Shown here piece by piece: positions 1 through 64,000 of a DNA stretch of 64,000 bases. The position numbers were made by a program, and so were the translations under genes. The notes under the pieces are model-generated. The model ran no database searches, was not told where the DNA came from, and worked only from the letters and a program-made list of their open reading frames with translations. Where the stretch lies: the NCBI GenBank assembly GCA_020438485.1, contig JAGQUM010000031.1, forward strand, positions 1 to 64,000, in the 5' to 3' direction. The stretch comes from Thermoleophilia bacterium (GTDB lineage: Bacteria; Actinomycetota; Thermoleophilia; Miltoncostaeales; Miltoncostaeaceae). How positions within the stretch are numbered: position 1 is the first letter of the stretch; each line of letters begins with the position of its first letter.

Positions 1-330
1 TCTCAGTCCCAGTGTGGCTGATCGTCCTCTCAGACCAGCTATCGATCGTCGCCTTGGTGAGCCGTTACCTCACCAACAAGCTAATCGACCGCGGGCCCAT
101 CCCAGAGCGGAGGCCTAAGCTACCATTTGCCGCACCTACTTGAGGAGATGCGAATTATGCGGTATTAGCCCGGGTTTCCCCGGGTTGTCCCGCTCTCTGG
201 GGCAGGTTACCCACGTGTTACTCACCCGTTCGCCACTGTACTCACTCCCGAAGGAGCTTTCTCGTTCGACTTGCATGTGTTAAGCACGCCGCCAGCGTTC
301 GTCCTGAGCCAGGATCAAACTCTCCGTGAA
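1..330 (-). rRNA. 16S ribosomal RNA, 5' portion (truncated by window edge)
   Basis: Read on the minus strand this is the beginning of a bacterial small-subunit rRNA. The universal 8F priming site (AGAGTTTGATC) reads leftward from 323. It is followed by the conserved GTGAGTAACACGTGGGTAACCTG block and, at the window edge, by the ACACTGGGACTGAGA block of the 338 region. The mature 5' end is placed near 330 by analogy with E. coli, where AGAGTTTGATC starts at nucleotide 8. The rest of the gene lies outside the window. The V1-V2 region looks actinobacterial; I infer Thermoleophilia but cannot prove it. Confidence 0.97.
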
Positions 331-717
331 GAATTCGTTGGACGTCCCCGGAGGGTCGCCCGAATTCGAAGAGTGCTCCTCGCGACCGGGAGGGTCACGG
401 GAGCGCCTAGCGTTGTCTTCGCCCTCGTGCGGCTCGCGCCGTTCGAAGGCTTGACGAGGTTCATCAAGACCTGGCCATCAAGAATCCGCCACAGACTTCG
501 GGGCGGCTTCCGATGCATGCTGTTCAGTTTTCAAGGAGCACCCGGCGAACCGCCGGCCCTCCGAGCCAACCCCTCCCACTTCCGGCTCAGAGCGGCCTCT
601 CGCGCGGGCACATCGCGTGCCACATGTTACGCGAGTGACCCCCCGTGACCCGAAAGGACTGCGGTAGGGTGACTCTCTGCTGCCCGGGGGGATGGCCCCT
701 TCCCGAGCGGCCGAGGG
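331..717 (-). other. rRNA operon leader region
   Basis: This gene-free stretch of about 390 bases lies between the 16S 5' end and the rrn promoter and is transcribed leftward as the precursor leader. It carries the boxA-like element at 521-540. The open frames in it show no family resemblance and overlap rRNA sequence, so I call no protein here. Part of it should pair with sequence 3' of 16S to form the RNase III processing stem, but that partner is outside the window. Confidence 0.75.
521..540 (-). promoter_or_regulatory. boxA-like antitermination element of the rrn leader
   Basis: Minus-strand sequence TGCTCCTTGAAAACTGAAC resembles the Gram-positive rrn boxA core (TGyTCTTTGAAAACT). It sits about 190 nt upstream of the mature 16S end, where NusB/S10-dependent antitermination signals are normally found. 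Confidence 0.6.
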
Positions 718-745
718 ATACTAGCGGAGGCCGCGCGCGAGTCAA
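718..745 (-). promoter_or_regulatory. rrn promoter (-35 TTGACT, -10 TAGTAT)
   Basis: The minus strand reads TTGACT (740-745), a 16-base spacer, then TAGTAT (718-723). This is a near-consensus housekeeping promoter, much better than any other in the window. It lies just downstream of the tyrS stop and points at 16S. Initiation near 710 would give a leader of about 380 nt. Confidence 0.8.
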
Positions 746-766
746 GGGGCCCGGCGAAGTTTTCTT

Positions 767-1954
767 CTAGGGAGTCACCCGCAGGCGCGCGAAACGGCGC
801 TTGCCGGCCTTGAGAACCGCCCCATCAAGGCGTGCGCGGGCGACGTCCGCCTCGCGGACCGCCTCGCCGTCCAATGACACCGCGCCCTGCTGGATGAGCC
901 GTCGGGCCTCGCTACGCGATGCGACGCCGAGGTGGTCGACGAGGACGGCCGGCAGGTGCACCGGGTCGCCGGGCGCCAGCACGACCAGCGGGATCTCCTC
1001 CGGGGCCCCGCGGTCGCGGGTGACGATGTTGAAGTGCCGTTCGGCGGCCTCCCCCGCCCCCGGGCCGTGGAAGCGGTCGGCGATGAGGCGCCCCAGGCGA
1101 CGCTTGGCCTCGGCGGGGTGCCCGTCGGGGCCGGGTTCAGCGGGGAACAGCAGTCGGAAGTACTCGGGCATCGTCTCGTCGGAGATGCTCATGGCCTTGC
1201 CGAACTGCTCCTGCGGCGGATCGCTGACGGCGATGTAGTTGCCCAGGGACTTGCTCATCTTCTGCACGCCGTCGGTGCCCACGAGGAGGGGCATGGTGAG
1301 GCACACCTGGGTGGGTACGCCGTACCGGGCCTGGACCTCGCGCCCCAGCATGAGGTTGAACAGCTGGTCCGTGCCACCCAGCTCCACGTCCGCCTCGACC
1401 ATCACCGAGTCGTAGCCCTGCATGAGCGGGTACAGCAGCTCGAGCACGGATAGCGGCCGGTCCTCGGCCATGCGGGTGGCGAAGTCGTTGCGGCGCAGCA
1501 GTTGGTTGACGGTGGCGCGCGACGCGAGCGACACGACCTCGGCCAGGCCCATGCCCGCGAACCATTCGCCGTTGTTGCGTACCTCGGTGCGCGCCTCGTC
1601 CAGCACATGGAACGCCTGGCGGCGGAACGTCTCGGCGTTTGCGTCGATCTCCTCGCCGCTCAGCATGGGGCGGGTGGAACTGCACCCCGACGGGTCGCCC
1701 ACGCGGGCCGTCCAGTCGCCGATGATGAGCACGGCTGTGTGGCCGGCGTCCTGGAACTCGCGCATCTTCTGCAGAACGACGGTGTGGCCCAGATGGATGT
1801 CCGGGGCGGTGGGGTCGACGCCCAGCTTCACCCGCAGCGGCCGCCCCTCGGCGAGCTTGCGGGCCAGTGCCCCGGGGGGCTCGCAGTTAATGCTGCGCGC
1901 CGCCAGGCGCTCGGCCTCCTGGATCGCCCCTGCGGGCACGTCGTTCTCGTTCAC
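767..1954 (-). CDS. tyrS: Tyrosyl-tRNA synthetase
   Basis: Cytosolic class I aminoacyl-tRNA synthetase that charges tRNA-Tyr. The 395-residue protein has the HIGH-type motif HLGH at about residues 54-57, KMSKS at about 231-235, and a C-terminal S4-like RNA-binding segment (SRSEARRLIQQGAVSLDG). The reading frame stays open far upstream, but homology begins only after the GTG at 1954. That GTG overlaps the stop of the upstream DNA glycosylase gene as GTGA, and GGGAG lies just before it, so I choose it. It is the last gene before the rrn promoter. Length and motifs are normal for the family. Confidence 0.95.
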   Translation of the reverse strand: MNENDVPAGAIQEAERLAARSINCEPPGALARKLAEGRPLRVKLGVDPTAPDIHLGHTVVLQKMREFQDAGHTAVLIIGDWTARVGDPSGCSSTRPMLSGEEIDANAETFRRQAFHVLDEARTEVRNNGEWFAGMGLAEVVSLASRATVNQLLRRNDFATRMAEDRPLSVLELLYPLMQGYDSVMVEADVELGGTDQLFNLMLGREVQARYGVPTQVCLTMPLLVGTDGVQKMSKSLGNYIAVSDPPQEQFGKAMSISDETMPEYFRLLFPAEPGPDGHPAEAKRRLGRLIADRFHGPGAGEAAERHFNIVTRDRGAPEEIPLVVLAPGDPVHLPAVLVDHLGVASRSEARRLIQQGAVSLDGEAVREADVARARLDGAVLKAGKRRFARLRVTP

Positions 1955-2538
1955 CCCTGCTCCCGTTCTGCTGTCGCGTGCGCGGACGGCGGACGCGACA
2001 CCCACGCCGACCCGGCCTCGAGGAACCGCCACGGGCGCTCCGCGTCGCGGCGAATCCCGATGCGGCGGTCGCGCACCACGTCGGGGTGCGCCTCTCGGGG
2101 CAGGATATCCACACGGCCGTGCCCCAGCGCGGCCCCGTTGAACGAGGCGTCCACGCCGAGGGCCTGGCACAGGCGGCCGGGGCCGGCGCACAGGTCGCGG
2201 TCGCGCACTGGTCCGCGTCGCTGGCGCATGAGATCCAGGCCGGCCACGGGGCGCAGCGCCCGCAGCAGTACGGCCTCGCCGCTGCCCCGCGGCCCGGTGA
2301 CCACGTTGACGCACCAGTGGATGCCGTAGCTGCGGTAGACATACAGGCGTCCGGGCGGCCCGAACATCACGGCGGCGCGCGGGGTCGGGCCGCGGAAGCT
2401 GTGCGACGCGGCGTCGTCCTGGCGGTACGCCTCGGTCTCGACGATCACGCCCGCGCAGTCGCCCACCACGAGCGTGGCACCGACGAGGCCGGCGGCGACC
2501 CGGGTGACCTCGCCCTCAAGGAACGCCCGGTCAAGCAC
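1951..2538 (-). CDS. 3-methyladenine DNA glycosylase (AAG/MPG family)
   Basis: Base-excision repair enzyme that removes alkylated or deaminated purines. The 195-residue protein matches the single-domain AAG fold family. ETEAY at about residues 34-38 carries the catalytic Glu (E36) and the base-stacking Tyr (Y38). The LYVYRSYGIHWCVN block and the conserved GPGRLCQALG loop are also present. It starts 13 bp after argH stops and its own stop overlaps the tyrS start, so it is likely cotranscribed and translationally coupled with tyrS. The functional link to its neighbours is not obvious. Confidence 0.9.
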   Translation of the reverse strand: MLDRAFLEGEVTRVAAGLVGATLVVGDCAGVIVETEAYRQDDAASHSFRGPTPRAAVMFGPPGRLYVYRSYGIHWCVNVVTGPRGSGEAVLLRALRPVAGLDLMRQRRGPVRDRDLCAGPGRLCQALGVDASFNGAALGHGRVDILPREAHPDVVRDRRIGIRRDAERPWRFLEAGSAWVSRPPSAHATAEREQG

Positions 2539-2551
2539 GCCGGGCGCCGGC

Positions 2552-3933
<1,382 letters not shown>

Positions 3934-3937
<4 letters not shown>

Positions 3938-5061
3938 CGGGCCGCCAGCACGTCCTTCAACACGCCGCATACGGCGTCGACCTGTTCCTCGGTCATCTCG
4001 GGGAAGAACGGCAGGGCGACGGTGCTGGACGCGATGGCCTCGGTGACGGGCAGATGCCCGGGCTCGTAGCCGAACCGCTCGCGGTAGAACGGCTGGAGGT
4101 GAATGCTGGGCAGGTACGGCTTGGCCTGCACGCCGCGGGCGTTGAGCGCCACGATGACGGCGTCGCGATCGATGGACGCGTCCAGGCGCGGCGCGTACAC
4201 GAACCACGAGCGCACCTGGGGCCCCTCGTACATGGGGGTGACGCCCTCGATGCCGGCGACGCGCTGCTGGTACCACCCGGCCACCCGGGCCCGGCCGGCC
4301 TGCAGGTCGTCCAGGCGCTCGAGCTGGGCCACGCCGATGGCCGCGTGCACGTCGCTCATGCGGTAGTTGAAGCCCAGGCGGGAGTGGACGAGCCACGCGC
4401 CGTCGTCGCTGCGTCCCTGGTTCGTGAGGCTCGACAGCACGCGGGCCAACTCGTCGTCGTCCAGCAGGATCAGGCCGCCCTCGGCCGTCGTGAGCTGCTT
4501 GTTGGCGTAGAACCCGTACACGGCGGGGTGCCCCCACGTGCCGAGCTTGCGGCCGTCGTACGCTCCGTCGATGGACTGGCACGCGTCTTCGACCACCGCC
4601 AGACCGTGCTTCTCGGCGATGGCCTTGAGCGCGGGGATCTCTGCCGGGTAGCCGAAGATGTCCACGATCTCGATGGCCTTCGTGCGGGGCGTGATGGCCG
4701 CCTCGACCGCCGCGGGATCCATGTTGAACGTCCGCGGGTCGACCTCGGCGAACCTCACGTCGGCGCCGGTGAACAGCGCGGCGTTGGCCGACGCCACGAA
4801 CGAGAACGAGGACGTGATGACCTCGTCGCCCGGGCCGACGCCGGCGGCGTGCAGGCACATGTGCAGGGCCGCGGTGCCGCTGGAGCAGGCGATGGCGTGC
4901 CTGGTGCCGATGCGTTCGGCGAACGCGCGCTCGAAGCGGGTCAGCATAGGACCCAGGGAGAGCTGGCGCGAGTCCAGCACCTGCATCACGAGCTCCTTCT
5001 CGCGATCCCCGATCACCGGGCGCGCCATGGGGATGCCCCTCACCACGCCGTCGCTTCTCAT
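3934..5061 (-). CDS. DegT/DnrJ/EryC1/StrS-family PLP aminotransferase
   Basis: Fold-type I PLP enzyme of the sugar-aminotransferase family, which usually forms amino-sugar nucleotides for surface polysaccharide or glycosylated products. The probable PLP lysine is K188 in NKQLTTAEGG, with the usual GDEVITSSFSFVASANA segment earlier. The start is uncertain: ATG 5061 is used here, TTG 5073 lies in frame upstream, and ATG 5028 lies downstream with GAGGGG before it. Residues IPMARP around the last option fit the family's IPLxxP opening, so I favour the longer form. Its substrate cannot be read from the sequence, and no other nucleotide-sugar genes adjoin it. Confidence 0.85.
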
Positions 5062-5073
5062 GCCCGTCGTCAA

Positions 5074-5477
5074 GCCCGCCCCCAGGGTCGCTCGCGTGCG
5101 CCGTCTCGCACCTGGCCAGGCTAGCAGGGCACCCCCGGCCCGCCCTCGGCCCGATCCCGCCGGGGCGGCGGGTCCACCCGTCGTCCCACGCCGGTGTGGA
5201 CCCGCGCCAGGACCCGGGCAGGCCAGCCGCCCACGTCCTCGACCCCGCGCGCGGTGGCGCCCGCCACCTCCGGGCGCCCGGCCACGCCCATCAGCATCAT
5301 GCCGTCCAGGCCCTGGCCGGCCTGGTGATCGCGCTGGTACTGGCGACCGGGTGGGCGGTGCGCGCCGCCCGTCGCACGGCCCGCCAGCTCTGGCCGTGGG
5401 TGGCCGCCACGCCGCTCACCGGCAGCTTCGGGCCGCCCGCGTATCTGCCCACGCGCCGCGACACGTCCCGGGCCGGA
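5074..5477. other. Intergenic region upstream of the DegT aminotransferase
   Basis: About 400 bases without a supportable gene. On the minus strand TAGCCT at 5118-5123 is a plausible -10 box for the aminotransferase operon, with a leader of about 50 nt. In one plus-strand frame (about 5290-5380) there is a hydrophobic run resembling a single membrane helix followed by arginines. It has no start signal and runs straight into antisense cimA sequence, so I do not call a gene; it could be a relic. Confidence 0.5.
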
Positions 5478-7076
<1,599 letters not shown>

Positions 7077-7117
7077 GGGTGAGACCTCGGGCCGTTCGCG
7101 GACGGGAACTCTACCGG

Positions 7118-7133
7118 CGGGGGCGTGCCCCCG
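7118..7133 (-). terminator. GC-rich hairpin between leuB and cimA
   Basis: A perfect inverted repeat (CGGGGGC, 2-base centre, GCCCCCG) lies in the 101-bp gap between the leuB stop and the cimA start. There is no U-tract, so it may be a weak or Rho-assisted terminator or merely an mRNA-stabilising hairpin. Confidence 0.35.
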
Positions 7134-7177
7134 TCCGGCGCGGGGTCGCGGGCCCGGCGGGGAGCGCCGGCCCCGGC

Positions 7178-8230
7178 CTACCCCAGCGCCACCAGGATCC
7201 GATCGGTGATCTCGCGCGTGCCGAGCGTGCCGCCCAGATCGCGCCCGAGTGCCCCGGCCTCCAGCGCGGACGCGACGGCCGCCTCCACCCGGTCGGCCGC
7301 CTCGGGGGCGTCCAGGGAGTAGCGCAGCATCATGGCGGCCGACAGCACAGTGGCCATGGGATTGGCCCAGCCCTTGCCGGCGATGTCGGGCGCCGAGCCA
7401 TGCACGGGCTCGTACAGGCCGTTCGTGCCCTCCCCCAGGCTGGCCGACGGCAGCAGGCCGATGGAGCCGGAGATCATGGCCGCCTCGTCCGAGAGCACGT
7501 CGCCGAACAGGTTCTCCGTGACGATCACGTCGAAGTCGGCCGGGCGGCTGCACAGTTGCATGGCGGCGTTGTCGACCAGCATGTGCTCGAGCTCCACGTC
7601 CGGGTAGCCGGCCGCCACCTCGATGACCACCTCGCGCCACAGGCGGCTGGACTCCAGCACGTTGGCCTTGTCGACCGACGTGACCTTGCCGCGCCGGCCC
7701 CGGGCGGCCTCAAAGCCGACCCTGGCCAGGCGCGCGATCTCGCCCCGGCTGTACGTGCACGTGTCGTACGCCGAGTCGCCGTCGCGACCGCGCTTGCCGA
7801 AGTAGATGCCGCCCGTCAGCTCGCGGACCACCAGCAGGTCGGTGCCCTCGATGCGCTCCCGCTTCAGGGGGCTGGCGTCGTACAGGGCGGGCAGCGGCGC
7901 GACGGGCCGCAGGTTGGCGAACAGGCCCAGGCCGGCGCGCAGACCCAGGAGCCCCTGCTCGGGGCGCGGCTTGTCGGGGTCGGTGGTGTCCCACTTGGGG
8001 CCGCCGACGGCGCCCAAGAACACGGCATCGGCGGCGCGGCACGCGTCGAGGACGTCGTCGGTGAGCGCCGTGCCGTGCGCGTCGATGGAGATGCCCCCGA
8101 TGAGGTGCTCGGCCCACGCGATCGACAGATCCGCCGACGGGGCGAGCGCGTCGACCACCTCGCGCGTGGCGCCCACCACCTCGGGGCCGATCCCGTCGCC
8201 GGGCAGCACCACCACCGTCACATCGCGCAT
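7178..8230 (-). CDS. leuB: 3-isopropylmalate dehydrogenase
   Basis: NAD-dependent oxidative decarboxylation in leucine synthesis, and probably of 3-methylmalate in the cimA route. The 350-residue protein has the N-terminal [10 protein letters not shown], the substrate-arginine region [14 protein letters not shown], the metal-binding [17 protein letters not shown] block and the NAD-site [14 protein letters not shown]. The ATG at 8230 follows GGAGG at close spacing. A TAGCCT box at 8265-8270 is a plausible -10. It is separated from leuCDA and is the first gene of a leuB-cimA unit. Confidence 0.95.
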
Positions 8231-8402
8231 CCGCGCCTCCGCATCCGCATTCCGAACGGGCGCAGGCTACCCGGCGGCGAATGGCGCCCGCCCGCCCGAG
8301 AAGCGCGCAAAGTGCGAGCGGGACCGGTGCACGAGGACCCCTGCACGAGCGGTCGATAAATCGCCGAAATCACCGCGCCCTCGCCAGGGCCGCGACTAAT
8401 GA

Positions 8403-8417
8403 TGTTTGTTGCAAACA
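8403..8417 (+). promoter_or_regulatory. Candidate operator upstream of the sugar ABC operon (15-bp palindrome)
   Basis: Perfect inverted repeat TGTTTG-TTG-CAAACA, containing TTGCAA, lies 40 bp before the lpqY-like start. LacI-family regulators of maltose/trehalose transport in actinomycetes use TTGCAA-type half-sites, so this is a reasonable repressor site. No regulator gene is present in the window. Confidence 0.5.
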
Positions 8418-8425
8418 ATGACACG

Positions 8426-8438
8426 GGTGTGACACACC
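8426..8438 (+). promoter_or_regulatory. Second palindrome before the sugar ABC operon
   Basis: Perfect GGTGTG-A-CACACC lies between the first palindrome and the Shine-Dalgarno sequence. It could be a second operator or an RNA hairpin affecting initiation; the sequence alone cannot decide. Confidence 0.4.
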
Positions 8439-8456
8439 GCGAGGAGGGACGAGGGC

Positions 8457-9737
8457 GTGAGAGAGCGCGCACAACGACGACGCCGGCGGCGGCCCGCCGC
8501 GGCGTCGCTCATCCTGGCCGCGGCGGCCGCGTCCGGTGTGCTGGCCGCATGCTCGGGCCCGGCCTCCGACGAGCTCGTCTGGTACATCAACCCCGACACG
8601 GGCGGCCAGGCGGCGATCGCGAAGCGCTGCAGCACCGACGAGTACACCATCAAGGTCCAGGAGCTGCCGCAGGCCGCGGACCAGCAGCGCATCCAGCTGG
8701 CCCGGCGCCTGGCCGCCGGCGACCCGGCCATCGACCTGATGAGCCTCGACCCGCCGTTCACGGCCGAGTTCGCCGACGCCGGCTACCTGGCCGACCTGCC
8801 CGAGGACCTGGTGACGAAGCTCAGGGCCCAGTCGCTCAAGGGCTCCGTCACCGCGGCCACGTGGAACGGCAAGCTGGTCGTGGCCCCGTTCTGGACCAAC
8901 ACTCAGATCCTCTGGTATCGCAAATCTTTCGCGAAGAAGGCCGGACTCAACATGACGAAGCCCGTCACGTGGGACCAGATCATCCAGGCGGCCGACAAGA
9001 ACGGAGGCCGCGTCGGAGTGCAGGCCAACAAGTACGAGGGCTACGCCATCTGGATCAACGCGCTCATCGCGGGCGCCGGCGGCACGCTGCTGACGAACGC
9101 GGAGAAGGGCGCCGACGCGACGATCACCATCGACTCTCCCGCGGGCAAGGCCGCGGCGAAGGTCATCCAGACCCTCGCCCACTCGAAGGCCGCCCAGCCC
9201 GACTTGTCGGTGTCGCAGGAGGGCCAGGTGCTGGCGCCGTTCCAGTCCGACAGGGGCGCGTTCCAGGTGAACTGGACGTTCGTGTACGGCACGTACGCCG
9301 GCTCCCCGACGGCGAAGGACCTGGGGTGGGCGATGTATCCGCGCACCGAGGCCGACAAGCCGGCAAGGCCACCGCTCGGCGGCATCGGCATCGGCGTGAA
9401 CTCACACTCCGAGAAGGTCGGCAAGGCCATGAAGGCCGTCGCGTGCATCACGTCGCCCGAGAACCAGGGCATCTACGCGTCGACCGACGGCAACATGCCC
9501 GCCAGCGCCGAGGGCTACAAGCAGCCGGAGCTGACGAAGAAGTACCCGGCGGACCTGTTGGCGCTGTTTCAGGAGAGCGTGAACGCCGCGGCGCCGCGGC
9601 CCGCCACGCCGTACTGGAGTGACGTGTCGAGCGCCATCCAGAGCAGCTGGCACCCGCCCAGCGCCGTCAACGAGGGCACGCCCGCCAAGTCGCAGAAGTT
9701 CATCGAGGACGTCCTGCAGGGAAGGAGGCTCCTGTGA
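8457..9737 (+). CDS. lpqY: Sugar-binding lipoprotein of an LpqY-SugABC-type importer
   Basis: Extracellular solute-binding protein (family 1) that delivers a disaccharide or maltooligosaccharide to the permeases encoded next. The 426-residue protein has an arginine-rich n-region, a hydrophobic core and a lipobox ending at Cys32 (VLAAC), so it is a membrane-anchored lipoprotein. GTG 8457 is preceded by a strong GGAGGGA about 10 nt upstream. The gene order binding protein, permease, permease, ATPase and the strong SugA likeness of the next product suggest trehalose as ligand; this is inference, and maltose-type sugars remain possible. Confidence 0.85.
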   Translation: MRERAQRRRRRRPAAASLILAAAAASGVLAACSGPASDELVWYINPDTGGQAAIAKRCSTDEYTIKVQELPQAADQQRIQLARRLAAGDPAIDLMSLDPPFTAEFADAGYLADLPEDLVTKLRAQSLKGSVTAATWNGKLVVAPFWTNTQILWYRKSFAKKAGLNMTKPVTWDQIIQAADKNGGRVGVQANKYEGYAIWINALIAGAGGTLLTNAEKGADATITIDSPAGKAAAKVIQTLAHSKAAQPDLSVSQEGQVLAPFQSDRGAFQVNWTFVYGTYAGSPTAKDLGWAMYPRTEADKPARPPLGGIGIGVNSHSEKVGKAMKAVACITSPENQGIYASTDGNMPASAEGYKQPELTKKYPADLLALFQESVNAAAPRPATPYWSDVSSAIQSSWHPPSAVNEGTPAKSQKFIEDVLQGRRLL

Positions 9738-10696
9738 GCACCGACGCGGCCGCCGCGGACGCGGTGCGCACCGCGGACTCCCCCGCCAAGCGCCCCCACA
9801 AGAGCGACAGGGCCGTCGCCGAGAACCGCCTGGGCATGAAGCTCGTCGCCCCCGCCGTGATCCTGATGCTGCTGGTCACGGCGTGGCCCATGCTGCAGGC
9901 CCTGTACCTGTCGCTGTTCCGCTACCGGCTGACCCAGCCCGACGACCGGGAGGCCGTGGGCCTGCAGAACTACCTGACGGTCCTGGGCGACTCGCTGTTC
10001 TGGAAGGACCTCTGGAACACCGTGCTGATCATGATCGTCACGGTCGCCGTGGAGCTCGTGATCGGCTTCGCGTTCGCCATGGTGATGCACCGCATCGTGT
10101 TCGGGCGCGGCGTGATGCGCACGTCCATCCTGATCCCCTACGGGATCATCACCGTGGTGTCGGCGTTCGCGTGGCAGTTCGCGTTCTCGCTGAACAACGG
10201 CTTCGTGAACGCCTGGTTCTCGTGGCTGCCGTGGATCGACTCCGACACCAACTGGTTCGGCGACCACTGGCACTCCATGTTCGCGATCATGGCGTCCGAG
10301 ATCTGGAAAACGACGCCGTTCATGTCGCTGCTGCTGCTGGCCGGCCTCGCTCAGGTCAGCGAGGACATGATCGAAGCGGCCAAGGTGGACGGCGCCACGT
10401 GGTGGCAGCGCCTGTGGAAGGTGATCCTCCCCAACATGCGCAGCGCCATCATGGTGGCCGTGCTGTTCCGGGCACTCGACGCGTTCCGCATCTTCGACAA
10501 CATCTACGTGATGACCCGCGGCGCGCAGGACACCGAGTCGATGTCGTTCCTCACGTACCGCCAGGTCATCGAGCAGTTCCAGCTGGGTATGGGCAGCGCG
10601 CTGTCCGTGCTGCTGTTCCTGATGGTGCTCATCCTGGCGACGCTGATCGTGAAGCTGTTCCGGGTCAACCTCGCACAGGCAAGGGGTGAGGGCTGA
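9734..10696 (+). CDS. sugA: Sugar ABC transporter permease, SugA/MalF-like
   Basis: Inner-membrane subunit (320 residues, about six transmembrane helices after a hydrophilic N-terminal tail). The cytoplasmic EAA loop (EAAKVDGATWWQRLWKVILP) docks with the ATPase. Segments such as LIPYGIITVV, EIWKTTPFMSLLLLAGLA and LDAFRIFDNIYV closely recall mycobacterial SugA from memory, which is the main reason for the trehalose assignment. GTG 9734 overlaps the preceding stop as GTGA, indicating coupling. Confidence 0.88.
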   Translation: MSTDAAAADAVRTADSPAKRPHKSDRAVAENRLGMKLVAPAVILMLLVTAWPMLQALYLSLFRYRLTQPDDREAVGLQNYLTVLGDSLFWKDLWNTVLIMIVTVAVELVIGFAFAMVMHRIVFGRGVMRTSILIPYGIITVVSAFAWQFAFSLNNGFVNAWFSWLPWIDSDTNWFGDHWHSMFAIMASEIWKTTPFMSLLLLAGLAQVSEDMIEAAKVDGATWWQRLWKVILPNMRSAIMVAVLFRALDAFRIFDNIYVMTRGAQDTESMSFLTYRQVIEQFQLGMGSALSVLLFLMVLILATLIVKLFRVNLAQARGEG

Positions 10697-11526
10697 TGAA
10701 GGGCAAGATGGGGATCCAGCACTGGCTGGGCTTCGCCGTGATCCTGGTGTGGTGCCTGCTGCCGGTGGTGTGGATCATCTCGCTGTCGTTCAAGAGCGAG
10801 GCCGAGACCACCAGCGGTAGCCCGCAGTTCCTGCCGAAGGAGCCGACACTCGACAACTACCGGGAGATCCTGAAGGACAGCGACTTCACGCACGCGCTGA
10901 TCAACTCGTTCGGCATCTCGCTGATCGCGACGTTCCTGTCGGTCGTGCTGGCGACGCTGGCGGCCTACGCCATCGCCCGCCTCGACTTCCGCGGCAAGAA
11001 GCTGGTGCTGTCACTGGCACTGGCCATCGCGATGTTCCCGGTGGTGTCGCTGGTCGGACCGCTGTTCGACATGTGGCGCACCGTCCACCTGTTCAACACG
11101 TGGCCCGGCCTGATCATCCCGTACATGAGCTTCACGCTGCCGCTGGCCATCTGGACGCTGGCTGCGTTCTTCCGCGAGATCCCGTGGGAGATGGAGCAGG
11201 CCGCCCAGGTGGACGGCGCCACGTCGTGGCAGGCGTTCCGCAAGGTCATCGTGCCGCTGGCGGCGCCGGGCGTGTTCACGGCCGCGATCCTGACGTTCTT
11301 CTTCGCCTGGAACGAGTTCGTCCTGGCGATCTCGCTCACGTCGACGACGGACGCCCGCACCGTGCCGGCGCAGATGTCGTTCTTCGTGGGGCCCGATCCG
11401 TTCAACCCGCCGTACTCGCAGCTCGCGACCGCGTCGGTGATCGTGACGATCCCGGTCATCGTGATCGTCCTCCTGTTCCAGCGTCGAATCGTCGCCGGCC
11501 TCACGTCCGGCGCCGTGAAGGGGTAA
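10696..11526 (+). CDS. sugB: Sugar ABC transporter permease, SugB/MalG-like
   Basis: Second membrane subunit (276 residues, about six transmembrane helices). It has the MalG-type EAA motif (EQAAQVDGATSWQAFRKVI) and the conserved FFFAWNEFVLAISLTS segment before the last helices. The ATG at 10696 shares its A with the stop of sugA (TGATG) and has GGTGAGGG just before it. It pairs with SugA to form the translocation pore. Confidence 0.9.
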   Translation: MKGKMGIQHWLGFAVILVWCLLPVVWIISLSFKSEAETTSGSPQFLPKEPTLDNYREILKDSDFTHALINSFGISLIATFLSVVLATLAAYAIARLDFRGKKLVLSLALAIAMFPVVSLVGPLFDMWRTVHLFNTWPGLIIPYMSFTLPLAIWTLAAFFREIPWEMEQAAQVDGATSWQAFRKVIVPLAAPGVFTAAILTFFFAWNEFVLAISLTSTTDARTVPAQMSFFVGPDPFNPPYSQLATASVIVTIPVIVIVLLFQRRIVAGLTSGAVKG

Positions 11527-11529
11527 TCC

Positions 11530-12747
<1,218 letters not shown>

Positions 12748-12801
12748 ACCAGCGGCGACCGGCGGGGTGACGGGGCGCGGAGTGAGGCCGCCCGGGGTCG
12801 G

Positions 12802-14430
12802 TCAGCTCCCGGGCGCCAGCCAGGCCGCCGCATCGCCCGGCAGCATGCCGTCGGGCAGCGGGACGCTGGCCAGCAGCACCCGCCCCGGCGGCAGCGGCAC
12901 CGGACGCGGCGTGGTGTTGAGCACCAGCGTCACGCCCGGCTCGGCGCGGAACGCCAGCACGCCCTCCCCCGCCTGAAGCCACTCCAGCGCGCCGGAGGGA
13001 CGCCGCGCGCGCCGCATCGCCAGGGCCCGCCGGTAGAGCTCCAGCGTGGAGTCCTCGTCCCCCGCCTGGGCCTCCACGGACGCGTCGGCCCACGAGGCGG
13101 GCTGAGGAAGCCAGCCGGGGCCGGGCCCGAACCCCAGGGAGGGCCCCGTGCGTGCCCACGGCAGCGGCACGCGGCACCCGTCGCGGCCCTTCACGGCGCC
13201 GCCGGAGCGGGCGAACACGGGGTCCTGCAGGAGGTCCTCCGGCAGATCCTCGACCTCGAACAGGCCGAGTTCCTCCCCCTGGTACAGGTACGCCGAGCCG
13301 GGGAGGGCCAGCAGCAGCAGCACGGCCGCCCGGGCACGGCGCAGGCCCTGGGCGGGATCGGCGTCGCCGCCGACGTGGTGGAGGTCTCGGGCGGGATCGG
13401 GGGACGTGCGGGCCAGCCGCGTTGCGTGGCGGATGACGTCGTGGTTGGACAGCGTCCACGTAACGGGCGCGCCCACGCGAGCGTGGTCCGCCAGCGAGCG
13501 GGCGATGGCCGCGCGCAGTGCCGTGGCGTCCCACCGGGCGCGGATGAACGTGAAGTCGAAGGCGGAGTGCAGCTCGTCGGGGCGCAGATACGCGGCCAGG
13601 CGCTCTGCCGTCGTCACCCACGCCTCGGCCACGAACACGCGCGGCGGATCGTACGAATCGGCCACGCGGCGCCAGCCACGGAACACGTCGTGAACCTCGG
13701 GGCGGTCCCAGTGCGGGTGGTCGTCGCCCTCGGGGGCCGCCAGCAGCGCCTCCCCGGTGACGCCCAGGTCGGGCAGGTCCTCGTGCTTGACCATTCCGTG
13801 CGCGACGTCGATGCGGAAGCCGTCGACCCCCCTGTCGAACCAGAACCGCAGCACGTCCTCGAACTCGGCGCGCACGTCGGGGTTGCGCCAGTTGAGGTCG
13901 GGCTGCTCGCGGGCGAACAGGTGCAGGTACCACTCCCCCGGGCTCCCGTCGGGCCCGGTGGTGCGCGCCCACGCCGGTCCGCCGAACACGCTGCGCCAGT
14001 CGTTGGGAGGCGTGTCGCCCCCGTCGCGGCCGGGCCGGAAGATGTAGCGCGCGCGAGCGGGTGACCCGGGCGGCGAGGCCAGCGCCTGGCGAAACCAGGC
14101 GTGCTCCACGCTGGTGTGGTTGGGAACGACATCCAGCAGCACCCGCAGGCCGAGCCGGTGCGCCTCGTCGACGAGCCGGCGGGCGTCGTCGAGCGTGCCG
14201 AACGCCGGGTCGATGTCGCGGTAGTCCGCCACGTCGTAGCCGCCGTCGGCCTGCGGGGACGGGTACCACGGGTTGATCCACAGCCCGTCGACCCCCAGGT
14301 CGCGCAGGTAGCCGAGGCGCGAGCGGATGCCCTGGACGTCGCCCAGCCCGTCGCCGTCGGCGTCGGCGAACGAGCGGATGTAGACCTGGTAGACGACGGC
14401 GGTGCGCCACCAGTCGCGGGGGGCTGCCAT
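12802..14430 (-). CDS. GH13 alpha-glucosidase / oligo-1,6-glucosidase-like
   Basis: Cytoplasmic glycoside hydrolase family 13 enzyme (542 residues, no signal peptide) acting on alpha-glucosides, probably those brought in by the adjacent importer. Region I DVVPNHTS, region II GFRIDVAHG (nucleophile Asp), region III FVAEAW (acid/base Glu) and region IV LSNHD are all present. The N terminus WWRTAVVYQVYIRSFADADGDG is typical of the oligo-1,6-glucosidase/trehalose-6-P hydrolase branch. Start ATG 14430 has no SD but has TACGGT 6 nt upstream. It is convergent with sugC, with 54 bp between stops. Confidence 0.88.
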   Translation of the reverse strand: MAAPRDWWRTAVVYQVYIRSFADADGDGLGDVQGIRSRLGYLRDLGVDGLWINPWYPSPQADGGYDVADYRDIDPAFGTLDDARRLVDEAHRLGLRVLLDVVPNHTSVEHAWFRQALASPPGSPARARYIFRPGRDGGDTPPNDWRSVFGGPAWARTTGPDGSPGEWYLHLFAREQPDLNWRNPDVRAEFEDVLRFWFDRGVDGFRIDVAHGMVKHEDLPDLGVTGEALLAAPEGDDHPHWDRPEVHDVFRGWRRVADSYDPPRVFVAEAWVTTAERLAAYLRPDELHSAFDFTFIRARWDATALRAAIARSLADHARVGAPVTWTLSNHDVIRHATRLARTSPDPARDLHHVGGDADPAQGLRRARAAVLLLLALPGSAYLYQGEELGLFEVEDLPEDLLQDPVFARSGGAVKGRDGCRVPLPWARTGPSLGFGPGPGWLPQPASWADASVEAQAGDEDSTLELYRRALAMRRARRPSGALEWLQAGEGVLAFRAEPGVTLVLNTTPRPVPLPPGRVLLASVPLPDGMLPGDAAAWLAPGS

Positions 14431-14436
14431 GGCCGG

Positions 14437-14442
14437 ACCGTA
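14437..14442 (-). promoter_or_regulatory. -10 box (TACGGT) for a leaderless GH13 mRNA
   Basis: The box lies 6 nt before the ATG at 14430 and there is no Shine-Dalgarno sequence, so the transcript probably begins at or very near the start codon. Confidence 0.45.
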
Positions 14443-14461
14443 CACCGCGACCCACGACGGG

Positions 14462-16603
14462 TCAGCCCGCCCCCGACCCACCCTCGACGGGCTCCCACAC
14501 GCGTACCGCGTCCCGGCCGTCCCGCTTGGCTGCGTACAACGCGGCGTCCGCCCGTCCGATGCCCTCATCCAGGCGGGCCACGGCGTCGCCGGCCCCCGCG
14601 TCGGCCACGCAGACGCCGGCACTGCACGTGACGTCCCAGCCCTCGCGCAATGCGTCGTCGTGAAACGCCGACCGCACCCGCTCCGCGAACGCGCGGGCCG
14701 AGCGGGCGTCGGCCCCGCGTAGCACCGCCGCGAACTCCTCGCCGCCGTGGCGGGCGACGGTGTCGCCGGCGCGGGCGCCCTCGCGCAGGGCCGCGGCGAA
14801 CATGCGCAGGACCGCGTCGCCGGCGTCGTGCCCGGCACGGTCGTTGATCGCCTTGAAGTGATCCAGGTCGAACAGCACCACGGCGTGAGGCCCTGCGGCC
14901 GCCGTCTCGGCGCGGGCATAGAACGCGCCCCGATTGGGCAGCCCGGTCAGTGCGTCGGTGGTCGCCAGGTCGGCCAGAACGGCATGCACGCGCTCGATGT
15001 GCAGTTGCACCATCAGCGTGAGCAGCGTGATGAGGACGCTCGCGAACGTCGCGTTCACCCACATCGTCACGGGTGACACGTGCTCGACGTCCACCCACAG
15101 GGCGATCCCCAGCCCGGCGAGCGCCAGCAGCAGGGACGTCACGACCACCCTGGCGGAGAAGAAGTACGCCGTGAACAGCAGGGGCCACGCCATGAACGAC
15201 ATGGCGCCCGTGTACGGGTCGGCCATCGCGACGACCGCGGACACGGTCACCACGCCGATGTACGGCACCAGGCGCGCCACCGGGTCGAGGTGCGGGATGG
15301 AGAGCATCGCGACGCCGAACGCGCCCATCGCGGCCGCCAGCCAGAGCAGCCCGTCCCGGTGGCCGTGGATGACGGGCAGCGTGAGCGTGATCGCGGCGCA
15401 CACCGTCCCCCCGATGACGTAGAGGGCGCCGGCGGCACGGCGGGCCGCCCGGTCGCCGACCCCGGGGCGCCGCGCGCCCGTAACCGCCGCACGCCATGTG
15501 GCGCGCATGAGGTCGGCCCACGAGAGCTCGGGGGGCCGGGGCGCCTCGCCCCGCCGGGCCGTGCCGGCGCCCCCGACCGCCACGGTCGAGGCGACCACCC
15601 GGTTGCGGCCCTCTTCCTTGGCGCGGTAGAGCGCCCGGTCGGCCTCGCGCTGGAGATCCTCGATGGGCGAGCCGGAGTCGGATGACGCCACCCCCGCGCT
15701 CACCGTGTACGGCGTGCCTGCGCGGCGCTCGTCCGCCACGGCCCGCCGCACGCGCTCGGCGAACGCCACGGCCTGCGGTCCCCCGCAGCCCGGCAGAATC
15801 GCCACGAATTCCTCGCCCCCGGTGCGTCCCACCACGTCCTCGTGGCGCGCGTGACCGGCCAGCAGCCGCGCGAATGCCGACAGCGCGCGATCGCCCTCGG
15901 CATGTCCCCGCGTGTCGTTGAGCTGCTTGAAGTTATCGAGGTCGAACACCACGACGCTCGTCGCGGTGGACGGCGGCACGTGGGCGGACACGATTCCGTG
16001 GCGGTTGAGCAGCCCGGTCAGCGCGTCCCGCGTCGCGACGCGTGCCAGGTCGGCCGTGACGGCGTCGAGGTGCTCGCGCAGCACGCGCACGAGCAGCGCG
16101 ACCGACGTGCTCACCATCATCGTCAGCAGCCACCACTGCGGGCGCAGATGCCCGCCGTCGGCGGTGGCGGCGGCAACTCCGTGGGTGATGACCACCGCCA
16201 GGAACGTGATCGCCAGGTTCAGGCGGCCGAGAAAGAGCCCGCTGAACGCTATCGACAACAGCGAGAACATGTACGAGCCCAGGGCAGGTTCGCCGAACCA
16301 CGAGTACCAGCCGACCCCGGCCGCGCCCGCCAGGGGCACGAGGTTCAGCAACCACCGCGGCGCGCGTGGCAGCCGGAGAAGCAGCAGCCCGCCGAGGATG
16401 AACGCCACGGCGCCCGACACCTGCATCCACTGCGGAGGCCCCCCGGACTGCGGCAGCAGCGCAAACGCCACCGCGTCGGCGGCGACGATCAGAAACAGCC
16501 AGCCGCTTCCCTGAAGGGCGAACCGGGCCGTGAAGCCGAGCGGGTGGCGCGACCCATGCTCGTGCGGCGTGGTGTCGGCCGTGGCGGAAACGTCAGTCGT
16601 CAC
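14462..16603 (-). CDS. Tandem membrane-GGDEF / membrane-GGDEF protein (putative double diguanylate cyclase)
   Basis: A 713-residue protein built of two repeats of the same plan: about six transmembrane helices then a GGDEF domain, twice. GGEEF occurs at about residues 260-264 and 619-623. Each is preceded by RxxD exactly five residues earlier (RHED, RAGD), the product-inhibition I-site. Both catalytic loops and both I-sites look intact, so both halves could make cyclic di-GMP. GTG 16603 is chosen because the frame's hydrophobic segment follows it; TAGAGT lies 12 nt upstream. The membrane regions match no named sensor domain I can recognise. Confidence 0.88.
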   Translation of the reverse strand: MTTDVSATADTTPHEHGSRHPLGFTARFALQGSGWLFLIVAADAVAFALLPQSGGPPQWMQVSGAVAFILGGLLLLRLPRAPRWLLNLVPLAGAAGVGWYSWFGEPALGSYMFSLLSIAFSGLFLGRLNLAITFLAVVITHGVAAATADGGHLRPQWWLLTMMVSTSVALLVRVLREHLDAVTADLARVATRDALTGLLNRHGIVSAHVPPSTATSVVVFDLDNFKQLNDTRGHAEGDRALSAFARLLAGHARHEDVVGRTGGEEFVAILPGCGGPQAVAFAERVRRAVADERRAGTPYTVSAGVASSDSGSPIEDLQREADRALYRAKEEGRNRVVASTVAVGGAGTARRGEAPRPPELSWADLMRATWRAAVTGARRPGVGDRAARRAAGALYVIGGTVCAAITLTLPVIHGHRDGLLWLAAAMGAFGVAMLSIPHLDPVARLVPYIGVVTVSAVVAMADPYTGAMSFMAWPLLFTAYFFSARVVVTSLLLALAGLGIALWVDVEHVSPVTMWVNATFASVLITLLTLMVQLHIERVHAVLADLATTDALTGLPNRGAFYARAETAAAGPHAVVLFDLDHFKAINDRAGHDAGDAVLRMFAAALREGARAGDTVARHGGEEFAAVLRGADARSARAFAERVRSAFHDDALREGWDVTCSAGVCVADAGAGDAVARLDEGIGRADAALYAAKRDGRDAVRVWEPVEGGSGAG

Positions 16604-17255
16604 AGGACGGAACGGACTCTAGGCACTTCGCACCGCATCATGGCCCCCGGGACCCTGGAGTACCGCCGCTCGACCGGCGGCCCGCGGTGCCGGTGGGACG
16701 TCAGCCGGCGTCGCGCGGCGATCAGCACCACGCTCCTACCTTCCGGCGACCGTGCTCGCGGACCGCAGCGGCGATCCCGGCCCAGCCCGTACGTCGTCCG
16801 CCATCGGCCCCCGGGAGGGAGAACTTGAGCGCCCGGGCCACCACCGGCGCGCCGGCGGCCGCACCGATCATGTGCGGGTGGCGGACGACGTCGCGCGGGA
16901 CGTGGCCGGCGGCCCTCGGGAGCCGGCAGGGCGGCGTGAGCACGCACGGCGCCGCGATGGCATCGTCGCCGCACTCGGACGCGCCCCGCGCCCCGACATG
17001 CACGCCGTCCCGGTGTTCGGTGCGGGCGGCGTTCCGGGCCGCCGCCGTCCCATGCCGCCCCAGCACGGGATCGGTGAACGCGCGTCGGGGGGCTCGCGAC
17101 GTGGGAGAAGGGCTCGGCCAGCCGTCGGCGTCACGGCGATGCCGACACGCATCACCCCCCAACCCGGGCCCCGCGCCCCGCAGCCGGATGGCAGGCGGGG
17201 CCGTCGGCCGGCCTCCCGGCACCGCGCGCGTGCCGCTGAAGGACGCCCGCGCCGG
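16604..17255. other. Long intergenic region with no convincing gene
   Basis: About 650 bases between the SatD-partner stop and the tandem-GGDEF start. TAGAGT at 16616-16621 (minus) is a likely -10 box for the GGDEF gene. Several reading frames are open simply because of the GC content, but their translations are Arg/Pro/Ala-rich with no recognisable domain. A GGGAGGGA followed by TTG on the plus strand near 16812-16828 leads only to low-complexity protein. It may hold decayed coding sequence. Confidence 0.5.
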
Positions 17256-17636
17256 CTAGGTGATGTGATTCAGCCAGATGGCGATCCCGGCGCACCCCGC
17301 GGCCCACAGCGTGGACGCGAACGTGCCGATGATGAAGCGCTCGGAGACGTCGCGATGCTGCCCCTTGAGCTCGGGGTAGCGCCCCAGGCCCTTGATGGCG
17401 GCGACCAGGGCGAGACCCTCGGGCCATCCGGCGACGATCGCGGCGAACACCGCGATCCGCTCGAGCACGCCGATCCACACGCCCCCGCGCAGGGCCCGCT
17501 CGGCGTCCGTCATGGGGTCGCCGGGGACGGTGGCGTCGATGCGGCGAAACAGGAACGTGACCAGAGGGCCGCCGAGGCCCACGGCGACCGCACCCGCGGC
17601 GGCCACGACGAGTACGTCCAGCAGGGTGGGGTTCAT
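17256..17636 (-). CDS. Small membrane protein, partner of the SatD-like regulator
   Basis: A 126-residue protein with about three or four hydrophobic segments. The C-terminal part (KGLGRYPELK ... SERFIIGTFASTLWAAGCAG) resembles the end of DUF3307-type membrane proteins that accompany SatD genes in other bacteria; this is from memory of the family. ATG 17636 overlaps the satD-like stop as ATGA, so the two are coupled. The function of such pairs is not established. Cytoplasmic membrane location is inferred. Confidence 0.75.
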   Translation of the reverse strand: MNPTLLDVLVVAAAGAVAVGLGGPLVTFLFRRIDATVPGDPMTDAERALRGGVWIGVLERIAVFAAIVAGWPEGLALVAAIKGLGRYPELKGQHRDVSERFIIGTFASTLWAAGCAGIAIWLNHIT

Positions 17637-18226
17637 CGGTCGGCGTCCCCCAGCAGGTCGACGGCGAGCCATTGTGCGCGGGCGGCCTCGTCGGCCCCCG
17701 CCGCCCGCAGGCGCTGGCTGACCGCCGACGGTGAGATGCCGAGCGCGTCGGCGGCGGCGGCGCCGGTGAGCCCGGACGCCACGAGCTGCGTCGCCTCCCA
17801 TCCGGCGGCGCTGCGGCGGCCGAGCACCGCGGCCAGGAGCACCACGGCGGCGTCGGCCCTGCGCGCGGCGCGGTCCTGGTCCGCGGCCCTCACCGCCACG
17901 GCCCCGGGGACGCCACGCGCGTCCTCCACGGCCCGGCGGGCGGCGACGAACGCCGGCCCCGACGCCGCCCGGGCGTGGGACGCCAGGGGACGGTCGACGG
18001 CGCCAACCCCGATCCCCACCCGCCAGCCGCCGAGGCGCGCTAGGCGGGTGACGGTCTCCACCACGCCGCCGGGTTCGGCCAGCACGCCCTGGATCTCGTC
18101 GCCGGCGGTGCGCTCGAACCCCAGCACGAGCCCCGGCAGGGGCGAGGACCCCAGCCCCGCCAGGGCGGCGGGGACCCCATCGCCGTGACGGCGGCTGGCG
18201 CGTTGATCGGCGGTCACCACGAACAC
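17633..18226 (-). CDS. SatD-family protein with C-terminal helix-turn-helix
   Basis: A 197-residue protein whose N-terminal part (FVVTADQRASRRHGDG, FERTAGDEIQGVL, GWRVGIGVGAVDRPL, GPAFVAARRAVE) fits the SatD family, a compact domain of unknown biochemistry. The C terminus holds a helix-turn-helix (GLTGAAAADALGISPSAVSQRLRAAG), suggesting that it binds DNA. GTG 18226 starts 6 nt after a TAGTCT box and has no SD. A three-half-site operator-like array lies directly upstream, so autoregulation is likely. It is coupled to the small membrane protein that follows. Confidence 0.8.
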   Translation of the reverse strand: MFVVTADQRASRRHGDGVPAALAGLGSSPLPGLVLGFERTAGDEIQGVLAEPGGVVETVTRLARLGGWRVGIGVGAVDRPLASHARAASGPAFVAARRAVEDARGVPGAVAVRAADQDRAARRADAAVVLLAAVLGRRSAAGWEATQLVASGLTGAAAADALGISPSAVSQRLRAAGADEAARAQWLAVDLLGDADR

Positions 18227-18232
18227 GGGATA

Positions 18233-18238
18233 AGACTA
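18233..18238 (-). promoter_or_regulatory. -10 box (TAGTCT) for a leaderless satD-like mRNA
   Basis: TAGTCT lies 6 nt before the GTG start, with no SD between. It abuts the palindromic array at 18241-18277, so a protein bound there would block RNA polymerase. Confidence 0.55.
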
Positions 18239-18240
18239 CA

Positions 18241-18277
18241 GGCTTCACCTGCGTTGATGAAGCCGAGGGGCTTCATC
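18241..18277 (-). promoter_or_regulatory. Three-half-site palindromic operator before the satD-like gene
   Basis: GATGAAGCC (18256-18264) and GGCTTCATC (18269-18277) form a perfect 9-bp inverted repeat with a 4-base centre. A third copy, GGCTTCACC, lies at 18241-18249. It spans the -35 zone of the satD-like promoter. It also follows the stop of the response regulator, but it lacks a U-tract, so an operator is more likely than a terminator. Confidence 0.6.
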
Positions 18278-18289
18278 GGAGTCCCGGAC

Positions 18290-18916
18290 TCACGTGGGCG
18301 GGAGCCACCCGTTCTCGTCCGCGATCCGGGCCGCCTCGGCACGGGTACGGCCGCCCGTCTTGCCCATGGCCGCCGACAGGTGGTTGCGCACCGTGCCCTC
18401 CGACAGGTGCAGGGAGCGGGCGAGCTCGGTCACGGTCGCCCCGGAGCGGGAGGCCCGCAGCACGTCGGTCTCGCGTTCCGTGAGGGGGCTCTCGCCCGTC
18501 GACAGGCTCTCGAGGGCCAGCGCGCCGTCGACGACCCGCAGGCCGGCGTGCACACGCCGCACGGCGTCCGAGAGCTGCCGGGCCGGGGTGTCCTTGACTA
18601 CGAACCCCGATGCGCCGGCCGCCATCGCCTGCCGCACGAAGCCGGGGCGGCCGAACGTGGTGACGATGAGCACCCGCACCGTCGGCATGGCCGCTCGCAG
18701 CAGGCGGGTCGCGGCGATGCCGTCCACGCCCGGCATCTCCACGTCGATCACGGCCACGTCCGGCGTCGCGCGCCCGGCGGCCGGCACGACCTCGTCGCCG
18801 CGGCCGACCTCCGCCACCACCTCGATGTCGCGTTCGAGGTTCAGCAGCGCTGCCAGGGCGCCGCGCACCATGGCCTGGTCATCGGCCAGCAGGACGCGGA
18901 TGACGTCGCCGCTCAC
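18290..18916 (-). CDS. NarL/LuxR-family response regulator (DesR-like)
   Basis: A 208-residue two-component output protein. The receiver domain carries the acidic pair near residues 12-13, phospho-acceptor D58 in VIDVEMPG, and Lys in VKDTPA. The C-terminal LuxR-type helix-turn-helix is SPLTERETDVLRASRSG then ELARSLHLSEGTVRNHLS. GTG 18916 overlaps the sensor kinase stop as GTGA. With the kinase and the ABC exporter it forms a typical drug- or membrane-stress-responsive four-gene set; the target is probably the adjacent ABC genes. Confidence 0.92.
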   Translation of the reverse strand: MSGDVIRVLLADDQAMVRGALAALLNLERDIEVVAEVGRGDEVVPAAGRATPDVAVIDVEMPGVDGIAATRLLRAAMPTVRVLIVTTFGRPGFVRQAMAAGASGFVVKDTPARQLSDAVRRVHAGLRVVDGALALESLSTGESPLTERETDVLRASRSGATVTELARSLHLSEGTVRNHLSAAMGKTGGRTRAEAARIADENGWLPPT

Positions 18917-20043
18917 GACGCCTCCGGCGGGCCGACCGCCAGCCGCAGGCCGCCCAGGTCCGACGAACGCGACACGGTCATGGCGGCGCCCGCCGCGCGC
19001 GCCCGGGCACGCAGCCCGCGCAGCCCCTGCCCCTCGGGCGGCGGCTCTGCCCCGGCGGCGCCGTCGTCCTCGACCGCGATGCCGTCGGGGCCCACCCGCA
19101 CGCGACACCGGTGCGCGCCGCTGTGGCGCAGCACGTTCGTGACGCCCTCGCGGACGACCCACCCGTACAGCTCGCGCGCCTCCACCGGCACGTCGTCCAC
19201 CGCGGTCGGCAGCTCGGCGTCGATGCCGCCCGCGTCGAGGGCCGATCCGGCGCTGACGAGCTCGCCGGCAAGCGTCACGGACGTCGAGCCCGCGATGGTG
19301 GCGCGGACGTCCGCCAGCGCGCCGCGCGCCAGGCGCTCGACGTCCGCGATCTCGGCCGCGCACCGCGCGGGGTCGGCCTCGACCAGGTGCCCCGCCAGCT
19401 CGGACTTCACGGCGATCACCGTCAGCGAATGCCCCAGGATGTCGTGCATGTCGCGGGTCATCCGGGCACGTTCGTCGTCCACCGCCCGCTCGGCCAGCGC
19501 GACGCGGGCGCGCATGAGGTCGGAGTTGCGGCGCGACGCGATGCGGATGCCGAACACGGCCGCCGCGGCCAGCAGCACGGGCAGCGACGCCCCCCTCCCC
19601 TCGCCCCATCCGGGCACCGTGAACGCCAACGCCTCCGCGGCCGCGGCGGCCGCCAGCGCCAGCGCCCACGCGACGTGCGCGTCGAACGTGAACATCGCCG
19701 CCACCGCGAGGTACGGCACCATGTCCAGCGCCCGCGCGCCCGCGGCGGGGGCGACCGCCGGGGTCAGGGCGAGCATTCCCGCCAGCAGGCCCACGGATCG
19801 TGGCGACAGCGAGCGCTCTTCCCCCACGAGCGGGCGCCGGCGGTTGGCGAACAGCGCCAGGTACAGCACGGCGAACAGCGCGATGGCGGCGACGGCCGCC
19901 GCCTTCACGCCCCGGGCGGCGTCCGACGTCAGCGCGGCGTGCAGCGGGTTCAGCAGGAACACCAACCACACGGCGATCCACACCTGGGCGAACGCCCGGC
20001 GCCCGATGACGTCCCGCGGCACGCGTGTGCTCCCGTCGGCCAT
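18913..20043 (-). CDS. DesK-like sensor histidine kinase
   Basis: A 376-residue membrane kinase. The N-terminal half contains about five hydrophobic helices without a large extracellular domain. The HisKA_3 segment is ERARMTRDMHDILGHSLTV, with the phosphorylated His at about residue 200, and a compact HATPase domain follows (VREGVTNVLRHS; GQGLRGLRARA). Sensors of this type usually detect membrane state or lipid II-binding agents through their helices. ATG 20043 has no SD but TAACGT 6 nt upstream, so it probably has its own leaderless start within 16 bp of the exporter permease. Confidence 0.9.
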   Translation of the reverse strand: MADGSTRVPRDVIGRRAFAQVWIAVWLVFLLNPLHAALTSDAARGVKAAAVAAIALFAVLYLALFANRRRPLVGEERSLSPRSVGLLAGMLALTPAVAPAAGARALDMVPYLAVAAMFTFDAHVAWALALAAAAAAEALAFTVPGWGEGRGASLPVLLAAAAVFGIRIASRRNSDLMRARVALAERAVDDERARMTRDMHDILGHSLTVIAVKSELAGHLVEADPARCAAEIADVERLARGALADVRATIAGSTSVTLAGELVSAGSALDAGGIDAELPTAVDDVPVEARELYGWVVREGVTNVLRHSGAHRCRVRVGPDGIAVEDDGAAGAEPPPEGQGLRGLRARARAAGAAMTVSRSSDLGGLRLAVGPPEAS

Positions 20044-20049
20044 TACCCG

Positions 20050-20055
20050 ACGTTA
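20050..20055 (-). promoter_or_regulatory. -10 box (TAACGT) for a leaderless sensor-kinase mRNA
   Basis: The box lies 6 nt before the ATG at 20043, inside the 15-bp gap after the ABC permease stop. It would allow the kinase/regulator pair to be expressed apart from the ABC genes. Confidence 0.45.
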
Positions 20056-20058
20056 CCG

Positions 20059-20778
20059 CTACCGCCGCCCCTCCGAGCGCCGGTAGGCCCAGGCGGCGAG
20101 CACGGCGGCGCCCGCGGTCCAGGCGACGACCACGACCCACGCCGTCCCAGGCCAGGCGTGCCCCTGGATGGCCAGCGGGCCCGCGCGGGTGATCCAGTAC
20201 GTGGGCAGCAGCTTGCCGACGCTCTCGAGCGTGCCGCTCAGGGGGAACCACGAGCCACCGAGCATGGACAGGAGCGCCGACAGGCCGCCCACGATGGGCC
20301 CCATCGACTCGGGCGTGCCCAGGTGCCCCAGCGTGATGCCGACGAGGCCCAGGGGAAGCAGCCCGACGACCACGAGCGCGACCGTCTCGAGCCACGGCCC
20401 CCACCCCATCCGCACGCCGGTCGCGAGGCCGGCCGCGGAGATCAGCACGACGCTGATGAGGGCAAGGAACAGGCCCGACGCCATCTTCGCGCGCAGGTAC
20501 GCGCCGACGCTCAGGGGCGTCAGGCGCAGCGCGCGCATCCACCCGGCGGCCCGGTCTGTCGCGATGCGCGCACCGCCGGACAGCACGGCCATGGTGGCGC
20601 CGAACGCGATCATGGCGACCATGTAGTACTCCTTGTACGGCACGCCGTACGCGTCGCCCTTCGCGCTGGTCCCGATCACCAGGAACAGGATCAGCGGGAA
20701 GATCAGCGAGAAGATGAACGCGCGGCGGTTGCGCACCAGGCGAAGCAGCTCGTAGCGCGTGAACGCGACGGAGTTCAT
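20059..20778 (-). CDS. ABC-2 type transporter permease
   Basis: A 239-residue membrane subunit with about six helices, ABC-2 family. Typical features are the N-terminal ELLRLVRNRRAFIFSLIFPL, the central conserved GLLPLGLVGITLG region and the GGSWFPL loop. ATG 20778 overlaps the end of the ATPase gene by 4 bp (ATGA). Together with the preceding ATPase it should make an exporter, probably of an antimicrobial or lipid, under control of the adjacent DesK/NarL pair. Confidence 0.9.
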   Translation of the reverse strand: MNSVAFTRYELLRLVRNRRAFIFSLIFPLILFLVIGTSAKGDAYGVPYKEYYMVAMIAFGATMAVLSGGARIATDRAAGWMRALRLTPLSVGAYLRAKMASGLFLALISVVLISAAGLATGVRMGWGPWLETVALVVVGLLPLGLVGITLGHLGTPESMGPIVGGLSALLSMLGGSWFPLSGTLESVGKLLPTYWITRAGPLAIQGHAWPGTAWVVVVAWTAGAAVLAAWAYRRSEGRR

Positions 20779-21695
20779 GCCGGGACCTCCTCGTTCGTGG
20801 TGAGCTCGATGAATGCGTCCTCCAGACGGGCGCCGCTGATCTCGATGTCGCGGGCCTCGGGGACGCGCGCGACCAGCGCGCGGACGGCGGCGTCGGAGTC
20901 GGCGCAGGTGGCCGTCAAGGCGTCGCCGTGGCGGGTCACCGCCGTGACGCCCGGCAGGGACGCCACGTCGGCGTCGCGCCCGGGGGGCAGCGTGAACCTC
21001 AGGGTGCGGCCGCCGACGCGAGCCTTGATCTGGGTGGCCGGGCCGTCGGCGACCACGCGCCCGCGGGCCATCAGCACGACCCGGTCGGCGAACGCGTCGG
21101 CCTCCTCCAGGTAGTGCGTCGCGAACAGAACGGTACGTCCTTGCGCGGCGAACGCGCGCATCGCGTCCCAGAACGCCCGTCGGCTCTCGACGTCCATGGC
21201 CACGGTCGGTTCGTCGAGCACCAGCAGCCGAGGGTCGCAGATGACGGCGGCCGCGCAGCGCACCCGCTGGGACTCCCCTCCGGACAGGCGTTGGGTGCGC
21301 CGGTCCGCCAGCGCGGCGACGCCGGCGATGTCCATGGCCCGCTCCACCGACAACGGGTGCGGGTAGAGCCCCGCGAGCATGGTGAGGTACTCACGCACGC
21401 TCAGGTCGTGCAGCGGCGTGCCGCTCTGGAGCATCGCCCCGACCCAGCCGCGGCGGATCGCCTCGGAGGGCACGTGCCCGAAGACGCGGACCGTGCCGGC
21501 GTCGGGTCGCGTGAGGCCCAGCAGGATGTCGATCATGGTGGACTTCCCCGCGCCGTTGGGACCGAGCAGCGCCACGGTCTGCCCGGCGGGGATCGTGAGG
21601 TCGGTGCCGCGCACGGCCGGGATGTCGCCGAAGCGGCGGGAGACGCCCCGCATCTCGACGGTGTCCGGGTTGGCGACGTGTGTGGGGGTGGTCAT
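20775..21695 (-). CDS. ABC exporter ATP-binding protein
   Basis: A 306-residue ATPase of the DrrA/CcmA-like export family. It has Walker A GPNGAGKST at about residues 45-53, signature LSGGESQRV, Walker B LLVLDEPTVAMD, and the H-loop in FATHYLEEADAFADR. The C-terminal 80 residues are the usual substrate- or dimer-modulating extension of drug exporters. It is first of four genes (ATPase, permease, kinase, regulator) read leftward. I see no convincing SD, and no TAnnnT box at the leaderless distance. Confidence 0.92.
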   Translation of the reverse strand: MTTPTHVANPDTVEMRGVSRRFGDIPAVRGTDLTIPAGQTVALLGPNGAGKSTMIDILLGLTRPDAGTVRVFGHVPSEAIRRGWVGAMLQSGTPLHDLSVREYLTMLAGLYPHPLSVERAMDIAGVAALADRRTQRLSGGESQRVRCAAAVICDPRLLVLDEPTVAMDVESRRAFWDAMRAFAAQGRTVLFATHYLEEADAFADRVVLMARGRVVADGPATQIKARVGGRTLRFTLPPGRDADVASLPGVTAVTRHGDALTATCADSDAAVRALVARVPEARDIEISGARLEDAFIELTTNEEVPA

Positions 21696-21801
21696 GCGCC
21701 GATCATGCGACGGGCCCGGGCGCGGCGGATCCCTCGTCCGTCACGACCCACCCATGACATTTCGCCTACCCGCCCTCCGCCGGGCGCGTCCCGCGGGCCG
21801 G

Positions 21802-22416
21802 CTACGTCTGCGAGGCGGTGAGGAACTGCCCCGTGGACGGGCCCTCGCGCTCCCGGTCGCCCTCGTACGCCGCGATGGCGTCCTCGTGGGCGAGTGTCAG
21901 CGAGATGTCGTCCCAGCCGTTCAGGAGGCGCTCGCGGACGTCCGGCGCGATCTCGAACGAGAACCGCTCGCCCGTGGGCGTCGTGACGATGCGGTCCTCC
22001 AGGCTCACCGTCACGGGCGCGCCGGGGATGGCCTTGAGCTGGGCCATGAGCTTGTTGACCTCGTCCTCGGTGAGTTGCACCGGCAGGAGGCCGATCTTCG
22101 TGCAGTTGGTGCGGAAGATGTCGGCGAAGCTGGGGGCGATGACGGCTCGGAAGCCGTAGTCCTCCAGGGCCCACGGCGCGTGCTCGCGCGACGAGCCGCA
22201 ACCGAAGTTGCGTTGCGCCACCAGGATGCTGGCGCCCCGGTAGAACGGCTGCTCCAGGATGAAGTCGGGTTCCTTGCGCCAGTCGAAGAACAGGAATTCC
22301 CCGAACCCGGTGCGCTCGATGCGCTTGAGGAACTGCTTCGGGATGATCTGGTCGGTGTCGACGTCGGCGCGGTCCAGCGGGACGGCGATGCCGGTGACGG
22401 TCGTGAACTTCTCCAT
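21802..22416 (-). CDS. leuD: 3-isopropylmalate dehydratase small subunit
   Basis: Swivel-domain subunit that, with LeuC, isomerises 2-isopropylmalate to 3-isopropylmalate. The 204-residue protein shows [20 protein letters not shown] at the N terminus, the substrate-binding [15 protein letters not shown] loop and [19 protein letters not shown]. Start ATG 22416 is 5 bp after the leuC stop; the longer open frame upstream is antisense-like extension without homology. It is the last gene of leuA-leuC-leuD. Confidence 0.95.
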
Positions 22417-22421
22417 GGGAC

Positions 22422-23837
22422 TCAGGCCTCCACCAGGTCGACGTCGAGGGAGCGGACGTCCACGAGGTGCCCCGTGATCGCCGCCGCGGCCGCCATCTCG
22501 GGCGACACCAGGTGGGTGCGTCCGCCGGCGCCCTGGCGGCCCTCGAAGTTGCGGTTGCTGGTGCTGGCGCAGCGCTCGCCGGGCTCGAGGATGTCCGGGT
22601 TCATGCCCAGGCACATCGAGCAGCCCGCGTCGCGCCACTCGAACCCGGCCGAGCGGAACACGTCATCGAGGCCCTCGCGCTCGGCGGCCTCCTTCACCTG
22701 CATCGAGCCGGGGACGACCATCGCGCGCATGCCATCGGCGACCTTCCGCCCCTTCACCACGGCGGCGGCGGCGCGCAGGTCGGCCAGGCGGCCGTTCGTG
22801 CACGAGCCCAGGAACACGGTGTCGATGGCGATGTCCTCCAGCGCCTCGCCACCCTTGAGGCCCATGTAGGCCAGGGCCCGGCGGGCGCCCTCGGCATCGA
22901 CGGGGTCCGCGAAGTCGGCGGGCGTCGGCACGCGTCCCGTGATGGGCGCCACCTGACCGGGGTGCGTACCCCACGTGACCTGCGGCACCAGGGCCGACGC
23001 GTCGACGGTCTCCTCGCGGTCGAACGCGGCGTCCGCATCGGTGGGAAGCGCGCGCCAGCTCTCGACGGCCGCCGCGAAGTCGGCGGGTGCGGCGGGGCGG
23101 CCCTCGACGAACGCGAACGTGGTGTCGTCGGGCGCGATCATGCCCGCGCGGGCGCCCCACTCGATGGACATGTTGCACACCGTCATGCGCCCTTCCATCG
23201 CAAGGTCGCGGATGGCGGAGCCGGCGTACTCGACCACGTAGCCTGTGGCGCCCGACACGCCCAGCTGGCCGATGGTGCCGAGGATGAGGTCCTTGGCGGT
23301 GACCCCGCGGCCGGGCGTGCCCTCGATGTTCACGCGCATGGTCCTGGGGGCGCCCTGCGGCAGGGTCTGCGTGGCGAGCACGTGCTCGACCTCGCTGGTG
23401 CCGATGCCGAACGCCAGCGCCCCGAACGCGCCGTGCGTGGACGTGTGCGAGTCACCGCAGACCACCGTCATACCCGGCTGCGTGAGGCCCAGCTCCGGTC
23501 CGATGACGTGCACGATGCCCTGCCGGTTGGAACGGATGGAGAACAGTGGCACGCCGAACTCGGCGCAGTTGGACTCGAGCGTCTCGATCTGCTGCTTGCT
23601 GAGCGGGTCCTCGATGCTCTCGCGTCCCAGGGTGGGCACGTTGTGGTCGACCGTCGCCATGGTGCGGTCGGGGCGGCGCACGCGGCGTCCCGCCAGGCGC
23701 AGGCCCTCGAACGCCTGCGGCGACGTGACCTCGTGCACCAGGTGCAGGTCGATGAACAGCAGCGCCGGTCCCGAGGCGTCAGCGGCCCGCACCTCGTGGG
23801 CGTCCCAGATCTTCTGAAAGAGCGTCTTTCCCACCAT
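22422..23837 (-). CDS. leuC: 3-isopropylmalate dehydratase large subunit
   Basis: Aconitase-family [4Fe-4S] subunit of leucine biosynthesis, 471 residues. N-terminal [34 protein letters not shown], the cluster cysteine in GSCTNGR and the paired cysteines in [10 protein letters not shown] are intact, so it should be active. The ATG at 23837 has a GGAG six bases upstream. Downstream leuD follows after 5 bp; leuA lies 77 bp upstream on the same strand. Confidence 0.96.
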
Positions 23838-23914
23838 TCACTCCGTTCGCCGTGCTGTCGTGTGCCGGTACCGGCGCGCCGCGAGACGCGCCGATGACCG
23901 TCCCCCATCCCTTC

Positions 23915-25492
23915 TCAGACGCCCTGGTCGGTGACGTCGGCCTCCTCCGCCCGCCGGCTGGCGTTGACGGCCCGCAGGTACGCGATGGCGCTGGCCTCCA
24001 GCACGTCGGGCGACACCCCCTGCCCCGAGAACGTCCGACCGTCGATGTCACACACGACCCGCGCCTCGCCGAGGGCGTCGTGCCCCCCGGTGACGGCGGA
24101 CACGTGGTACTCCAGCAGCGTGCCGTGCGTGCCGATGGCCTCGTCGATGGCCTGCATCAGCGCGTTGACGGGACCGTCGCCGTCGCCCTCGCCGCGGTGC
24201 TTCTCGCCGTCGGGGTCGACGACGGTGACAGTGGCGTGGGGGGCCGCGCCGCCGCCGGTGGAGACCGCGGTCTCCTCCAGCACGTAGCCGTCGACACCCT
24301 CGGTGCGCATCTCGTCGCTGACCAGTGCCTCGATGTCGGCGGCCGAGATCGCACCCTTGCGGTCGGCCACGTCCTTGAAGCGCGCGAACGCGGCGTTCAG
24401 CTCGTCCTTGCCGAGCTCGTAGCCCAGGTCGGTCAGCGCGTGCGCCAGCGCGTGGCGGCCCGAGTGCTTGCCCAGCACGATGCTGTTCTGGGCCAGGCCG
24501 ACGCTGGTGGCGTCCATGATCTCGTACGTCAACGGGTTGGCCAGCACGCCGTGCTGGTGGATGCCCGCCTCATGCGCGAACGCGTTGCGGCCCACGATGG
24601 CCTTGTTGGGCTGCACCACATAGCCGGTCAGGCGGCTCACGAGGCGGCTGGCGCGGGTGATCTCGGTGGTGTCGAGGTTGCACCACAGGCCGCCCAGGTC
24701 CTCGGCGCGGGTGCGCAGGATCATGGCGACCTCCTCGATGCTGGCGTTGCCCGCCCGCTCGCCGATGCCGTTGACGCAGCCCTCCACCTGGCGGGCGCCG
24801 GCCAGCACGCCCGCGAGGGAGTTGGCCACGGCGAGGCCCAGGTCGTTGTGGCAGTGCACCGACAGCGTGACGTCGTCGAGGCTGGGGCACAGGCGCCGCA
24901 GTTCGGTGAGGAACGCGTGGAACTCCACCGGCATGGTGTAGCCAACGGTGTCGGGGATGTTGATGGTGGTGGCGCCGTTCTCGATGGCCCCTGCCACGAC
25001 CTCGGCCACGAACGTCACGTCCGAGCGGGTGGCGTCCTCACAGCTGAACTCCACGTCGTCGACGATGCTGCGAGCCAGTCGCACCGCGTCGACTGCCGCG
25101 GCCAGCACCTTGGCGCGGTCCATGCGCAGCTTGTGGGTCATGTGGATGTCGCTGGTGGCGATGAACGTGTGGATGCGCCCCAGCGGCGATTCCCTCACCG
25201 CCTCCCCGGCACGCGTGACGTCCTTCTCGTTCGCCCGGGCGAGTCCGGCGATGGTGACGCCCTCGACCTCGCGGGCGATCTCGCGCACGGCCTCGAAGTC
25301 GCCCGGCGACGTGATGGGAAAGCCGGCCTCCATCACGTCCACGCCGAGGCGGCGCAGCTGATGGGCGATCTCGAGCTTCTCGCGCGTGTTGAGCGTGATG
25401 CCGGGGGCCTGCTCCCCGTCGCGCAGCGTGGTGTCGAAGATCTTCACTCGCGCGGACTCGTCGCGCACCTGCTCGTCGTGTGACGTCGTCAC
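23915..25492 (-). CDS. leuA: 2-isopropylmalate synthase
   Basis: First committed step of leucine synthesis (2-ketoisovalerate plus acetyl-CoA), cytosolic and normally leucine-inhibited. The 525-residue protein has [12 protein letters not shown], the metal-binding [14 protein letters not shown] and the [15 protein letters not shown] region, followed by the LeuA allosteric dimerisation domain with [15 protein letters not shown] 25492 has GAGAGGGAG just before it. This is the bacterial short LeuA type. It heads the leuA-leuC-leuD transcription unit. Confidence 0.95.
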
Positions 25493-25808
25493 GTCAGTCT
25501 CCCTCTCACGAAACAGCGTTCGATGGACCGGTGGATGCCCATGCGGGCGCGGATGTCAGCGACTCCCCCTACCGGGGGAGGAGGCCACGCAGGCGCGGGG
25601 AGATCGCGGGGGCCGTCAGCATTGGGCGCCACGATATCACGCGTCGTCGGCCGGACGGCCCGCGTGGCGGGCTCGGCCGGCCGAGCGATGCCGGCGCGCC
25701 CGCGCAGACCCGCCACGGACGGGGGTGCCCCCACCACGCGCCGAGGCACGGGAGGCACCGCGCCGCGCGCCGCTGGCACACCCGCCCGCCGGATGGTCTA
25801 CTTGCGCA
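25493..25808. other. Divergent intergenic region between leuA and the ATP-grasp gene
   Basis: About 315 bases. On the minus strand a possible extended -10 (TGATATCGT; -10 at 25631-25636) would give leuA a leader of about 130 nt that includes the 25563-25580 hairpin. A frame ending on the leuA start (GTGA overlap) could encode a short upstream peptide, but it is not leucine-rich and has no clear SD, so I do not call an attenuator. No other gene is visible. Confidence 0.5.
25563..25580 (-). promoter_or_regulatory. Strong hairpin in the leuA leader
   Basis: Perfect 7-bp GC stem (CTCCCCC / GGGGGAG) with a 4-base loop lies about 70 nt before the leuA start. It could be part of an RNA control element or simply a stable leader structure. 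No T-box or known riboswitch consensus was recognised. Confidence 0.4.
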
Positions 25809-26888
25809 ATGAGCCTCACATCACGCGCGTACGCGCTGCGCTACGCGCCCGCGAAGGCGCGCCTTCTCGTCCGGGCGGCCGGCGACACGCGCCGCGCCGC
25901 GGGCCACTACGGCGTGTCCCACGCGGCGACGTTCGCGCGGGCGTTCGACCTGTACCGGCGGCACGGCTTCGGCCTGCACGAGTCCGTGGACTACGGGCTC
26001 CTGGACCCCGCCGCGCCGCGCACGCCTCCCACGCTGTCCAAGCGCCGGATGCTGGCGTTGCAGGCCACCCACAACCCGGCGGCGATGGAGATCGTCACCG
26101 AGGACAAGATCGTGTTCGACGCGTACTGCCGCGCCGCGGGCCTGCCGGTGGCCCCCACGGTGGGCGTGCTGGCGCACGACGGGCCCGGATGGATGGACGG
26201 CGTGCCGGGGCCCGTGACCGCCGACGGCTGGGCGGCGGCCCTGGACGCCGCCCCCGCGCCGTTCGTGGTGAAGCCCGCGCACGGCGCCCTGGGGCGTGAC
26301 GTGCGGGTGGTCGTGCGCGACGAGCGGGGGCTGCGCGACCTGACGGACGGGCCCGTGAGCCCGGGCGAGCTGGCGGGGCGGCTGGCCGCGCGCCCGGTCC
26401 ACGCGTGGGTTGTGCAGCGGCGGCTGCACAACCACCCCGCCATGCAGGGGCTGGGCGCCCCCGAGGCCCTCATCACGTCGCGCATCGTGACGGTGCGCGA
26501 CGGCGACCACGCGTCGGTGTGGTTCGCGGTGGTGCGCGTCCCGCGCGGTGGAGTGGTCGACAACATCAGCGCCGGGGGCGTGGAGGTGCACGTCGACCTC
26601 GTGACCGGCACCCTGACGCACGGAGTCGCCAAGGCGGAGGACGCCGTGGGCGTGGTGCGCCTGGACCGGCACCCGGCGGGCGGCCCGTGGGACCGCTGGG
26701 CCGTCCCGGATTGGGACGACGCGGTGGGCCTGGCGTTGCGCGCCGCGCGGGCCTTCGCGCCGATGGTGGTGGTGGGATGGGACGTGGCCTCCACGCCCGA
26801 CGGGCCCGTGCTGATCGAGGGCAACGCCTGGGCCGACCCCCCGTACGCGCTGCCCCCGGGGCCGTTCCCGGCACCGCTCAGCCGATGA
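25809..26888 (+). CDS. Sugar-transfer-associated ATP-grasp protein
   Basis: A 359-residue ATP-grasp ligase-like protein of the 'sugar-transfer associated' type. An N-terminal helical region is followed by the conserved LSKRRMLALQ...EDKIVFDAYCRAAGLPV nucleotide-binding entrance. The ATP lysine segment is PFVVKPAHGALGRDV, and the metal-binding end is GWDVASTPDGPVLIEGNAWADP. Such proteins are thought to form an amide or ester link in cell-surface polysaccharide pathways; the substrate is unknown. ATG 25809 has no SD and may be near-leaderless (TCTACTT just upstream). A decayed DUF488 gene overlaps its stop as ATGA. Confidence 0.85.
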   Translation: MSLTSRAYALRYAPAKARLLVRAAGDTRRAAGHYGVSHAATFARAFDLYRRHGFGLHESVDYGLLDPAAPRTPPTLSKRRMLALQATHNPAAMEIVTEDKIVFDAYCRAAGLPVAPTVGVLAHDGPGWMDGVPGPVTADGWAAALDAAPAPFVVKPAHGALGRDVRVVVRDERGLRDLTDGPVSPGELAGRLAARPVHAWVVQRRLHNHPAMQGLGAPEALITSRIVTVRDGDHASVWFAVVRVPRGGVVDNISAGGVEVHVDLVTGTLTHGVAKAEDAVGVVRLDRHPAGGPWDRWAVPDWDDAVGLALRAARAFAPMVVVGWDVASTPDGPVLIEGNAWADPPYALPPGPFPAPLSR

Positions 26889-27225
26889 GCGCGCGCATCA
26901 AGCGTGGCCACGCGCCGGCCGACCCCGGCGACGGCGTCCGCGTACCGGTCGGCCGCCCGTGGCTCCGCGGGGCGGCGCACCGGCTGGCCCGCGCACGGGC
27001 GCGTCACTGAAGGAGGCGGCCCCGAGCCACCGCCCTGCGCAGGTGGTTCGGCCAGGACGCGGCCCGGTTCGGCGAGTTCGCCGGCCGCTACCGCGGGGGG
27101 CTCGAGGGCAACGACGCGCTGGACGGCCCCGCGGGCCGTCGCCTCCTCCTCCCCGGGGGGCCGACGCTGCTGCGCGCCGCCCGCGACGTGCGGCACAGCC
27201 AGGCCGTGGTACCGCGCGACCCGGT
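26885..27225 (+). pseudogene. DUF488 pseudogene with paired frameshifts
   Basis: The frame opens at ATG 26885 (overlapping the ATP-grasp stop) with IKRGHAPADPGDGVRVPVGRPWLRG, matching the start of DUF488 proteins (IK..Y.P..DGyRVLVDRLWPRG). It then hits a stop at 27008. The next family element, SLKEAAPSHR, is in another frame around 27001-27030. From 27035 the original frame resumes with LRRWFGQDAARFGEFAGRYRG and later GPTLLRAARDVRHSQAVV, the family's conserved C-terminal half. VDRLW has also become VGRPW. Two compensating indels plus an in-frame stop make this a decayed gene. Its end is approximate. Confidence 0.8.
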
Positions 27226-27543
27226 GTCCGCCGAGCAGTCCTCGCCGCGCCCGCGTGTCGCGGTCGCCCGCGTGTCGAGGATCCGCGCCCGGCGGGAAGG
27301 GGCTCCGCCACGCGGTATCCCCGCCCCCCGGCGCGGCGCGTCGCCCCGCGACCGGCGCCGCCCGGTGGACGCCGTGTCCCCGCCGGCCGGCACGCTCCGG
27401 CGCGCCGGGGCGTCACCGTCGCCCGGGTTCGCGGCACCGACGGGCTCCCGCACGCGCCCGGAGATCCGCCGCACCGCGGTGACGCTGCCCGGGGCGCATC
27501 ACCGGACGATGGTCGCGTCAGGCGGTCATCGTCCGGTCGGCGC
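27226..27543. other. Non-coding tail between the DUF488 relic and serC
   Basis: About 320 bases with no supportable gene. Open frames here are Arg/Pro-rich translations of GC-biased DNA. The only clear structure is the inverted repeat at 27501-27537 next to the serC stop. Confidence 0.55.
27501..27537 (-). terminator. Inverted repeat after serC (terminator-like hairpin)
   Basis: ACCGGACGATG (27501-27511) and CATCGTCCGGT (27527-27537) are a perfect 11-bp inverted repeat with a 15-base loop, six bases beyond the serC stop. No U-tract follows, so it would be a non-canonical or Rho-assisted terminator, or an RNA 3'-end stabiliser. Confidence 0.55.
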
Positions 27544-30272
<2,729 letters not shown>

Positions 30273-30297
30273 GCGTGGTGGGCTCCCGATTCGGGGT

Positions 30298-31299
30298 TTA
30301 CTTGCTCTCGTCGAACTCGGTGTCGATCCACGTCATCATGCCGCGCAGCTTCTTGCCCACCTGCTCGATGGGGTGCTCGGCCTGGCGGCGCGCGATGGCG
30401 TTGAACGACGGGCGGCCCACGGCATTCTCGGTGAGCCACTCCTTCGCGAACTGGCCGTTCTGGATCTCGGCGAGGATCGCGCGCATCTCCGCGCGGGTCT
30501 CCTCGGTGATGATGCGCGGGCCGCGCGACAGGTCGCCGTACTCGGCCGTGTTGCTGATGGAATAGCGCATGCCGGCGATGCCCTTCTCGTAGATGAGATC
30601 CACGATCAGCTTCACCTCGTGCAGGCATTCGAAGTACGCCAGCTCGGGCTGGTAACCGGCGTCCACCAGCGTGTCGAACCCGGCGCGGATCAGCTCGGAC
30701 AGGCCACCGCACAGCACCACCTGCTCGCCGAACAGGTCCGTCTCGGTCTCCTCCGCGAACGTCGTCTGGATGACGCCCGCGCGGGTGCAGCCGATGCCCT
30801 TGGCGTATGCCAGCGCGGTCTGCATGGCGCGGCCGCTCGCGTCCTGCGCCACGGCCACGAGGCCGGGCGTGCCGTTGCCCTCGGTGTACGTGCGGCGCAC
30901 CAGGTGGCCGGGACCCTTGGGGGCGGCCATCACGACGTCCACGTCCTTGGGCGGCACGATCTGACCGAAGTGGATGGCGAAGCCATGGGCGAACAGCAGC
31001 GTGTTGCCGGGCACCAGGCCGTCCCTGACGGACTCGTTGTAGATCTGGCCCATCAGTTCGTCGGGCACGAGCATCATCACGAGGTCGGCGCGCTTCGCGG
31101 CCTCGGCGGGCTCCAGCACCGTGAGGCCCGCATCCTTCGCGGCGCCCGCCGACCCGCTGCCCTGGCGCAGGCCCACGACGACGTCGACGCCCGAGTCGCG
31201 CAGGTTCAGCGCGTGCGCGTGGCCCTGGCTGCCGAACCCGATGATGGCCACGGTCTTGCCGTTGAGAAGGCCCAGGTCGGCGTCGTCGTCGTAGAACAT
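30298..31299 (-). CDS. ilvC: Ketol-acid reductoisomerase (class I)
   Basis: Converts acetolactate and acetohydroxybutyrate to the dihydroxyacids of valine and isoleucine synthesis, using NADPH. The 333-residue protein is the short class I form. It has [17 protein letters not shown], the VGLRQGSGS cofactor loop, [20 protein letters not shown], and the metal-binding [19 protein letters not shown] 31299 follows GGGAG. Its substrates come from acetolactate synthase, of which only the small subunit (ilvN) is encoded next door. Confidence 0.96.
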
Positions 31300-31368
31300 G
31301 CGGTCTCCCGGTGGATGGTGATTCGTGGAACGTGCGACGCCCTGCCACTCGGCGGGGCCGCCGCGGTG

Positions 31369-31854
31369 TCAGGTGGTGCGCGCCCCGCGGGCCAGGGCCA
31401 CCACGCCCGTCTTCACGAGCTCGATGATGCCGTACGGGCGCATCAGCTCCTCGAACCGCACCAGGTCGTCGCTGGTGCCGGTGACGAGCACGGTGACGTG
31501 CGCGGCCGAGACGTCCACGATGCTGCCGGCGAAGATCTCGACCAGGTCGATGATCTCCCGCCGGTGCCCGGTGTCGACGGACACCTTGAACAGCGCCAGC
31601 TCGCGCTCCACGGCGTTCTCGGGCGCGATGTTGCGGATGGCGATCACGTTCACGAGCTTGTCGAGCTGCTTCGTGATCTGCTCCACGGGAAAGCGCGTGG
31701 AGTTGATCGTGATCGTCATGCGCGAAACGGCCGGGTCGGCCGTGGGACTCACGGTGAGCGAGTCGATGTTGAAGCCGCGCCGGGTGAACAGGCCCGCGGT
31801 GCGCGACAGCACGCCGGGGCGGTTCTCGACGAGGACGGAGAGGGTGTGCTTCAC
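31369..31854 (-). CDS. ilvN: Acetolactate synthase small (regulatory) subunit
   Basis: 161-residue ACT-domain regulator that confers valine feedback inhibition on acetolactate synthase. The N-terminal ACT domain starts KHTLSVLVENRPGVLSRTAGLFTRRGFNIDSL (positions 2 onward) and is followed by the IlvN C-terminal domain. GTG 31854 is chosen because the family's N terminus begins there and a TACACT box sits 8 nt upstream, implying a leaderless mRNA. The catalytic subunit gene ilvB is not adjacent; the upstream neighbour is a divergent membrane protein. Confidence 0.93.
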   Translation of the reverse strand: MKHTLSVLVENRPGVLSRTAGLFTRRGFNIDSLTVSPTADPAVSRMTITINSTRFPVEQITKQLDKLVNVIAIRNIAPENAVERELALFKVSVDTGHRREIIDLVEIFAGSIVDVSAAHVTVLVTGTSDDLVRFEELMRPYGIIELVKTGVVALARGARTT

Positions 31855-31862
31855 GGGCGGGG

Positions 31863-31868
31863 AGTGTA
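31863..31868 (-). promoter_or_regulatory. -10 box (TACACT) for a leaderless ilvN mRNA
   Basis: The box is 8 nt before the GTG at 31854, with no SD. It is the probable start of the ilvN-ilvC-serA-serC transcript. Confidence 0.5.
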
Positions 31869-31920
31869 TCGGCCCGCGCGTGGCCCGCGCCGGGCGTTTC
31901 GCCCTCGAGGTGCCGCCCGG

Positions 31921-31926
31921 CATACT
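31921..31926 (+). promoter_or_regulatory. -10-like box (CATACT) before the membrane-protein gene
   Basis: CATACT is 6 nt before GTG 31933. It lacks the leading T of TAnnnT but sits at the same distance as the other leaderless boxes. Confidence 0.35.
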
Positions 31927-31932
31927 GGCGCG

Positions 31933-33144
31933 GTGAGCGACGACGCCCCGCCCACGGCGACGAACGGCGGGCCGGACGGGTTCGCGGCCGCCCGGTGGCT
32001 GCGGGCCCGGGGGCTGGGCGCGCTCTTGGAGGGTACGTCCCTGGACGATCCGGGCCGCGGCCGCCTGCGGCTTCCGCTCGCCGTGATCCTGGCGTTCGTG
32101 GTGCTGGCCGAGATGCCCGCGACGGGACTGCCGGTGCTCCCGCTGACGCTGGCCGCGCTCACGGCCGTCGCGGTGGCGGCCGTCGCCGCCGCCCTGGCGC
32201 GCCGGACGGGGCGCGAGCGGCTGGTGGAGGGCGCCGCGTTCGTGGTCGTCCCCCCCACGCTGGCGTTGCTCGTCGGGCCGATGGATGCCGCCCAGGCCGA
32301 CGCCCTGGACATCAGCACGATGCGCCTGCGCGTGTACGTCGCCGTGGCGCTACTGGCTCAGCAACTGCTGCTGCTGGCCGTCGTGGTGGCCGTCAAGCGC
32401 TTCGACATGATGGCGTTCACTCGCTGGCTCGTGCGCGAACTGACCCAGTCGGTGTCGACCGCGGGGACGGCGCTTGCTCGCGTGGTGCCGCTGCTCATGA
32501 TCGCCCTGCTGCTCTCGTACTACACGGGGGAGCTGTGGCAGTCGGTCGGCAAGATGGGGGCGTTGCCGTTCTTCAGCGTGATCCTGCTGATGACGGCGCT
32601 CAGCGGCCTGTTCCTCGCCCGGCGCGAGCACTTCGACGTGGACGCCGCCGCCCGGTTCGAGACGCACGAGGAACTGGCGGATGCCCTGCGCGAGACGCCC
32701 GCGGCGGGCCACGCCGGCCGCCTGAACATGCCCGCTGCGTGCCCGCTGACCCCCCGCCAGGAGCGCAGCCTCCTGATCGCCGCGTCGGCGTCGCGGATGG
32801 TGCTGGCAACCCTCATCGGCCTGGTGGTGCTGGCGTTCTTCCTGGTCGTCGGGTGGCTCACCGTCGACGCCACGAGTGTCAGGGCCTGGTCGGCGGGCAG
32901 CCCGCGACCCATCTTCTCGTTCCACGGGGCCGGTCACGTCTACCTCCTGAGTTGGCAGCACGTGCGCGTCGCGGGATTCCTGTCGGCGTTCTCGGCCTTC
33001 TACTACGCCGTCGCGTCGGCCACCGACGCCACCATGCGCCAGGGCCTGCGCGACACGGCGGCCGAGAGCATCCGCGCCGGCTGCGCCCTGCGACTGGCCC
33101 TCCTGAACCCGCCGGCCGACGCGAGTGACGAGCCGCCCTTCTGA
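31933..33144 (+). CDS. Multi-pass membrane protein of unknown function
   Basis: A 403-residue protein with a short hydrophilic N terminus and about seven hydrophobic segments. One block lies at about residues 50-165, one around the strongly conserved-looking VVPLLMIALLLSYYTGELWQ, and a last pair after residue 300. A soluble stretch of about 70 residues (HFDVDAAARFETHEELADAL) lies between. I recognise no family. GTG 31933 is chosen because it follows a -10-like box by 6 nt; upstream frame is antisense to ilvN. It is divergent from ilvN. Confidence 0.75.
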   Translation: MSDDAPPTATNGGPDGFAAARWLRARGLGALLEGTSLDDPGRGRLRLPLAVILAFVVLAEMPATGLPVLPLTLAALTAVAVAAVAAALARRTGRERLVEGAAFVVVPPTLALLVGPMDAAQADALDISTMRLRVYVAVALLAQQLLLLAVVVAVKRFDMMAFTRWLVRELTQSVSTAGTALARVVPLLMIALLLSYYTGELWQSVGKMGALPFFSVILLMTALSGLFLARREHFDVDAAARFETHEELADALRETPAAGHAGRLNMPAACPLTPRQERSLLIAASASRMVLATLIGLVVLAFFLVVGWLTVDATSVRAWSAGSPRPIFSFHGAGHVYLLSWQHVRVAGFLSAFSAFYYAVASATDATMRQGLRDTAAESIRAGCALRLALLNPPADASDEPPF

Positions 33145-33248
33145 CCGGCCGCGGTGCCCGGTGCGGCCACGCCGGCCGGGGCAGGATGGCGGACCCGGGC
33201 GTCGAACATGCGCAGGTACCGCACCCGACGCACGAGGTGGAGACTCAC

Positions 33249-33635
33249 GTGACGCCCACGACCGTCGAGCAGAACGCCGCCCCGGCCATCAACGGCCACG
33301 CGGCCCCGCAGGCCGAGGTCCCCGCGCCGCCCCCTCCCCCCGCCGCCGAGTCGCCGGCGGGCCCGTCGCTGACCGCCCAGGCCCTCCAGCACGCCCGGAC
33401 CCTCGCGACCCGGGCGCCGTCCATCGCGGACGACGTCGTCGGGCACCGCCGCCTGTCGACCCGCGAGTGGCTGGTGCGGGCGTCGTTCGCCCTGTTCGCG
33501 CTCGTCGTGCTGGGCGTCGTCGTGTTCAGCGCCCTGGGCCTCATGGCGCCCGTGGAGGCCCTCGTGGTGCTGTCCCCCGTCACCGCCATGGTCGGGATGA
33601 TCGTCGGCGTCTTCCTGGGGGCCGACGACCGCTGA
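33249..33635 (+). CDS. Small proline-rich two-helix membrane protein
   Basis: 128 residues: a low-complexity Ala/Pro-rich N-terminal half (with a run of prolines), a short basic stretch, then two hydrophobic helices (about residues 78-98 and 103-122) and an acidic end. No family recognised. GTG 33249 has GGTGGAG about 8 nt upstream; an in-frame ATG at 33186 would add 21 residues and is the alternative. It lies 10 bp before the convergent LysR gene. Confidence 0.6.
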   Translation: MTPTTVEQNAAPAINGHAAPQAEVPAPPPPPAAESPAGPSLTAQALQHARTLATRAPSIADDVVGHRRLSTREWLVRASFALFALVVLGVVVFSALGLMAPVEALVVLSPVTAMVGMIVGVFLGADDR

Positions 33636-33645
33636 CCCCGGGGCG

Positions 33646-34578
33646 TCACGCCCCGCCGAGGACCGCGGGCGTCCCGTCCCCCCAACCCGCACGCTCGGCC
33701 GCGATGCGGACCTCCGCCGCGGCCCGCGCGCCCGTGTCCGACGCGCCCCGCTCAGGGGTGACCAGGCACAGCGTGATGTGCGCGTCCGGGCCCTCCACGG
33801 GGACGGCCACGACGCCCTCCCACGCCAGCGACCCGCTGGATGCCGGACCGAGAAACAGGTGCTCGGGGTGCCGCCTCAGGTGCGCCAGCAGCGGCTCGCG
33901 GCTCTCCTGCGCGGTCAGCACGTCCACCTGCGCGGCAAACCCCCGACGGGCGCAGAGGCGCCCCGGCAGCGCGTGAAACCCGGGGGCGAGTTCCTCGGAC
34001 ACCACGAGGATGGTGTGGCCCCGCAGGTCGTCGATGGCGACGGCCGGCCGGCCGGCCAGTGCGTGTCCGACGGCCGCGAACGCGGCCAGCGGCTCCCGGC
34101 GGATCACCTCCGACCGCAGCCCGGGTGCCCCGTCGAACTCCCTCACCAGCGCGAGGTCCGCCGCGCCGGTCCGCACGTCGTCCGCGGCCTGCGCGCACCA
34201 GCGCATCCGGGCGTCGACATCCGCAAGCCCCGCACCCTCCAGGTGGTCGAGGATGACCGGCAGTGCCTCGTACGCGACGCTGGCGGTGTAGGCCACGCGC
34301 GGCCGTGACCCGGCGCGCGCCGCGCGGGCGCGCCCCAGAGCGCGCTCCAGGTCGGCGAACACCGCCGCCAGGTCCTCGTGCAGGGCGCGGCCGGCGGCCG
34401 TCAGCTCCACCGAGCGGCTGGTGCGTCGCACCAGCGGAACCCCGAGCGATTGCTCGAGCTGCCGGATCTGGACGCTCAGCGCGGGCTGCGAGACGTGCAG
34501 CCCCTCCGCGGCCCTCGTGAAGCTGAGGCGTTCGGCGACGGCCGCGAAGTAGCGCAGCTGCCTGAGCGTCACGTCCAT
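33646..34578 (-). CDS. LysR-family transcriptional regulator
   Basis: A 310-residue regulator. The N-terminal winged helix MDVTLRQLRYFAAVAERLSF...AAEGLHVSQPALSVQIRQLE is followed by the two-subdomain effector region. It is divergent from the methyltransferase/monooxygenase pair, the classical arrangement in which a LysR protein controls the facing genes and itself. ATG 34578 has no SD but TAGCCT lies 6 nt upstream. The effector is unknown. Confidence 0.92.
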   Translation of the reverse strand: MDVTLRQLRYFAAVAERLSFTRAAEGLHVSQPALSVQIRQLEQSLGVPLVRRTSRSVELTAAGRALHEDLAAVFADLERALGRARAARAGSRPRVAYTASVAYEALPVILDHLEGAGLADVDARMRWCAQAADDVRTGAADLALVREFDGAPGLRSEVIRREPLAAFAAVGHALAGRPAVAIDDLRGHTILVVSEELAPGFHALPGRLCARRGFAAQVDVLTAQESREPLLAHLRRHPEHLFLGPASSGSLAWEGVVAVPVEGPDAHITLCLVTPERGASDTGARAAAEVRIAAERAGWGDGTPAVLGGA

Positions 34579-34584
34579 AAGGCA

Positions 34585-34599
34585 AGGCTATCGATCGAT
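34585..34599 (-). promoter_or_regulatory. LysR promoter (-10 TAGCCT) and adjoining palindrome
   Basis: TAGCCT (34585-34590, minus) is 6 nt before the LysR start. The 10-bp palindrome ATCGATCGAT (34590-34599) touches it and is a candidate autoregulatory LysR contact, though no clear T-N11-A box was resolved. Confidence 0.45.
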
Positions 34600-34611
34600 G
34601 GCGCATCCGTC

Positions 34612-34641
34612 TTGGACGTCCGCGTCCGCCGCACGTAGCGT
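34612..34641 (+). promoter_or_regulatory. Promoter of the methyltransferase gene
   Basis: TTGGAC (34612-34617), an 18-base spacer and TAGCGT (34636-34641) form a plausible housekeeping promoter. The resulting leader of about 26 nt carries GAGGTGA before the ATG at 34675. Confidence 0.5.
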
Positions 34642-34674
34642 CGGGCCACGACCGCGACGACGAGGTGACACACC

Positions 34675-35496
34675 ATGGGTTCCCGCCCCACCGGCATCGA
34701 CTACTCGGACATCCACCGCATCGACAGCCCCGCCAACCGGGCGCTGCGCGCGACCATCTGGGCCAAGGGGGACGACCTCGGCCAGCAGTCCTTCGCCACG
34801 CCGCGCTACTTCGACTTCATCGCCGCGCGGCTGGGCATGGGGCCCGGCATGCGCGTGCTCGACCTCGGCAGCGGCTCCGGCGGCCCGGCCGTGTACATCG
34901 CCGACCGCACGGGGTGCCGCCTGACGGGTCTGGAGGTGAACGAGGTCGGCGTGGAGGTGTCACGGTCGGTGGCGCAGAAGGCGGGCCTGGAAGATCGGGT
35001 CGACTTCGTGCTGGCCGACGGCATGGACATGCCGTTCGACGACGCGACGTTCGACGCCGTCTACAGCATGAACGTGATGAACGTCTTCCCGGACAAGGTC
35101 GCCCTGTTTCGCGAGGTGCGGCGCGTGCTGCGCCCCGGCGGCGTCTGGGCGTTCCTGTCGGGGACGTTCGAGTTCGGCCCCGGCGACGAGGAGGCCCGGC
35201 GGCTGTATGAGGCCGGCTACGCGATCCCCCAGTACACCGACGACCTCGCCGGCTACAAGCGCAAGCTGGCCGAGGCGGGGTTCGTGGTGGACGAGGTGAC
35301 CGAGTACATCAGCGACTACCGGGCCACGATCGCGCGCTGGTTGGACGGCTGGCGCGCCCACCGCGACGCCATCGCCGCCGAGCAGGGCGCCGACCAGACC
35401 GACCACCACATCGCGTACTTCGTGGCGTACCTGCGGATGATCGACGAGGGGAAGGCGTCGAACCACCTCGTGATCTCGCACCGCCCCGAGAACTGA
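34675..35496 (+). CDS. SAM-dependent methyltransferase (UbiE/class I)
   Basis: A 273-residue class I methyltransferase. Motif I is VLDLGSGSGG at about residues 62-71, followed by the acidic GLEVNE and the motif II/III area DGMDMPFDDATFDAVYSM. The C-terminal region is a helical lid. The overall pattern resembles small-molecule N- or C-methyltransferases of the UbiE/glycine-betaine type; the substrate is not deducible. It has a proper SD (GAGGTGA), unlike many neighbours. Divergent from the LysR regulator and followed after 32 bp by an FAD monooxygenase. Confidence 0.88.
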   Translation: MGSRPTGIDYSDIHRIDSPANRALRATIWAKGDDLGQQSFATPRYFDFIAARLGMGPGMRVLDLGSGSGGPAVYIADRTGCRLTGLEVNEVGVEVSRSVAQKAGLEDRVDFVLADGMDMPFDDATFDAVYSMNVMNVFPDKVALFREVRRVLRPGGVWAFLSGTFEFGPGDEEARRLYEAGYAIPQYTDDLAGYKRKLAEAGFVVDEVTEYISDYRATIARWLDGWRAHRDAIAAEQGADQTDHHIAYFVAYLRMIDEGKASNHLVISHRPEN

Positions 35497-35515
35497 ACGC
35501 GGCGCCCGAAGCCGG

Positions 35516-35521
35516 TACTCT
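35516..35521 (+). promoter_or_regulatory. -10 box (TACTCT) for a leaderless FAD-monooxygenase mRNA
   Basis: The box is exactly 7 nt before GTG 35529 with no SD, so this gene can be expressed independently of the methyltransferase upstream. Confidence 0.5.
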
Positions 35522-35528
35522 CGCCCCC

Positions 35529-36551
35529 GTGGACGTTGTCGTGGTCGGCGGGGGCATGGCGGGGCTCGTGCTGGCGCGCGGGCTGATGCTGCGCGGCCTG
35601 CGCCCCGTGGTGCTGGAGCGGGCCCCGGCCGACGCCACCATCCCGGGCCCGATCATGCTGCCGTTCCAGGCCTACGACCCCCTGGCCGAGATCGGCCTGC
35701 TCGACGCGATCCGCGCCCGGGGCCTCGACATCCCCCCGTTCCAGCGCGGCACGCCCGTCGCCGTCGGCGTGGGCCGCCAGATCGTCCTCGACGCCCTCCG
35801 CGAGGGGGTCGACGTACGCCACGGCGCCGAGGTGGTCGACCTGGCCCGCGACGGCGACCGGGTGGTCGGCTGCGTCATCCGCACCGCCGGCGGGGACGCC
35901 CAGACGCTACCCAGTGACCTGATGGTGGGCGCCGACGGGGCGCGCTCCACCGTCCGCGGGCTGGCGGGCTTCGACGCCGACGTGTTCGCGTTCGACACGG
36001 CCCAGCTGTCGTGGCGCAGCCCCGTGGTGCCCCGCGAGCCGTTCGGCATCCACTTCCTGCCCGACGGCCGTCAGGTGACCGTCGTGGGCTGGCCCGGCGG
36101 CGCGGCGGGCGGCTGGCAGATACCCCGCCTCGAGGGCGGCGCGCACGAGGCGACGGCCGCCGGATTCGACGAGTTCCGGCGCCGGTTCGCCTCGCTCGTG
36201 CCCATCGCCGCCGAACCGCTCGCCGCGATCGGTCCGGCCGACTGGTTCTACCGCGAGGCGCTGGGGGTGCGCTGCGACCGGTGGTGGCGTCCCGGCGTGG
36301 CGCTGATCGGCGAGGCGCTGCACGCCATGAACCCCGAGGCGGGCATCGGTTCCGGCCTGGGGATGGGTGACGCGCAGGCCCTCGCCGTGGCCGTGGCGCG
36401 GAACCCGGGGGACGCCGACGCCGCGTGCCGCGACTGGGAGCACTGGCGGCGCCCCGCCCTCGCGCCGTACCTGGCCATCGGCAGCGAGGGCGTGCGGGTG
36501 GTGCGCGGCGGCGAGCCGCGCCCCGAGGAGATCTGGCCGCCGGCCCCCTAG
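35529..36551 (+). CDS. FAD-dependent monooxygenase (PHBH-like)
   Basis: A 340-residue flavoprotein hydroxylase of the group A type. It has N-terminal VVVGGGMAGLVLARGLMLRG (dinucleotide-binding), central VGADGARSTVRGLAGF (DG motif) and GVALIGEALHAMNPEAGIGSGLGMGDAQALA (GD motif and flavin ribityl contacts). It probably oxidises an aromatic or quinone-like compound. Together with the methyltransferase it may form a small modification pathway under LysR control; that is inference. Its stop shares the CTAG at 36548-36551 with the convergent EcsC gene. Confidence 0.88.
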   Translation: MDVVVVGGGMAGLVLARGLMLRGLRPVVLERAPADATIPGPIMLPFQAYDPLAEIGLLDAIRARGLDIPPFQRGTPVAVGVGRQIVLDALREGVDVRHGAEVVDLARDGDRVVGCVIRTAGGDAQTLPSDLMVGADGARSTVRGLAGFDADVFAFDTAQLSWRSPVVPREPFGIHFLPDGRQVTVVGWPGGAAGGWQIPRLEGGAHEATAAGFDEFRRRFASLVPIAAEPLAAIGPADWFYREALGVRCDRWWRPGVALIGEALHAMNPEAGIGSGLGMGDAQALAVAVARNPGDADAACRDWEHWRRPALAPYLAIGSEGVRVVRGGEPRPEEIWPPAP

Positions 36552-37279
36552 GCGGCCCGCTGCGTCGGTGGCGTGGCCGGCAGCTGCGGGAATTCCTTGC
36601 GCGCCTGGTCGGCGATCTTCTTCATCAGGTACGCGTCGAGGCCCGCGCCCACGAGGCCTCCGACGATCGGGATGCCCTTACCCAGGCGGGTGAGGAACCG
36701 CTGCCCCACGCCCTTCAGCAGCCGGAAGGCGATGGCCTTGTTGACCATCATGAGCGCCCCGGGGGGGAGCTTGCGCAGCGCGAACGTCGTGATGCGGCCC
36801 ATGCCCGTCGTGATGCCCGCCTTGCCCAGCACCTCGTCGGCACGCTGGCCCGCCAGGGTCAGCAGCACCGCCGTGCGCACCTGCGGCTCGTTGACGTCGT
36901 AGCCGCGCAGGGAGGCGATGGCGCCCACCATGCGCGTGGCCTGGGCGTAGAACTCCACGACGTTCACGGGAACCGCGACGGGCATCGTCACGAACCCGCC
37001 GATGCTGGTCGCGAACCCGCCGACACCACCGCCCCGCACGCCCCTCGCGACGACCTTGTCGACCGCTTTCTCGACGTCCCCGGCCTCCCTCAACGCCCGG
37101 GCCGCGGTCTCGGCGGCCGAGTCGATGGGCCCGGCTCCGTCGATGCCCGTCCCCAGAAGCATCTGGACGAGCTTGTTGATGGCGCCGTCGTCGAGCGTCC
37201 CGTCCTTCGCGGCCTCCAGGGCGGACTTCGTGTTCTTGGCGGCCTTGCCGCCCGGTCTCAGCAGGTCGAGGAGCCCCAT
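36548..37279 (-). CDS. EcsC-family protein
   Basis: A 243-residue protein. The central segment GFATSIGGFVTMPVAVPVNVVEFYAQATRMVGAIASLRGYD and the C-terminal KGIPIVGGLVGAGLDAYLMKKIADQA are characteristic of the EcsC family, membrane-associated proteins of unclear role first named from a Bacillus protease-secretion locus. ATG 37279 (MGLLDLL) is chosen; an ATG slightly upstream is possible, with GGAGG lying between the two. The stop shares CTAG with the convergent monooxygenase. Confidence 0.82.
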   Translation of the reverse strand: MGLLDLLRPGGKAAKNTKSALEAAKDGTLDDGAINKLVQMLLGTGIDGAGPIDSAAETAARALREAGDVEKAVDKVVARGVRGGGVGGFATSIGGFVTMPVAVPVNVVEFYAQATRMVGAIASLRGYDVNEPQVRTAVLLTLAGQRADEVLGKAGITTGMGRITTFALRKLPPGALMMVNKAIAFRLLKGVGQRFLTRLGKGIPIVGGLVGAGLDAYLMKKIADQARKEFPQLPATPPTQRAA

Positions 37280-37412
37280 GGCGTCGTTCCCGTCCTCCAT
37301 CTCGTGGTCACGTCCTGGAACATGTACCCGTTGCGCCGGCAGCACCACTCACACGCAGGCGGACGTCGCCCGCGCATGCGAGAAGGCCACTCGCCCCGTC
37401 GCCTGCGTCTTG

Positions 37413-39479
37413 TCAGTGCGCGGCGACCGGCGCCCACCACCGCCGCGACGCGTCGCGCAGGGTGTTCGACCCGCAGTGAATCTCGCCGTCCCCGTTGTGG
37501 TAGATCACGACATCGTCGATGTCCTCCACCGACATCCCCGCCGCCGCGTAACGGGCGCGCACGGCTTCGGCGAACACGTCCACGCCTCCGATCCTCGGCC
37601 CGAACTGGGTGGGGCCGACGACACGCGTGGCGCTCCAGACGATGCTGTTGACCGGGCCGGGGATGAAGCTCACGAGGCCCGGCTGCGGCAGCTTTCCGCT
37701 TTCGAGCAGGCGCAGCGCCTGCCGGTATCGGCTCCGCGTCGTCGTCTGCTGCGCCGCGGGCAACCGCGCGAAGCCGGGCTCGGAGAGCACCTGGAGCATT
37801 TCGCGCCGAAGGTCCTCGGGGGTGCGTGGGTCCTCCGACCGGAACAGCGTGGGCACGCGGATGACGTCGGCGTCGGTGATGCCCACGGACCGCTTGAGGA
37901 GCGTGAGGCTGGCCGCGATCCGCCGGGCGGCGAATCGGTTGCGCTCGCGCAGCCGGGCGCTTGCGACGGCCTCGGCGACGGTCATGTCTTCGGGCATCGA
38001 GGCCCGCGGCTCCGGGCCATCCGCCCCGGGCGCCGCCGTATTCCTGCGCCCCGCACCCCCGGACAGGGCCGCCCCCGGAGCGTACTCGGGATGACGCATC
38101 ACGGGCTGTGCGCCGCCCCCCGCCGCGTTCACACGTTCCAGCAGTGCCATCGCGCCGTCCGGATCGGCCACGATCACCTTCCAGCCCCGAGCCGTGCCGG
38201 GTGCGGGCACGAACTGCATGAACTCGTCCACGTGTCCCACCGCGAGCCAGCCCGTGTCGACCAGCAACGGGGTCTGCATCCCCTGGGCCCTCAGCATGCG
38301 CAGCACGCGTGGCGAGGGCAGGGTCTGCTGGCCCATCCGGCCCATGACGATGCGGCCGGCGGGGTGGTTGCGCCCCGCGTGCCGGTACGGCGGGATGGTC
38401 TCCAGGTTGCCCATGGAGTCGAGCGTGGAGTCGTTGACCGTGCCGCCCATGCGCACCACGCCGAGGTCGCGACCCGCCATCCGGTAGAGGTAGCGCTGGG
38501 CCGGGCGGTCCTGGTCGGAGCGCAGCATCAGCCGGATCACGTGCGGCCTGCCACCCGGACCGGGCATCGACGCATACATCGGCTCGAAGTAGTCCTGGGC
38601 CCACGGATCACCGGCGTCCAGCACCGTGACACCCTCGGCCAGCGGATGGCGGCGCTGCGCAGCCGCGAACCACGCGGTGGTCCTGGCCGCCGCCGCGCGC
38701 AGCTTTGCGTTCAGCGCGGCGCGTGTGGCCGCCGTCTCCTCGGCGAGCAGCGCGGTGTTGGCGTTCTTCTCGCCCGACGGGGAGATGACCAGCCGTCGTG
38801 CCGCCTGTGTGTGGTCGTGCGTCAGCAGCGGGGCCACGCGCAGCACGACCGAGTCGGAGCTCCCGGCCGAAATGAGCGTGAGCCGGACCGTGCCGTCCCA
38901 GCGTCGAGCGTCGCGGACGATGTCGGTCGCCTCGATGCCCAGAACCACCCCGCGACGCATCTGCGCGGAGGTCAGCCGTCCCCGGAACGGCACGTAACGG
39001 CCCGCGTCCCTGATGAACACGCGCACGCGCCCGCGGCCTCGGCCCTGCGCGAGAAGCGCTCCCCCGCCCGAGGCGGGCGCGGACGGCGCGACAACGAGGG
39101 GCGCGAGGTCCTGAACGTCGGCCGCGCCGTTCACGCGCGCGTCGCGGGCGTCGTTACAGCCGTCGAGGCGGCGGTCGAGCACGCGTCCGCGTGCGTAGAG
39201 GACGCGGACGATCTGCTCGGTGCGCAGCAGCGCGTCGGTGCGGCGCGCGACCGCGGCGTACGTCGCCCGGCAGCGCCCGGAATCGTCGTCGAGGTTCGGC
39301 AGCATCAGGGCGCCACGCATGGGCGTCGCGATGTGCTCGCTGGCGTTGTCGGCCACCGTCACGCGACCGTCGCGGTTGGCGTCGACGCGCAGGTCGACGC
39401 TGCCGGCGGCGGGCGCCGTGGCCGCGAACGTCGCGATGGCGGCGATGGAGATGGCGAGGGGAAGGCGGCGGGTGTTCAT
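37413..39479 (-). CDS. Secreted protein-arginine deiminase (vertebrate PAD type)
   Basis: A 688-residue exported protein predicted to convert peptidyl-arginine to citrulline. A signal peptide covers about residues 1-25. It is followed by a PAD_M-like calcium domain (VDANRDGRV near 32-40, then RGALMLPNLDDD) and a C-terminal PAD catalytic domain. The catalytic set is present: D296 (in DPWAQDYFEPMY), H416 and D418 (GHVDEF), C669 (GEIHCGSNTLR). These correspond to D350, H471, D473 and C645 of human PAD4. It is longer than vertebrate PADs between H416 and C669 because of an inserted region around residues 445-500. It is unrelated to the Porphyromonas enzyme. ATG 39491 is an alternative start. Confidence 0.9.
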   Translation of the reverse strand: MNTRRLPLAISIAAIATFAATAPAAGSVDLRVDANRDGRVTVADNASEHIATPMRGALMLPNLDDDSGRCRATYAAVARRTDALLRTEQIVRVLYARGRVLDRRLDGCNDARDARVNGAADVQDLAPLVVAPSAPASGGGALLAQGRGRGRVRVFIRDAGRYVPFRGRLTSAQMRRGVVLGIEATDIVRDARRWDGTVRLTLISAGSSDSVVLRVAPLLTHDHTQAARRLVISPSGEKNANTALLAEETAATRAALNAKLRAAAARTTAWFAAAQRRHPLAEGVTVLDAGDPWAQDYFEPMYASMPGPGGRPHVIRLMLRSDQDRPAQRYLYRMAGRDLGVVRMGGTVNDSTLDSMGNLETIPPYRHAGRNHPAGRIVMGRMGQQTLPSPRVLRMLRAQGMQTPLLVDTGWLAVGHVDEFMQFVPAPGTARGWKVIVADPDGAMALLERVNAAGGGAQPVMRHPEYAPGAALSGGAGRRNTAAPGADGPEPRASMPEDMTVAEAVASARLRERNRFAARRIAASLTLLKRSVGITDADVIRVPTLFRSEDPRTPEDLRREMLQVLSEPGFARLPAAQQTTTRSRYRQALRLLESGKLPQPGLVSFIPGPVNSIVWSATRVVGPTQFGPRIGGVDVFAEAVRARYAAAGMSVEDIDDVVIYHNGDGEIHCGSNTLRDASRRWWAPVAAH

Positions 39480-39615
39480 GGCGTCCACCATGGAGGCGCC
39501 GCGTCACAGCTCCGCGACGAAACGGCCGCGGACTCGCCACGGCGAAGGGATCAACCGCGCGTGCACACGCCTTCCGCATCGTCGAGGCGCCCGGCATCGC
39601 CCCGCGGGCCACGCC

Positions 39616-41070
39616 CTATTCCCGCACCCGCTCCCGCAGAAGCTCCCCCACGCGCCCAGGGTCGGCGCGACCCTGGGTCGCCTTCATCGCCTGACCCACG
39701 AAGAAGCCGATGACCTTGTCCTTGCCATCGCGCAGCTGCTGCACCTGCGCGGGGTTGTCGGCGATGAGCCTGTCGACCAGCGCCTCCAACTCCCCTTCGT
39801 CGCTGATGGCGCCCAGGCCCTTGGCCTCGACGATCGCCCGCGGGTCCCCGCCGTTGGCGATGAGCTCCGCAAGCACGGCCTTCGCGTTGGGCATCGACAC
39901 CTCGCGGGCTTCGGCCATCGCGATGATCTCCCCCAGGGCCGCCGGGGTCACGTTCGACTCCCACGGCTCCTGGCCGCGCTCGCGCAGCTGGGCCCGCAGC
40001 TCGCCGCGCACCCAGTTGGCCGCCGACTTCGCGGGCGCTACCGCGGCGACCCGCTCGAAGTAGTCGCCCAGTTCGCGCGTCTCGGCCAGCACCTCAGCGT
40101 CCTCGAACGACAGGCCGCTGTCGGCCACCCAGCGCCGTCGCCGGTCAACCGGCGACTCGGGCAGCGATGCCCGCAGCTCCTCCACCCACGCCCTGTCAGG
40201 TGCGACTGACACCAGGTCGGGCTCGGGGAAGTAGCGGTAGTCGTGGGCCTCCTCCTTGCTGCGCAGGGAGTGGATCTCGCCGGTCACCGGGTCGTAGTGC
40301 AGTGTCTCCTGCGTGATGGTGCCACCGGCCTCCAGGATCGCCGTCTGGCGGGCAATCTCGGCCTGTATTCCGCGCTCGATGAACGTGAAGCTGTTCATGT
40401 TCTTGAGCTCGGTCTTGGTGCCCAGCCCGGTGCTGCCCGCGGGCCGGATACTGATGTTCGCGTCGGCCCGCATGGAGCCCTGCTCCATGTTGCCGTCGGT
40501 GATGCCCAGCTGCACCAGCGTAAGCCGGAGCTGACGCAGGAACGCGGCGGCGTCAGCCGCGTCTGACAGCTCGGGTTCCGTGACGATTTCGAGCAGGGGC
40601 GTGCCCCCGCGGTTGAAGTCGACGATGCTCTGCTCGGCCCCCGCCCGGCGGCCGTCACCGCCGACGTGGATGAGCTTCGCCGCGTCCTCCTCCAGGTGGG
40701 CGCGCGTGATGCCCAGTTCCTTCTCGCCGCCCTCCGTGAGGTACCGGAACCGCCCGGGCCCGCAGATGGGCTCGTCGAACTGGCTGATCTGGTACGCCTT
40801 GGGCAGGTCGGGATAGAAGTAGTTCTTGCGGTGGAACGTCGAGCGCTCGGGGATCTCGCAGCCCAGCGCGTGGCCCGCGATGATCGCCAGGCGCACGGCC
40901 TCGGCGTTGGTCACCGGCAGCGCACCGGGGTGGGCCAGGCACACCGGGCACGTGTGGACGTTGGGCTCGTCGCCGAAGCTCAGCGCGCAGCCGCAGAACA
41001 TCTTGGTGTTCGTGAGCAGCTGGGCGTGAATCTCGATGCCGATGACCGCCTCGTACGCGCGCGCGCTCAT
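39616..41070 (-). CDS. gatB: Asp-tRNA(Asn)/Glu-tRNA(Gln) amidotransferase subunit B
   Basis: tRNA-binding and kinase subunit of GatCAB, which amidates misacylated Glu-tRNA(Gln) or Asp-tRNA(Asn). The 484-residue protein has GIEIHAQLLTNTKMFCGC, HTCPVCLAHPGALPVTN (zinc-type cysteines), FHRKNYFYPDLPKAYQISQ and the C-terminal helical/YqeY-like tail. The ATG at 41070 overlaps the gatA stop as ATGA. It is last in gatC-gatA-gatB. Confidence 0.96.
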   Translation of the reverse strand: MSARAYEAVIGIEIHAQLLTNTKMFCGCALSFGDEPNVHTCPVCLAHPGALPVTNAEAVRLAIIAGHALGCEIPERSTFHRKNYFYPDLPKAYQISQFDEPICGPGRFRYLTEGGEKELGITRAHLEEDAAKLIHVGGDGRRAGAEQSIVDFNRGGTPLLEIVTEPELSDAADAAAFLRQLRLTLVQLGITDGNMEQGSMRADANISIRPAGSTGLGTKTELKNMNSFTFIERGIQAEIARQTAILEAGGTITQETLHYDPVTGEIHSLRSKEEAHDYRYFPEPDLVSVAPDRAWVEELRASLPESPVDRRRRWVADSGLSFEDAEVLAETRELGDYFERVAAVAPAKSAANWVRGELRAQLRERGQEPWESNVTPAALGEIIAMAEAREVSMPNAKAVLAELIANGGDPRAIVEAKGLGAISDEGELEALVDRLIADNPAQVQQLRDGKDKVIGFFVGQAMKATQGRADPGRVGELLRERVRE

Positions 41071-42518
41071 GCCGCGGCCTCCAGAGCCGGCGGGGCGGTG
41101 TCGAAGCCGATCGCCGCCTCCAGCGCGTGGGCGGCGTCGAACAACCGGTTCTCGCTGAACGCCGGACCCGACAGCTGCAGCCCCACGGGCATGCCGGCGT
41201 CGAGGCCGCACGGGATGGAGACGGACGGCAGCCCCGCCAGGCTGATCGGGATGGTGCACGTGTCCGACAGGTACATGTGCATCGGGTCGTCCGTGCGGGA
41301 CGCCAGCGGAAACGCCACGGACGGCGACGTCGGCGACGCGATCAGGTCGACGCTCTCGAACGCCCGGTCGAAGTCCTCCGCGATGCGGGTGCGCACGCGC
41401 TGCGCCTGCCCGTAGTACGCGTCGTAGTAGCCGCTGGCCAGCGCGAACGTGCCCAGCATGATGCGGCGCTTCACCTCGGCGCCGAAGCCCTCGGCGCGGG
41501 TGCGCTCGTAGTGCTCCGTGAGGTTGTCGGTGTCGGCCGACGAGTGGCCGTACCGGATGCCGTCGAAGCGGGCCAGGTTGGCCGAGCACTCGGCCGGGGC
41601 CAGGATGTAGTACGTGGACAGGCCGTGGCGGGAGTTCGGCAGCTCGACGGGCACGAGCGTCGCACCCAGGTGCTCGGCGCGGTCGAGCGCCTCGCGCACC
41701 GCGGCGCGGACTCCGTCGTCGGTGCCCTCGCCCATCAGCTCCTCCACCACGCCGATGCGGACGCCCGAAAGGTCAGTGGCGGTGGGCACGCAGACGGGCT
41801 CACGCAGGCCCACGCACGTGCTGTCCATGGGGTCGCGGCCCTCGATGTACGACAGCAGCAGCGCCGCGTCGGCGACGGTGCGGGCGAACGGGCCCACCTG
41901 GTCGAGCGACGACGCGAACGCGATGAGGCCGTACCGAGACACGGCGCCGTACGTGGGCTTCATCCCCACGATGCCGCACAGCGCGGCGGGCTGGCGGATG
42001 GAGCCGCCCGTGTCGGATCCCAGGGACCACGGGGCCTGGCGGGCCGCGACGGCCGACGCCGACCCGCCCGAGGACCCCCCGGGCACACGGCCCGTGTCCC
42101 ACGGGTTGAGCGTGGGCCCGTATGCCGAGTTCTCGGTGCTGGAGCCCATGGCGAACTCATCCATGTTCGTCTTGCCCACGACGATCGCGCCGGCCTCCTC
42201 CAGACGGGCCACGCACGTGGCGGTGTAGAGGGGCCGGAACCCCTCCAGCATCCTTGAACCCGACGTGGTGACCAGGTCCCTGGTCACCAGTGCGTCCTTG
42301 ACGGCGATCGGCACGCCGGCCAGGGGCGGCTTGTCGGCCATCGCATCGATCTCTCGAGCCCGTGCCCGGGCGGCGTCGGCGTTGAGCGCGAGGTAGCTGT
42401 TCCAGCGGTCGTCCTCGCAGCGGGCCAGATGGGCGTCGACCAGCTCGGCCGACGTCATCTCGCCCGCCCGGACGGCGGCGATCTGCTGCGTCGCGGTGAG
42501 ATCGGTGGGGGCGCTCAT
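41067..42518 (-). CDS. gatA: Asp-tRNA(Asn)/Glu-tRNA(Gln) amidotransferase subunit A
   Basis: Glutamine amidase subunit of GatCAB, releasing ammonia for transamidation. The 483-residue protein is an amidase-signature enzyme with the Lys-Ser-Ser triad: VAVKD (as PIAVKDALVT), then GGSSGGSASAVAARQAPWSLGSDTGGS. GKTNMDEFAMGSSTENSAYG is the GatA hallmark. Overlaps of 4 bp with gatC and gatB indicate coupled production of the three subunits. Confidence 0.96.
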   Translation of the reverse strand: MSAPTDLTATQQIAAVRAGEMTSAELVDAHLARCEDDRWNSYLALNADAARARAREIDAMADKPPLAGVPIAVKDALVTRDLVTTSGSRMLEGFRPLYTATCVARLEEAGAIVVGKTNMDEFAMGSSTENSAYGPTLNPWDTGRVPGGSSGGSASAVAARQAPWSLGSDTGGSIRQPAALCGIVGMKPTYGAVSRYGLIAFASSLDQVGPFARTVADAALLLSYIEGRDPMDSTCVGLREPVCVPTATDLSGVRIGVVEELMGEGTDDGVRAAVREALDRAEHLGATLVPVELPNSRHGLSTYYILAPAECSANLARFDGIRYGHSSADTDNLTEHYERTRAEGFGAEVKRRIMLGTFALASGYYDAYYGQAQRVRTRIAEDFDRAFESVDLIASPTSPSVAFPLASRTDDPMHMYLSDTCTIPISLAGLPSVSIPCGLDAGMPVGLQLSGPAFSENRLFDAAHALEAAIGFDTAPPALEAAA

Positions 42519-42796
42519 CCCATCCTCCCCACGCTGAACCCGCCGGCGGCCACGCGCGGGGCCTCCCGCAGTGCCTCCTCGGGCGACAGGCTCGGGCGCG
42601 GCTCGTCGGTGCGCAGCACGTTCTCCAGGTGGATCACGTGCGTGGTGGGCGCGACCCCGGCGAGGTCGAGGGACTGGATCTGGTCGACGTGGTCGAGGAT
42701 CCCGGACAGTTCGGCCCGCATGGTCTCGACCTCGTCGTCCGTGAGGGCGAGGCGCGAGAGGCGGGCGACATGGCGTACGACGTCTGCGTCAATCAC
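42515..42796 (-). CDS. gatC: Asp-tRNA(Asn)/Glu-tRNA(Gln) amidotransferase subunit C
   Basis: Small helper subunit that wraps GatA and GatB. 93 residues from GTG 42796, with the family core VVRHVARLSRLALTDDEVE and the C-terminal LRTDEPRPSLSPEEALREAP. An ATG at 42805 lies three codons upstream, but the TACCAT box at 42804-42809 overlaps that codon and sits exactly 7 nt before GTG 42796. The leaderless rule and the family's usual N terminus both favour GTG. Confidence 0.88.
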   Translation of the reverse strand: MIDADVVRHVARLSRLALTDDEVETMRAELSGILDHVDQIQSLDLAGVAPTTHVIHLENVLRTDEPRPSLSPEEALREAPRVAAGGFSVGRMG

Positions 42797-42803
42797 GCGC
42801 GGC

Positions 42804-42809
42804 ATGGTA
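42804..42809 (-). promoter_or_regulatory. -10 box (TACCAT) for the gatCAB operon
   Basis: The box is 7 nt before GTG 42796. Because it contains the alternative ATG, it decides the start of gatC. No SD is present. Confidence 0.5.
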
Positions 42810-42829
42810 CCCCACGCCGCGCGCGGACC

Positions 42830-44188
42830 TCACGCCGGGGGCGTCGTGCCGATCAGGAACCCCACCAACACCAGCACCACCACGCCCAGGGCCAGCTCGA
42901 TGCCCACGGTGGACTGAAGGCGTCGCGCGGCGCCCGCGTCATCCTCGTCCAGGCCCAGGCCGGCGCGCTCCAGTCGGGGGTGCAGCACGAAGCGGTTGTA
43001 GCCCGCGACGCCGCACATCAGGGCGAACACGGCGACCTTGGCGATCAGGATCCACCCGTACGCGGTGTCGACCAGGTTGCCGAACTCCCCCACCTCCGCG
43101 ATGGCCCGGTACACGCCGGTCAGCACGAGCGCGGCGACGCACGCCAGGCCCAGGGCCGAGAACCGCACGACGGACGCCGACACCAGCCGCAGCCGGTCGG
43201 CGTCGCCCAGCCGCAGCCCCGCCGGGACGAGCAGCGACAGGATGCCCGCAAGGCCGCCAAGCCACCCCGCGGACGCCAGCCCGTGGACGGCGTCGAGCAC
43301 CACGTTCAGCCCCGGCTCGTTGCCGGTGCCGGCGTGCCCCGCCCACGCCACGAGGCACAGGGCGACGGCGCCCGGCAGCCCCAGCGCGGCGGCCTGCCAG
43401 ACCGGCGGCAGCGGGTCGTCGCCGTCCTCGCGGCGGCTGATCCACAACCCCAGGGCGAGCGTGACGAGCCCCAGGACGGTGATGGCCAGCGACGCCTGCC
43501 CGATCCGGGTGTGCCGCAGCAGGCCGCCCATGTCGCGCGAGTCGAGCGCCCAGAGCGTGCCCAGCACGGTGGCCAGCAGGCCGACGCCCAGCGCGGACAC
43601 GCACACCCACAGCGCGTCCCACCAGCGGTTGGCGGCCCATTCCAGGATGGGGAACGCGCGCGAGCGGAACCCGTCCGCGTCGCCGGCGGGGCGCCCGGGG
43701 GGCGTCAGGCCGCCCTCGCGCCACGCCCGGCCCGCCACGCCCCAGCGGAACGCGACCAGGCCCACAAGGAACGCCAGCGCCGCCACCGTCAGCCCGCGGC
43801 CCGCGGACGCCGTGGCGCGTGCCGCGGGGCGGTCCGGCGAGGGGGTGCCGGGCCTGGCGCCGATCAGCCCGGAGCTGACGTGGCCGTCGCGGCTGAGTGC
43901 CCGCCACGCGATGAGCTCCGGCGGCTGACCGGCTTCGATGGGCACGCTCACGACCTGGTCGTCGCCGTCGCGCAGCACCGGGCGCCTGCTGATGGTCCGC
44001 CCTTCCGCGTTGACCACCTCGACGGTGACCTGGCGGATCTCGACGGGCGCGTCGAACGACAGCGTGACGCTGCCGGCCCCGCGATCGACGGCCGTGACGC
44101 GGGCCTGAGCCGCCGCCGACGACGCCCACGTCAGCAGGGCGATGAGAGTGAGCAGCGCGACGGCCCAGTGCGCCGCCGGGCGGCTCAG
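42830..44188 (-). CDS. CopC/CopD-fusion copper transport protein (apparent CTG start)
   Basis: A 452-residue exported membrane protein. A signal peptide (AVALLTLIALLTWA then SSAAAQA) precedes a CopC-like beta domain (SVTLSFDAPVEI ... ALSRDGHVSSG). About eight helices follow, with the CopD core (LDAVHGLASAGWLGGLAGI). The CopC copper-binding N-terminal His seems absent, while the SRDGH histidine remains. No ATG, GTG or TTG exists in frame between the signal peptide and distant upstream sequence. The only sensible start is CTG 44188, which overlaps the stop of a 28-residue upstream ORF as CTGA. Likely role: copper uptake or delivery for cuproenzymes. Confidence 0.78.
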   Translation of the reverse strand: MSRPAAHWAVALLTLIALLTWASSAAAQARVTAVDRGAGSVTLSFDAPVEIRQVTVEVVNAEGRTISRRPVLRDGDDQVVSVPIEAGQPPELIAWRALSRDGHVSSGLIGARPGTPSPDRPAARATASAGRGLTVAALAFLVGLVAFRWGVAGRAWREGGLTPPGRPAGDADGFRSRAFPILEWAANRWWDALWVCVSALGVGLLATVLGTLWALDSRDMGGLLRHTRIGQASLAITVLGLVTLALGLWISRREDGDDPLPPVWQAAALGLPGAVALCLVAWAGHAGTGNEPGLNVVLDAVHGLASAGWLGGLAGILSLLVPAGLRLGDADRLRLVSASVVRFSALGLACVAALVLTGVYRAIAEVGEFGNLVDTAYGWILIAKVAVFALMCGVAGYNRFVLHPRLERAGLGLDEDDAGAARRLQSTVGIELALGVVVLVLVGFLIGTTPPA

Positions 44189-44271
44189 CCGAAGAACTGA
44201 TGCAGGCCGATCAACGCACTGAAGGTCACGACGAAACTCACCGCAAGCCGCCGGACCTGTGCCTCGATCAT
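44185..44271 (-). CDS. 28-residue hydrophobic peptide preceding copD
   Basis: A short ORF with a strong SD (GGAGGAG, 9 nt before ATG 44271) and sequence MIEAQVRRLAVSFVVTFS followed by ALIGLHQFFG: a basic start and one membrane-spanning helix. Its stop overlaps the probable CTG start of the CopC/CopD gene. Its codons (AGT, TTG, CTT, GCA) are less GC-rich than those of its neighbours. It may be a true membrane micropeptide, a leader that drives copD translation, or both. Confidence 0.6.
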   Translation of the reverse strand: MIEAQVRRLAVSFVVTFSALIGLHQFFG

Positions 44272-44291
44272 GACCCTGCTCCTCCAGCGCG

Positions 44292-44310
44292 TGGGATTGT
44301 GCTAATCCCA
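44292..44310 (-). promoter_or_regulatory. Operator-like palindrome upstream of the copD unit
   Basis: Perfect TGGGATT-N5-AATCCCA lies 21 bp before the 28-residue ORF. It does not match the CsoR consensus I remember; it may be the site of another metal-responsive or housekeeping regulator. Confidence 0.5.
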
Positions 44311-44361
44311 TCGACCGAACGAGCCGGAAGTTGTTACTCGGGGCGAGCATTCGTGGGGCGG

Positions 44362-44958
44362 TCACCTGACGCTCCGGGACTGCGGGGTCGCGAGCCGCGC
44401 CAGGCGCACCAGATCGGTGTGCTCGGCGGACGCCATGGACATGATGGTGGTGCGGCCGCGGCGGCGCCAACTGACCACCGCACGGTCGCCGTTGACCTTA
44501 CGCGCGATGGACACCCCGCCGCTGCGCACCACCTCGCTGCCGGGGGGCGGCGGGAGCGCCTGGCCGAACAGGATCGTGACGGCCAGGCGCCGCCCGTCGC
44601 CGGAGCCGGTGTAGAACACGGTCAGGGCGACCCTGTCGCCCACCACGTCGCGGCGCCCCGCCACCGGCTGCCACCCTTCCGGGGACAGATCGGGGAACCG
44701 CAGGCCGCGGAACACCGGCGGGTGCCCCCGGGCCACCGTGGTCTCGGCCCCCAGCGCGCCCAGGGCCGACGCGCGGTCGACGATCTCGTCGTTGCGCAGC
44801 CCGGACGTGGCAGCCAGCACGGCGGCCGCAGTCCCGGCCGCGGCGATGAGGATCACCGCCAGCACGCGCCCCAGCCGCTGGCGTGGGCCGTCGGCCGGCG
44901 CGGGAGGCTCCTGCCGGTCGGCCCCCTCGGGCGCGACCTCTGACACGTCGTGCACCAC
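44362..44958 (-). CDS. Single-pass membrane protein of unknown function
   Basis: A 198-residue protein: about 30 hydrophilic residues, one transmembrane helix (VLAVILIAAAGTAAAVLAA), and an extracytoplasmic domain of about 140 residues with FPDLSPEGWQPVAG and LAVTILFGQ segments. No family recognised. GTG 44958 is supported by TACCGT exactly 7 nt upstream. It is divergent from heme A synthase, with which it shares a symmetric -10 element, and lies upstream of the copper genes, suggesting a link to respiratory oxidase assembly (speculative). Confidence 0.7.
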   Translation of the reverse strand: MVHDVSEVAPEGADRQEPPAPADGPRQRLGRVLAVILIAAAGTAAAVLAATSGLRNDEIVDRASALGALGAETTVARGHPPVFRGLRFPDLSPEGWQPVAGRRDVVGDRVALTVFYTGSGDGRRLAVTILFGQALPPPPGSEVVRSGGVSIARKVNGDRAVVSWRRRGRTTIMSMASAEHTDLVRLARLATPQSRSVR

Positions 44959-44965
44959 GGCGGCG

Positions 44966-44975
44966 ACGGTAGCAT
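44966..44975. promoter_or_regulatory. Bidirectional -10 element (AnnnTAnnnT) between two divergent genes
   Basis: ACGGTAGCAT reads as TACCGT leftward (7 nt before GTG 44958) and as TAGCAT rightward (9 nt before ATG 44985), sharing the central TA. One melted region can thus start both leaderless mRNAs. Confidence 0.6.
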
Positions 44976-44984
44976 GGGCACCCC

Positions 44985-45959
44985 ATGTCCACGCTCGACC
45001 AGAGCCGCGCCCGGCGCCGCATCCTGCCCGCCGCGTGGTCCACGCGCACCGGCTTCGCGGTGCTGTCGCTGGTGAACGTCGTGGCGCTGTGGTTCATCAT
45101 CCCCAGCGGGGGCCTCGTGCGGCTCACGAAGTCCGGCTTGGGCTGCCCGGACTGGCCGCTGTGCAACGGCGGCGTGGTACCCGAGGCCACGTACCACAGC
45201 ACGATCGAGTACACCAACCGCCTCGCGTCGGCCGTCGTGATGGGCGTGTCGATCATCACGTGGTTCGCGTCGCGGCGCGTCGAGGGCGGCGGGCAAGCCC
45301 GCCGGATGGCGCTCGTCGCGATGGCGGCGTCGATGGCGCAGATCCCCCTGGGCGGCGTCACCGTGATGCTCGACCTGCACCCCTTGATGGTCGCGTCGCA
45401 CTTCCTGCTGTCGGTCGTCGCGCTGACCGCCGCCGTGCTGTGCGCACTGGCCGCCCGCGACCTCCGCGACGGCCGCAGCCGCCGCGCCGACGCGCGCCGC
45501 GGGCCGCTGGCCTGGGTCGGCATCGTCGTGCTGCTGGCGGTCGTGGTCAGCGGCGTGCTCACCACGGCCGCGGGCCCGCACTCCGGCGACCCCGAGGTCA
45601 TCACCCGGTTCGGACACCTGGAAGAGTCCGCGTGGGTGCACGTGCGCGCCGTCGCGGCGCTCGTCGTGATCATTGCGGCGCTCGCCCTGTGGCTGTGGCG
45701 CGAGCCCAGCCGCGACCCGCTCTCGCGTCCCCTGATGCTGGCGTTCATCCCGGTGTTCCTCGTCCAGATCGCGCTCGGCGAGATCCAGTACCGCCGCGGC
45801 CTGCCGTGGGAGATCATCGCCGTCCACGTGGGTGTCGCCGGCATCGTCTGGGCGCTGGGCCTGGCCGCCGCGTGGACGCTGGCCCGCCCCTCGTCGGCCG
45901 TGGCCCCGGACGCGGGCGACGAGTCGGTGCGCCGCGACGTGGCCAAGGTGGCCCTCTAG
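44985..45959 (+). CDS. ctaA: Heme A synthase (COX15/CtaA)
   Basis: Oxidises heme O to heme A for aa3-type cytochrome oxidase, in the cytoplasmic membrane. 324 residues with about eight helices. The conserved GGLVRLTKSGLGCPDWPLCNGG carries the paired cysteines in the first extracytoplasmic loop. STIEYTNRLASAVV, HPLMVASHFLLS and later histidine-bearing helices (VHVRAVAAL, VHVGVAG) provide heme ligands. It starts leaderless behind the bidirectional element. The nearby copper gene fits oxidase biogenesis. Confidence 0.93.
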   Translation: MSTLDQSRARRRILPAAWSTRTGFAVLSLVNVVALWFIIPSGGLVRLTKSGLGCPDWPLCNGGVVPEATYHSTIEYTNRLASAVVMGVSIITWFASRRVEGGGQARRMALVAMAASMAQIPLGGVTVMLDLHPLMVASHFLLSVVALTAAVLCALAARDLRDGRSRRADARRGPLAWVGIVVLLAVVVSGVLTTAAGPHSGDPEVITRFGHLEESAWVHVRAVAALVVIIAALALWLWREPSRDPLSRPLMLAFIPVFLVQIALGEIQYRRGLPWEIIAVHVGVAGIVWALGLAAAWTLARPSSAVAPDAGDESVRRDVAKVAL

Positions 45960-45969
45960 CCGGACCCGC

Positions 45970-46332
45970 TCAGCGGCGCCGCGGGGCGCGGCTCTGGCAC
46001 GGCACGCAGCGCTCCGCGTCGGGGATGGCCTTCAGCCGCCCCTCGGGGATCGGCGACCCGCAGTCGACGCACACCCCGTACGTGCCGGCCTCGATGGCCT
46101 CGCGGGCACGCGACAGCTGCTCCAGCTGTTCGCGCATGCGCAGCTGGTCGCGCAACTGCTTCTCGCGGTACTCCGAGTCGGACGCCGCCTCCGCCGGGTG
46201 GTGATGTCCGTCGGAGCGTTCGTCGCCGTCGGCGGCCAGGTCGCGGCCCTTCAGGGCCTCGCGGATCTCATCCTCCATGGAGGTGATGCGCACCCGGGCG
46301 GCGTCGAGGACCGCCTGTCGATCGTCAGCCAT
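45970..46332 (-). CDS. TraR/DksA-type zinc-finger protein
   Basis: A 120-residue protein: an acidic coiled-coil N-terminal region (MEDEIREALKGRD ... YREKQLRDQLRMREQLEQLSRAREAIEAG) and a C4 zinc finger CVDCGSPIPEGRLKAIPDAERCVPC. Such proteins act on RNA polymerase through the secondary channel or as general regulators. ATG 46332 is preceded at 6 nt by TATGGT. Convergent with ctaA, 10 bp apart. Confidence 0.9.
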   Translation of the reverse strand: MADDRQAVLDAARVRITSMEDEIREALKGRDLAADGDERSDGHHHPAEAASDSEYREKQLRDQLRMREQLEQLSRAREAIEAGTYGVCVDCGSPIPEGRLKAIPDAERCVPCQSRAPRRR

Positions 46333-46338
46333 CCGCGC

Positions 46339-46344
46339 ACCATA
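46339..46344 (-). promoter_or_regulatory. -10 box (TATGGT) for the DksA-type gene
   Basis: The box is 6 nt before ATG 46332 with no SD, indicating a leaderless mRNA. Confidence 0.45.
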
Positions 46345-46444
46345 GCGGCGGGCGCGAAACGCGCAAACCTCACGGCCGCGCCGCGCCCCCGCAACGGCTC
46401 TGACACGGCGCACCGGGAATCAGGTGCCGTCGGGCTGCGGCCGA

Positions 46445-46450
46445 TACACT
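46445..46450 (+). promoter_or_regulatory. -10 box (TACACT) for the secreted cell-wall protein gene
   Basis: The box is 8 nt before GTG 46459, and no SD is present. Confidence 0.5.
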
Positions 46451-46458
46451 CGAACGAA

Positions 46459-47619
46459 GTGCCCCGTCACCTTTTCGCATACTCCGCCGCCGCGCTGCCC
46501 GTGCTGGCGTCGACGGCCCTCGGTGTGGCGGCGGCCGTCACCGTACCGGCCCCCGCAACCCCGGCGCGGCCCGGCGTCGTCGCCGGCAACGGGAACGCCA
46601 ACGACCAGTTGTCGTGCGTGGCGCCCCAGGACGCGGCAGGCATCGACGCCATCCTCACCCGGGCGGGCAGCCCGCTGGCGGGCGACGGGCGCGACATCGT
46701 CGCGTCGGCCACCGCCGCCGGCATCGACCCCCGCTTCGTGGTGGCGGTCGCCGCCCACGAGACCATGCTGATGACGTACGCGCCGGCGCAGACCATCAAC
46801 AACCCGTTCGGCCTGGGCCCGGGCATGAGGTTCACCCACCACCGGGACGCGGTGCGCTACGCCGCCCGTCTCCTGGGCCGCCACTACGTGGGCGAGGGCC
46901 GTTCCACCATCCCGCTCATCGGCTCCAAGTGGGCGCCGGTGGGCGCCGCCAACGACCCGGCGGGCCTCAACAACCACTGGGCCGGTGGCGTGTCGCGCTA
47001 CTACGCCGCGCTGGGCGGCGATCCCCACCAGCCCGTCACGCTCGACCGCCAGCGCGGCACCTCGTGCGCGCCCGGCGCCACGCCCACCTCGCCCACCCCT
47101 GCCACCCCCCCCGCGGCGCCAGCACCCGGCACGGGCACCCCCCAGATCGTGGTGTGGGACGGCCGCGCCCCGTCCGTCGCGGGCCCGAGCGCGGCCGAGG
47201 GTGGCGACCCCGCCACCGGCGCGCCCGCCACCATCTCCCGGTTCGCGTTCCCGCTGGCGGTCCCCGCCGACGGCCAGGTGCGCTACACGTCCGGGCCGTG
47301 CACGGCCGGCCAGGCGTGCACCACTCCCCTGGAGTCCGCCCCCATGGCCCACGTGGTGGCCGCCACGGACGGCACGCTGACCCCCGCGACCCCGGCCGAG
47401 CAGCAGGCGGGCGTCGCGTTCTGGCTGACCCGTCCGGACGGCGACCGCGTCGGCTACGGCGCCCTGGCGTCGTACGCGCCAGGCATCCAGGGGGGCGCAG
47501 TCGTCAGCACCGGTACTCCCCTGGGACGCTCCACCGGCTCCCTCTCGTTCACGTGGCAGCGCAACGGCGCCGACGTGAACCCGCGGCCGCTGCTGGCCGC
47601 CACGCGCCCCTCCGCCTGA
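46459..47619 (+). CDS. Secreted glucosaminidase-like protein with degenerate M23 domain
   Basis: A 386-residue exported protein: a signal peptide (about residues 1-30), a lysozyme/glucosaminidase-like domain (AAGIDPRFVVAVAAHETMLMTYAPAQTINNPFGLG with catalytic-type Glu, then AARLLGRHYVGEG), and a Pro/Thr-rich linker. A C-terminal region follows the peptidase M23 pattern (YGALASYAPGIQGGAVVSTGTPLG then NGADVNPRPLL). The M23 zinc histidines are missing: YAHL is YGAL and HLHFE is SLSFTW. It probably remodels or binds peptidoglycan; the second domain would be binding-only. Confidence 0.78.
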   Translation: MPRHLFAYSAAALPVLASTALGVAAAVTVPAPATPARPGVVAGNGNANDQLSCVAPQDAAGIDAILTRAGSPLAGDGRDIVASATAAGIDPRFVVAVAAHETMLMTYAPAQTINNPFGLGPGMRFTHHRDAVRYAARLLGRHYVGEGRSTIPLIGSKWAPVGAANDPAGLNNHWAGGVSRYYAALGGDPHQPVTLDRQRGTSCAPGATPTSPTPATPPAAPAPGTGTPQIVVWDGRAPSVAGPSAAEGGDPATGAPATISRFAFPLAVPADGQVRYTSGPCTAGQACTTPLESAPMAHVVAATDGTLTPATPAEQQAGVAFWLTRPDGDRVGYGALASYAPGIQGGAVVSTGTPLGRSTGSLSFTWQRNGADVNPRPLLAATRPSA

Positions 47620-47751
47620 CGCACCGTCGTCCCCGGCCCGCCCGCGAGGTGCCGTGACCGGGTAGTCGTTGACGTGGCTGATTCGCGGCGAACCCCCAGG
47701 CACCCCCACGCCACGCCAGGCCCCGCCGACGACGCGCGCGGTCGCGACAGC

Positions 47752-47757
47752 TAGGCT
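47752..47757 (+). promoter_or_regulatory. -10 box (TAGGCT) for the M42 peptidase gene
   Basis: The box is exactly 7 nt before GTG 47765; no SD. Confidence 0.5.
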
Positions 47758-47764
47758 GGGCCGC

Positions 47765-48832
47765 GTGGACATGCGCCTGCTGAGAACCCTGGTGAACACC
47801 CACGGCCCGTCCGGCCGCGAGGAGGACGTCGCCGACGTCGTCCGCGCGGAGCTGGCGGACGTGTGCGACGCGGTGGAGCGCGACGCCATGGGGTCGCTCA
47901 TCGGGCGGCGCCCCGCCGCGACCCGCGCCGGCCGGGGCTCCGTGCTGCTGCTGGCCGCCCACATGGACGAGCTGGGCCTGCTGGTGACGGGCATCGAGGA
48001 CACGGGTTTCGTGCGCGTCATCGCGCTGGGCGGTTGGGACCCCCGCACCCTCGTCAGCCAGGTGGTGCTCGTTCACGGTCGCAAGCGCCTGCGGGGCGTG
48101 GTGGGCACGCCGCCCGTGCACGTCCTCGACGAGCAGGCGCGCGGCAAGGCGCCGAAGATCGACGACCTGGTCATCGACCTGGGACTGCCGGCCGACCGGG
48201 TGCGCGAGCTGGTGCGCGTCGGCGATGTCGCGACCCGCGATCGCCCCCTGCAGCGCATCGGCGACCTCGTCACCGGCAAGGCGCTTGACGACCGCGTGGG
48301 CGTGTTCGTGATGCTGGAGGGCGTGCGGGCCGCCGGCGCGTGCCCGTGGGATCTCGCCGCCGCCGCCACGGTGCAGGAGGAGGTGGGACTGCGCGGCGCG
48401 CGCACCGTGGCGTTCCGCGAGCGTCCCCGCGTCGGCATCGCCATCGACACGTGCCCGTCCGGCGACGGGCCCGGCATGAAGGGCGGTGGCACGCGCCTGG
48501 GAAAGGGGGCGGCCATCCGCATCATGGACGCGAGCGCCATCGGCAGCCGCCGCCTGGTGGAGTTCATGGAGGCCGTCGCGCGCGACGCCGGCATCCCGCA
48601 CCAGTTCCACGCGTCCGGCAGGGGTGGCACCGACACCCAGGCCCTGCAGCTCGCTGGCACCGGTTGCGCGGCGGGCTGCATCTCCATCCCCCAGCGCTAC
48701 GGGCACTCCAGCGTCGAGGCCGTCCACCCCGGCGACGTCGAGGCGTGCGTCCATCTGCTGTCCGCGGTGATCGAGCGCGTGGGTGAGCTGGGCGACGCCG
48801 TCCCCCCGCCTCCCCCGCCGGGCGAGCCCTAG
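47765..48832 (+). CDS. M42-family aminopeptidase
   Basis: A 355-residue cytosolic metallopeptidase of the M42 (TET/FrvX-like glutamyl aminopeptidase) family. The two-metal site is visible: His in AAHMDELG, bridging Asp in KALDDRVG, catalytic Glu-Glu in VQEEVGLRGA, Asp in AIDTC and the final His in RYGHSSVEAV. These proteins trim peptides, often as dodecamers. GTG 47765 is set by the TAGGCT box; the frame upstream lacks homology. Its stop shares CTAG with the convergent RodZ-like gene. Confidence 0.9.
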   Translation: MDMRLLRTLVNTHGPSGREEDVADVVRAELADVCDAVERDAMGSLIGRRPAATRAGRGSVLLLAAHMDELGLLVTGIEDTGFVRVIALGGWDPRTLVSQVVLVHGRKRLRGVVGTPPVHVLDEQARGKAPKIDDLVIDLGLPADRVRELVRVGDVATRDRPLQRIGDLVTGKALDDRVGVFVMLEGVRAAGACPWDLAAAATVQEEVGLRGARTVAFRERPRVGIAIDTCPSGDGPGMKGGGTRLGKGAAIRIMDASAIGSRRLVEFMEAVARDAGIPHQFHASGRGGTDTQALQLAGTGCAAGCISIPQRYGHSSVEAVHPGDVEACVHLLSAVIERVGELGDAVPPPPPPGEP

Positions 48833-49584
48833 CGCACGACCCCGGCCGGGGTCAGCACGACGCCGGCGTCCCCGGGGGGCAGCGCCACGGCCCGGCCGTC
48901 GAGCCGGGCGGCCACCGTCCCGCCGCCGGGCGCCACGCGCACCCACACGCGGCGCGCCACGCGCACGCGGCGGCGCTGGCCGGTCGTGAGCCGGGCACGG
49001 GCGATCACCTGCCCCTCGGCGTCGTCGCGCCGCACCTGCACGTCCGCGGGCGTGCCCGACGTCCCCATGATCACGAGGTCCACCGGTGCCGGCGCGGCTG
49101 GACGGCGGCCTGTCACGACGGGTGCCGTGACCACCACCGGCCCCCCGGGGGAGGCGTCCGTCAGCACGGGCGCCGGGGGGAGATTCTCGGGCCCCCGCTG
49201 CCCCAACCAGAACAGCACCGCGACAACGATGGCCGCGCCGACGCCGAACAGGACGAGGCGGGGATCCAGCCCGCGCCGGCGGCCGCGGCGCGTGGGGCGC
49301 CGACGTGCCACGAACGCGCCACCGGCGGGTGGGTGCGGGGGCGGAGCGGAGCTCTCGACCTCCCGCTCGTACCGCTCCACGAGCGGGACGGGATCGACGC
49401 CGAGGTATGTCGCGTACGTGCGCAGCATCCCGCGCACGAACACCGGCTCGGGGAGGATCTCGAAGCGGTCCTCCTCCATGGCCATCAGGTACTTGGAGCG
49501 GATCTTTGTGGCCTGCTCGCACTGCAGCAGGTCCAGCTCGCGCCGCCGGCGGGCCTCGCCCAGGACGTTGCCGATCTCACCCAC
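48829..49584 (-). CDS. RodZ-like helix-turn-helix membrane protein
   Basis: A 251-residue bitopic protein. The N-terminal HTH_25 domain runs from IGNVLGEARRRRELDLLQC to FVRGMLRTYATYLGVDP. A basic patch (RRRPTRRGRRRG), one transmembrane helix at about 112-128 and a periplasmic-side DUF4115-like beta domain follow. RodZ proteins link the cytoskeleton or septal machinery to wall synthesis; in actinomycetes without MreB the role is less clear. The start overlaps the upstream rhomboid gene by 8 bp. Confidence 0.85.
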   Translation of the reverse strand: MGEIGNVLGEARRRRELDLLQCEQATKIRSKYLMAMEEDRFEILPEPVFVRGMLRTYATYLGVDPVPLVERYEREVESSAPPPHPPAGGAFVARRRPTRRGRRRGLDPRLVLFGVGAAIVVAVLFWLGQRGPENLPPAPVLTDASPGGPVVVTAPVVTGRRPAAPAPVDLVIMGTSGTPADVQVRRDDAEGQVIARARLTTGQRRRVRVARRVWVRVAPGGGTVAARLDGRAVALPPGDAGVVLTPAGVVR

Positions 49585-50500
49585 GAAGCACCCCCACCGC
49601 CACGATCGACGCGGAAGGCGGCGCGAGGCCCGCCGTGCTCCTCACCGGGTTGTGGGCCAGATAGACGCCCGCCGCGACGGCCGCGGCCGCGACGACGCCG
49701 ACGGCGGCCACCCCGACCGGGGACGGCCGGGACGACACCTGGCCGCGTCGGGTCAGCAGAAGGCAGGCCACGACCCCGCCCAGCAGACCGCCGATGTGCC
49801 CGCCGATGGAGATCCCGGGCACCGCGAACGTGAACACCAGGTTGATCGCGAGCGTGAACACCAGCGACGTGGTCAGCTCGCGGACGCCCTGCTGGCGCGC
49901 CACCACCAGCAGCGCCCCCATCAGGCCGAACACACCCCCCGACGCCCCCACGGTGACCGTCGTCGGGTCCATCAGCACCGCCCCGGCCGACCCCCAGAGC
50001 ACCGCGGCCAGGTAGATCAGCGCGGTGTTCACCGCGCCGATGCCGTCCTCGAGGATCGTCCCGATGAACCACAGCGCCATCATGTTCAGCACGATGTGCA
50101 GCGTGCCCCCGTGCAGGAACCCGCCGGTCAGCAGGCGCCACGGCTCCCCGTGTGCGATGGCGGGGCCGTACACGCCGCCCATGTCGAACAGGAGCCCGGA
50201 GTCGATGGGTCCGTTGCCCGCGCGGATGTACTCGAAGACGAACGCCACCACGTTGACGACGATCAGCGCGATGGTCACGTAGCGGCCCGCCGACTGCCGG
50301 CGGGCCCGCGCGACGCGCGCGTCGGCGGTCGTCCGCGGCCCGCGGGCGCACTCGGGGCAGCGCATGCCGACCGGCGTCTCCACCATGCAGTCGGTGCAGA
50401 TCGGCCTCTCGCACGACCCGCAGCGGACCAGCGTCTCACGCCCGGGGTGGCGATAGCACTGAGCGGCGGAGACCGCATCGTCCTCGTACATCGTGCTCAT
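49577..50500 (-). CDS. Rhomboid-family serine protease with N-terminal zinc finger
   Basis: A 307-residue intramembrane protease. A cysteine/histidine-rich B-box-like finger (CYRHPGRETLVRCGSC ... CTDC ... CPEC) precedes six or more helices. Ser sits in GASGGVFGLMGALL and His in SIGGHIGGLLGG, the catalytic dyad; the conserved HIVLNMMALWFIG lies earlier. It overlaps the RodZ-like gene by 8 bp, so the two are coproduced. A TAGCAT box lies 10 nt before ATG 50500. The substrate is unknown; the neighbouring bitopic protein is a formal candidate. Confidence 0.92.
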   Translation of the reverse strand: MSTMYEDDAVSAAQCYRHPGRETLVRCGSCERPICTDCMVETPVGMRCPECARGPRTTADARVARARRQSAGRYVTIALIVVNVVAFVFEYIRAGNGPIDSGLLFDMGGVYGPAIAHGEPWRLLTGGFLHGGTLHIVLNMMALWFIGTILEDGIGAVNTALIYLAAVLWGSAGAVLMDPTTVTVGASGGVFGLMGALLVVARQQGVRELTTSLVFTLAINLVFTFAVPGISIGGHIGGLLGGVVACLLLTRRGQVSSRPSPVGVAAVGVVAAAAVAAGVYLAHNPVRSTAGLAPPSASIVAVGVLRG

Positions 50501-50551
50501 CTGCCGGCGAATGCTAGCGGCAGGCCCCGCGGAGCGGGCCGGATCCCGGCG

Positions 50552-50983
50552 TCAGCGCGGGCGCGGCAGGGCGAAGCGGCGCGGGCGCGGCGCCACGCCG
50601 GCGGCCTCACGGGCCCGGCGGCGGCGCAGAGACCACAGGGCGAACGCGCCGGCCGCGATGAGACCCACGGCCGTGCGGCCGGGGCTCACCCACCAGCACG
50701 CCCCCAGAGCGGCCAGGCAGGCCACGAGCACCGCCGCGCGCACGATGCGGGGGTCGATGCCACGGTGGGGCGGGCGCCCCCCGGGAAGCGCCGCAACGTA
50801 GCGGGCGACGGCCTCGTGCTCGGCCAGCGTGCGAGCGCACGAGCCGGCGGCGGGGGGTGCCGCGAGGTCGGTCCACTCCTCCCGCTCGGCCACGGCGGCG
50901 ACGAGGAGGTACTGCTGCTCTGTCAGGGTGGAGGCGGCCACGACGCCCCGCTGATCGGCATGTGCCGCGGCGAACATGAGCAT
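50552..50983 (-). CDS. Small membrane protein of unknown function
   Basis: A 143-residue protein: a soluble Ala-rich N-terminal half (STLTEQQYLLVAAVAEREEWTDLA), then two hydrophobic helices (AAVLVACLAALGACWWV and AVGLIAAGAFALWSL), ending in a strongly basic tail. No family recognised. ATG 50983 is preceded by GGGGAGG at good spacing; an in-frame ATG at 50977 and longer upstream frames are possible. Divergent from the OpuC-like ATPase gene, with starts 58 bp apart. Confidence 0.6.
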   Translation of the reverse strand: MLMFAAAHADQRGVVAASTLTEQQYLLVAAVAEREEWTDLAAPPAAGSCARTLAEHEAVARYVAALPGGRPPHRGIDPRIVRAAVLVACLAALGACWWVSPGRTAVGLIAAGAFALWSLRRRRAREAAGVAPRPRRFALPRPR

Positions 50984-51025
50984 CGCGGCCTCCCCGGGCG
51001 CCGACTGCCCCGGCCGGTTCGCGGG

Positions 51026-51031
51026 TAAGGT
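51026..51031 (+). promoter_or_regulatory. -10 box (TAAGGT) for the OpuC-like operon
   Basis: The box is 10 nt before ATG 51042, so the mRNA leader would be only a few bases; no SD is seen. Confidence 0.45.
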
Positions 51032-51041
51032 GGCCGCAGGC

Positions 51042-52214
51042 ATGCCGGGCACCCCCGCCACCGACGCACCACCGCCCGGCGACGTCCGCGCCGGCACCCT
51101 CGAGCTGCGTGGTGTCACGAAGCGCTACGGCCCGACGCTGGCCGTCGACGACCTGTCGCTGACGGTTCCCGCGGGCAAGGTGTGCGTGCTGATCGGCCCG
51201 TCGGGGTGCGGCAAGACCACGGCGCTGCGCATGATCAACCGGCTCATCGAGCCCACCGCAGGCGAGATCCTGATCGACGGCACCGACGTGCGCCGCCGCC
51301 CGGCCGCCCGCCTGCGGCGCGAGATCGGATACGTCATCCAGCAGGTGGGCCTGCTGCCCCACCTCACCGTGGCCCAGAACGTCGCGACGGTCCCCCGGCT
51401 CCTGGGCTGGGCGAAGGCCCGCGTCGGGCCTCGCGTGGATGAGCTCCTGGCGCTGGTGGGCCTGCCCCCCGGCGATTACGCCCGTCGGTATCCCGCCGAG
51501 CTGTCGGGGGGTCAGCAGCAGCGCGTCGGGCTGGCCCGCGCCCTCGCCGGAGATCCACCCCTGATGCTGATGGACGAGCCGTTCTCGGCCGTGGATCCCA
51601 TCACCCGCGAGCGCCTGCAGACCGACTTCCTGCGGCTGCACCGCGCCGTGCCGAAGACCGTGGTGTTCGTCAGCCACGACATCGACGAGGCCGTGAAGAT
51701 GGCCGACGTCATCGCGGTGATGCGCGCCGGCCGTCTGGTGCAGTTCGCCCCGCCCGCGGAGCTGCTGGCCGACCCCGCCGACGAGTTCGTGGCCGACTTC
51801 GTGGGCGCCGACCGCGCCCTGAAGGGCCTGGCCCTGACCCGCCTGGAGGACCTCGACCTGCCGCCCGCCCCCACGGTGCGCCGGGGCGAGGCCGGCGGCG
51901 ACGTGCGGGACCGCGTGGCGTCCGGGACGCTCGTACCGATCGGCGGCGCCGTCCTGGCCACCGGCGACGACGGGCACCCCCTGCGGTGGGTGCCGGTCGC
52001 GGCGATCGGGGACCGCGTGGAGGCCACGCCCGGTCGCACGGAGCCGCTGCTGTCGCCCGTCACGACGCTGCGCGACGCGCTGTCCGCCCTGTTCGAGGCC
52101 GGGGCGTCCCACGGCGTCGTGGTGGACGGCGCGGGACGCGCCGTGGCCGTGGCCGACGTCGCCACCATCGGCGGGGGCCTCGCCGCCCCCGCCGAGAAGG
52201 CCGGCGATGCCTGA
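51042..52214 (+). CDS. opuCA: Glycine betaine/choline-type ABC transporter ATPase
   Basis: A 390-residue ATPase of the ProV/OpuCA class, energising uptake of quaternary ammonium osmoprotectants. It has Walker A GPSGCGKTT, the family hallmark IGYVIQQVGLLPHLTV, signature LSGGQQQRVGLARAL, Walker B LMLMDEPFSAVD and H-loop VSHDIDEAVKMADV. The C-terminal region contains one recognisable CBS-like motif (SPVTTLRDALSALFEAGASHGVVVD), fewer than the usual pair, which may affect osmosensing. First of four coupled genes. Confidence 0.92.
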   Translation: MPGTPATDAPPPGDVRAGTLELRGVTKRYGPTLAVDDLSLTVPAGKVCVLIGPSGCGKTTALRMINRLIEPTAGEILIDGTDVRRRPAARLRREIGYVIQQVGLLPHLTVAQNVATVPRLLGWAKARVGPRVDELLALVGLPPGDYARRYPAELSGGQQQRVGLARALAGDPPLMLMDEPFSAVDPITRERLQTDFLRLHRAVPKTVVFVSHDIDEAVKMADVIAVMRAGRLVQFAPPAELLADPADEFVADFVGADRALKGLALTRLEDLDLPPAPTVRRGEAGGDVRDRVASGTLVPIGGAVLATGDDGHPLRWVPVAAIGDRVEATPGRTEPLLSPVTTLRDALSALFEAGASHGVVVDGAGRAVAVADVATIGGGLAAPAEKAGDA

Positions 52215-52860
52215 GATCCGTTGGGACTGGCTGCAGCGCCACGCGGACGACATCCAGATCATGACCGTCCAGCACCTGGAGATCACGGGCCTCTCGATGG
52301 CGCTCGCCCTCGCCGTGGCGCTGCCGGTGGCCGTCGCGGTCCGCAACCGCCGCGTCCCGTTCGCCGTCGCGGCGGGTGTCGCAGACGTCCTCTACACCAT
52401 CCCAAGCCTCGCCCTGTTCGCGCTGCTGCTGCCCTACACGGACATCGGCCGCACCCCCGCCGTCATCGGCCTGGCCGCGTACGCGCTGTCCATGATCGTC
52501 CGCAACACCGTCGTCGGGTTGCGGGGCGTCCCCGCCGTGGTGCGCGATGCCGCCGTCGGCCAGGGACTCACGCCCCGCCAGGTGCTCGTGCGCGTGGAGC
52601 TCCCGCTCGCACTGCCCGCCATCATGACCGGCGTACGCCTGGCCACCGTCAGCACCGTCGGCATCGCCACCGTCGCGGCGTTCGTCGGCGGCGGCGGCCT
52701 GGGCGAGCTGATCTGGGACAAGGGGATCCAGCGCGAGATGTTCCTCACCCCCATCCTGGCCGGCACGGTGCTGACCACCGCCCTCGCGATCGCGCTCGAC
52801 GCGCTGCTGGCCGGGGCCCAGTGGCTGCTGACCCCGTGGGCGCGCCGGGGACGCACGTGA
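52207..52860 (+). CDS. Betaine/choline-type ABC permease (first)
   Basis: A 217-residue membrane subunit (OpuCB/ProW-like) with about five or six helices. It has the conserved VLYTIPSLALFALLLP, and the EAA-type loop VVRDAAVGQGLTPRQVLVRVELPLALP followed by GVRLATVSTVGIATVAAFVGGGGLG. It overlaps the ATPase gene by 8 bp and the next permease by GTGA. Two different permeases in one operon imply a heterodimeric channel, as in OpuC. Confidence 0.92.
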   Translation: MPEIRWDWLQRHADDIQIMTVQHLEITGLSMALALAVALPVAVAVRNRRVPFAVAAGVADVLYTIPSLALFALLLPYTDIGRTPAVIGLAAYALSMIVRNTVVGLRGVPAVVRDAAVGQGLTPRQVLVRVELPLALPAIMTGVRLATVSTVGIATVAAFVGGGGLGELIWDKGIQREMFLTPILAGTVLTTALAIALDALLAGAQWLLTPWARRGRT

Positions 52861-53573
52861 GCCCCCACGACGTCTGGGAGGCGTTCAACGACCCCAACCT
52901 CGACGGCCCGGGCCAGCTGGCCACGCACGTGCGTCTGTCCCTGATCGCGCTCGCCGCCGCGACGGCGGCGGGCGTGGCGCTGGGCGTCGCGGCGGCCAAG
53001 CTGGGCGGGCGTTGGACGGCGTTCATGGTGGTGTCGGTGTCGAACCTGGGCCGCACCGTACCCACGTTCGCGCTGATGGCCCTCGTGGTGGCCCTCACCA
53101 GCATCGGCGAGCGCCCCGCCCTCGCCGGCCTGGTGCTGCTCGGCATCCCGCCCGTGCTGCTCAACGCGTACACGGCCGTCCGGGGCGTCGACCCCGCCGT
53201 CACGGACGCCGCGCGGGGCATGGGGTTCACGCGCCTGGGTGTGCTCACCCGCGTCGAGATCCCGTTGTCGCTGCCGCTGGTCTTCGCCGGCATCCGCATC
53301 AGCGCCATCCAGATCGTCGCGACGGCCGTGTTGGCGGCCGCCGTCGGCGCCGGCGGACTCGGCGTCCTGATCCTCGCCGGCCTGGCCAACTCCGACGACG
53401 CGGTCCTCCTGGCCGGCGCCGTCCCCACCGCGCTGCTGGCCGTGGGGACGGGCTTGGTGCTGGGGCTGGCCCAGTGGCTCCTCACACCGCGCGGGCTGCG
53501 TCCCCGCACGACGTCGCATACGCTTGCCCCGCACCGGACAGCCCCACGCCCCCCCGAAAAGGACACGCCGTGA
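52857..53573 (+). CDS. Betaine/choline-type ABC permease (second)
   Basis: A 238-residue membrane subunit paralogous to the preceding gene (OpuCD-like). VSNLGRTVPTFALMALV corresponds to the TIPS motif; the coupling loop is AVTDAARGMGFTRLGVLTRVEIPLSLP; then GIRISAIQIVATAVLAAAVGAGGLG. GTG 52857 overlaps the previous stop. The C terminus is a hydrophilic tail of about 30 residues. The stop overlaps the start of the binding-protein gene. Confidence 0.92.
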   Translation: MSPHDVWEAFNDPNLDGPGQLATHVRLSLIALAAATAAGVALGVAAAKLGGRWTAFMVVSVSNLGRTVPTFALMALVVALTSIGERPALAGLVLLGIPPVLLNAYTAVRGVDPAVTDAARGMGFTRLGVLTRVEIPLSLPLVFAGIRISAIQIVATAVLAAAVGAGGLGVLILAGLANSDDAVLLAGAVPTALLAVGTGLVLGLAQWLLTPRGLRPRTTSHTLAPHRTAPRPPEKDTP

Positions 53574-54529
53574 CCGCCCGACCGCACCGCCTGCTCGCCG
53601 TCCCGCTCACCGCCGCGCTGGCCCTCGGCGCCGCGGCCTGCGGCGGGGACGACTCCGGGGACACGGGCGGCAGCGGTGCCCCCGGCACGGGCGTGAAGGT
53701 CACGCTGGCGGACAAGGGCTTCACCGAGAGCAAGATCGTCATGAACGCGTACGCCGACGCGCTGCGCGCGCAGGGCTTCGACGTCGACACCAAGAGCCTC
53801 GCGAGCACCGAGATCGCCTACGCGGCGGTGAAGAAGGGCAGCATCGACGTCTACCCCGAGTACGACGGCACGGTGTTCTTCAACATCCTGAAGAAGTCGG
53901 CGACGGACAAGACGACGGCGGCCACGGTGGAGGCCGACGTCAAGGCGGGCCTCGCGAAGGACGGCCTGGGGACGCTGCCGGCCACGCCCTACAACAACGG
54001 CAACGAGGTGGCGTGCACGAAGGACGCCGTGTCGAGGTACGGCATCCGCAACCTGACCGGCCTGGGCAAGGCGTCGCCCAAGCTCGTGTACTCGGCCAAC
54101 GCCGAGCACCTCACCCGCCCTGACGGCCTGCCGCTGCTGCGCAAGGCGTACGGCGTGCGGTTCAAGAAGGTCATCACCGTGGACATCAGCCTGCGCTACA
54201 CGCCGATCCGCGACGGCAAGGCCCAGTGCGTGTACGCGTTCGGCACCGACCCGCAGCTGGCCAAGCTGCCCCTGGTGCTCATCCAGGACGACAAGGGCAT
54301 GTTCGGCGGTTCCGTGCCGTTCCACAGCCTCCCGGTGATCAACCAGGCGTGGCTCGACGGGTTGACGCCCGACGCGCGTGCCGCGTTCACAGCGGCCCTG
54401 ACGGCCGTCGACGAGGGCCTGACGCAGGAGAAGATCCAGGAGCTCAACGCCGCCGTGGACCTCGACAAGGAGGACCCGGAGGACGTCGCCGCCGAGTACG
54501 TCGACGGCCTGGACATCGCGGTCCACTAG
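53570..54529 (+). CDS. Betaine/choline-type substrate-binding lipoprotein
   Basis: A 319-residue OpuAC/OpuCC-type binding protein. The lipobox ends at Cys24 (ALGAAAC), so it is anchored outside the membrane. The mature part shows VTLADKGFTESKIVMNAYADAL, TEIAYAAVKKGSIDVYPEYDGT and FHSLPVINQAWLDGL, typical of quaternary-amine binders of this class. AAAAGGAC lies before GTG 53570, which overlaps the permease stop. The stop shares CTAG with the convergent ABC-F gene. Confidence 0.92.
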   Translation: MTARPHRLLAVPLTAALALGAAACGGDDSGDTGGSGAPGTGVKVTLADKGFTESKIVMNAYADALRAQGFDVDTKSLASTEIAYAAVKKGSIDVYPEYDGTVFFNILKKSATDKTTAATVEADVKAGLAKDGLGTLPATPYNNGNEVACTKDAVSRYGIRNLTGLGKASPKLVYSANAEHLTRPDGLPLLRKAYGVRFKKVITVDISLRYTPIRDGKAQCVYAFGTDPQLAKLPLVLIQDDKGMFGGSVPFHSLPVINQAWLDGLTPDARAAFTAALTAVDEGLTQEKIQELNAAVDLDKEDPEDVAAEYVDGLDIAVH

Positions 54530-56454
54530 ACCCCGGCGGCCTCCGCGGCCCTCTCCCACTCGTGCATGGTCCAGGACAGCTCGTCCTGGACCGCGCGGTG
54601 GCGGGCGCCCAGATCGGCCATGACGGACGGCTCCGCGAGGTTCGCGGGGTCCACCATCCGCGCCTCCAGGTCGGCGACCTGGGCCTCGAGCCTGGCCACC
54701 TGCGTCTCGAGGCGCCGCAGCGCCTTCGACGGCGACCCCTTGCCGCCGGCACGGGCGGCGTCCGTCCGCTCCTGGGTCTTCGTGGCGGGGGCCTTCGCCT
54801 TCGCGCGCGGGGCGGACCTCTTCCCCGGCGTGCCCTTCGCGGGACCCCCCCGGGCCGGCGCCGCCGGGGCGGTCGCGGCCGCGCGCGCCTCGATCAGCTC
54901 CGTCCAACCGCCGTCGCGGGCCACCAGTCGGCCGTCCTCGATGCTGAGGGTGCGGGTGGCCACGGCGTCGATCAGCGCGCGGTCGTGGCTGATGAGGACG
55001 AGCGTGCCCTCGTACGCCAGCAGCGCGTCCTCCAGAGCCTCGCGTCCCTCGGCGTCCAGGTGGTTCGTGGGCTCGTCGAGGATCAACAGGTTGCCGCCGG
55101 TCGCCACCAGCAGCGCAAGGCTCAGGCGCCGCCGTTCGCCTCCCGAAAGATCGGCCACGCGCCGGTCGGCCGCCTCGCCGGGGAACAGGAACACGCCCAG
55201 CAGCGTGCGGGCCTGCGTGCGGGTCAGGCCCGTCTCGGCCAGCACCGACTCGGCCACCGTGCGGTCGCCCCGCAGCTCCAGTCCGTGCTGCGAGAAGTAC
55301 GTGGGCTCCACCCGGTGCCCCAGGCTCACGCGCCCCGCGGCCGCCGGCCGGTTGCCCAGCAGCGTCTCGACCAGCGTGGTCTTGCCCGCGCCGTTCGGGC
55401 CCACCAGGGCCACGCGCTGGCCACGCTCGATCGTCAGGCTGACGTCGGCCACGAGCGTCGTGTCGCCCACCGCGACCCGAACACCGTCGGCCTCCAGCAC
55501 GACGCGCCCCGTGCGGACGGGGGTCGGGAACCCGAACTCCAGCGCCTTACCGCTGCGGTGCACCTCGACCCGCTTCATCTTGTCCAGCTGCTTCTGGCGC
55601 GACGCGGCCTGCTTGGCCTTCGTGCCGGCCCGCCACCGCTCCACGAACCGCTGCAGTCGCTCCATCTCGGCGTCGACGCGGGCCGCGAACGCCGCCTGCA
55701 GCTCGAGTGCCTTCGCCTTCTCGACCCGGAACGCGGAGTACCCCATGGGCCACAGCTTCGAACGGCCCTGCTCGAGCTCCAGGACGCCCGTCGCGACGGA
55801 TTCCAGGAACCACCGGTCGTGGGACACCACCACGAGGGCGCAGTTCATCTCCACCACCGCCTGCTCGAGCCACTCGGCCGACTGTACGTCGAGGTGGTTG
55901 GTGGGCTCGTCCAGCAGCAGCACGTCGGGGCGACCCGCCAGCGCGCGGGCCAGCGAGGCACGGGTCAGCTCGCCGCCGCTGAACACCGACAGCGGGTCGC
56001 CGTGGCGCTCGTCGGGGATCCCGAGCCCCCGGGTGACGCGCCCCAGCCAGGTGCGCCACTCGTATCCCCCGGCCGCCTCCAGCACGGCGTGTGCGCGGGT
56101 GTAGGCCTCCATGATCTCCGGCCCGTCCTCCCCAGCCGCCATGCGGGCCTCGAGGTCGGCCAGCTCGCGCTCCGCGGCCTCGGCGTCGGCCATGCCCTGG
56201 GCCACGTACTCGCCCAGCGTGATGCCGGTGTCGGACGGGGGCCTCTGGTCGTGCAGCATCACCCGGGTCCCGGCGGGGTTCGTGACCCTGCCCGCATCGG
56301 GCGTCAGCTGCCCCGCAAGGATGCGCAGCAGCGTGGTCTTGCCCTCGCCGTTGCGCCCGACCACGGCCAAGCGCTGACCGGGATCGAGGCGGAACGTGAC
56401 GCCGTCGAGCACCGTGCGCGCCCCGAACGACTTACTGATCTGGGTGATGTTCAC
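54526..56454 (-). CDS. ABC-F family ATPase
   Basis: A 642-residue soluble protein with two ABC domains and no membrane part, expected to act at the ribosomal E site. Domain 1: Walker A GRNGEGKTT, signature FSGGELTRASLARAL, Walker B LLLDEPTNHLD. Domain 2: GPNGAGKTT, LSGGERRRLSLALLV, LLILDEPTNHLD. The interdomain linker is charged (ERWRAGTKAKQAASRQKQLDKMKR). A long Ala/Lys-rich C-terminal extension ends in a coiled coil. GTG 56454 lies 8 nt after TACCCT. Confidence 0.93.
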   Translation of the reverse strand: MNITQISKSFGARTVLDGVTFRLDPGQRLAVVGRNGEGKTTLLRILAGQLTPDAGRVTNPAGTRVMLHDQRPPSDTGITLGEYVAQGMADAEAAERELADLEARMAAGEDGPEIMEAYTRAHAVLEAAGGYEWRTWLGRVTRGLGIPDERHGDPLSVFSGGELTRASLARALAGRPDVLLLDEPTNHLDVQSAEWLEQAVVEMNCALVVVSHDRWFLESVATGVLELEQGRSKLWPMGYSAFRVEKAKALELQAAFAARVDAEMERLQRFVERWRAGTKAKQAASRQKQLDKMKRVEVHRSGKALEFGFPTPVRTGRVVLEADGVRVAVGDTTLVADVSLTIERGQRVALVGPNGAGKTTLVETLLGNRPAAAGRVSLGHRVEPTYFSQHGLELRGDRTVAESVLAETGLTRTQARTLLGVFLFPGEAADRRVADLSGGERRRLSLALLVATGGNLLILDEPTNHLDAEGREALEDALLAYEGTLVLISHDRALIDAVATRTLSIEDGRLVARDGGWTELIEARAAATAPAAPARGGPAKGTPGKRSAPRAKAKAPATKTQERTDAARAGGKGSPSKALRRLETQVARLEAQVADLEARMVDPANLAEPSVMADLGARHRAVQDELSWTMHEWERAAEAAGV

Positions 56455-56462
56455 GGCCCGAC

Positions 56463-56468
56463 AGGGTA
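56463..56468 (-). promoter_or_regulatory. -10 box (TACCCT) for the ABC-F gene
   Basis: The box is 8 nt before GTG 56454; no SD. Confidence 0.45.
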
Positions 56469-56524
56469 GCGGCTGGGCGGGCGCCCGCCCCCCTCCGGCG
56501 GGGAGCCCCGGCCCGCGGATGCTC

Positions 56525-56530
56525 TAGGGT
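56525..56530 (+). promoter_or_regulatory. -10 box (TAGGGT) for rnd
   Basis: The box is exactly 7 nt before GTG 56538; no SD. It favours that GTG over an in-frame codon at 56529, which lies inside the box. Confidence 0.5.
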
Positions 56531-56537
56531 GTCGTCC

Positions 56538-57719
56538 GTGGTCTCCCCTTCCCTCGACGTGATCCGCGACGCCTCCGGCGTCGACGCGGTCGCCGCCGAC
56601 GTACGCCGCCACGGCCGCTTCGCCATCGACTTCGAGTTCCTGTGGGAGAAGACGTACGCGCCGATGGCGTGCCTGGCCCAGGTGGCCGTGGGCGACGCCG
56701 TGCACCTGGTGGACCCCGTCGAGGGGGCGCCCCTCGAGCCGCTGGCGGAGCTCGTGGCCGATCCCGGGATCGTCACGCTGATGCACGCGCCGTCGGCGGA
56801 CCTCACGCTGCTCAACCTGCACTACGGGGTGCGCCCGGCGAACCTGCGCGACGTGCAGCTGATCGCCGGCTTCGTGGGCCTGGGCGCGGGTCAGGGGCTG
56901 TCCGTGCTGCTGGAGCGCGTGCTGAAGGTGCGCCTGGACAAGGGCGAGCAGTACACCGACTGGAGCCGCCGCCCCTTGACGGGCAAGCAGCTGCGCTACG
57001 CCGCCGCGGACGTGGAGCACCTGGGCCGCCTGCACGACGAGTTGACCGCCCGCGCGGAGACCGAGGGGCGCGCCGGCTGGGTGGTGGAGGAGCACGAGCG
57101 CCGGTACGGGCCCGACGCCCGCCTGGCCCAGAACCCCGACGACGCGTGGCGCAGGGTGAAGGGCCAGGGCAAGCTGCCGCCCGCCGACCGGGCCGTGCTG
57201 GCGCGCCTGGCGGCGTGGCGCGAGCGCACGGCCGCCGAGCGCGACCGTCCGACCCAGTGGATCTGCCCCGACCGCACGCTGCTCGAGATCGCGCGGCGCA
57301 GGCCCGCCACCGAGGCGGCCCTCGCGTCCGAGCGCGGCATGCCCGACCGCATGCGCCCGACCGAGGCCCGCGGCATTCTCGACGCCGTCGCCGCCGGCGG
57401 TGCCGACCCGCCGCTGACGCTGCCCGCCCCGCCGCGGTCGGACATCGCCCAGCGCATCGACACGCTGGGCCCCCTGGGGCAGATCCTGGTGGCGTCCCGC
57501 GCGGCCGGCGTCAGCCTGGCCCCCACGCTGCTGGCCACCCGCGACGACGTGGAGTCGTTCCTCGCCCACGCGCTGGGGGACCCCGATGCCACGTCCCCCC
57601 TGGAGAGCGGCTGGCGGCACGACCTCGTGGGCGAGGCCCTCGAGGACCTCGCCCACGGTCGCCTTGCGCTCGCGGCGGGCGCGACGCGCCCGTTCCTGCG
57701 TGAGATCCCGCTGCCGTAG
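56538..57719 (+). CDS. rnd: Ribonuclease D (DEDD exonuclease with HRDC domains)
   Basis: A 393-residue 3'-5' exoribonuclease that matures tRNA and other stable RNAs. The DEDD residues are visible: Asp and Glu in FAIDFEFLWEKTYAPMACLAQ, Asp in HAPSADLTLL, and Tyr/Asp in RYAAADVEHLGRLHDEL. HRDC-type helical domains follow (LARLAAWRERTAAERDRP...). In Actinobacteria this protein is commonly annotated as ribonuclease D. The upstream neighbour is the divergent ABC-F gene. Confidence 0.9.
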   Translation: MVSPSLDVIRDASGVDAVAADVRRHGRFAIDFEFLWEKTYAPMACLAQVAVGDAVHLVDPVEGAPLEPLAELVADPGIVTLMHAPSADLTLLNLHYGVRPANLRDVQLIAGFVGLGAGQGLSVLLERVLKVRLDKGEQYTDWSRRPLTGKQLRYAAADVEHLGRLHDELTARAETEGRAGWVVEEHERRYGPDARLAQNPDDAWRRVKGQGKLPPADRAVLARLAAWRERTAAERDRPTQWICPDRTLLEIARRRPATEAALASERGMPDRMRPTEARGILDAVAAGGADPPLTLPAPPRSDIAQRIDTLGPLGQILVASRAAGVSLAPTLLATRDDVESFLAHALGDPDATSPLESGWRHDLVGEALEDLAHGRLALAAGATRPFLREIPLP

Positions 57720-57749
57720 CGCCGGGCGGCCCCGGCCCCACGGCGGCGG

Positions 57750-57911
57750 CTACGCCACGGCGAGTGTGGGGGGCCGCTCCGTCTCCCAGTCGTGGTCGTG
57801 CTGGTGCACGCACCCGGGAACGGCGCACGGTGCAGCGGTGTGGTCCAGGCGGTCCAGCAGATCCATGATGCGGCGGTTCTCGCGCGTCTCGGTGATGCAG
57901 GTGATGCTCAT
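57750..57911 (-). CDS. 53-residue Cys/His-rich small protein
   Basis: A short ORF convergent with rnd and divergent from the ppx-like gene. An N-terminal amphipathic part (ETRENRRIMDLLDRLDH) is followed by CAVPGCVHQHDHDW, in which C-x4-C-x-H-x-H-x-H would make a good metal site. ATG 57911 is preceded by GGGAG about 10 nt upstream. No family recognised. The dense metal-ligand cluster and proper SD argue that it is real. Confidence 0.6.
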   Translation of the reverse strand: MSITCITETRENRRIMDLLDRLDHTAAPCAVPGCVHQHDHDWETERPPTLAVA

Positions 57912-58013
57912 GTCGGGGTGTCTCCCTGATCGGGGTTTCCGGAGTGGCGGCATCCTTTCTGGGCGTCGTGACGCGGCGGTTGCCTGCGCGTTAGTGATAA
58001 GCAAAGCGGCACG

Positions 58014-59552
58014 ATGAGCCTCGACGCGCCCGACGCCCCCGCCGACATCCGCCGCCTCGCGGTGATCGACATGGGGTCCAACAGCTTCCGCCTGGTCGTG
58101 TTCCACCATGTGCCGGGGCACTGGTTCCGCCTGGTCGACGAGATCCGCGAGCCCGTGCGGCTGTCGGAAGGGGTGCGCAACGGCAGGCTGCGGCGGCGGG
58201 CTCTGGCCCGCGCGCACCGCGCCGCCGAGCTGTACGCGGCGTACTGCCGGTCGGCCGGCATCGACGTGGTCGACGCCGTCGCCACCAGCGCCGTCCGCGA
58301 CGCCGAGAACCAGGACGAGGCGGTCGAGGCCATCAGCGCGGGCGGAGTGCTGCCGGTGCGCGTGCTCAGTGAGGACGAGGAGGCGCACTACGGCTTCCTC
58401 GGCGCCGTCAACGCCACGACCATCACGGACGGTTGGTTCCTCGACATCGGCGGCGGCAGCCTGCAGGTGGGAGACGTGCGCGACAGGGAGCTGGTGCGCT
58501 CCATGAGCCGCCCGCTGGGTGCGGTTCGGCTGACCGAGGCGTTCCTCTCCGGCGACCAACAGTCCTCCGGCGAGGTGAAGAGGCTGCGCGCCCACGTGCG
58601 CGACGCGCTCGGCGAGGTCAAGTGGATCGCCCCCCGCGGCGGACGCCTGGTGGGTGTCGGCGGTGCCATCCGCACGCTGGCGGTCATGCACCAGCGCCGC
58701 GAGAACCATCCCCTGTTCGACCCGCAGGGTTACCTGCTGACGCGCGCGCACATCGGGGAGCTGCTGCGCGACCTCCTGGCGTCGCCGGCGCCGAAGCGCG
58801 ACTCGCTGCCGGGACTCAAGACCGACCGGGCCGACATCATCCTCGCGGCGGCCCTGGCGGTGGACGAGGTGCTGCACGCCACCGGCGCGGACGGCGTCGA
58901 GGTGTGCGCCCACGGCCTGCGCGAGGGCGTGATGTACGAGCACTACGTGCCGGGCGACGCGCAGCTCATCACCGACGTGCGGCGCACGTCGGTGATCAAC
59001 GCCGCCGAGCGCTTCGGCTACATGAAGGCGCATTCCGAGCACGTCGCCCGCCTCGCGCTGGCCGCGTTCGACGCCACGGCCGCCCTCGAGCTCCACCCGG
59101 CCGACCCAGGGGACCGCGAGCTCTTGTGGGCGGCGGCCATCCTGCACGACGTGGGCGTGCTGGTGGACTACAGCTCGCACCAGCGTCACTCCGGGTACCT
59201 CGTGCTCAACTCCGGGCTTCCCGGCTTCGACCACCGCGAACTGGCCATCGTGTCGCTGCTGGTGCGGGGCCACCGCAAGGGCATGCCGTCCCCCGGCCCG
59301 TACGCGCCCCTGTTGCGCCGCGGCGACGAGGACGCCCTCGCGGTGTGCGCGGCGGTCCTGCGCCTGGCCGAGCAGCTCGACCGCTCCCGGGCCGGCGAGG
59401 TCCGCGGCGTGCGGTGCGCGGTGCGCGACGGCGCGCTGGTGGTGGGCCTGGAGTGCGACGGCGACCCGACGCTCGCCCTGTGGTCGGCCGAGCGCGAGCA
59501 GGACGCGGTCCAGCGCGCCTTCGGCCTGCGGCTGGAGTTGGAGGCCGTGTAG
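58014..59552 (+). CDS. Ppx/GppA phosphatase with HD domain
   Basis: A 512-residue protein of the exopolyphosphatase/guanosine pentaphosphatase family. Actin-like ATPase-fold motifs: [50 protein letters not shown] and [12 protein letters not shown]. The C-terminal HD-type domain has [10 protein letters not shown] and [21 protein letters not shown]. It hydrolyses polyphosphate and/or pppGpp, hence a stringent-response or phosphate-storage role. ATG 58014 is the first Met after a noncoding gap. Confidence 0.92.
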
Positions 59553-59595
59553 CGTGGACATCGCCCTGCACGCACGCACCGAGGGGATCCGCCGC

Positions 59596-60474
59596 ATGAT
59601 CACCGGAAGCCTTGTGGCCGTCGTCACGCCGATGACCGACGACGGCGCGCTCGACCTGGACGCGTACCGCGCCCTCATCGACTGGCACGTCGAATCCGGC
59701 ACGGCCGCCATCGTCGCCGTCGGCACCACCGGCGAGTCCCCCACCGTCGACGTGGACGAGCACGTCGAGCTCATCCGCGTCGCGGTCGAGCAGTGCGCGG
59801 GCCGCATCCCCGTCGTCGCGGGCACCGGTGCGAACTCCACCGGCGAGGCCATCCACCTCACCAGGGCCGCCGCTGAGGCGGGCGCCGCCATGACGCTGCA
59901 GGTGGCTCCGTACTACAACCGGCCCACGCAGGAGGGCCTGTACCGGCACTACCGCGCCATCGCCGAGGAGGGCGGGCTGCCGGTGATCCTCTACAACGTT
60001 CCCGGCCGCACCGTCGCCGACATCGCCGACGACACGGTGATGCGCCTGGCCGAGTTGCCGGGCGTGGTGGGCCTGAAGGACGCCACGGGCGACGTGGGGC
60101 GCGGCGCGGCCCTGCTGGGTCGCCTGCCCGAGGACTTCGCCGTCTACAGCGGCAACGATGACGCCGCCCTGGCGCTGATGGCGGTCGGCGCCCACGGCGT
60201 CATCTCGGTCACGGCCAACGTCGCGCCGGCCGAGATGGCCCGCATGTGCGCGGCGATGCTTGCGGGGGACCTTGCCGAGGCCAACGCCCTGAACCGGCGG
60301 CTGATGCCGCTGCACCGCGACCTGTTCGTGGAGGCCAACCCGATCCCGGTGAAATGGGCACTCGCGCGGATGGGCCGCTGCGGCGAGGCCATCCGACTGC
60401 CGCTGACCGCGCCGTCGGACGCCGCCCGAGAGGTCATCACCGCCGCCCTGCGCGCGGCGGGCGTCGCGCCCTGA
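59596..60474 (+). CDS. dapA: 4-hydroxy-tetrahydrodipicolinate synthase
   Basis: Condenses pyruvate with aspartate semialdehyde in lysine/diaminopimelate synthesis. The 292-residue protein has [14 protein letters not shown], the Tyr in [18 protein letters not shown], and the Schiff-base Lys in [13 protein letters not shown] 59596 is preceded by GAGGGG at 8 nt and gives the standard length; a GTG at 59554 would add 14 unconserved residues. It follows the ppx-like gene by 43 bp. Confidence 0.95.
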
Positions 60475-60483
60475 CGGCCGCCG

Positions 60484-60819
60484 TCAGCCGCCGGCGCGCT
60501 TGACCCGGTAGACCTTCTCCAGGTGGGACTGCACCGCGTCGCGGTGGTCGCCCTGGATCTCCACCACGCCGTCCTTCAGGGCTCCCCCCGCACCGCACAG
60601 CCTCTTGAGCTCCTTCAGCACCCGGTCGGCGTCGGCCGCCGGAAGGCCCGTGGCCAGCGTCACCGTCTTGCCCTTACGCCCCGCCGACGTGCGCGACACG
60701 CGCACGATGCCGTCGGACCTCGCAGCGGCCGCGGGGGCCGCGACGGGCTGCCGGACGCGACCGCCCTCCGTGCTGTAGACCGGTGTGGCGTCGTCGTGTC
60801 GGCGGCGGGAGGACGGCAT
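60484..60819 (-). CDS. SUI1/eIF1-like translation factor (YciH type)
   Basis: A 111-residue protein with a disordered basic N terminus and a SUI1 fold: VRVSRTSAGRKGKTVTLATGLP, VLKELKRLCGAGGALKDGVVEIQGDHRDAV. Bacterial SUI1 proteins are thought to influence initiation fidelity and stress translation. That may matter in a genome with many leaderless mRNAs, but this is inference. ATG 60819 lies 11 nt after TATCAT, which is half of a bidirectional element shared with cysH. Convergent with dapA, 9 bp apart. Confidence 0.9.
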   Translation of the reverse strand: MPSSRRRHDDATPVYSTEGGRVRQPVAAPAAAARSDGIVRVSRTSAGRKGKTVTLATGLPAADADRVLKELKRLCGAGGALKDGVVEIQGDHRDAVQSHLEKVYRVKRAGG

Positions 60820-60830
60820 TACTGATACCG

Positions 60831-60840
60831 ATGATAACGT
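60831..60840. promoter_or_regulatory. Bidirectional -10 element (AnnnTAnnnT) between the SUI1 and cysH genes
   Basis: ATGATAACGT reads TATCAT leftward (11 nt before ATG 60819) and TAACGT rightward (6 nt before ATG 60847), sharing the central TA. It is the second such element in the window. Confidence 0.55.
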
Positions 60841-60846
60841 GACCTC

Positions 60847-61557
60847 ATGGCTGATGGGGTGATGACGCGCGCCGAGGCGGACGAGGCCGCACGACGGTTC
60901 GACGGCGGCGACCCGCAGGACCTGCTCGCGTGGGCCGCCGACCGCTTCGCGGGACGGATCGTGCTGACGTGCTCGTGGCAGATGCAGTCGAGCGTCCTCA
61001 TCCACATGACCCGCCCGTTCGCCGACGCGATACGCGTGGTCGACCTGGACACGGGCCTGCTGTTCCCCGAGACATACGCCACCCGCGACGCGCTGGCGGC
61101 GCGCTACGGCCTCGAGCTCGAGACCTTCGTGCCCGAGCGGACCGTCGCCGAGCAGGCCGCCGACGAGGGGCCCGAGCTGTGGGCCCGCGACCCGGACCGG
61201 TGCTGCGCGCTGCGCAAGGTGGCGCCGCTCTCACGCGCGCTGGAGGGCGCCGACGCGTGGATCACCGGCATCCGCCGCGCGCAGAGCGACACGCGGGCCG
61301 ACGCCCGCCCGGTGGAGCTCGACGAGGCCCGCGGCGTCGCGAAGATCCAGCCCCTCGTGGCCTGGAGCGACGAGGACGTGATGGGCTACCTGTACGCCCA
61401 CGACATCCCGTACAACCCGCTGCACGACCGGGGCTACCCCTCCATCGGGTGCGTGCCGTGCACGCGCGCGGTGGCGCCGGGTGAGGACCCCCGGGCGGGC
61501 CGCTGGGCGGGGACGGGCAAGACCGAATGCGGACTGCACCTGCCACGCGCGTCCTAG
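60847..61557 (+). CDS. cysH: Adenylyl-sulfate (APS) reductase, [4Fe-4S] type
   Basis: A 236-residue assimilatory enzyme that reduces APS to sulfite. The nucleotide-binding region is VLTCSWQMQSSVLIHM. The two cysteine pairs RCCALRK and GCVPCTR mark the iron-sulfur (APS-specific) branch rather than the PAPS enzyme. The catalytic Cys is in the C-terminal KTECGLH. Leaderless start 6 nt after TAACGT. No other sulfur genes are adjacent. Its stop codon TAG is reused as part of the next gene's -10 box. Confidence 0.93.
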   Translation: MADGVMTRAEADEAARRFDGGDPQDLLAWAADRFAGRIVLTCSWQMQSSVLIHMTRPFADAIRVVDLDTGLLFPETYATRDALAARYGLELETFVPERTVAEQAADEGPELWARDPDRCCALRKVAPLSRALEGADAWITGIRRAQSDTRADARPVELDEARGVAKIQPLVAWSDEDVMGYLYAHDIPYNPLHDRGYPSIGCVPCTRAVAPGEDPRAGRWAGTGKTECGLHLPRAS

Positions 61558-61560
61558 ACT
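61555..61560 (+). promoter_or_regulatory. -10 box (TAGACT) for the DUF454 gene, overlapping the cysH stop
   Basis: The box is exactly 7 nt before ATG 61568, and its first three bases are the cysH stop codon. Confidence 0.5.
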
Positions 61561-61567
61561 GACCCGC

Positions 61568-61978
61568 ATGACCGACGACGCCCCCCGCCCGTCCCGCGTG
61601 ACGCGCTGGCTGTGGTGGGTGGCCGCGTACGCGCTTCTCGGGCTGGCCGTCGCGGGCATCGTGCTGCCGCTGCTGCCGGCGACGCCGTTCGCCATCGCCG
61701 CCGCGTTCGCCGCCGCGCGGGGTTCCGAGCGCCTGCACGCCCGGCTGACGGCCCACCCGGCGCTGGGGCCCGCCATCGAGGACTGGGGCACCGAACGCGC
61801 CATCGCGCCGCGCGCCAAGGCCGCGGCGCTCGTCATGATGACCGCGTCCGGGCTGCTGACGTGGGCTGTCGCGCCGACGTTCGCGGCCGTCACGGTGTCC
61901 GGGGTGATGCTGGTGATGGGCGGCTGGATCGCCTCCCGCCCGACCCCGGGCGACCGGCGCACACGTTTGACGGCGTGA
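61568..61978 (+). CDS. DUF454 (YbaN-like) inner-membrane protein
   Basis: A 136-residue protein with a short cytoplasmic N terminus and about four hydrophobic segments. It shows the family pattern AYALLGLAVAGIVLPLLPATPFAIAAAFAAARGSERLHA and LGPAIEDW. Function unknown. The start codon follows the TAGACT box by 7 nt. Its stop overlaps the PHP gene start as GTGA, coupling the two. Confidence 0.85.
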   Translation: MTDDAPRPSRVTRWLWWVAAYALLGLAVAGIVLPLLPATPFAIAAAFAAARGSERLHARLTAHPALGPAIEDWGTERAIAPRAKAAALVMMTASGLLTWAVAPTFAAVTVSGVMLVMGGWIASRPTPGDRRTRLTA

Positions 61979-62802
61979 TCGACCTCCACTGCCACTCCAC
62001 GGCGTCGGACGGCGATCACTCCCCCGCCGAGCTGGTGCGCCTGGCGGCCGGGCGCGGCGTCCGCGTGCTGGGGCTCACCGACCACGACACGATGGCGGGC
62101 GTGGCCGAGGCCCGCGCGGAGGGCGAACGCGCCGGCGTGCGGGTGATCACGGGCGTGGAGATCAGCGTCCGGGTGGGGCGCGGCAGCATGCACATGCTGG
62201 GTTACTTCCCCGGTGATCCCCCGGACGGGCTCATGGAGCACTTCGCCGCGGCCGCCGCCCGTCGCCGGGCACGCGCGGCGGCCATGGTGGCGCGGTTGGC
62301 CGAGTTGGGCGCCCCCCTCGCGCTCGACGACGTGCTGGCCCGCGCGCGCGGCAACGTGGGGCGCCCGCACATCGCCGACGCGCTCGTCGACGCCGGGCAC
62401 TGCTCCAGCCGCCGCCAGGCGTTCGACCAATACCTGTCCGACCGCGGACCCGCCTACGTGGGGTACGACGCGCCGACCCCGCGCGCCGCCCTGGCCCTGA
62501 TCCTCGGCGCCGGGGGCGCGCCCGTGCTGGCCCACCCCGCGTCGCTGGGCCTTCCGCACGGCCAGCTGGTGTCGGAGGTGCAGCGCCTCGCGTCGCGGGG
62601 CCTCGCGGGCATCGAGGTGCACCGGCCCGAACACGACGCCCCGCGCCGACGCCTGCACGCCCGAATCGCGAAGGCCTTCCGCCTGGTGGCCTCGGGAGGG
62701 TCCGACTACCACCGTCCCGGCGAGGGCATCGCACCCGGCGACACCGGCGATCCGCCGCTCGCGCCGGGCACCGCGGACCTGCTGCTGGAGCGGGCGGGGT
62801 AA
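61975..62802 (+). CDS. PHP-domain phosphoesterase (RNase AM/YciV-like)
   Basis: A 275-residue metal-dependent phosphoesterase. Metal-binding motifs: DLHCHSTASDGDHSP, LTDHDTMAGV, Glu in TGVEIS, His in VLAHPAS and the final GSDYHR. The overall layout matches the TrpH/YciV group, in which E. coli RNase AM degrades short RNA and trims rRNA 5' ends. GTG 61975 overlaps the DUF454 stop. A GC hairpin follows at 62834. Confidence 0.88.
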   Translation: MIDLHCHSTASDGDHSPAELVRLAAGRGVRVLGLTDHDTMAGVAEARAEGERAGVRVITGVEISVRVGRGSMHMLGYFPGDPPDGLMEHFAAAAARRRARAAAMVARLAELGAPLALDDVLARARGNVGRPHIADALVDAGHCSSRRQAFDQYLSDRGPAYVGYDAPTPRAALALILGAGGAPVLAHPASLGLPHGQLVSEVQRLASRGLAGIEVHRPEHDAPRRRLHARIAKAFRLVASGGSDYHRPGEGIAPGDTGDPPLAPGTADLLLERAG

Positions 62803-62833
62803 CCGGCGGGGGCCGCCGCGCTCACCGCCCCGG

Positions 62834-62854
62834 GCGGGGGGCTCCGTCCCCCGC
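62834..62854 (+). terminator. GC hairpin after the PHP gene
   Basis: Perfect 7-bp stem GCGGGGG / CCCCCGC with a 7-base loop, in the 70-bp gap before pepF. There is no U-tract, so termination would be intrinsic-weak or Rho-assisted. Confidence 0.4.
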
Positions 62855-62858
62855 GCGC

Positions 62859-62864
62859 TAGGCT
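62859..62864 (+). promoter_or_regulatory. -10 box (TAGGCT) for the M3 peptidase gene
   Basis: The box is 8 nt before ATG 62873; no SD. Confidence 0.5.
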
Positions 62865-62872
62865 CCGCCCCC

Positions 62873-64000
62873 ATGACGACCACCGACACCACCCCCCACG
62901 ACCCCCGCGCCGCCGGCGTCCACTGGGACCTGGCCCCGCTCGTCGCCGACGCGGCCGCCGCCCGCGCCCGGCTGGCCGAGGCCCTCGACCGCGCCCGCGG
63001 GTTCGCCGACGCGTACCGCGGCAGGGTGGCCGAGCTGGACGGGCCCGGCATGGCCGCCGCGCTGGCCGAGATGGCCGCCATCGACAACGCGCTGTCGCGC
63101 GTGGGGTCGTACGCGCACCTGCGCGAATCGGTGGACGTCACGGACGAGGAGAACCGCGACCTCACGACCGCGATGGACCAGGGCATGGTGGAGGCCGGCA
63201 ACATCCTGCGGTTCTTCGAGCTGGAGTGGCTCGCCATGAACGACGGCGACGCCCGGGCCGTGGCCGATGCCCCCGAGGTGGCCGCCGACCGCCACCACCT
63301 GCTGTCGCAGCGCCGCTTCGCGCCTTTCACGCTGAGCGAGCCCGAGGAACGGATGCTGTCCGAGCGCCGGCCGGCAGCCGCGGCCGCGTGGCAGACCCTC
63401 TTCAGCCAGGTGGTGTCCACCCTGGAGGTGCCGTTCGACGCCGGCGACGGCAAGGGGGAGCGCCCCCACACGGTGGACCTGCTGCTGGCCTACGTCCGCG
63501 ACCCGGACCGCGACCTGCGCCGCCGCGCGCTGGAGACGCTGTACGGGGCGCTGCGCCCACACACGCCGACGCTCGCCCACTGCTACGACACGCTCGTCGG
63601 CGACCGTCTCAGCATGGACCGCGTGCGCGGGCACGAGGACCCCATGGACGCCACGCACCTCAACAACGAGCTCGAGCGCCACGTCGTCGAGAACATGATG
63701 GGCGCCGTGGAGGCCCATTACCCCCTGGCCCAGCGCTGGTTCCGCGCCAAGGCGGGCCTGCTGGGGCTGGATCGGCTGGCGCTGTGGGACCAGTACGCTC
63801 CCCTCGGCGACGCGCGCGCCGTGCGCTACGACGAGGCCACCCGCATCATCGACACGTCGTTCGGGCGCTTCTCGCCCGGCATCGCGGACATCGCGCGCGG
63901 CTTCTTCGAGGACCGCCGCGTCGACGCCGAGCCCCGCACGGGCAAACGGGGCGGCGCGTTCTGCTCGTCCGTGGCCCAGGACGCCCGGCCGTACGTGCTG
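62873..64000 (+). CDS. pepF: Oligoendopeptidase F-type M3 metallopeptidase (3' truncated by window)
   Basis: The first 376 codons of an M3B-family cytosolic oligopeptidase. The visible part is the helical N-terminal lid (WDLAPLVADAAAARARLAEAL; AHLRESVDVTDEENRDL; FELEWLAM) and the start of the catalytic region (YDTLVGDRLSMDRVRGHEDPMDATHLNNEL; GKRGGAFCSS). The HExxH zinc motif should lie just beyond the window edge and is not seen. The leaderless start is set by TAGGCT 8 nt upstream. The frame is uninterrupted to the last base. Confidence 0.88.
   Translation, partial: MTTTDTTPHDPRAAGVHWDLAPLVADAAAARARLAEALDRARGFADAYRGRVAELDGPGMAAALAEMAAIDNALSRVGSYAHLRESVDVTDEENRDLTTAMDQGMVEAGNILRFFELEWLAMNDGDARAVADAPEVAADRHHLLSQRRFAPFTLSEPEERMLSERRPAAAAAWQTLFSQVVSTLEVPFDAGDGKGERPHTVDLLLAYVRDPDRDLRRRALETLYGALRPHTPTLAHCYDTLVGDRLSMDRVRGHEDPMDATHLNNELERHVVENMMGAVEAHYPLAQRWFRAKAGLLGLDRLALWDQYAPLGDARAVRYDEATRIIDTSFGRFSPGIADIARGFFEDRRVDAEPRTGKRGGAFCSSVAQDARPYVL

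Follow-up and report, generated by a model that had tools for sequence, protein, structure and literature searches.

A probably secreted two-domain protein-arginine deiminase of the actinobacterial/fungal type in a Thermoleophilia bacterium

A three-domain type of protein-arginine deiminase (PAD, PADI) has been described from animals and late cyanobacteria, and a two-domain type from fungi, actinobacteria and other bacteria, the latter without calcium sites 2 and 4 and with a triple-His linker motif (PMC8826395; Cummings et al. 2021). The cyanobacterial branch is the one discussed as the source of animal PADs. Activity has been reported for fungal two-domain and cyanobacterial three-domain enzymes, the cyanobacterial ones being strictly calcium-dependent, and a different mode of calcium regulation was suggested for the two-domain type (PMC8826395). 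The same study gave the calcium-switch aspartate as glycine in actinobacterial and fungal PADs, a statement based on six sequences of the actinobacterial group.

This study focused on a 688-aa protein (P0001) encoded on the minus strand at 37413..39479, read from an ATG at 39479, within a window of 64,000 nucleotides from a Thermoleophilia bacterium; the analysis covered 33000..44000, with the remainder of the window catalogued as ORFs. The open reading frame, proposed as a PAD gene in an earlier note, is real, and its similarity to the family is far beyond chance: the Pfam PAD profile PF03068 matches residues 207–682 over 390 of its 395 positions (E=3e-86), scoring 290 bits against a gathering cut-off of 25, phmmer pairs the protein with solved human PADs at E=2.5e-32, and a profile of six bacterial sequences matches the PADs of the PDB at about 1e-72. 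The only solved relatives found by phmmer and profile searches of the PDB are PAD1–4 and PAD6, its relatives are annotated as protein-arginine deiminases, and no NCBIfam model matched. Assignment to agmatine deiminase, a possibility that the earlier note had flagged, or to a Porphyromonas-type PAD can be set aside, as Pfam gave no match to PF04371 (PAD_porph/agmatine deiminase) at E<=0.01; the protein is a true PAD. AlphaFold models of the full-length protein and of the catalytic domain, built from few alignment rows, have mean pLDDT values of 52 and 56; all their listed PDB matches are PADs, with human PADs on top, so that the models back the PAD fold but are too weak for placing calcium and do not back the calcium sites.

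The N-terminus (residues 1–25, 39405..39479) has the look of a signal peptide, as had been claimed, passing from MNTRR through the 14-residue stretch LPLAISIAAIATFA (residues 6–19, where hydropathy peaks at a mean of 2.1) to APA, followed by AGS, and the protein is probably exported. It is followed by a divergent PAD_M (middle) domain at residues 28–206 (38862..39398). Pfam PAD_M matched the isolated fragment in the correct place but below cut-off (E=0.03), so that of the two profiles proposed earlier, PAD_C matched clearly (E=3e-86) while PAD_M fell short. However, hhalign of a 44-row profile against the middle domain of human PAD4 gave E=1.5e-4 and a score of 32.8 with the ligands in register, compared with scores of at most 18.9 among 12 listed of 40 shuffles; by profile comparison, the domain is homologous to that of human PAD4, yet divergent. 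PAD_N is missing: the start of PAD_M is preceded by no more than about 30 residues, those of the signal-like stretch. The catalytic PAD_C domain spans residues 207–688 (37413..38861) and includes an inserted segment about 54 aa long (at approximately 549–602, 37674..37835), recognized by the length of the interval corresponding to PAD4 575–589, which is 62 aa here and 14 aa in human PAD4. The extra insertion reported earlier is therefore present but not peculiar to this protein, since it is common to all Streptomyces relatives (54–66 aa in 29 of 29 rows of the Streptomyces clade); in L009, a PAD of the sister species, the interval is 19 aa.

Residues were mapped in a 46-row alignment with human PAD4, the site-bearing parts of the PAD4 row agreeing with the PDB alignments (phmmer, profile). 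Calcium sites are named as in the PAD4 and PADI2 crystal structures, and were assigned in part after PMC8826395. The catalytic set of the earlier note is exact, D296, H416, D418 and C669 aligning with PAD4 D350, H471, D473 and C645; the substrate-binding R325 corresponds to PAD4 R374, and W293 to W347. Calcium site 1 is retained (Q295, E299, E360), as are all tested ligands of sites 3–5 (N62, D64, D66, D110, D113, D121, D124, E183), and the switch position (PADI2 D389, PAD4 D388) is D338. Site 2 is absent, PAD4 E351, D369, S370 and N373 being replaced by Y297, R320, S321 and D324, and the PAD4 substrate contact R372 is Q323. The VDANRDG motif (residues 32–38) does align with the calcium loop region of PAD_M, and so is of the kind supposed, although it sits in a divergent middle domain and in a protein without PAD_N. 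It overlaps DANRDGRVTVAD (residues 33–44, 39348..39383), the equivalent of the PADI2 Ca6 loop, where position 9 is T41 rather than the acidic D of most relatives; by analogy with dockerin-like loops, D44 at position 12 might substitute for it. The calcium dependence raised earlier is thus plausible from the retained site 1, sites 3–5 and D338, but may be weaker or different, because site 2 is lost, R372 is replaced and the loop carries T41.

Across the 44 two-domain rows, the residue reported as glycine in this type is more often aspartate (29 rows, 28 besides the present protein) than glycine (15 rows). The published generalization is therefore too broad: glycine does not define the two-domain type and D338 does not disqualify the protein from it, while the occurrence of aspartate in the 28 others means that it is not diagnostic of the animal/cyanobacterial type either. 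At least three changes between D and G have occurred at this position on the unrooted PAD tree. It could be speculated, although we rather doubt it, that the switch aspartate of two-domain actinobacterial PADs is ancestral and has given way to glycine on three or more separate occasions, the present protein being a secreted, switch-competent form without site 2. If this were true, secreted bacterial PADs would provide a natural series for the evolution of the animal PAD calcium switch. A separate set, the Actinomadura-type PADs L002–L007 and the plasmid PAD L020, lacks the acids of site 1 (G/K/G or Q/K/G for Q349/E353/E411) and has G at the switch, with the catalytic set retained; these are perhaps calcium-independent PADs, judging by these replacements.

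The tree covers actinobacterial PADs and human PAD4 (fungal and cyanobacterial PADs being left out), is unrooted and involves long branches. In it, the protein joins L009 at 98/94 and then the Streptomyces clade at 92/80, apart from human PAD4 and L051, which form a 100/100 group of their own. Placing it with Streptomyces to the exclusion of L009 was not rejected by the AU test (p=0.154), and this arrangement is favoured by the long insertion that the two share and L009 does not. By its domains and its place in the tree, it is a new and divergent member of the two-domain actinobacterial/fungal PADI type known from the literature. Its catalytic residues, site 1, sites 3–5 and D338 are the same as in human PADs, and would suit membership of the animal/cyanobacterial three-domain type, but we give that reading next to no credence: PAD_N is missing, PAD_M is divergent and under the Pfam cut-off, site 2 is lost, the grouping is with actinobacterial PADs and not human PAD4, and the linker motif is THDHTQ (H-D-H; HHH or QHH in close relatives), not MTPNTQ. 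For most of the same reasons the description 'vertebrate type' in the earlier note had to be given up, and with it the suggested link to the source of animal PADs; that branch is cyanobacterial (PMC8826395), and the present protein lies in the other one, without direct bearing on the origin of animal PADs.

We have good confidence that the protein is secreted and is a PAD of the two-domain actinobacterial/fungal type, probably activated by calcium. Its N-terminal signal would direct export, after which Ca2+ at the middle-domain sites 3–5 and at site 1, which adjoins the active site, would, as the conserved ligands suggest, help via D338 to order the active-site cleft. An arginine residue would be held by D296, D418 and R325 while C669 attacks the guanidinium carbon and, together with H416, releases ammonia and leaves peptidyl-citrulline, cysteine attack on guanidinium with these products being the established chemistry of PADs. 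Acting outside the cell, and presumably on proteins, it would strip positive charge from exported proteins of its own cell or of neighbours, or from cationic peptides. A version of this that overlaps with it, sharing a secreted two-domain PAD and differing only on calcium switching, is that the enzyme is calcium-independent or holds calcium structurally, being constitutively active in extracellular surroundings that never run short of calcium, with the ions stabilizing the fold and not acting as a switch. An extracellular site would reduce the use of a switch, the switch residue is D or G among close relatives, and the absence of site 2 matches the different calcium regulation suggested in PMC8826395; yet D338 and all tested ligands of site 1 and sites 3–5 are retained, and we consider this version a serious but less favoured possibility. 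A scavenging role, in which arginine in extracellular peptides is deiminated for ammonia and not to modify particular proteins, would fit the secretion signal and the lack of a conserved partner or substrate gene adjoining, but appears improbable, as each residue would give just one ammonia, a poor return, and citrulline peptides would be left over, linked uptake or citrulline genes were not seen, and the fold is that of PADs that act on proteins.

Within the order, PADs were found in 2 of 42 genomes (in this genus only), within the class in 6 of 399 and within the phylum in 3 of 396, and in the order of Streptomyces in 50 of 294. The genome and that of its sister species (G011) have GatB proteins that are 87% identical, but PADs that are only about 36–41% identical. 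The gatB locus of G011 has no PAD. From the translations, we read the genes that separate gatB from the FAD/EcsC genes there as toxin-antitoxin-like genes, one for a membrane protein and one for a GntR/aminotransferase-type regulator, and the FAD/EcsC genes are themselves in a rearranged order. The gene thus occupies a variable site, and this, with the strong divergence from the sister-species PADs, suggests either lateral gain, which is the simplest account, or rapid turnover. Old paralogy followed by losses, or fast evolution, is also to be allowed for. The base composition of the gene is that of its host, with no foreign mark, scans for sigma-70 promoters and terminators were empty, and no PAD relatives were found in viral contigs or phage records. 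An all-against-all ORF comparison of 20 PAD loci returned as conserved neighbours mainly PAD itself and out-of-frame shadows; a nearby response-regulator-like gene was dropped as a conserved partner, being shared by no loci other than those of the Actinomadura group and of a single Streptomyces plasmid (L020). The G011 genome (about 2.9 Mb) carries three highly divergent PAD genes (L009, L010, L011), none at the gatB locus and two on very long branches. Large linear plasmids of Streptomyces and Embleya also carry PAD genes (L019, L020, L021), one near transposases, which is consistent with lateral spread, and genomes with a PAD practically identical to a Streptomyces plasmid PAD belong to the same phylum as the present host but a different class.

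A PAD of the animal/cyanobacterial kind was seen in another genome of the same class (G757, L060:8837-10780, plus strand; also L051). This 647-aa protein matches Pfam PAD at 4.6e-120, PAD_M at 7.2e-17 and human PAD4 at 2e-109, groups with human PAD4 at 100/100, retains the site 2 ligands, R372 and D388, and has about 95 extra N-terminal residues with no obvious signal peptide, while several ligands of sites 3–5 appear lost. The contig that carries it measures 722 kb, and the genome has 1% contamination. Since this type was described as limited to late cyanobacteria and animals (PMC8826395), its presence in an actinobacterium is a more surprising by-product than the protein under study.

Bacterial protein citrullination has hardly been studied, and we know of no substrates of exported PADs. 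The identification of the present protein is sound but rather unremarkable, as its branch has been described before; to this branch it adds a deep, non-Streptomyces actinobacterial lineage. Porphyromonas PPAD and agmatine deiminase are like PADs only in a distant pentein-fold guanidino chemistry, and differ in belonging to PF04371. With vertebrate PAD1–4 and the late cyanobacterial PADI it has in common the Asp-His-Asp-Cys set, R374, sites 1 and 3–5 and the switch aspartate, but it is without PAD_N and site 2, has R372 replaced and a divergent middle domain, and is predicted to be exported. It differs from the two-domain type in its H-D-H linker in place of the triple-His motif and in D338, where PMC8826395 states glycine but many Streptomyces also have D, and from the Streptomyces members in T41 for D in the DANRDG loop and in extra inserted segments in the middle domain (about 20 aa) and near residue 470 (about 25 aa). 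The closest described systems are nevertheless these two-domain PADIs, for example WP_320592483.1 of Streptomyces sp. KN37, with about 40–44% identity, and it shares with the Streptomyces enzymes a signal-like N-terminus, a divergent PAD_M joined to PAD_C without PAD_N, the loss of site 2 and the long insertion.

Follow-up and report, generated by a model that had tools for sequence, protein, structure and literature searches.

How does a ribosome start on a gene whose reading frame offers, ahead of its signal peptide, neither a recognised start codon at the junction nor a Shine-Dalgarno sequence, and which abuts the stop codon of an open reading frame of only 28 codons? The question is raised by a CopC-CopD fusion gene (copCD) in the window, the 64,000-nucleotide stretch of contig JAGQUM010000031.1 of a Thermoleophilia bacterium that was analysed here, and by the small open reading frame (sORF) directly upstream of it. 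Four features make up the junction:

44279..44285, minus strand: GGAGGAG, the Shine-Dalgarno of the sORF, 7 nt from its ATG
44185..44271, minus strand: the sORF, encoding a 28-residue membrane peptide of a conserved family (protein search, profile, frame test)
44185..44188, minus strand: CTGA, the sORF stop together with the first candidate codon of copCD (the sORF ends in GGC TGA)
42830..44188, minus strand: copCD, a CopC-CopD fusion of 452 residues when read from CTG, with a signal-peptide-like start, LSRPAAHWAVALLTLIALLTWASSAAA

Read from the ATG at 44271 over 28 codons, the sORF translates as MIEAQVRRLAVSFVVTFSALIGLHQFFG. The first-pass annotation had described the 28-codon frame, the GGAGGAG 7 nt before its ATG and the TGA overlapping a CTG, and all three are as described: the CTG (44188-44186) and the A that follows it form CTGA, with two bases common to CTG and TGA. 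The frame entered at this CTG is uninterrupted to 42830, and its product matches Pfam CopC (E 3.8e-7, 31.5 bits against a gathering score of 23.3) and Pfam CopD (E 4.1e-25, 88.6 bits against 32.1); against the NCBIfam CopD equivalog it reaches 137 bits, under the cutoff of 195.

Protein search recovers the peptide from G001, a genome of the same genus, where a version with 69% identity directly precedes copCD, and further ORFs of 28-29 residues lie upstream of copCD in G015, G006, G012, G025, G019, G004 and G011. A peptide profile, built from these same nine versions and therefore no independent confirmation, places the family in 9 of 42 Miltoncostaeaceae genomes, always just upstream of copCD (2/2 in genus g1, 2/2 in g6, 3/4 in g12, 1/1 in g4 and 1/1 in g11), and its search shows no further members; in the fourth g12 genome, G022, the CopCD search gave a weak match alone (E 4.4e-21). 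Outside the family, no match at E 0.001 was obtained among 399 genomes of the class, the best (E 0.0037) being partial and containing a stop, nor among 396 genomes of the phylum. The seven stretches read upstream of paralogous copCD genes hold nothing peptide-like, and comparison with Pfam and NCBIfam assigns the peptide to no known protein family.

All nine versions are 28-29 residues long and combine a net positive N-terminus with one hydrophobic segment (15-residue Kyte-Doolittle maximum 2.25-2.86). The membrane peptide proposed from the window proves real and conserved. Invariant positions of the alignment are M1, F13 and one Arg; T16 and H24 are common (by eye). A search for CXXC or CxxxC copper motifs found Cys in none of the nine peptides, and a search for a proline-rich arrest motif found Pro in the C-terminal half of none.

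Over the sORF, the BLOSUM score of the peptide frame exceeds a substitution-matched null in 9/9 genome pairs (p ≤0.019 each), some of which have genomes in common and are not independent. The -1 frame, which is that of copCD, scored above the null in none of nine pairs (minimum p 0.054); frame 1 exceeded it in one, the G000/G001 pair (p 0.018; G000 is the genome of the window). For the G015/G006 pair taken singly, plain identity gave no significant signal (p 0.22), and rough nucleotide counts by codon position show a weak second-position minimum only. Conservation of the sORF frame and not of the -1 frame supports selection on the peptide, and the lack of conservation in the latter argues against translation of copCD through the sORF region. 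Nor is the arrangement due to chance, since other genera have the peptide at this position too and it is the peptide's frame that is conserved. Conservation of the peptide upstream of orthologues, which had been suggested as a check on the first reading, is directly observed, as is that of its frame. On this sequence evidence the peptide constitutes a genuine new small-protein family, hitherto unannotated, and the sORF product is a microprotein, real by its conservation and predicted to cross the membrane once.

Where copCD starts is less plain. In the window, its frame contains no ATG, GTG or TTG between an ATG 124 nt before the sORF stop (44311) and a GTG 170 nt after it, where initiation would cost the protein its signal peptide and part of CopC; no Shine-Dalgarno for copCD is found at the junction. 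From 60 nt upstream to 31 nt downstream of the stop, CTG is the sole codon one mismatch from ATG. All four genomes of g1 (G000, G001) and g6 (G006, G015) keep the stop in one and the same phase relative to copCD, a constancy that involves few independent indels, with identical spacing in three of the four. The overlapping codon itself varies: it is CTG in G000 and CTA in G001, G006 and G015, where the CTGA overlap expected upstream of orthologues gives way to CTAG. Signal peptides read from this codon in the four genomes (LSRPAAHWAVALL, LAPRGGVAAGLVALV, LGRRRRIAAVLAAVL, LALGARIAALLAALL) are of normal length, and in each of them an Arg precedes the hydrophobic core. Three of the four carry RTC-GCS-GCS at a distance of exactly 14 nt downstream of the stop, with ATC in G006 and G015 and GTC in G001.

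Of 30 copCD loci surveyed, G008 was left out, its match beginning inside the mature protein. A canonical start at most 35 codons upstream of the hydrophobic core is present in 24 of the 29 informative loci; it is absent from all four g1/g6 genomes and present in 24 of the 25 others. The startless loci that have the peptide are confined to these four genomes in two genera, apparently all metagenome-assembled. The fifth startless locus, in G018 (genus g9; L101 2229-2290), has no ATG, GTG or TTG before the signal peptide, no sORF, and an in-frame ATC 7 nt after the TGA of an unrelated upstream ORF, so that the absence of a canonical start is not peculiar to loci with this peptide. For the start codons of copCD paralogues, the rows used were those of G018 and G000, the rows with long open frames being out of frame. 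Ordinary starts in orthologues, named by the first-pass annotation as evidence against its reading, do occur: ATG, GTG or TTG opens copCD in g12, g4 and g11, all of which have the peptide, and in g2, g5, g7 and g10, but the closest relatives have none.

Outside g1 and g6, copCD is begun in several ways. TAGCGT or TACCGT, which we take to be a leaderless-type -10 box, stands 6-9 nt before the copCD ATG or GTG in seven loci (G004, G005, G010, G011, G012, G019 and G025; by eye), and where a separate copCD accompanies the peptide (G012, G019, G025, G004 and G011) it keeps a GTG behind this box. In the g2 genomes G020 and G023 the stop of a DUF4245-like ORF overlaps copCD as ATGA or GTGA (by eye), and in most g9 loci the TGA of another ORF overlaps the copCD ATG. 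Together with g1/g6, these overlaps indicate that a link between copCD and an upstream stop is common in the family; only in g1 and g6 is the stop that of the peptide, and there copCD lacks a canonical start. The species tree groups g6 with g2 weakly (83.6/81) and splits g1, g6 and g2 from g12, g4 and g11 at 100/100, and the CopCD tree has several weak forks.

Upstream of the sORF, three elements bear on how it might be transcribed:

44332..44337, minus strand: GTAACA, proposed -35 element, at the same spacing in 4/4 g1/g6 genomes (by eye)
44307..44312, minus strand: GATGGG (GATAGG in g6), proposed -10 element, containing an in-frame ATG at 44311-44309
44292..44310, minus strand: inverted repeat TGGGATT-AGCAC-AATCCCA beside the proposed -10 (by eye)

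GTAACA-N19-GATRGG precedes the sORF in all four g1 and g6 genomes (by eye); a pattern search matches three of them, G000 deviating from the pattern at its final base. Across 46 genomes, GTAACA-N19-GATRGGG occurs once each in G001, G006 and G015, at the copCD locus, and once in G003, and a role as a regulon signature was rejected on account of this single occurrence per genome in four of 46. The inverted repeat suggests a conserved hairpin or operator, and repeats of different sequence occupy the same place in G001, G006 and G015 (GGGG...CCCC; by eye). Counterparts of the sORF Shine-Dalgarno are AAGGAGC in G001, CAGGAGG in G015 and CAGGAGT in G006. No known RNA family was detected over 42000-46500, and neither 44155-44304 nor 44130-44230 is predicted to fold more strongly as RNA than shuffled sequences do (z -0.66 and -0.67); with no unusual fold at the junction, coupling of the RNA-unfolding type is not favoured in the window.

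The explanation that we favour, and consider reasonably probable, is that the microprotein sORF and copCD are expressed from one promoter and that in g1 and g6 a non-canonical restart after the sORF stop makes CopC-CopD. A single transcript would carry both genes; copCD in g1/g6 would lack both a separate ribosome entry and an AUG, GUG or UUG start; ribosomes would load on the strong sORF Shine-Dalgarno, stop at TGA or TAG, and reinitiate at the stop or within about 20 nt of it on a non-canonical codon (CTG in the window; CTA, ATC or GTC in relatives), yielding a secreted CopC-CopD. We infer the shared transcript and the reinitiation, as well as the membrane topology, from sequence; the absence of canonical starts and the geometry of the junction are seen directly. 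With the peptide conserved, a canonical start missing and the upstream frame showing no selection, the ribosomes that translate copCD are most likely those that have terminated on the peptide gene, and the sORF and copCD are probably a pair coupled through a non-canonical restart. The translational coupling proposed at first is borne out to the extent that the two genes abut without a canonical copCD start in 2/2 g1 and 2/2 g6 genomes; its more specific form, a rescue of CTG, is not.

CTG remains the best near-cognate candidate for the window, unproven as a start, and the codon is not conserved across the family. In its favour is its position as the sole one-mismatch codon near the stop; against it stand CTA in three relatives, which as a very poor start also weighs against coupled restart as a whole, and a competing ATC in two. 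Restart a little further on, at ATC (G006, G015), GTC (G001) or a similar codon, with the CTG of the window incidental, is possible, if on the unlikely side: the RTC placed 14 nt after the stop fits it, ATC has a third-base mismatch only and is offered independently by G018, but G000 has CAC TGG at that place and its closest GTC differs from ATG at two positions, and a start there would leave the n-region Arg outside. According to an in vitro study, initiation demands good pairing at the first two positions of the codon (PMC10158994), a rule that speaks against CUG and CUA and for AUC; calicivirus reinitiation is reported to tolerate even non-cognate codons (PMC5972666). A 64-codon initiation study (Hecht et al.) is cited in PMC13232202.

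Three further explanations compete. A start of copCD at the in-frame ATG (G000, G001) or GTG (G015, G006) that lies 34-40 nt upstream of the sORF, and 121-124 nt before the stop, in 4/4 genomes (ATG 44311 in the window), would use an open frame and give a 41-residue N-terminal extension overlapping the sORF, but this codon overlaps or immediately follows the conserved GATRGG box of the putative promoter, has no Shine-Dalgarno, would lengthen the protein ahead of its signal peptide by much Arg-rich sequence, and opens a frame without protein-level conservation over the sORF; for its promoter position and the lack of frame conservation it was rejected as improbable. A -1 frameshift, within the sORF or at its end, that fuses the peptide to copCD would fit the position of copCD in the -1 frame in 4/4 genomes and would need no start codon. 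It is more improbable still and was rejected for want of a slippery site, neither an XXXYYYZ heptamer nor a long homopolymer being found in the four genomes; fusion would moreover put Arg-rich segments (RRRR in G006) behind the first membrane helix, on the outer side, and the peptide exists unfused in five other genomes. The peptide might instead be the main product, with copCD expressed from a weak internal promoter by another start and the adjacency functionless. A leaderless-type box could have left a trace where three genomes have their TAG stop (TAGGGC, TAGCGC, TAGCCC), but these remnants lack the last T and lie 11 nt from the nearest RTC, G000 is without any such box, and leaderless initiation is expected to need AUG or GUG, which leaves this explanation quite unlikely.

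In the coupled pair as we favour it, the peptide gene would serve at least as a ribosome-delivery leader. Genomes in which copCD possesses a start of its own retain the peptide as well, so that it must have a separate function, which might speculatively be exerted at the membrane beside CopCD; it may also be the CopD partner that the first-pass annotation suggested. It is doubtful, though conceivable, that ribosome delivery has freed the copCD start codon from selection, so that CUG, CUA, AUC or GUC would serve wherever the stop leaves the ribosome, while the peptide also acts at the membrane beside CopCD.

Several known systems invite comparison. The lysis gene of phages MS2 and fr starts at a weak UUG, and the calicivirus motif TURBS acts by binding rRNA. 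Among termination-reinitiation pairs, the NTGA (-4 nt) overlap is described as the commonest spacing (PMC6728339, PMC12548453); the sORF and copCD resemble such pairs in being co-directional, in having stop and start bases in common (CTGA at 44188-44185) and in a weak or absent downstream Shine-Dalgarno, but differ in that no recognised start codon, ATG, GTG or TTG, stands at the overlap and in an upstream gene of only 28 codons. MS2/fr coat-lysis coupling (PMC12548453) likewise has terminating ribosomes find a nearby poor start, but it is viral and involves a longer back-scan. Calicivirus termination-reinitiation (PMC5972666) is similar in its tolerance of near- or non-cognate starts and differs in its eukaryotic ribosomes and TURBS.

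Among copper genes, translation of CutF is needed for the gene downstream (PMC9973294), and CruR is a copper upstream ORF, DUF2946/CutF-like (PMC9426467). Like them, the sORF encodes a small exported or membrane product, here with a predicted TM segment, just upstream of a copper gene. It is much shorter and has neither a Cys copper motif nor a proline-rich arrest end, and its junction is an overlap, whereas in CutF/CruR, which belong to a different phylum, a stem-loop covers the Shine-Dalgarno. By position the sORF resembles CutF/CruR, and by the absence of the Cys and Pro motifs it is judged not to be a member. Arrest peptides of the Sec/YidC type require a spacer of >30 residues between the TM segment and the arrest site (PMC10987492), more than the whole 28-29 residues of this peptide. 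In literature of partial coverage on bacterial CTG/CUG overlap starts, copper small membrane proteins and Thermoleophilia leaderless genes, no paper on the peptide or the locus was found.

Gene callers miss both members of the pair: a gene of 28 residues is dropped, and one that lacks ATG, GTG and TTG is bound to be assigned a wrong start. If the proposed restart is correct, the four genomes, possibly with G018, would form a natural set for how strictly bacteria need a start codon when the ribosome is delivered from upstream, and an actinobacterial, motif-free peptide would be added to the few small membrane products known from positions in front of copper genes. If the start codon has in addition been freed from selection, this would be a natural bacterial case of start-codon-independent reinitiation.

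The pair stands in a conserved gene order of divergent ctaA (COX15/CtaA), a DUF4245-like ORF, the sORF, copCD and gatC/gatA/gatB-like genes, the latter presumably gatC, gatA and gatB. In the window, the flanking members are:

44362..44958, minus strand: co-directional upstream ORF of 198 residues, with weak DUF4245 similarity below cutoff and conserved synteny
42515..42805, minus strand: gatC-like ORF downstream in the syntenic block

At 44970-44987, TAGCAT stands about 9 bases upstream of the ctaA ATG, a leaderless-type box like that of copCD in other genera. At L020 and L018 (G016, G005), copCD apparently adjoins the divergent ctaA, with neither a DUF4245-like ORF nor an sORF between them. 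At the N-terminus of CopC (44090-44110), the predicted signal peptide ends at Gln (AAAQA) in G000 and G001, and the corresponding sequence is AHA in G006, G015 and G012. The N-terminal His, which we take to be a copper ligand of CopC, has apparently been lost in genus g1 (G000, G001), with the DGH motif retained.
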